A program made the translations under genes and the position numbers. A stretch of DNA of 16,630 nt from positions 1 to 16,630 of the forward strand of contig JAFTEK010000017.1 of the NCBI GenBank assembly GCA_017453705.1, in the 5' to 3' direction. The notes beneath the pieces were generated by a model, which made no database searches, had not been told where the DNA came from, and was given only the letters and a program-made list of their open reading frames with translations. This document shows positions 1 to 16,630 of the stretch, piece after piece. Origin of the DNA: Treponema sp. GTDB lineage: Bacteria; Spirochaetota; Spirochaetia; Treponematales; Treponemataceae. Each line of letters begins with the position of its first letter. Within the stretch, counting starts at the first letter, position 1.

Positions 1-474
1 ATGGAGGGAATCCACGGCCTTAACGACAAGCTCACCCCCCTTGTTCCTGCTGACAAGAAGTTCAAGATTTACCTGTCTGCCCTGACCCAGCTGAATTTGG
101 ACGACCACAACAGGATTTCCACTAGCGACAACCGCCTTATCCGCCGTATTGTCCGTGACTCCCAGTTTAGGGGCAAGAGCGCGGCTGACACGATAGCCAT
201 GTGGGAGAGCGTCCAGAAGGGTGAGAGGCTTCACATCTTCCCCTTCCAGAACAATGCGGACGCGATGCTCAACACGGCTTTGGATTACGAGATTCCCGTC
301 CTCAAGGTTTACGCGGAGCCGCTTTTGCGCTGCGTCACTCCCCTCCAGAGCGAGTACAGCGAGGCAGACCGGCTCCTGCAGTTCCTGAGCTACTTCTCCA
401 CGATTCCGGCGACCGCCGTGCCAAACCGCTCGATAATCCGCGAGTTCATAGGTGGCTCTGCCTTCCACTATTAA
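1..474 (+). CDS. Uridine kinase-like nucleoside kinase, C-terminal part (5' end outside window)
   Basis: This is the last 157 residues of a P-loop nucleoside kinase related to uridine kinase and phosphoribulokinase. Such enzymes phosphorylate nucleosides in cytosolic salvage. The visible segment opens with EGIHGLND, the strand-and-loop motif that in this family usually follows a hydrophobic strand inside the kinase domain. Next come the lid-region motif RLIRRIVRDSQFRG, then SAADTIAMW and PFQNNADAMLNTALDYE, all typical of the family. The ATG at base 1 lies in that internal motif, so it is almost certainly not the true start. Family members of this type often carry an N-terminal TGS/threonyl-tRNA-synthetase-like region and run to about 550 residues, which would lie upstream of the window. 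The TAA stop overlaps the stop of the convergent gene by four bases (TTAA). Substrate specificity cannot be read from this fragment. Confidence 0.85.
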   Translation: MEGIHGLNDKLTPLVPADKKFKIYLSALTQLNLDDHNRISTSDNRLIRRIVRDSQFRGKSAADTIAMWESVQKGERLHIFPFQNNADAMLNTALDYEIPVLKVYAEPLLRCVTPLQSEYSEADRLLQFLSYFSTIPATAVPNRSIIREFIGGSAFHY

Positions 475-2441
475 AGGCCGGGCTTCCTGCCAATCCTGTA
501 TAAGGTAAAGCTGTAGTTGCAAAAGGCTTTTTCAAGGACTATTCCTTGGGGAAGCCTTTTTATTTCTCCTTCTGTCACAAGCTCTGACGGAATGTCCGGG
601 TACTGGCCGTCAAAGCTCAGGAGCCAGTCATACTCGCCGAGCTGTTCCAGAAAGCCCTCCTCGTCTTTCTTGTATTCAGCAGAAGGCCTGCCTGTCGCAA
701 GGTAAAGGACGCGGGGTTTAAAGAATAGTATCCTGTCGTCATTTCCGGTGCCCTCCCTTATGTACTCGTAAGCCTCCTGTGCCTGTGCGCTGAAAGCCTG
801 ATAGTCCCCGCTTCTTTTTCCCCTTATGTTCTCTGTTCCCGCATAAAGCATGCTGCATATAAAGACGCATACTGCAAGGATGGCGGAAAATGTGTAGCAT
901 TTTCTCAGCCTTACGTCCTTTAGGGAGTCAAATCCGTAGCAGGCGAACATCAGCATGAAGGGCAGTATTGGGAAGAGAAAGCGGAAGTCCCTGGGGCCAG
1001 GCCAGATGATGTACAGTGCTATCAGACCCAGGCAGTATATGGTGCATGGCGCCTCGGCCTTGGCCTTTCGTGCCAGTCCTATAATGACCAGCGGGATGAA
1101 GACCATGTATGCCGCCTGGCACAGGGGGTGGGGGACGAGTCCGTTGCAGCTGAAGAAATCACTGAAAAGGAAGGGATATGCAAGGAGGTTTGTCATAAGG
1201 CCTTTCGGGGAAAAGGAGCGCAAAAAGCCCAGGTCTGACCTTGCGGGAGCCTTTGGAAGCAGGAACTGGTACAATATATAGCAGCTTGCAAATGATGCGT
1301 AGTATGCCAGGTGGACGGGGATGGTTTTTCTGCCCTGCCCATTCAGGGATGCCGTCCATGAGTTTAGGAGCCTGCTTTTAGGAAGGGCAGCTTTTAAAAG
1401 CAGCAGTATCTCGGTGCAAGTAAGGGCCAGCAGGAGAAGCAGCCCCTGGAATCGGCAGCTGAATGCGTACATTGTGAAAAAGCCCGCTGAAATGGCGGAG
1501 ATGTATCTCCGTGTCGTGCTGCCCCTGTCAGTGTAGATGCCGTAGATGCATGTTATCGTCAGCGTGGAAAAAAGAAGGAAGGGGATGTCTGACAGGATGT
1601 TGTTCACGTAGCAGAGGAAGGCGGGGCATACTGCCAGGGTCAGCGCCGCTAATGCCGTCCTTTGGGACTCAAGCCGCTTCCTGTAGAAGGGGATGATGAG
1701 GACGATGAACGAAATAAAGCACAGTATCATCGGAATCTTCAGGACTAGCAGGTTTAGTCCGGCGAGCTTGTAAAAGGGCAGGATTAATATGGCTGTTCCG
1801 TATTTATAGCCAATCTGCGGCCTGTCATCCCTGTCCTGTCCTGTCGCCAGGACTTTTGCCTGTGTGATATACTCGGCAAAGTCATCCCCCCAGGTCTGTC
1901 CCCTGTCTATGAAAGCCATCGAGAGCACAAGGGAGAACAATACGGCTGTGACTGCCATGAGGGGCAGGGACGGGGATTTCAACTTGGGCAGGATAAGATA
2001 TACCGCCGCCGCAAGAATCAGGGCCGGGATGTAGACCGTTAGATGCCTTGTCCTTTGGTAGGGGAGCGCACAGAGGCACAGCAGGATCCAGATGATGATG
2101 GCCGCGAACGGAAGCTTCCAATCAAAGAGGTCAAAAACAAAGGACTTGATTCGCCTTGCCCTTGCATATATAAAGACCAGGATATAAGAGGCGAGCGCAC
2201 AAAGGGAGTAGGTCATCAGGGAGTGTCCCCAGCCGGATAAGCGGGCAATCCAGACTGAATGGACCAGCTCCCGTCCTGCGAGCTTTTCGCCAAGGGCGAT
2301 TATGGCGGACTGGATTTGTGGGGAGAGCATCAGGGCGGCGATCGCCGGGAGCATGTGGATGATGACTGGCAGGATGGGGGAAAGGCACAGCCTTTTTAGC
2401 GGGCGGCCTAGGCTTTGGCCTGTGCCTGGTTCAGCTCCCAT
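471..2441 (-). CDS. Multi-pass membrane glycosyltransferase (GT-C fold, family 39/ArnT-PMT-like)
   Basis: A 656-residue polytopic inner-membrane protein with about a dozen hydrophobic segments. The motif WGDDFAEY (D186-D187), in the loop after a membrane helix at about 158-177, matches the acidic pair in the first extracytoplasmic loop of GT-C transferases. The following YKYGTAILILPFYKLAG resembles the family's YPPG..LL..PFY region, and RFLFPILPFML near residue 490 resembles its R-P-P helix. Such enzymes transfer a sugar from a polyprenyl-phosphate donor to lipid, glycan or protein outside the membrane. The acceptor here is unknown. Three or four helices precede the DD loop, more than in the minimal family architecture. 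The soluble C-terminal tail (about 545-656) has no recognised domain. The start overlaps the aroA-like stop as TGATG, and GAGGA at 2448-2452 lies 6 bases upstream, so translation is probably coupled. The stop overlaps that of the convergent kinase. Confidence 0.75.
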   Translation of the reverse strand: MGAEPGTGQSLGRPLKRLCLSPILPVIIHMLPAIAALMLSPQIQSAIIALGEKLAGRELVHSVWIARLSGWGHSLMTYSLCALASYILVFIYARARRIKSFVFDLFDWKLPFAAIIIWILLCLCALPYQRTRHLTVYIPALILAAAVYLILPKLKSPSLPLMAVTAVLFSLVLSMAFIDRGQTWGDDFAEYITQAKVLATGQDRDDRPQIGYKYGTAILILPFYKLAGLNLLVLKIPMILCFISFIVLIIPFYRKRLESQRTALAALTLAVCPAFLCYVNNILSDIPFLLFSTLTITCIYGIYTDRGSTTRRYISAISAGFFTMYAFSCRFQGLLLLLALTCTEILLLLKAALPKSRLLNSWTASLNGQGRKTIPVHLAYYASFASCYILYQFLLPKAPARSDLGFLRSFSPKGLMTNLLAYPFLFSDFFSCNGLVPHPLCQAAYMVFIPLVIIGLARKAKAEAPCTIYCLGLIALYIIWPGPRDFRFLFPILPFMLMFACYGFDSLKDVRLRKCYTFSAILAVCVFICSMLYAGTENIRGKRSGDYQAFSAQAQEAYEYIREGTGNDDRILFFKPRVLYLATGRPSAEYKKDEEGFLEQLGEYDWLLSFDGQYPDIPSELVTEGEIKRLPQGIVLEKAFCNYSFTLYRIGRKPGL

Positions 2442-3826
2442 CAGGATTCCTCAAAATTCGCGCCGATTGCAGACATGACGGGGTAGAACCTGGGGAAGCT
2501 TACCGAACAGCACTCGGCTCCTTTTACAAGGACTTGTTCTCCGCCCTTGAGGGCGAGTCCCAGGCATGACAAGGACATGGCCACCCGGTGGTCTGCGTAG
2601 CTTTCCACCGTCCCCCCGTGGAGGGTGAATTGCGGGTTTGGTTTTCCGTCCGGCATCAAGGGGGAGTGGCCGTGTACTATCATATAGTCAGCCCCTGTCT
2701 CTATGTCCGCCCCCAGCTTGCCCAGCTCTTTTTTGAGCACTTCTATCCTGTCAGTCTCCTTGCGGCGGCACACGGCAATGTCTTCTATATATGTGTCCCC
2801 TTCGCAGAAGGCTGCTGCCACGGCAAGGGCGCATATTGCATCTGGCAGGCCAGACAGGTTCACGTGGAGCTGTCCGTCCGGGCAGCCCTCCGTGGAAAGC
2901 CTGCCCTTTCCCTTGCGTGCTTTGATTCCGCCTCTGACAGTGAGGGTCTTTTTTTCCCTGTTTTCTTCTATGTCAGCTCCCATCGTGCGCAAAATGCCTA
3001 CTATGGCATCATCCCCCTGTATCCCGGAGAAGTCCACGTTGTCTATCGTGATTTCGCTGTCCGTCAGCAGGGCCGCGACTAGGGGAAAGGCAACGGCTTC
3101 CCAGTCACTGGGAACAACTGCGTCGAATCCGCTGAATATACCGGTTCCTATAACGCTGATATGCTTGTAGTCGTCTGATATGGAGACTTTTGCCCCGACT
3201 TTTTCCAGCCATTTCTGTGTCATGGTCAGGTATGGGGTTTCCTTTGGGTCTGTAAGCTCTATCTCCATTTTGTCGTCCAGCCTGAGGGCGGCCATCATAA
3301 GGCCGGAGATATACTGGCTGGACACGCTGCCTTCCGTGGTCAGCCTGTAGGGCTTTTTGAGCGGGCCTTGTATTATCAGGGGGCATGTGGAGCTTGAGGG
3401 GCGGGCTGTGTAAGCCTGTGCGCCAAGCTGCCTGAGCGCGTCCACCACGTGGCCAACAGGCCTCCTTCTTATGCTCTCGTCCCCGGTGAAGACGCTCCAG
3501 CCTTCCAGGGTTGCCGCCAGTGGCGAGAGAAAGTATAGGAGGGAGCCTGAGTTCCCGACGTTCACTATGTCATCAGGCAGGTGGAATTTCCTTCCGGCTC
3601 CTTCTACCGTCCAGCAGCCTTCCCCTTCTTTGCCAAAGTCAACGCTGGAGCCCAGCAGGGGGAGCGCTGCGGCTGTGCTGCGGCAGTCCGCGCTGGGCAG
3701 GGGGTTGTGTATGTGGGATTCCCCGTCTGCGAGTGAAGCGAGGAGTAGTGCGCGTATTGTGTGTGATTTAGAGCCTGGAACTTGTATGTGGCCTGAAAGC
3801 CTGGAAGCTTTGCTTGTAATGTCCAT
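2441..3826 (-). CDS. aroA: 3-phosphoshikimate 1-carboxyvinyltransferase (EPSP synthase), divergent
   Basis: A 461-residue EPSP synthase homologue. The family transfers enolpyruvate from PEP to shikimate 3-phosphate in aromatic amino-acid synthesis, in the cytosol. Conserved blocks in order are PGSKSHTIRA (K20, S21, R25), VGNSGS (91-95), GDESIRRRPVG (R122), VSSQYISG (S169, S170, Q171), PSDWEA (D241), GLPDA (D329), RRKETDRIE (356-361) and YADHRVAMS (H413, R414). The length is slightly above the usual 430-450. Two usually conserved residues appear changed: tyrosine (Y98) stands where E. coli has Arg100 of GNAGTAMR, and valine (V442 of SVSFP) where E. coli has Lys411 of AKTFP. It may therefore be a divergent EPSP synthase or a relative with altered activity. 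It is first in a two-gene unit with the glycosyltransferase. The ATG at 3826 fits a TTGAGA-17-TAGCCT promoter that would start transcription on the ATG itself. Confidence 0.88.
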   Translation of the reverse strand: MDITSKASRLSGHIQVPGSKSHTIRALLLASLADGESHIHNPLPSADCRSTAAALPLLGSSVDFGKEGEGCWTVEGAGRKFHLPDDIVNVGNSGSLLYFLSPLAATLEGWSVFTGDESIRRRPVGHVVDALRQLGAQAYTARPSSSTCPLIIQGPLKKPYRLTTEGSVSSQYISGLMMAALRLDDKMEIELTDPKETPYLTMTQKWLEKVGAKVSISDDYKHISVIGTGIFSGFDAVVPSDWEAVAFPLVAALLTDSEITIDNVDFSGIQGDDAIVGILRTMGADIEENREKKTLTVRGGIKARKGKGRLSTEGCPDGQLHVNLSGLPDAICALAVAAAFCEGDTYIEDIAVCRRKETDRIEVLKKELGKLGADIETGADYMIVHGHSPLMPDGKPNPQFTLHGGTVESYADHRVAMSLSCLGLALKGGEQVLVKGAECCSVSFPRFYPVMSAIGANFEES

Positions 3827-3832
3827 GCGATA

Positions 3833-3861
3833 AGGCTAGCATAAAGTTGTAGGAATCTCAA
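3833..3861 (-). promoter_or_regulatory. Promoter of the aroA-like gene, predicted leaderless
   Basis: Read on the minus strand: -35 TTGAGA (3861-3856), 17-bp spacer, -10 TAGCCT (3838-3833) preceded by TGC as an extended -10. Six bases then separate it from the ATG at 3826, so the expected transcription start is the A of the ATG. The -35 is a 5/6 match. The -10 is weak apart from its TA...T positions. No Shine-Dalgarno sequence is visible. Confidence 0.5.
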
Positions 3862-3863
3862 GC

Positions 3864-3914
3864 TATAGGAACCTCGAAAAATCGCTTAAAGCGATTTTTT
3901 CGAGATGCCCTATA
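3864..3914. repeat. Large imperfect dyad between divergent promoters
   Basis: The inner arms are CTCGAAAAATCGCTT (3873-3887) and AAGCGATTTTTTCGAG (3889-3904), complementary except for one extra T. Outer arms TATAGG (3864-3869) and CCTATA (3909-3914) extend the symmetry. Each side of the inner stem carries an A or T run, so it could fold as a hairpin with a U-tract in either direction. It sits upstream of both divergent genes, where a terminator for either would make little sense. A regulator site, an insulating bidirectional terminator or a dispersed extragenic palindrome are the alternatives. Confidence 0.75.
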
Positions 3915-3940
3915 TTTTTATAGCATAAATCGGAAAAAGC

Positions 3941-3949
3941 TGTTATACT
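3941..3949 (+). promoter_or_regulatory. Extended -10 promoter of the EAL gene
   Basis: The sequence TGTTATACT contains TATACT (3944-3949, 5/6 match) with a TGN extension. No good -35 is found at 16-18 bp spacing. Ten bases separate it from the ATG at 3960, so the predicted 5' leader is only about 3-4 bases. Confidence 0.55.
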
Positions 3950-3959
3950 AAGTATCATA

Positions 3960-6290
3960 ATGAAATTGTTGTATGCGGCAGTCTTTCTTTTTGTTGACTT
4001 GCTGCTCATTTTTTGTCTCTTTCTCGCAAAAAAAATTGGTGGAGCTATTTCGTCCAGGCTGGAAGCTGTCCTGGCGGCTGCCAGCATCGCTGTCCTGAGC
4101 CATGTATTCATAGTTGCGACCAGCAGCATTGCGGTAGCCACGTTTGCTTATGCCCTTTTCTATGGGAGCGTCAACTGGATTTTGATTCTCCTTCTCCGCT
4201 TTTGCGTTTCATATACATCTTTTCATCATGAGGACAACGGGAGTTTTTTGTTCCTGGAGTCAACAATGATGCTGATTACCGCTATGGACAGCATTATGTT
4301 CTTGATGAACCCTGCCTCCGGCCTGGCTTTCGTGTGCAAGGCCGTTGACTGGAACGGCGTAGGCCCCTTCTTTATCACGGAGAAGAGAATTTACTTCCAT
4401 ATACATATAGTCTATTCCTACATACTCTCCATACTGATTTTCCTCATGCTGCTTGTGAAGATAATCAGGACTTCGCCGGCTTACTGGAGCCGCTACCTGT
4501 CCATAATGCTGAGCTTCCTTGTTACCCTTGTTTGGGACGCCTTCTTTGTGCTGAACAGGAATCCCGTGGACTTTTCTATAATCGGATATGCCGTAGCCTG
4601 TGTGCTCATCCTGTATTTTTCCGTCAAGTACAAGCCCAGCAAGATTATAAACAAGATTCTCGCCCGCATAGAGGACTCCAGCGAGGACATGCTTATTTTC
4701 TTTGACGTGGACGGCAACTGCATCTATGCCAACACCAGCGCGCTCCGTGCCTTCGGTTTTAAGGTAAAGAATCTGGACGAGTTCAGGGAGGTTGTGGCGG
4801 ACTGGCTGGATGACAAGGGCTTTGACCCCAAGGTGTCCAACTTTTCCGCTGTATGCTCCAAAGTCAGGAACGGAACGAAGTACCACTTTGAGTTTACTTA
4901 CCACACCCTCTATCATGGGACTGTCTCCGAGGGTTCTTTCTTCCATATAAGGGACTGCACAAAAGAGGTCAACTCCTTTAATGATGCCTATTACAAGGCG
5001 ACCCACGATGCCCTGACGGATATGTACAACATGGAATTCCTGGCCCAGAACATCAGCAGCAAGATCAAGATGGACGGGGAGGGCTGGTATATCGTTGTCA
5101 CCGACATAAAGGGCTTTAAGTTCATCAATGACCTCTTTGGCAAGAAGGTTGGGGATAAAATCCTGATTTCCTGTGCGGACATAATCAAGGGCATAGCCGG
5201 CGGGGGTTCCGGGGGCAAGCCTGATGAGGTCTATGGAAGGATAGGCGTGGACAGGTTTGCCGTCTTGACCAAGGATCCTGAGCGTTTCAAGAAGGAGTTC
5301 ATGTCCAGGGAAAAGGACCTGAACGATATGCTGGGGACTAATAACTTCCCGATTTTCGTCCACATGGGAATATACGAGGTGACAGATCCGGGCATGGATG
5401 TCGTCACCATGTTTGACCGTGCCAATCTTGCGATAGAAACTGTGAAAGACAGCTATGAGGTGTTCAGCGCGAAGTACGATGACTCCATGCGCAAGAAACA
5501 CCTCTGGGAGAGCAGGATAATAGGTGAGCTGGACGAGGCCCTTGCCAAAAAGCAGTTTGAGATGTACTTGCAGCCTCAGGCCGACAGGAACCTTAAGGTT
5601 TGCGGGGCGGAAGCCCTGATACGCTGGAGGCATCCGACGGAAGGCCTTTTGCCCCCGTCATGGTTCATCAGCACATTTGAGAAGAACGGCCTTATCGTCA
5701 AGCTGGATTTATTTATCTGGGAGGAGGCCTGCCGGACTTTGCAGATGTGGCAGACCCAGGGGATAAATGACCTGTATATCTCAGTCAATATCTCGCCGAG
5801 GGACTTTTTCTATATAGACGTATATCAGTCTCTTGTGGATTTGGTGAGGAAGTACGGCATTCCTCCGGCCAGGCTTAAGCTTGAGATAACAGAGACGGCT
5901 ATGATAACGGACTCTGACCGCCGCTTTGTCCTTATAGACCGCCTTCATTCTGCCGGCTTCCATGTGGAGATGGATGACTTTGGGTCTGGATATTCATCCC
6001 TCAATATGCTCAAGGACATAAAGGTTGACGTGCTCAAGATAGACATGCTCTTTTTGTACAGGGCGAAGGATGTTGACCGCAGCCGCATCATAATCAAACA
6101 GGTTGTCGGCCTTGCGAAGGAGCTGGGCATCACGGTCGTCACGGAAGGGGTGGAAAACGAAGACCAGCTCAAGTTCCTTATTGAGATAGGAAGTGACATA
6201 TTCCAGGGCTATTACTTCTCGCAGCCTGTTTCCCTTCCTGAATTCGAGAAAAAGTATGTCAGGGCTCCTGAAAGCTACGCCTTGCGATAA
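3960..6290 (+). CDS. Membrane-bound 7TM-PAS-GGDEF(degenerate)-EAL protein, predicted c-di-GMP phosphodiesterase
   Basis: A 776-residue signalling protein. Residues 1-225 form about seven membrane helices in the style of the N-terminal 7TM sensor domain found on some kinases and GGDEF proteins. A PAS-like domain follows at about 235-340 (MLIFFDVDGNCIYAN...), then GGDEF at 342-510 and EAL at 515-768. The GGDEF signature reads GVDRF (429-433), so the catalytic Glu is replaced by Arg and cyclase activity is unlikely; a GTP-sensing role is possible. The EAL domain looks complete: EAL (551-553), N610 in SVNIS, E642 in LEITET, D672-D673 in DDFGSG, K693 in VLKID, E729 in TEGVE and Q736. These are the metal and catalytic residues known for active enzymes, so hydrolysis of c-di-GMP to pGpG is expected. 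FliG1 follows 60 bases downstream on the same strand, suggesting a link to motility. The last codons and stop lie inside a 16-bp repeat unit. Confidence 0.92.
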   Translation: MKLLYAAVFLFVDLLLIFCLFLAKKIGGAISSRLEAVLAAASIAVLSHVFIVATSSIAVATFAYALFYGSVNWILILLLRFCVSYTSFHHEDNGSFLFLESTMMLITAMDSIMFLMNPASGLAFVCKAVDWNGVGPFFITEKRIYFHIHIVYSYILSILIFLMLLVKIIRTSPAYWSRYLSIMLSFLVTLVWDAFFVLNRNPVDFSIIGYAVACVLILYFSVKYKPSKIINKILARIEDSSEDMLIFFDVDGNCIYANTSALRAFGFKVKNLDEFREVVADWLDDKGFDPKVSNFSAVCSKVRNGTKYHFEFTYHTLYHGTVSEGSFFHIRDCTKEVNSFNDAYYKATHDALTDMYNMEFLAQNISSKIKMDGEGWYIVVTDIKGFKFINDLFGKKVGDKILISCADIIKGIAGGGSGGKPDEVYGRIGVDRFAVLTKDPERFKKEFMSREKDLNDMLGTNNFPIFVHMGIYEVTDPGMDVVTMFDRANLAIETVKDSYEVFSAKYDDSMRKKHLWESRIIGELDEALAKKQFEMYLQPQADRNLKVCGAEALIRWRHPTEGLLPPSWFISTFEKNGLIVKLDLFIWEEACRTLQMWQTQGINDLYISVNISPRDFFYIDVYQSLVDLVRKYGIPPARLKLEITETAMITDSDRRFVLIDRLHSAGFHVEMDDFGSGYSSLNMLKDIKVDVLKIDMLFLYRAKDVDRSRIIIKQVVGLAKELGITVVTEGVENEDQLKFLIEIGSDIFQGYYFSQPVSLPEFEKKYVRAPESYALR

Positions 6291-6326
6291 GGCTGCCCTA
6301 AAATAAGCCTGCCTTGAAATAAGGCG
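6279..6326. repeat. Three tandem copies of a 16-bp palindromic repeat
   Basis: The units are GCCTTGCGATAAGGCT (6279-6294), GCCCTAAAATAAGCCT (6295-6310) and GCCTTGAAATAAGGCG (6311-6326). Units 1 and 3 are GCCTT-N5-AAGGC hairpins; the middle copy has diverged. Unit 1 supplies the last three codons and the TAA of the EAL gene. A 14/16 match in the same orientation lies at 3822-3837, over the aroA-like start codon. No T-tract follows, so it is not a standard intrinsic terminator. Confidence 0.75.
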
Positions 6327-6342
6327 GAATTTGTCATAGGAT
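6314..6342 (+). promoter_or_regulatory. Candidate promoter of fliG1
   Basis: The -35 TTGAAA (6314-6319, inside the third 16-bp repeat unit) is followed by a 17-bp spacer and -10 TAGGAT (6337-6342, 4/6 match). Eight bases separate it from the ATG at 6351, so the predicted start falls on or within 2 bases of the ATG. No convincing Shine-Dalgarno is present. The gene could also be read through from the EAL gene. Confidence 0.4.
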
Positions 6343-6350
6343 GAAAACGT

Positions 6351-7655
6351 ATGAAGCTGAACGATTATATGCTCGATGCCTATAAGAAGGCTTCCGATGA
6401 AGTTCCTGAGGGAAAGGGGGCTTCCAGGCCTTTGGTGCACAAGCCGATTTTTGAGAAGGTTAACAGCCGGGTGGGGGAAATCCTTGGCCAGCAGGCAGCT
6501 GACCGCAAGAACCTTGAGGAGGCGGAGATTGCTGCCAGGACGGGCATTTGGTATGGTAAAAGCCCTGCCGGGCCTAGCGATGCTGACGTGCGCAAGGCTG
6601 CCCGCCCCCTGACAGAGGGCGCCCTTATAAAGGTTCCAGAGAAGCCCAAGGAGGCGGATGGAAGGGAGAGCATATACCGCCGTGTGGCCAAGTTTCTGGT
6701 TATAATCGGGTTGGACGAGGCCGCCAAGATTATTCCCCAGCTCAGTGACGACCAGATTGAGAAGATAATGCCAGAGATAGCCTCAATCCGCTCCGTTCCC
6801 AAGGAGGAATCAGAGCAGATTCTCAAGGAGTTTGAGTCCCTGTTGGACAAGGCCAGGGAAGAAGGCGGCATAGATACTGCCCGGACGATATTGACCAAGG
6901 CCTATGGGGAAAAGCGGGGCGAGGAGATATTGGAGAAGGTTGTCCAGTATCCCAACGGAAGGCCGTTTGACTTTCTTTCCGAGGCGGGCGCCGACAGGAT
7001 AAGCGTGCTGCTGCATGGTGAGAGCGAGCAGGTGCAGGCTCTAGTCCTCTCCCAGATAGAGCCGAAGAAGGCCGCCGAGGTCATAAAGGGCATGGATGAT
7101 AAGGCCAAGAGCGCGATAGTGATACGCCTGGTCAAGATGAAGAATGTCGCCCCCCAGGTCATGGAGAGTGTCAGCAAGAGCTTGTATGACAAGATGCTTT
7201 ATCAGAACACTGAGGTTTCCCAGGAGCTGGACGGTAAAAACGTGCTGGCTCAGATTCTCAAGAGGATGGATCCAGGCACCGAGTCCAACTTGATAGCGGC
7301 GCTTTCCGGTGAGGATCCTGAGCTGGGGGCTGATATAAGGAAAAGGCTGTTCACGGAGGACGATCTGGTTAATGCCGAAGACCGTTACTTGCAGAACAAG
7401 CTGTATGACATGGATGACAAGACCATTGCAATCCTGATAAAGGGCAAGAAGGCTGACTTCCGTGACAAGATTCTTTCCAACCTGTCCAAGAGAAGGGCTG
7501 ACAGCGTGCTGTACGAGGAATCCCTCACTGAGTTCCTGCTAAAGAGCGAGAGCGAGAGGGTGACATCACAGTTCTTCGCAGACCTCCGCCGTGCGTGGGA
7601 AGCAGGTGAAATGCGCGTGTCCGGCCGTGATGACAGTGAAATCTGGGTACAGTAG
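6351..7655 (+). CDS. fliG1: Flagellar motor switch protein FliG1 (divergent spirochaete FliG paralogue)
   Basis: A 434-residue FliG homologue, longer than the usual 330-350 because of an N-terminal extension of about 105 residues with no clear domain. The FliG N domain follows (about 106-200), then the middle domain (205-285) and the C-terminal domain (295-425). Recognisable blocks are RRVAKFLVIIGLDEAAKII, NVLAQILKRMDPGTE, RLFTEDDLV, IAILIKGKKADFRDKI and NLSKRRAD. The middle-domain EHPQ motif, part of the FliM-binding surface, is replaced by ESEQ (224-227). Spirochaetes generally encode two FliGs: FliG2 is the normal rotor protein, while FliG1 in Borrelia burgdorferi is not needed for flagellar assembly at both poles but affects motility. 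The extension and altered motif fit FliG1. The start chosen agrees with the promoter spacing; the next gene is 161 bases downstream, past a repeat array. Confidence 0.8.
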   Translation: MKLNDYMLDAYKKASDEVPEGKGASRPLVHKPIFEKVNSRVGEILGQQAADRKNLEEAEIAARTGIWYGKSPAGPSDADVRKAARPLTEGALIKVPEKPKEADGRESIYRRVAKFLVIIGLDEAAKIIPQLSDDQIEKIMPEIASIRSVPKEESEQILKEFESLLDKAREEGGIDTARTILTKAYGEKRGEEILEKVVQYPNGRPFDFLSEAGADRISVLLHGESEQVQALVLSQIEPKKAAEVIKGMDDKAKSAIVIRLVKMKNVAPQVMESVSKSLYDKMLYQNTEVSQELDGKNVLAQILKRMDPGTESNLIAALSGEDPELGADIRKRLFTEDDLVNAEDRYLQNKLYDMDDKTIAILIKGKKADFRDKILSNLSKRRADSVLYEESLTEFLLKSESERVTSQFFADLRRAWEAGEMRVSGRDDSEIWVQ

Positions 7656-7660
7656 CATTT

Positions 7661-7752
7661 GCCTTGAAGCTTCGCTGGCGGTTGCCTTGAAGCTTCGCTG
7701 GCGGTTGCCTTGAAGCTTTGCTGGCGGTTGCCTTGAAGCTTCGCTGGCGGTT
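7661..7752. repeat. Four tandem copies of a 23-bp repeat
   Basis: The copies lie at 7661-7683, 7684-7706, 7707-7729 and 7730-7752. Each begins GCCTTGAAGC, contains the palindrome GAAGCTTC, and ends TGGCGGTT. The copies are identical except for one C-to-T change in the third, which breaks that palindrome. There are no spacers between units. The array lies in the 161-base gap between fliG1 and the M16 peptidase gene. Because 23 is not a multiple of three, any reading frame through it shifts at each unit. Confidence 0.95.
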
Positions 7753-7781
7753 CCAGAGTTACCTCAAAAAAGGTTATAAAC

Positions 7782-7810
7782 TTGCAGAAAAGCCCTTCTT
7801 GTGCTAAAGT
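7782..7810 (+). promoter_or_regulatory. Promoter of the M16 peptidase gene, predicted leaderless
   Basis: The -35 TTGCAG (7782-7787) and -10 TAAAGT (7805-7810) are separated by 17 bp, with TGC before the -10 as an extended element. Six bases follow before the GTG at 7817, so transcription should start at that codon. No ribosome-binding site is visible. Confidence 0.55.
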
Positions 7811-7816
7811 TCCTAA

Positions 7817-10800
7817 GTGATGAAAGTTGACGATGTTTACAAAGGTTTTAGGGTTCTGTCGGTTTCGTATCTGAAGGATTATGCTTCTAAGACCATATAC
7901 CTTAGGCACGAGGAGAGCGGGCTGGAAGTCTTTAAGCTGCTCAATGATGACAGCGAGAATGCGTTTGCATTCGCTTTCCGCACTCCTACAGAAAACAGCA
8001 CGGGGGTGGCCCATGCCATAGAGCACTCAGTGCTTTGCGGGTCTTCATCATATCCCCTTAAGGATCCCTTTATCAGGCTGGAGAACCAGAGCCTGAGCAC
8101 TTACCTGAATGCCTATACATGCCCCGATCACACGGTTTATCCGTCCAGCTCACCTGTCAAGGCTGACTTTTACAATATATTCTCCGTGTATGCTGACGCG
8201 GTGTTTTTTCCCCTGCTCAAGGAGGGGGCTTTCCTTCAGGAGTGCCGGCATTTGGAGCTTGGAGAGGACGGCTCTCCTGTTATGCAGGGGGTCGTGTTCA
8301 ACGAGATGAAGGGCAACTATGCTTCTTTTGATGATGTGGCATACGATGCGATAAACCTGCCGCTTCTGGAGGGGAGTGAGTATGCTTACGATTCAGGCGG
8401 AGACCCGCTTGCAATTCCCGGTCTTAGCTACGAGGCCTTCAAGGATTATCACCGCCGCTACTACTGTACTGCCAACTGCCTCTGCTTTCTTTATGGCAAT
8501 ATCCCGCTGGAGGAGGAGCTTGATTTTCTTTCTGGGCATATCATAGAAAAGATTGACTGCCCCGGAAAACGCGCCTCGTATCCTGTGCCTGACTTTTCCA
8601 AGCCTGTGCGGGATAATGTGCAGGCTTTCGCCCCTGCCGCCGAAGGAAGTGAAGGCTCCCGCAGGATTGTCGCCATGAGCTGGAGGACTACGGACCGCAT
8701 AGAGGACGAGAAGCTTAATTCCTTTAAGATGGAGCTTAGTTTTTTGAGCGAGCTGCTTTGGGGTGATGACAGCGCCCCTGTTTCCAAGAGGATTCTCGCA
8801 TCCAACGTGGGCAAGGCTATTGCCCCTTATACAGGCTTTTCGGCCAGTACCCGATTCCCGACTCTCTGCTTTGCCATGAGCGGTGTCGAGAAGGGTGATG
8901 AGGATAAATTTAGGAACCTGCTTTTGTCTGCATTGAAGGATGTCGCGGAAAACGGGGTGGCCAAGGAAGACTTTGACAGGGCTGCGATGAGCTTTGATTT
9001 TTCCAACAGGGAGATAAAGAGGCCTGAAGGTCATCCTTATTCCATGGTGCTGATGAGGCGGGCTGTCAAGAGTTGGATTTACGGCTTTGAGCCGGGCTGC
9101 GCCCTTTCTTGCCGTGAGGATTTTGAGGCATTGAAGGCTGGGATTGCCGGGGATTCCGGCTTGATTTCCCGCTTGATAAGGACATACCTTTTGGACAATC
9201 AGCGAAGATGCCTTGTCTCTGTGGATCCGTCAGCGGATTGGGAGAAGGAGAGGGCTTGCAAGGAAAAGGCTGTTATAGAAAAGGAATTCTCCCTGCTGGG
9301 AAAGGAAGGCCTTCTTTCCAAGCTTAAGCTTATGCAGGACTTTCAGGAGTCCGATGAGGACGAGAGCTGCATTCCGCACCTGCATCTTTCAGACCTGCCG
9401 CGCAATCTGGACAAGATTGAGATGGACAGGGATGAAGCAGATGGGTTTCCTTTTTTTGTTAGCCGTGAGCATACCAATGGAATCTGTTATTTTGAGCTGG
9501 CTTTTCCCTTTGATACCCTTGATGTGGAGGACTATCCCTATTTGACGACCCTTGCGAGCCTCGTTTCTCAGCTGGGATTCAAAGGCAAAAGCTGGGATCA
9601 GGTTATGTCCATGATTGGGGCTGTATCGGGGGCTTTCTGGGCGGAACTCAAGAGTTTCAGCTGTTCATCGCAGGGCAGGAAGGATATGGCTGGCAGCCCT
9701 TATCTGGAAAGGGATATGTTCATCTTCCGCTTTAAGTGCTTGGACGAGAAGTTTCAGGAGAACCTGGATTTGCTCTCGTCCTACCTTGAGGGAATGGATT
9801 TTTCAGACAGCAAGAGGATTGGGGACCTGCTTACAGCCAATGCTAACGATGCCAAGTCTTCGGTTCTCCCCGAGGCGCATATTTATGCCATGTACAGGTC
9901 TGCCAGAAAGCTGAGCCCCAAGCTGGCCATACGTGAGATTCTCTTTGGGCTGACTTCCGTTGTATTTGTATCTTCCCTTAAGGACAGGAATCTAGCTGAG
10001 CTTTCCGCCCGTTTGGAGGCAATCTTTAAAAAGATAGTTTCTGGAACCGCGGTCATACACGTTATTTCGGAATCTGACCGGCTTCCCAAGCTCCGAGAGT
10101 CCATCTGCTCATTTGTAAAAAGGCATGGCCTCAAGGCTCTGGCTCCTGCCCCCCGGTTTGGTGAGAGCAGGTTCAAGAGTCTGGTAAAAATGACGGAGCT
10201 GGACGGAAAGATTTCCCGCGAAGAAAAAGCCGCAGTTGATGAGCTTCTCACGATTCCCGGAACGGTGGCTTTTGATGCCAGCTGCTGCAAATCCAGTCCT
10301 TATGGCTGCAAGGAGTCCATGGCAGACCTGGTGTTTTCGCACTGTCTTTCCATGACTGACTTGTGGGACAAGGTTAGGACAAAAGGCGGGGCTTACGGGG
10401 TTTTCTTCCATCCCAATCCCATGAACGAGGTCAGCTACTTCCTTACTTACCGTGACCCCAGGCCTTTCCTCTCTCTTTCTGCCATCGTGGACTCCCTGAA
10501 TGATGATGAGGCTGGTCTGTTCACTGATACGGAGCTTGAGAAGTCCATCACGGGCTGCTATGCCACGGAGATAGCTCCAAAGTCTCCCTCGGCAAAAGGC
10601 GGCACGGGCTTTTTCTGGCTTTTCAACGGCGGTTCCAATGAGGACGTTGAACGGAGGGTCAGCCAGTTGCTATCGCTAAGCAAGGAGGATCTGAAGGCTT
10701 CTTGTATGCGCTACAGGGAATCATTTGTCAGGGGGGCTTCTGTCGCTGTTCTTTGTCCCAGGACTTTGCTGGATGCCCAGACGGAAGAATCCACTGGAAA

Positions 10801-10822
10801 AATAATAGACTTGCCGCTATAA
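7817..10822 (+). CDS. M16-family zinc metallopeptidase (insulinase/presequence-protease PreP type)
   Basis: A protein of about 1001 residues, matching the length of the M16C/PreP group, in which two halves of the enzyme are fused and enclose a chamber that degrades peptides. The inverted zinc motif HAIEH (H66, E69, H70) lies in TGVAHAIEHSVLCGSSSYP, with the third zinc ligand E163 in VVFNEMKG. SLSTYLNAYTCPDHTVYP between them is also characteristic. The C-terminal half (about 520-1000) is the non-catalytic homologous half. No signal peptide or membrane segment is seen, so a cytosolic role in peptide breakdown is likely. Start: GTG at 7817 and ATG at 7820 are adjacent in frame. The promoter spacing favours 7817, but either is possible and the product differs by one residue. 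A small gene follows 21 bases downstream. Confidence 0.9.
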   Translation: MMKVDDVYKGFRVLSVSYLKDYASKTIYLRHEESGLEVFKLLNDDSENAFAFAFRTPTENSTGVAHAIEHSVLCGSSSYPLKDPFIRLENQSLSTYLNAYTCPDHTVYPSSSPVKADFYNIFSVYADAVFFPLLKEGAFLQECRHLELGEDGSPVMQGVVFNEMKGNYASFDDVAYDAINLPLLEGSEYAYDSGGDPLAIPGLSYEAFKDYHRRYYCTANCLCFLYGNIPLEEELDFLSGHIIEKIDCPGKRASYPVPDFSKPVRDNVQAFAPAAEGSEGSRRIVAMSWRTTDRIEDEKLNSFKMELSFLSELLWGDDSAPVSKRILASNVGKAIAPYTGFSASTRFPTLCFAMSGVEKGDEDKFRNLLLSALKDVAENGVAKEDFDRAAMSFDFSNREIKRPEGHPYSMVLMRRAVKSWIYGFEPGCALSCREDFEALKAGIAGDSGLISRLIRTYLLDNQRRCLVSVDPSADWEKERACKEKAVIEKEFSLLGKEGLLSKLKLMQDFQESDEDESCIPHLHLSDLPRNLDKIEMDRDEADGFPFFVSREHTNGICYFELAFPFDTLDVEDYPYLTTLASLVSQLGFKGKSWDQVMSMIGAVSGAFWAELKSFSCSSQGRKDMAGSPYLERDMFIFRFKCLDEKFQENLDLLSSYLEGMDFSDSKRIGDLLTANANDAKSSVLPEAHIYAMYRSARKLSPKLAIREILFGLTSVVFVSSLKDRNLAELSARLEAIFKKIVSGTAVIHVISESDRLPKLRESICSFVKRHGLKALAPAPRFGESRFKSLVKMTELDGKISREEKAAVDELLTIPGTVAFDASCCKSSPYGCKESMADLVFSHCLSMTDLWDKVRTKGGAYGVFFHPNPMNEVSYFLTYRDPRPFLSLSAIVDSLNDDEAGLFTDTELEKSITGCYATEIAPKSPSAKGGTGFFWLFNGGSNEDVERRVSQLLSLSKEDLKASCMRYRESFVRGASVAVLCPRTLLDAQTEESTGKIIDLPL

Positions 10823-10823
10823 T
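10818..10823 (+). promoter_or_regulatory. Perfect TATAAT overlapping the M16 stop codon
   Basis: TATAAT at 10818-10823 spans the TAA stop (10820-10822) of the M16 gene, with no good -35 at 17 bp. It would start transcription near 10830, about 14 bases before the ATG of the small gene. It may be chance, given the sequence around a TAA stop. Confidence 0.3.
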
Positions 10824-10843
10824 GGCAATGAGGTGTGGTTAAT

Positions 10844-11068
10844 ATGAACAAACTTGCTGTTTTGGTGAAGATGATAAGGCAGTTGGTCTCGGATGTGCAG
10901 GGAGCACCCTATCCCGGTCAGGGACTGGAGCCTGAGGTTTACAAGATTTGGTACGAGCATGTCCAGAAGAACGCCCAGGACTGCAATGAGTTTTTGGCGG
11001 CGAACTTTCCCCTTGAGACCAAGGAATTCAACCAGTCCATTGACAAAATGTTTAAACAAAAGGCTTAA
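10844..11068 (+). CDS. Small conserved-looking hypothetical protein (74 aa)
   Basis: A short soluble protein, beginning MNKLAVLVKMIRQLV and ending DKMFKQKA, not recognised. It looks mostly helical, with no signal peptide, cysteine pair (only one Cys) or obvious DNA-binding motif. A central PYPGQGLEPEVYKIW segment is the most distinctive stretch. The ATG at 10844 is preferred over the in-frame GTG at 10835 because GAGGTG (10830-10835) lies 8 bases upstream of the ATG as a good Shine-Dalgarno. It sits 21 bases after the M16 gene and 38 before the tocopherol-cyclase-like gene, all on one strand, so the three may be co-transcribed. Codon use resembles its neighbours, and with the ribosome site this supports a real gene. 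Confidence 0.7.
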   Translation: MNKLAVLVKMIRQLVSDVQGAPYPGQGLEPEVYKIWYEHVQKNAQDCNEFLAANFPLETKEFNQSIDKMFKQKA

Positions 11069-11106
11069 ATGGGAAATGGCACATGCCGACTATGTAATGG
11101 GTGGGT

Positions 11107-12291
11107 ATGTCCATGGATTTAAACAAAGTCAGTCGCAGTAGGCGCTATAAGCTCACAGGTTTGTTGAGAAAGAACGGCTTTGACCGCTGGCGTATAAGTG
11201 CCAGCGCGATCAGCTCAGTTACCGGGGAAGAGTGCGCTTTTTTCATTGAATTCTATGTTGTGAACCCTGCTATTTCTCCTGACAAGGCTGTTCTTGGATT
11301 CAAGAGCAGGCTTCCCAAGACTGACACCGACCTTCAGTATGCCCTTGCTGGTACAGAGAGCGAAAAATCACTTCTGCAAGAAGAATTTGTGCAGCCGTCC
11401 TTTGTAATGGTAAAAGCAGGCAAGCTCTCCAAAAGGGGCAAGCAGCTCAATGCCTATTTTCCGTGTTCTTCACTGGTCACTGGAACCCCGGAGTATATCG
11501 TAAAGGCCGGAAGTTCTGAAAAGGACACCTGTTACATAAAGGAAAACGCCACTGCCGGAAGCATTTCGGTTTCCGGGGCAGATCTGTTGGAGAAACCAGA
11601 GCTGCTTGGAAACGCAGGCTCCATAGCATGGAACCTGCACTATACGATAGAGGACGGGTTCTTTCCAAATTACAGGAGCAAGCAGGCCAACTGGGCCTGT
11701 TTTGGGGCCAGGACTTCGGTTGCCGGAGTCATTGTGATGGACGGCGAGCAATATAATGTCAGCAAGGATCGCTCTTACGGATATTTTGACAAGAACTGGG
11801 GGCGTAGCTTTACCAATCCATTCCTTCACCTAAGCTCATCCAACCTGGTCAGCAACATTAGCGGGCGTAAGCTACTGGAGTCATGCTTTGCGATACAGGG
11901 GGAATACAACTCCAGGCTCTGCATCCTCACTTCCATAGAGGGCAAGAAGCTGGAGTTCCACGCCGGCAGCCACAAGAATTACAGCACGATTTATGAGTGC
12001 ACCCAGATGCCGGAGGACGAGGACGGAATCAAGCTGCACTGGTCTGTAAGCATGAACAACAGGAGCTATGTCATAGACGTTGATATCGTGTGCAACGCCG
12101 AGCAGATGTTCGTCCGTGACTACGAGTGTCCCGATGGTGGCCGCAAGGTCATGAAGCTGATAGGCGGTGGCAGCGGAACTGGAGAGGTTAAGATTTACCG
12201 CCGGGTACGAAAGGATTTGGAACTCATAGAGGACGTGCATGTGGGAAACTGCCTGTGTGAGTTCGGCAATATCGAGAACTCCCCAAAATAA
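11107..12291 (+). CDS. Tocopherol-cyclase-like beta-barrel protein of unknown function
   Basis: A protein of about 394 residues. The N-terminal pattern KNGFDRWRISASAIS...TGEECAFFIEFYVVNP and the motif YGYFDKNWGRSF (about 224-235) resemble the tocopherol-cyclase-like family. That family has a lipocalin-like double beta-barrel, and its plant and cyanobacterial members cyclise prenylated quinols. A spirochaete is not expected to make tocopherol, and no quinone or isoprenoid genes lie nearby, so only the fold is proposed. No signal peptide or membrane helix is visible. Possible starts are GTG 11101, ATG 11107 and ATG 11113. ATG 11107 is chosen because a weak -10 (TGTAAT, 11093-11098) lies 8 bases upstream, but this is uncertain. 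The stop lies 5 bases from the stop of the convergent gene. Confidence 0.65.
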   Translation: MSMDLNKVSRSRRYKLTGLLRKNGFDRWRISASAISSVTGEECAFFIEFYVVNPAISPDKAVLGFKSRLPKTDTDLQYALAGTESEKSLLQEEFVQPSFVMVKAGKLSKRGKQLNAYFPCSSLVTGTPEYIVKAGSSEKDTCYIKENATAGSISVSGADLLEKPELLGNAGSIAWNLHYTIEDGFFPNYRSKQANWACFGARTSVAGVIVMDGEQYNVSKDRSYGYFDKNWGRSFTNPFLHLSSSNLVSNISGRKLLESCFAIQGEYNSRLCILTSIEGKKLEFHAGSHKNYSTIYECTQMPEDEDGIKLHWSVSMNNRSYVIDVDIVCNAEQMFVRDYECPDGGRKVMKLIGGGSGTGEVKIYRRVRKDLELIEDVHVGNCLCEFGNIENSPK

Positions 12292-12296
12292 AAGTT

Positions 12297-13322
12297 TTAG
12301 TTCCCCTCATACAGGTCTATGCAGGAGTCTATCCACTTTCCGGCTAGCTCAGGGAAGCTGTCCTGGACTGTGAGGAATAGGTTAAGGGCCTCAGCATAGT
12401 TTTCCAGATAGTATTCGGCTTGTGCCAGGTAGAATGTCGCGCGCTTGGTCGTCCCCTCGTCCCTCCTCTGTGCCAGGAAGGATGAGAGGGATGTCCTTGC
12501 GGCGGCATAGCTGTACTGCATCCAGCCTTCGTTCAGAATCTTGTAGAGCAGGTAGTCATCTCCCCCGGCAGGAACGGTCTGGTCTTCTGTGAATATGTGG
12601 CGGAAGAGGGGGACCGCCTTGCGGCCGGACTTCCACTTTGAGGGAACAAGGCCTGTTACATTCTGCTCCGTCTGGGGCGTTATGCTCCTCTCCTTCCTGC
12701 GGGTTTCGTCCTGCTCCAAGAGCGGGACAGCCGGTGTACGCCTGTCCGCCGCATGCATATCGGAGTCCGCCTCATGCATATCGTAGTCCGCCGTCGTGCC
12801 GGAAGCCAATGTGCCTGCCTTGAGGCTGGCTGCCGCGGGGGAGAGGGTCGCGTTGATTCCCGGCAGGACGGCGGCATACAACATACCTCCGTCCTCATTT
12901 ATGCCCGGCTCTCCGTCAGAGCCGTCCAGCTCCTCGTCGTAGTATAGGTCTTCCCAGCCTTCCATGACCCCGCTCTTGTCCACGAATGTAAGAACGGCAT
13001 AGTAATAGGCCTTGCCATCAGTCTCATCAGTATAGGATATGTGGTTTTTGGGAACAGCTGCTATAGGGAAGAGGGACTTGACCCTGGTTCCGCTGTATAT
13101 GGGCTTTTGATCCCGGTATATTGCAAAAAAAAGAATCTTGCCCCTGGACTCTCCTTCTGGAAGGCTCCAGCTGAGCCTTGTCTTGCCGTTGCCTGCATCC
13201 TCTGCCTGTATGTTGGAGACGCACATCGGGTCGTAAGAGCCTTGGGCAGGGCAGGGCAGGGCTGAGCCTATGAATATAAATAGCAGTATGCAGACTTTTG
13301 TTAAAAATCTTGTTGCACTCAT
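12297..13322 (-). CDS. Secreted FN3-like / TPR-like protein, unknown function
   Basis: A 341-residue exported protein. The N-terminus has basic residues (R5, K9), then a hydrophobic core (CILLFIFIGSAL) and a likely signal-peptidase I site around PCPAQG (residues 23-28). Cys24 is preceded by Pro, so a lipobox is unlikely. Residues about 33-120 have the strand pattern of a fibronectin type III fold (VSNIQAE...TRLSWSLPEG...FAIYRD...YYYAVLTFV). A low-complexity acidic and Ala-rich linker follows, including a 7-residue repeat (ADYDMHE/ADSDMHA). The C-terminus (about 295-340, FYLAQAEYYLENYAEALNLF) resembles a TPR hairpin. It would act in the periplasm or outer envelope, probably through protein binding. 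It starts 7 bases after the rhomboid-like gene and should be co-transcribed. GGAG lies about 13 bases upstream, a poor spacing. Confidence 0.75.
   Translation of the reverse strand: MSATRFLTKVCILLFIFIGSALPCPAQGSYDPMCVSNIQAEDAGNGKTRLSWSLPEGESRGKILFFAIYRDQKPIYSGTRVKSLFPIAAVPKNHISYTDETDGKAYYYAVLTFVDKSGVMEGWEDLYYDEELDGSDGEPGINEDGGMLYAAVLPGINATLSPAAASLKAGTLASGTTADYDMHEADSDMHAADRRTPAVPLLEQDETRRKERSITPQTEQNVTGLVPSKWKSGRKAVPLFRHIFTEDQTVPAGGDDYLLYKILNEGWMQYSYAAARTSLSSFLAQRRDEGTTKRATFYLAQAEYYLENYAEALNLFLTVQDSFPELAGKWIDSCIDLYEGN
12743..12793. repeat. 21-bp coding tandem repeat, two copies and a partial third
   Basis: Units at 12743-12763 and 12764-12784 differ at three positions, and a partial third copy begins at 12785. 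They encode a 7-residue repeat of the kind AD(Y/S)DMH(E/A) in the linker of the secreted FN3-like protein. The repeat is in frame, so copy-number changes would alter linker length without breaking the protein. Confidence 0.7.
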
Positions 13323-13329
13323 GGAAAGG

Positions 13330-14076
13330 CTATATCTCCAGTGTGTCCGTGAAGCTGTCGTCCATGTCAGCCACGACAGTAGCCTCGTTTTTCCGCCGCG
13401 GCTTGGCAGGCTTTTCTTTTTTCCTTGCCGGGGCCTTTGTCTTTGCGGGGCTAGAGTCCTTGGACAGCATTAGGAATGCAGGCAGGCTTCCCGCAATGCC
13501 TCCTGCAAGCGATATGAAAATCGGAATACATGAGTTGAGCATTATGGAAAAGCTTGCGGGAGCTAGTGGCTGTATGATGGTGTATAAACGGATTGCCGTG
13601 AAGATGAGGAAAGAGAGAATCCAGCTGAAAGAGATGCTTCCGCTGGCAAGGCAGGCAAAAAAATTCAAAAGCAGCAGCATGAATATGATGGGGTCAGGCC
13701 CTTGTGCCGTCAGGTTTGGGATAAGGCATACCAACACCCCGGAGACCAGTGCCGAAAGGAAGAACGTCACGGCCAGGGTCAGGTGTCCGCAGGATTTCTC
13801 CGCGTTTCTTCCCAGGAGCAGCATGAGCAGGGCGTTAAAAAGCAGAGGCTCCCAGCCTTGAGAGCCTAGGACATGGCAGAACAGTCGCAGGTAGTCAAGG
13901 GGAGCCTTTAAGTTCATGGAAGTGCATGTGAAAAACTGCTGGATTAAGCTGTGCCCTTCGGGAAAGCTCATCCTTCCTTGCAGGGATATGTTGAGCGCAT
14001 ATACAGCGATGTATGCAAGCACAAGCAGTATGCTTACCGGGGCATCAAATGTGAAAGTGTATCTTTTTTTTGCCAT
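13330..14076 (-). CDS. Rhomboid-fold membrane protein lacking catalytic residues (pseudoprotease)
   Basis: A 248-residue polytopic protein with about six membrane helices. LRLFCHVLGSQGWEPLLFNALLMLLLGR (64-90) closely follows the rhomboid pattern of R-L-F...H-x-x-x-N-x-L...G after helix 1. The HxxxN histidine is replaced; only the Asn (N81) remains. The catalytic GxSG region reads GPDP (126-129) with Asp in place of Ser. No histidine occurs after H98, so the TM6 catalytic His is also missing (SLAGGIAG, 189-196). It should therefore fold like rhomboid but not cleave. The tail (207-248) is very basic (AKTKAPARKKEKPAKPRRK) and then acidic, and is probably cytoplasmic. It shares an operon with a secreted FN3/TPR-like protein, suggesting a role in its handling or anchoring. 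The ATG is set by a TTGACA-17-TACACT promoter ending 6 bases upstream. Confidence 0.7.
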   Translation of the reverse strand: MAKKRYTFTFDAPVSILLVLAYIAVYALNISLQGRMSFPEGHSLIQQFFTCTSMNLKAPLDYLRLFCHVLGSQGWEPLLFNALLMLLLGRNAEKSCGHLTLAVTFFLSALVSGVLVCLIPNLTAQGPDPIIFMLLLLNFFACLASGSISFSWILSFLIFTAIRLYTIIQPLAPASFSIMLNSCIPIFISLAGGIAGSLPAFLMLSKDSSPAKTKAPARKKEKPAKPRRKNEATVVADMDDSFTDTLEI

Positions 14077-14082
14077 GTAGAC

Positions 14083-14111
14083 AGTGTATGCCTAAAGCCC
14101 CCTTTTGTCAA
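14083..14111 (-). promoter_or_regulatory. Promoter of the rhomboid-like gene, predicted leaderless
   Basis: On the minus strand: a perfect TTGACA (14111-14106), 17-bp spacer and TACACT (14088-14083). Six bases lie between it and the ATG at 14076, so transcription should start on the ATG. The -35 overlaps that of the divergent nadE promoter. Confidence 0.7.
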
Positions 14112-14131
14112 ACACGATATCCTGCTATAAT
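14105..14131 (+). promoter_or_regulatory. Promoter of nadE, predicted leaderless
   Basis: TTGTCA (14105-14110) and an extended -10, TGCTATAAT (14123-14131), with a 15-bp spacer. The perfect TATAAT and TGN extension may offset the short spacer. Six bases lie between the -10 and the ATG at 14138, so the A of the ATG is the expected start. Confidence 0.7.
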
Positions 14132-14137
14132 CCTTTT

Positions 14138-16183
14138 ATGAAGTATTCAATTCTCAGGGCGGCGGCAGTCAGCCCTTCTCTTATAGTCGCGGACTGCGAT
14201 TACAATGCAGGTCAGATAATCTCTTGCATAAAGGATGCCTATGCAGACGGAGCCAGGCTGCTGGTTTTCCCGGAGCTTTGTATAACGGGCTACACATGCG
14301 GGGATCTTTTTGCCCAGGATACCCTGCTCAGCGCGGCGTTGAAGGCCCTTCTCAGGATAGCTGATGAGACCAGGAATTTGGGGATAATATCTGTGGTGGG
14401 GCTGCCCCTGGCGGTGGATGGAGTCCGGTACAATGTTGCGGCCTTTGTTAACAAGGGGGAAGTCCTTGCCGTCACGCCAAAGCTCTATATCCCAAATTAT
14501 GGGGAATTCTACGAGAGACGCTGGTTTTCACCTCCTGTAAGGGGGATACCCGATATGGTGAGGCTTTCTGACTCAATGTGCGAGGTTCCTTTCGGTTTGA
14601 ACCTGCTTCTTCAGGACAAGGATGACAGTCATTTCAAGCTTGCGGCTGAAATCTGCGAGGATGCCTGGACTCCTTTCTCCCCCTCCGTCCGCCATGCACT
14701 GAACGGAGCGACCGTCATTGCAAATCTGAGCGCGAGCAACGAGCTTGTCGGAAAGGCCGACTACCGCAGGCAGCTGGTTTCTTCCCTGTCCGCCAAGTCT
14801 TTGTGCGCCTATGTCTACAGTGATGCCGGGCATGGGGAGAGCAGCACGGACATGGTTTTTTCCGGCCACAACATCATCGCCATGAACGGCTCGATAAGGG
14901 CGGAGTCTCCTCTGTTTGACGGCTGCGGCAGGATTCTTTTCGCTGACCTTGATTTGGAGAGGATTTACCAGGACAGGCTCAGGACCACTAGCTTCGCCTC
15001 ATGCAGGGAGGATTTTGCGGACGACTCCTATAGGACTGTGTTCTTTGATATAGACGAGAACATTTTCGGGGACATGGCTGATTGCCCGATAGGATTCCAG
15101 TCTGCTTCAAAGTCTTCCCATGCCGCAGACCGTGTGCTTGTTCCTCCTGTTGAGCCGCATCCTTTTGTGCCTGAAAAAGACGCTGAGAGGGCGGAGCGTT
15201 CCCGCTCTGTTGTGGAGATGCAGGCTGAAGGCCTTGCCAAGAGGCTGTCGCACATACATGCAAAAGGCGCGGTCATAGGTTTGAGCGGGGGGCTGGATTC
15301 CACCTTGGCACTGCTGGTAACATGCAGGGCTTTTGATAAGTGCGGGCTGGATCGCAAGGGGATTCTCGCTGTCACCATGCCATGCTTCGGGACCAGCTCA
15401 CGCACAAGGGGCAACGCATATATGCTGGCGGAAAGCTCCGGCTGCTCCATAAAAGAAGTGGACATAAGGGAATCGGTGCTGTGCCATTTCAAGGACATAG
15501 GCCAGGATGAGTCTGTGCATGATGTGACTTACGAGAATGCACAGGCCAGGGAGAGGACCCAGGTTCTCATGGATATTGCCAACCAGACAGGTTCAATCGT
15601 GATAGGAACAGGAGACTTGAGCGAGCTGGCCCTGGGCTGGTGCACGTACAACGGGGATCAGATGTCCATGTACGGGGTTAACGCGAGCATACCAAAGAGC
15701 CTTGTGCGCTACCTTGTCTCCTACTTTTCCGATGAGGCCGATAAGCAGGGGAATTCAAAGCTTGCGACAGTCCTGCGCGATATACTTGCCACTCCTGTAA
15801 GCCCGGAGCTGCTGCCTCCGTCAGACGGTGAGATAGCACAGAAGACCGAGGAGATAGTCGGCCCCTACGAGCTGCACGATTTCTTCCTTTATTATGTATT
15901 GCGCTGGGGCTTTCCGCCTGCCAAGATATATTTCCTTGCTTGCATGGCTTTTTCAGGAAAGAAGGCCCAGGACTCGGAGCAGATATACAGCGATGAGATT
16001 ATCTTGCGCTGGCTAAAGAGCTTTTACCGCCGTTTCTTTGCCCAGCAGTTCAAGCGCAGCTGTATGCCCGACGGAGCCAAGGTGGGAACAGTCAGCCTTT
16101 CTCCGCGCGGAGACTGGCGTATGCCCAGCGATGCCAGCGCGAGTTTATGGCTTAAGGAGCTGGAGGCATTGGAAACGAAGTAG
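14138..16183 (+). CDS. nadE: Glutamine-dependent NAD+ synthetase
   Basis: A 681-residue two-domain enzyme that amidates nicotinic acid adenine dinucleotide to NAD+ using glutamine and ATP, the last step of NAD synthesis. The N-terminal nitrilase-type glutaminase has the triad E46 (VFPELCITGYTCGDLF), K115 (TPKLYIPNYGEFYE) and C173 (AEICEDAWTP). These positions are close to those known in the mycobacterial enzyme (52, 121, 176). The synthetase domain has the P-loop SGGLDS (383-388), then IGTGDLSELALGWCTYNGDQMSMYGVN (489-515) and a C-terminal PSDA-type end. The frame is open upstream to a TTG at 14105, but the perfect -10 lies inside that stretch and the family N-terminus begins near MKYSILRAAAVSP, so ATG 14138 is the start. 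It is divergent from the rhomboid-like gene and shares its control region. Confidence 0.96.
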   Translation: MKYSILRAAAVSPSLIVADCDYNAGQIISCIKDAYADGARLLVFPELCITGYTCGDLFAQDTLLSAALKALLRIADETRNLGIISVVGLPLAVDGVRYNVAAFVNKGEVLAVTPKLYIPNYGEFYERRWFSPPVRGIPDMVRLSDSMCEVPFGLNLLLQDKDDSHFKLAAEICEDAWTPFSPSVRHALNGATVIANLSASNELVGKADYRRQLVSSLSAKSLCAYVYSDAGHGESSTDMVFSGHNIIAMNGSIRAESPLFDGCGRILFADLDLERIYQDRLRTTSFASCREDFADDSYRTVFFDIDENIFGDMADCPIGFQSASKSSHAADRVLVPPVEPHPFVPEKDAERAERSRSVVEMQAEGLAKRLSHIHAKGAVIGLSGGLDSTLALLVTCRAFDKCGLDRKGILAVTMPCFGTSSRTRGNAYMLAESSGCSIKEVDIRESVLCHFKDIGQDESVHDVTYENAQARERTQVLMDIANQTGSIVIGTGDLSELALGWCTYNGDQMSMYGVNASIPKSLVRYLVSYFSDEADKQGNSKLATVLRDILATPVSPELLPPSDGEIAQKTEEIVGPYELHDFFLYYVLRWGFPPAKIYFLACMAFSGKKAQDSEQIYSDEIILRWLKSFYRRFFAQQFKRSCMPDGAKVGTVSLSPRGDWRMPSDASASLWLKELEALETK

Positions 16184-16193
16184 GGGCAGCCCG

Positions 16194-16220
16194 GGGATAG
16201 TTATCCCAGGGATAATTCCC
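16194..16220. repeat. Adjacent short palindromes downstream of nadE
   Basis: GGGATA-GT-TATCCC (16194-16207) is followed one base later by GGGATAATTCCC (16209-16220), a near-copy. Neither is followed by a T-run. They may contribute to the nadE 3' end or to RNA stability. Confidence 0.5.
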
Positions 16221-16222
16221 GT

Positions 16223-16257
16223 CAAAGTTTCGTAACCCTTTGTGTTACGAAACTTTG
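16223..16257. repeat. Perfect 14-bp inverted repeat between convergent genes
   Basis: Arms CAAAGTTTCGTAAC (16223-16236) and GTTACGAAACTTTG (16244-16257) flank a 7-base loop. It lies between the stops of nadE and the convergent gene at the window edge. No T-tract follows in either direction, so it is not a classic intrinsic terminator. A dispersed extragenic palindrome or a bidirectional 3'-end structure is more likely. Confidence 0.85.
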
Positions 16258-16274
16258 CGAATTTCAGTGTTTCC

Positions 16275-16630
16275 CTAGAATTCAAATGGATTCCGCTCCA
16301 GCTTTCTGAACACCCCCTTGTCAACGCCAAAGGGAACTATGCTGTCCTTTTCATATATGGGACTTATCACTATCTCGCAGTCCAGGCAGTGCATGATAAA
16401 GTCGTTGTATAGCTTCTCCGGCACCTTGGGGCTTAGCCAGGGGCCTTTCCGAGTCCAGTAGCGGGTCAGCAGCTTGTCGTATATAAAGAAGTCCTTTTCC
16501 TGCCTTTCCTTCTCGGCTTTGATTACATCGTATACCGAACGTGACAGGGCTGCCTGCAGGGGGGCTGGGATAAGGATGCTTTGCCGGGGGGCTGCCGTAG
16601 GCGCGAGTTCTTTCCTGACCGCAAGCAGGG
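16275..16630 (-). CDS. Unrecognised protein, C-terminal part (5' end outside window)
   Basis: An open frame on the minus strand runs from the window edge to TAG at 16277-16275, giving about 117 codons. The visible protein includes ALSRSVYDVIKAEKERQEKDF, then LLTRYWTRKGPWLSPKVPEKL, and ends FRKLERNPFEF. It looks soluble and charged, with no membrane segment. The layout of YNDFIMHCLDCEIVISPIYEKDSIVPF faintly recalls the C-terminal strand region of class III aminotransferases, but too weakly to assign. The codon use (many AAG, GAG, CTG, AGG) resembles its neighbours, which supports a real gene. It converges on nadE, with 91 bases between stops. Confidence 0.6.
   Translation of the reverse strand, partial: LLAVRKELAPTAAPRQSILIPAPLQAALSRSVYDVIKAEKERQEKDFFIYDKLLTRYWTRKGPWLSPKVPEKLYNDFIMHCLDCEIVISPIYEKDSIVPFGVDKGVFRKLERNPFEF

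Follow-up and report, generated by a model that had tools for sequence, protein, structure and literature searches.

Promoter layout in the window

The window, a stretch of 16,630 nucleotides of Treponema sp., holds six genes that stand first in their transcription units, and each carries a TANNNT box 6-10 bases before its start codon; these boxes had been reported in the original prediction, and all six were verified base by base. The promoters, as read from the sequence with spacing counted in bases between box and start codon, are as follows.

3824..3861, reverse strand: aroA promoter, with -35 TTGAGA (3856-3861), a 17-bp spacer with TGC at its end, -10 TAGCCT (3833-3838), spacing 6 and ATG 3824-3826
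3941..3962, forward strand: EAL/GGDEF gene promoter, with extended -10 TGTTATACT (3941-3949), spacing 10, ATG 3960 and a predicted leader of about 4 nt
6314..6353, forward strand: fliG1 promoter, with -35 TTGAAA (6314-6319), a 17-bp spacer, -10 TAGGAT (6337-6342), spacing 8, ATG 6351 and a predicted leader of 0-2 nt
7782..7822, forward strand: promoter of the M16/PreP-like protease gene, with TTGCAG (7782-7787), a 17-bp spacer, TGCTAAAGT (7802-7810), GTG 7817 at spacing 6 and ATG 7820 at spacing 9
14074..14111, reverse strand: rhomboid-family gene promoter, with TTGACA (14106-14111), a 17-bp spacer, TACACT (14083-14088), spacing 6 and ATG 14076
14103..14140, forward strand: nadE promoter, with TTTTGT (14103-14108, 17-bp spacer) or TTGTCA (14105-14110, 15-bp spacer), extended -10 TGCTATAAT (14123-14131), spacing 6 and ATG 14138

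A TTG lies 17 bp upstream of the box at aroA, fliG1, M16 and the rhomboid-family gene. The aroA layout reads TTGAGA-17-TGCTAGCCT-6-ATG base by base, with no Shine-Dalgarno (SD) sequence upstream. The EAL gene, whose product matches Pfam EAL and GGDEF and has a 7TM region, has no convincing -35 in the window. The rhomboid-family product has a Pfam Rhomboid match, and its promoter diverges from that of nadE across a 61-bp intergenic region that is almost entirely promoter, the two -35 elements overlapping. An Rfam search of the window gave no family match.

Orthologues refine several of these starts. In the closest named relative (L101), the rhomboid-family layout is kept as TTGACA-17-TAAACT-6-ATG. 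The fliG1 box in the window overlaps an SD-like AGGA; the L101 orthologue reads TTGAAA-17-TAATAT-8-ATG, retaining both promoter elements without the AGGA, and TANNNT stands at 6-7 in 8/9 same-genus orthologues. An SD-led reading of fliG1 was set aside because the -10 is conserved and the AGGA is not. At M16, the GTG position is GTA in L101, where the box lies 9 before the ATG, so ATG 7820 is the likelier start, with spacing 9 and a leader of about 3 nt. M16 was accordingly dropped as an exact-6 promoter, and the four exact 6-base spacings originally claimed are reduced to three secure ones (aroA, rhomboid and nadE). Among 20 aroA orthologues from the family, 5 have TANNNT at 6-7 and 13 are SD-like, one orthologue being counted in both groups, which indicates that the aroA start state is labile. 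For nadE, TANNNT stands at 6 or 7 in 34 of 44 loci, window included (28 at 6, 6 at 7), and no other single spacing has it in more than 4.

A positional peak at lead starts

The sample of the organism's own genome covered 555 kb and 427 called genes, with 182 lead and 123 internal starts; the gene caller was home-made and the start codons are predicted. TANNNT occurs at spacing 6 before 24/182 lead starts and 3/123 internal ones; among the leads, each position at spacings 14-49 has 3.8 occurrences on average (maximum 8), giving a Poisson p of ~3e-12. The box is thus enriched over chance at a single distance from the start codon, about 12 bp upstream, and is restricted to first genes of transcription units. 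The genome-wide peak that had been predicted is present, and the spacing exceeds chance as was argued; in the window alone, at least 3 of 6 exact-6 spacings at an assumed rate of 21/176 give p = 0.026, and the window was a somewhat lucky sample for this spacing. Spacings 7, 8 and 9 account for 11, 12 and 7 of the 182 leads. A start-codon-blind rule, applied to the initial part of the sample, gave a spacing-6 rate of 16/121. The start codon was ATG in 24/24 spacing-6 leads versus 143/158 other leads, under a selection rule that itself favours ATG. When bare TANNNT was counted before any ATG, irrespective of gene starts, no clear peak appeared, although TATAAT does peak; the weak motif therefore proves nothing unless gene starts are used.

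The boxes also behave as parts of sigma70-type promoters, in which 17 bp separate a -35 (TTGnnn) and the -10. Exactly this spacer joins TTG to the box in 11/24 spacing-6 promoters (15/46 at spacings 5-8), compared with 1/24 for a 15-bp and 4/24 for a 19-bp spacer, and TGn precedes the -10 in 8/24. The composite promoter pattern has 46 matches in this genome at spacing 6, 8 at 15 and 10 at 30; with the -35 shifted to a 15-bp spacer the 46 become 6. Box-bearing leads lack SD sequences: 2/46 leads with spacing 5-8 are SD-like, versus 73/136 other leads (Fisher p 2e-10). The sigma70-type behaviour and the absence of SD where the box is present bear out the earlier view of the boxes as promoters whose usual +1 would fall on or near the start codon.

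The leaderless fraction

A mixture model assigned 38% of the organism's lead genes to a leaderless class (bootstrap 30-46%) and 53% to an SD-led class; its weight matrices for the -10 and the SD were trained on own-genome leads and then fixed, so that the 38% is partly circular here, which does not hold for the other genomes. Divergently transcribed leads gave 49% (36-60%), the 123 internal genes 3%, and a control with the -10 model shifted 10-26 bases upstream 0-3%. A free EM estimate was not used, as shuffled sequence gives classes of similar size. Leaderless posteriors above 0.8 were obtained for 61/182 lead starts, or 14% of the 427 called genes, and the TANNNT excess at spacings 5-8 sets a floor of about 17% ((46 - 15.4)/182). 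Predicted leaderless starts are thus a large minority, roughly a third of first-in-operon genes, frequent but not the default that had been proposed, while SD-led starts make up about half of the leads and also most internal genes. Likewise, a -10 at every transcription-unit start is true of the window when any spacing from 6 to 10 is allowed, but not of the genome as a whole.

Other genomes and the class

The pattern TTG-17-TANNAT-6-ATG was commoner than its 15-base version in 145/145 Spirochaetia genomes outside one Borrelia-type family and in only 3/13 genomes within it; in 4/48 genomes outside family f6, matches at spacing 6 did not outnumber those of the spacing-30 control. This putatively leaderless layout is over-represented in most sampled Spirochaetia genomes and not in Borrelia-type ones. 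In named Treponema MAGs the raw count of 20/127 was inflated by nadE; once 18 nadE starts were dropped, the mixture model returned 34% leaderless among 109 lead starts. It returned 0% of 133 lead starts at Clostridia-type loci and 6% (0-16%) of 114 in Bacteroidota.

When 100 kb was sampled from each of several other genomes, TANNNT at 5-8 showed little or no excess over background in G019 (7 vs 10.1), G268 (5 vs 6.0), G265 (7 vs 5.5), G111 (8 vs 6.0) and G056 (3 vs 2.2), and an excess in G200 (8 vs 4.0) and G257 (11 vs 6.4). Because the raw excess is small, model fractions in these genomes lean on the stricter box. The moved -10 control still gave 12% in G200 and 8% in G111, and 23% of internal starts in G111 were called leaderless, against the general pattern, with n = 20 only. 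In G056 (1.14 Mb) the composite pattern matched 3 times at spacing 6, never at spacing 15 and twice after the -35 was moved, and the leaderless fraction, 16% (0-35%), cannot be told apart from zero.

Proposed mechanism and alternatives

We consider it highly probable that the boxes are -10 elements of sigma70-type promoters lying so near the start codon that the first transcribed base falls on the ATG or 1-3 bases before it, yielding leaderless mRNA. The housekeeping promoter, TTG...-17 bp-(TGn)TATAAT, would be set directly against the start codon, so that at spacing 6 transcription would begin from the A of ATG and at spacings 7-9 from 1-3 bases before it. The resulting mRNA would lack an SD, and ribosomes would begin at its 5'-terminal AUG as they do on other leaderless messages. 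Here the transcription start is inferred from the usual -10 distance; leaderless translation would follow by analogy with other bacteria.

The promoters may instead be real while transcription starts further downstream, or while the true start codon is an inner in-frame ATG, leaving leaders that are short rather than absent. The EAL spacing of 10, the M16 spacing of 9 with its orthologue-supported ATG, and the leads at spacings 7-9 fit such an arrangement. We nevertheless regard it as improbable: the peak stands out most sharply at a spacing of exactly 6, alignments of nadE run from residue 1 in 20/20 named loci used and 14/23 unnamed ones, which keeps the annotated Met, and a leader of 0-4 nt would be too short for an SD anyway. 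A second alternative, which we hold to be very improbable, is that the TA-rich box is an unstructured A/U-rich stretch aiding ribosome (S1) binding, with the promoter further upstream. A/U-rich, S1-type ribosome binding has been proposed for some phyla (PMC5397173); an A/T-rich bias surrounds starts in other phyla, and in the Bacteroidota loci TANNNT rises broadly over spacings 8-10 (7, 6 and 9 of 114; background 3.2). Yet the Bacteroidota loci have no peak at 6 (4/114) and TTG at 17 bp in 0/4 of those, whereas in the present genome TTG stands at a fixed 17 bp in 11/24, moving the -35 by 2 bp abolishes most composite matches, and the box is absent from internal genes. That chance and the reader's selection of the best among many weak TANNNT motifs produced the pattern, as the window-only p value might allow, is scarcely credible and is rejected by the positional peak in the genome sample, the conservation of the boxes in orthologues and the class-wide counts.

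Returning to leaderless promoters, we lean, with limited confidence, towards a joint evolutionary proposal: orthologues of the nadE type would flip between leaderless and SD-led states when the interval from -10 to ATG gains or loses a few bases, and leaderless sigma70 promoters would be ancestral and class-wide in Spirochaetia, with a loss in Borrelia and, in the Treponema family, a share of about 10-40% of lead genes that varies by lineage.

Relation to known systems and significance

The leaderless genes predicted here, in an uncultured rumen-type spirochaete of the genus Treponema, belong to a type already recognised in bacteria and mapped in Leptospira. Treponema belongs to a different class from Leptospira. 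In Leptospira interrogans, dRNA-seq mapped many transcription starts to within 0-10 nt of the start codon and identified about 440 leaderless mRNAs (PMC5243855); leaderless genes are mapped in that spirochaete and inferred in this one. The mapped Leptospira starts, as that report describes them, had no over-represented -10 or -35 motif, whereas in the present genome both the sigma70 elements and the spacing between them stand out clearly. TA-led genes were predicted in 6/18 Spirochaetes genomes, at a mean of 3.9% of genes (1.8-6.9%), in a survey whose main text does not mention Treponema (PMC3160421, Zheng et al. 2011). The genes described here resemble them in that TANNNT peaks at a single position, about 12 bp ahead of the start codon, with no SD, and differ in that the 61 leads alone exceed that range. 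In Deinococcus, an ORF-adjacent TANNNT drives leaderless mRNA for about a third of genes, as tested by experiment (PMC12340547). The box likewise adjoins the ORF in the present genome; unlike in Deinococcus, TTG stands at 17 bp in nearly half of the exact-6 promoters and SD-led leads are at least as numerous as leaderless ones. RACE in T. denticola placed one sigma70 start 14 bases and another promoter's start 124 bases before the start codon (PMC9481697), so the genus also has leadered genes. For T. pallidum, a published RNA-seq study called its starts with ANNOgesic (PMC12223175). A literature search combining leaderless and Treponema returned no title on leaderless mRNA in Treponema; the novelty originally suggested holds for the genus, within the searchable literature, but not for the phylum (PMC5243855, PMC3160421).

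For annotators and tool-builders, the -10 box would mark Treponema start codons, and a missing SD would be no sign of a wrong start. A genus widespread in gut and rumen would join Actinobacteria, Deinococcus and Leptospira in using leaderless expression. Most sampled Spirochaetia set against Borrelia-type genomes may offer a natural contrast for studying the cell's requirements for leaderless translation, and conserved single genes such as nadE, with their lineage-dependent state, make the switch testable.

Lead genes of the window

The source genome of the window comprises 2.28 Mb in 393 contigs (72% complete), and the window is one contig whole. The window's NadE has its nearest named relatives in Treponema MAGs, of which many carry a rumen label; Treponema sp. 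RUI307 (locus L101, 80% identity) is the closest. Base-level reading placed all six −10 boxes (TANNNT) where the original prediction had put them, 6–10 bases before the start codons of first-in-operon (lead) genes. Pfam matches, spacings (bases between box and start codon) and −35 elements, of which the original prediction named only the rhomboid one, are as follows:

aroA (EPSP synthase): spacing 6 before ATG; −35 TTGAGA
EAL gene (7TM-GGDEF-EAL protein): spacing 10, as predicted
fliG1 (FliG): spacing 8, as predicted; −35 TTGAAA
M16 (M16C/PreP-like protease): spacing 9 before ATG 7820, or 6 before GTG 7817; −35 TTGCAG
rhomboid gene (rhomboid-family protein): spacing 6 before ATG; −35 TTGACA
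nadE (NAD synthase): spacing 6 before ATG; −35 candidates TTTTGT at 17 bp or TTGTCA at 15 bp

The −35 elements of aroA, fliG1, M16 and the rhomboid gene share a 17-bp spacer. Four spacings of exactly 6 had been claimed; those of aroA, rhomboid and nadE stand, while that of M16 holds only if GTG 7817 is the start. Because L101 keeps the M16 box but reads GTA at the GTG position, ATG 7820 is the likelier start. The rhomboid and nadE promoters lie back to back in a 61-bp space (14077–14137), and both are kept in L101, where TAAACT replaces the rhomboid TACACT at unchanged spacing; as their −35 elements overlap, two polymerases may exclude each other there.

Much of the fliG1–M16 gap is filled by a 23-base tandem repeat (7659–7752, four copies, 97% matches). 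In four relatives' loci (L104, L106, L110 and L132), the M16 match starts within about 13 bases of the fliG1 match end, which suggests that M16 may have acquired a near-leaderless promoter of its own in the window. The space that separates aroA from the divergently transcribed EAL gene contains no gene end, yet it holds a near-perfect palindrome carrying runs of A and T (3873–3904), terminator-like on both strands; the stretch holding it (3862–3915) folds at −21.3 kcal/mol (z −5.9). A 21-base repeat (12744–12793, 2.4 copies) lies inside gene 12297–13322, for which the Pfam search of the window gave no match.

Same-genome test and proposed mechanism

A sample of 100 contig stretches chosen by number plus the window (554,986 bases) yielded 427 genes with predicted start codons, called with a home-made hexamer gene caller. 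Lead starts (n = 182) had a divergent neighbour with a gap of at least 20 or a same-strand gap of at least 80, and internal starts (n = 123) a same-strand gap below 25; 51 further starts with a neighbour, mostly at intermediate gaps, were set aside from both sets, and 71 genes with no neighbour on the contig or with a start cut by the contig end were left out. The positional −10 peak, named beforehand as the test of the original prediction, was present in this 555-kb sample: TANNNT stood at spacing 6 in 24/182 lead starts (11, 12 and 7 at spacings 7, 8 and 9), with a mean of 3.8 and a maximum of 8 at positions 14–49. It was restricted to lead as opposed to internal starts (3/123), and recurred among the set-aside starts (6/51). 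Shine–Dalgarno (SD)-like stretches were largely missing from lead starts with spacing 5–8 (2/46 versus 73/136 of the remaining leads). TTG lay exactly 17 bp upstream of the box in 11/24 spacing-6 starts and TGn directly before it in 8/24; the lead-gene boxes thus bear a sigma70 promoter signature, beyond mere A/T-richness. TATAAT-N6-ATG occurred 61 times in the genome versus 8 for the reversed pattern, a count that is noisy over the phylum.

Transcription usually starts 7 bases after the −10 hexamer, so spacing 6 would place +1 on the A of ATG. The mRNA 5′ end would then lie at the start codon, and initiation would probably be leaderless, at a 5′-terminal AUG, as described in the literature (PMC12340547, PMC9031893). 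Treponema promoters are given as TTGACT/TATACT in PMC9481697, whose text has the −10 and −35 labels swapped; for one such promoter, mapped in T. denticola, 14 bases separate the transcription start from a start codon downstream.

Frequency of predicted leaderless starts

A mixture model combining a fixed −10 matrix (spacings 6–9) and an SD matrix, both derived from the own-genome lead set, was summed over candidate starts. It assigned 38% of own-genome leads to the leaderless class (bootstrap 30–46%), 53% to SD and 9% to neither; the leaderless share was 49% (36–60%) for divergent leads alone and 3% for internal genes. Shifting the −10 model 10–26 bases upstream gave 0–3%, and plain excess counts set a floor of about 17%. 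Leaderless starts are therefore a large minority of lead genes in this genome, not the default originally proposed.

By the same model, named Treponema MAG loci with nadE dropped were 34% leaderless (109 lead starts). Other genomes of the family, sampled at 100 kb and 35–53 leads apiece, gave 32% (G200), 29% (G111), 23% (G019), 19% (G257), 16% (G056, 0–35%), 15% (G268, 0–28%) and 11% (G265, 0–23%); plain TANNNT counts at spacings 5–8 showed little or no excess in G019, G268, G265, G111 and G056. A genome of another class in the phylum (G034) gave 5%, Bacteroidota 6% (0–16%, n = 114) and Clostridia-type loci 0% of 133.

Conservation among orthologues

The box is conserved before nadE: across 44 loci with the start in view (20 named relatives, 23 others and the window; 42 distinct upstream stretches), 34 had TANNNT at 6 (28) or 7 (6), every other spacing reaching at most 4. 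Eight of the 10 exceptions were SD-like, and purine-rich SD-like stretches preceded nadE in several of seven Clostridia-type relatives inspected. Most family orthologues are leaderless in layout; nadE in L186, L194, L196 and L197 lacks a box at 6–7 and is preceded by an SD-like stretch, and these loci may represent natural switches between the two modes. In L186, TATAAT is present, and the SD-like stretch lies in the longer leader downstream of it. For fliG1, 8/9 same-genus orthologues had TANNNT at 6–7 (drawn from 38 other genomes with a match, the match beginning at residue 1–3 and upstream DNA at hand). The 20 aroA orthologues (from 33 other genomes with a match) split into 5 with TANNNT at 6–7 and 13 SD-like, one counted in both.

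Spread over Spirochaetia

Across 158 Spirochaetia genomes, matches to the composite TTG-N20-TANNAT-N6-ATG were counted, with N15 in place of N6 as control. Outside one family (f6), spacing 6 exceeded spacing 15 in 145/145 genomes (4,098 versus 1,086 matches); within f6 it did so in 3/13 only (93 versus 124). A spacing-30 control was exceeded in 44/48 genomes outside f6 (1,403 versus 504) and in 0/2 of f6. Shifting the −35 element to a 15-bp spacer reduced matches from 46 to 6 in the own genome, 63 to 10 in G086 and 61 to 13 in G019, and from just 3 to 2 in G056; G101, of f6, had 5 at 17 bp and 7 at 15 bp. As the Borrelia_orfA family (PF02414) was present in three f6 genomes tested and absent from three of other families, f6 very probably comprises Borrelia and its relatives.

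For 6/18 Spirochaetes genomes, PMC3160421 predicted leaderless genes (1.8–6.9% of genes), and PMC5243855 describes leaderless transcripts as common in L. interrogans. Judged mostly by title, no open-access paper on leaderless mRNA in Treponema was found. The leaderless interpretation holds as to the kind of mechanism and was too strong in degree. Such a layout is of a known kind, and its spread over Spirochaetia minus Borrelia is the part not met in the open-access literature searched; the underlying observation is correct and real, and applies to the lineage in general.
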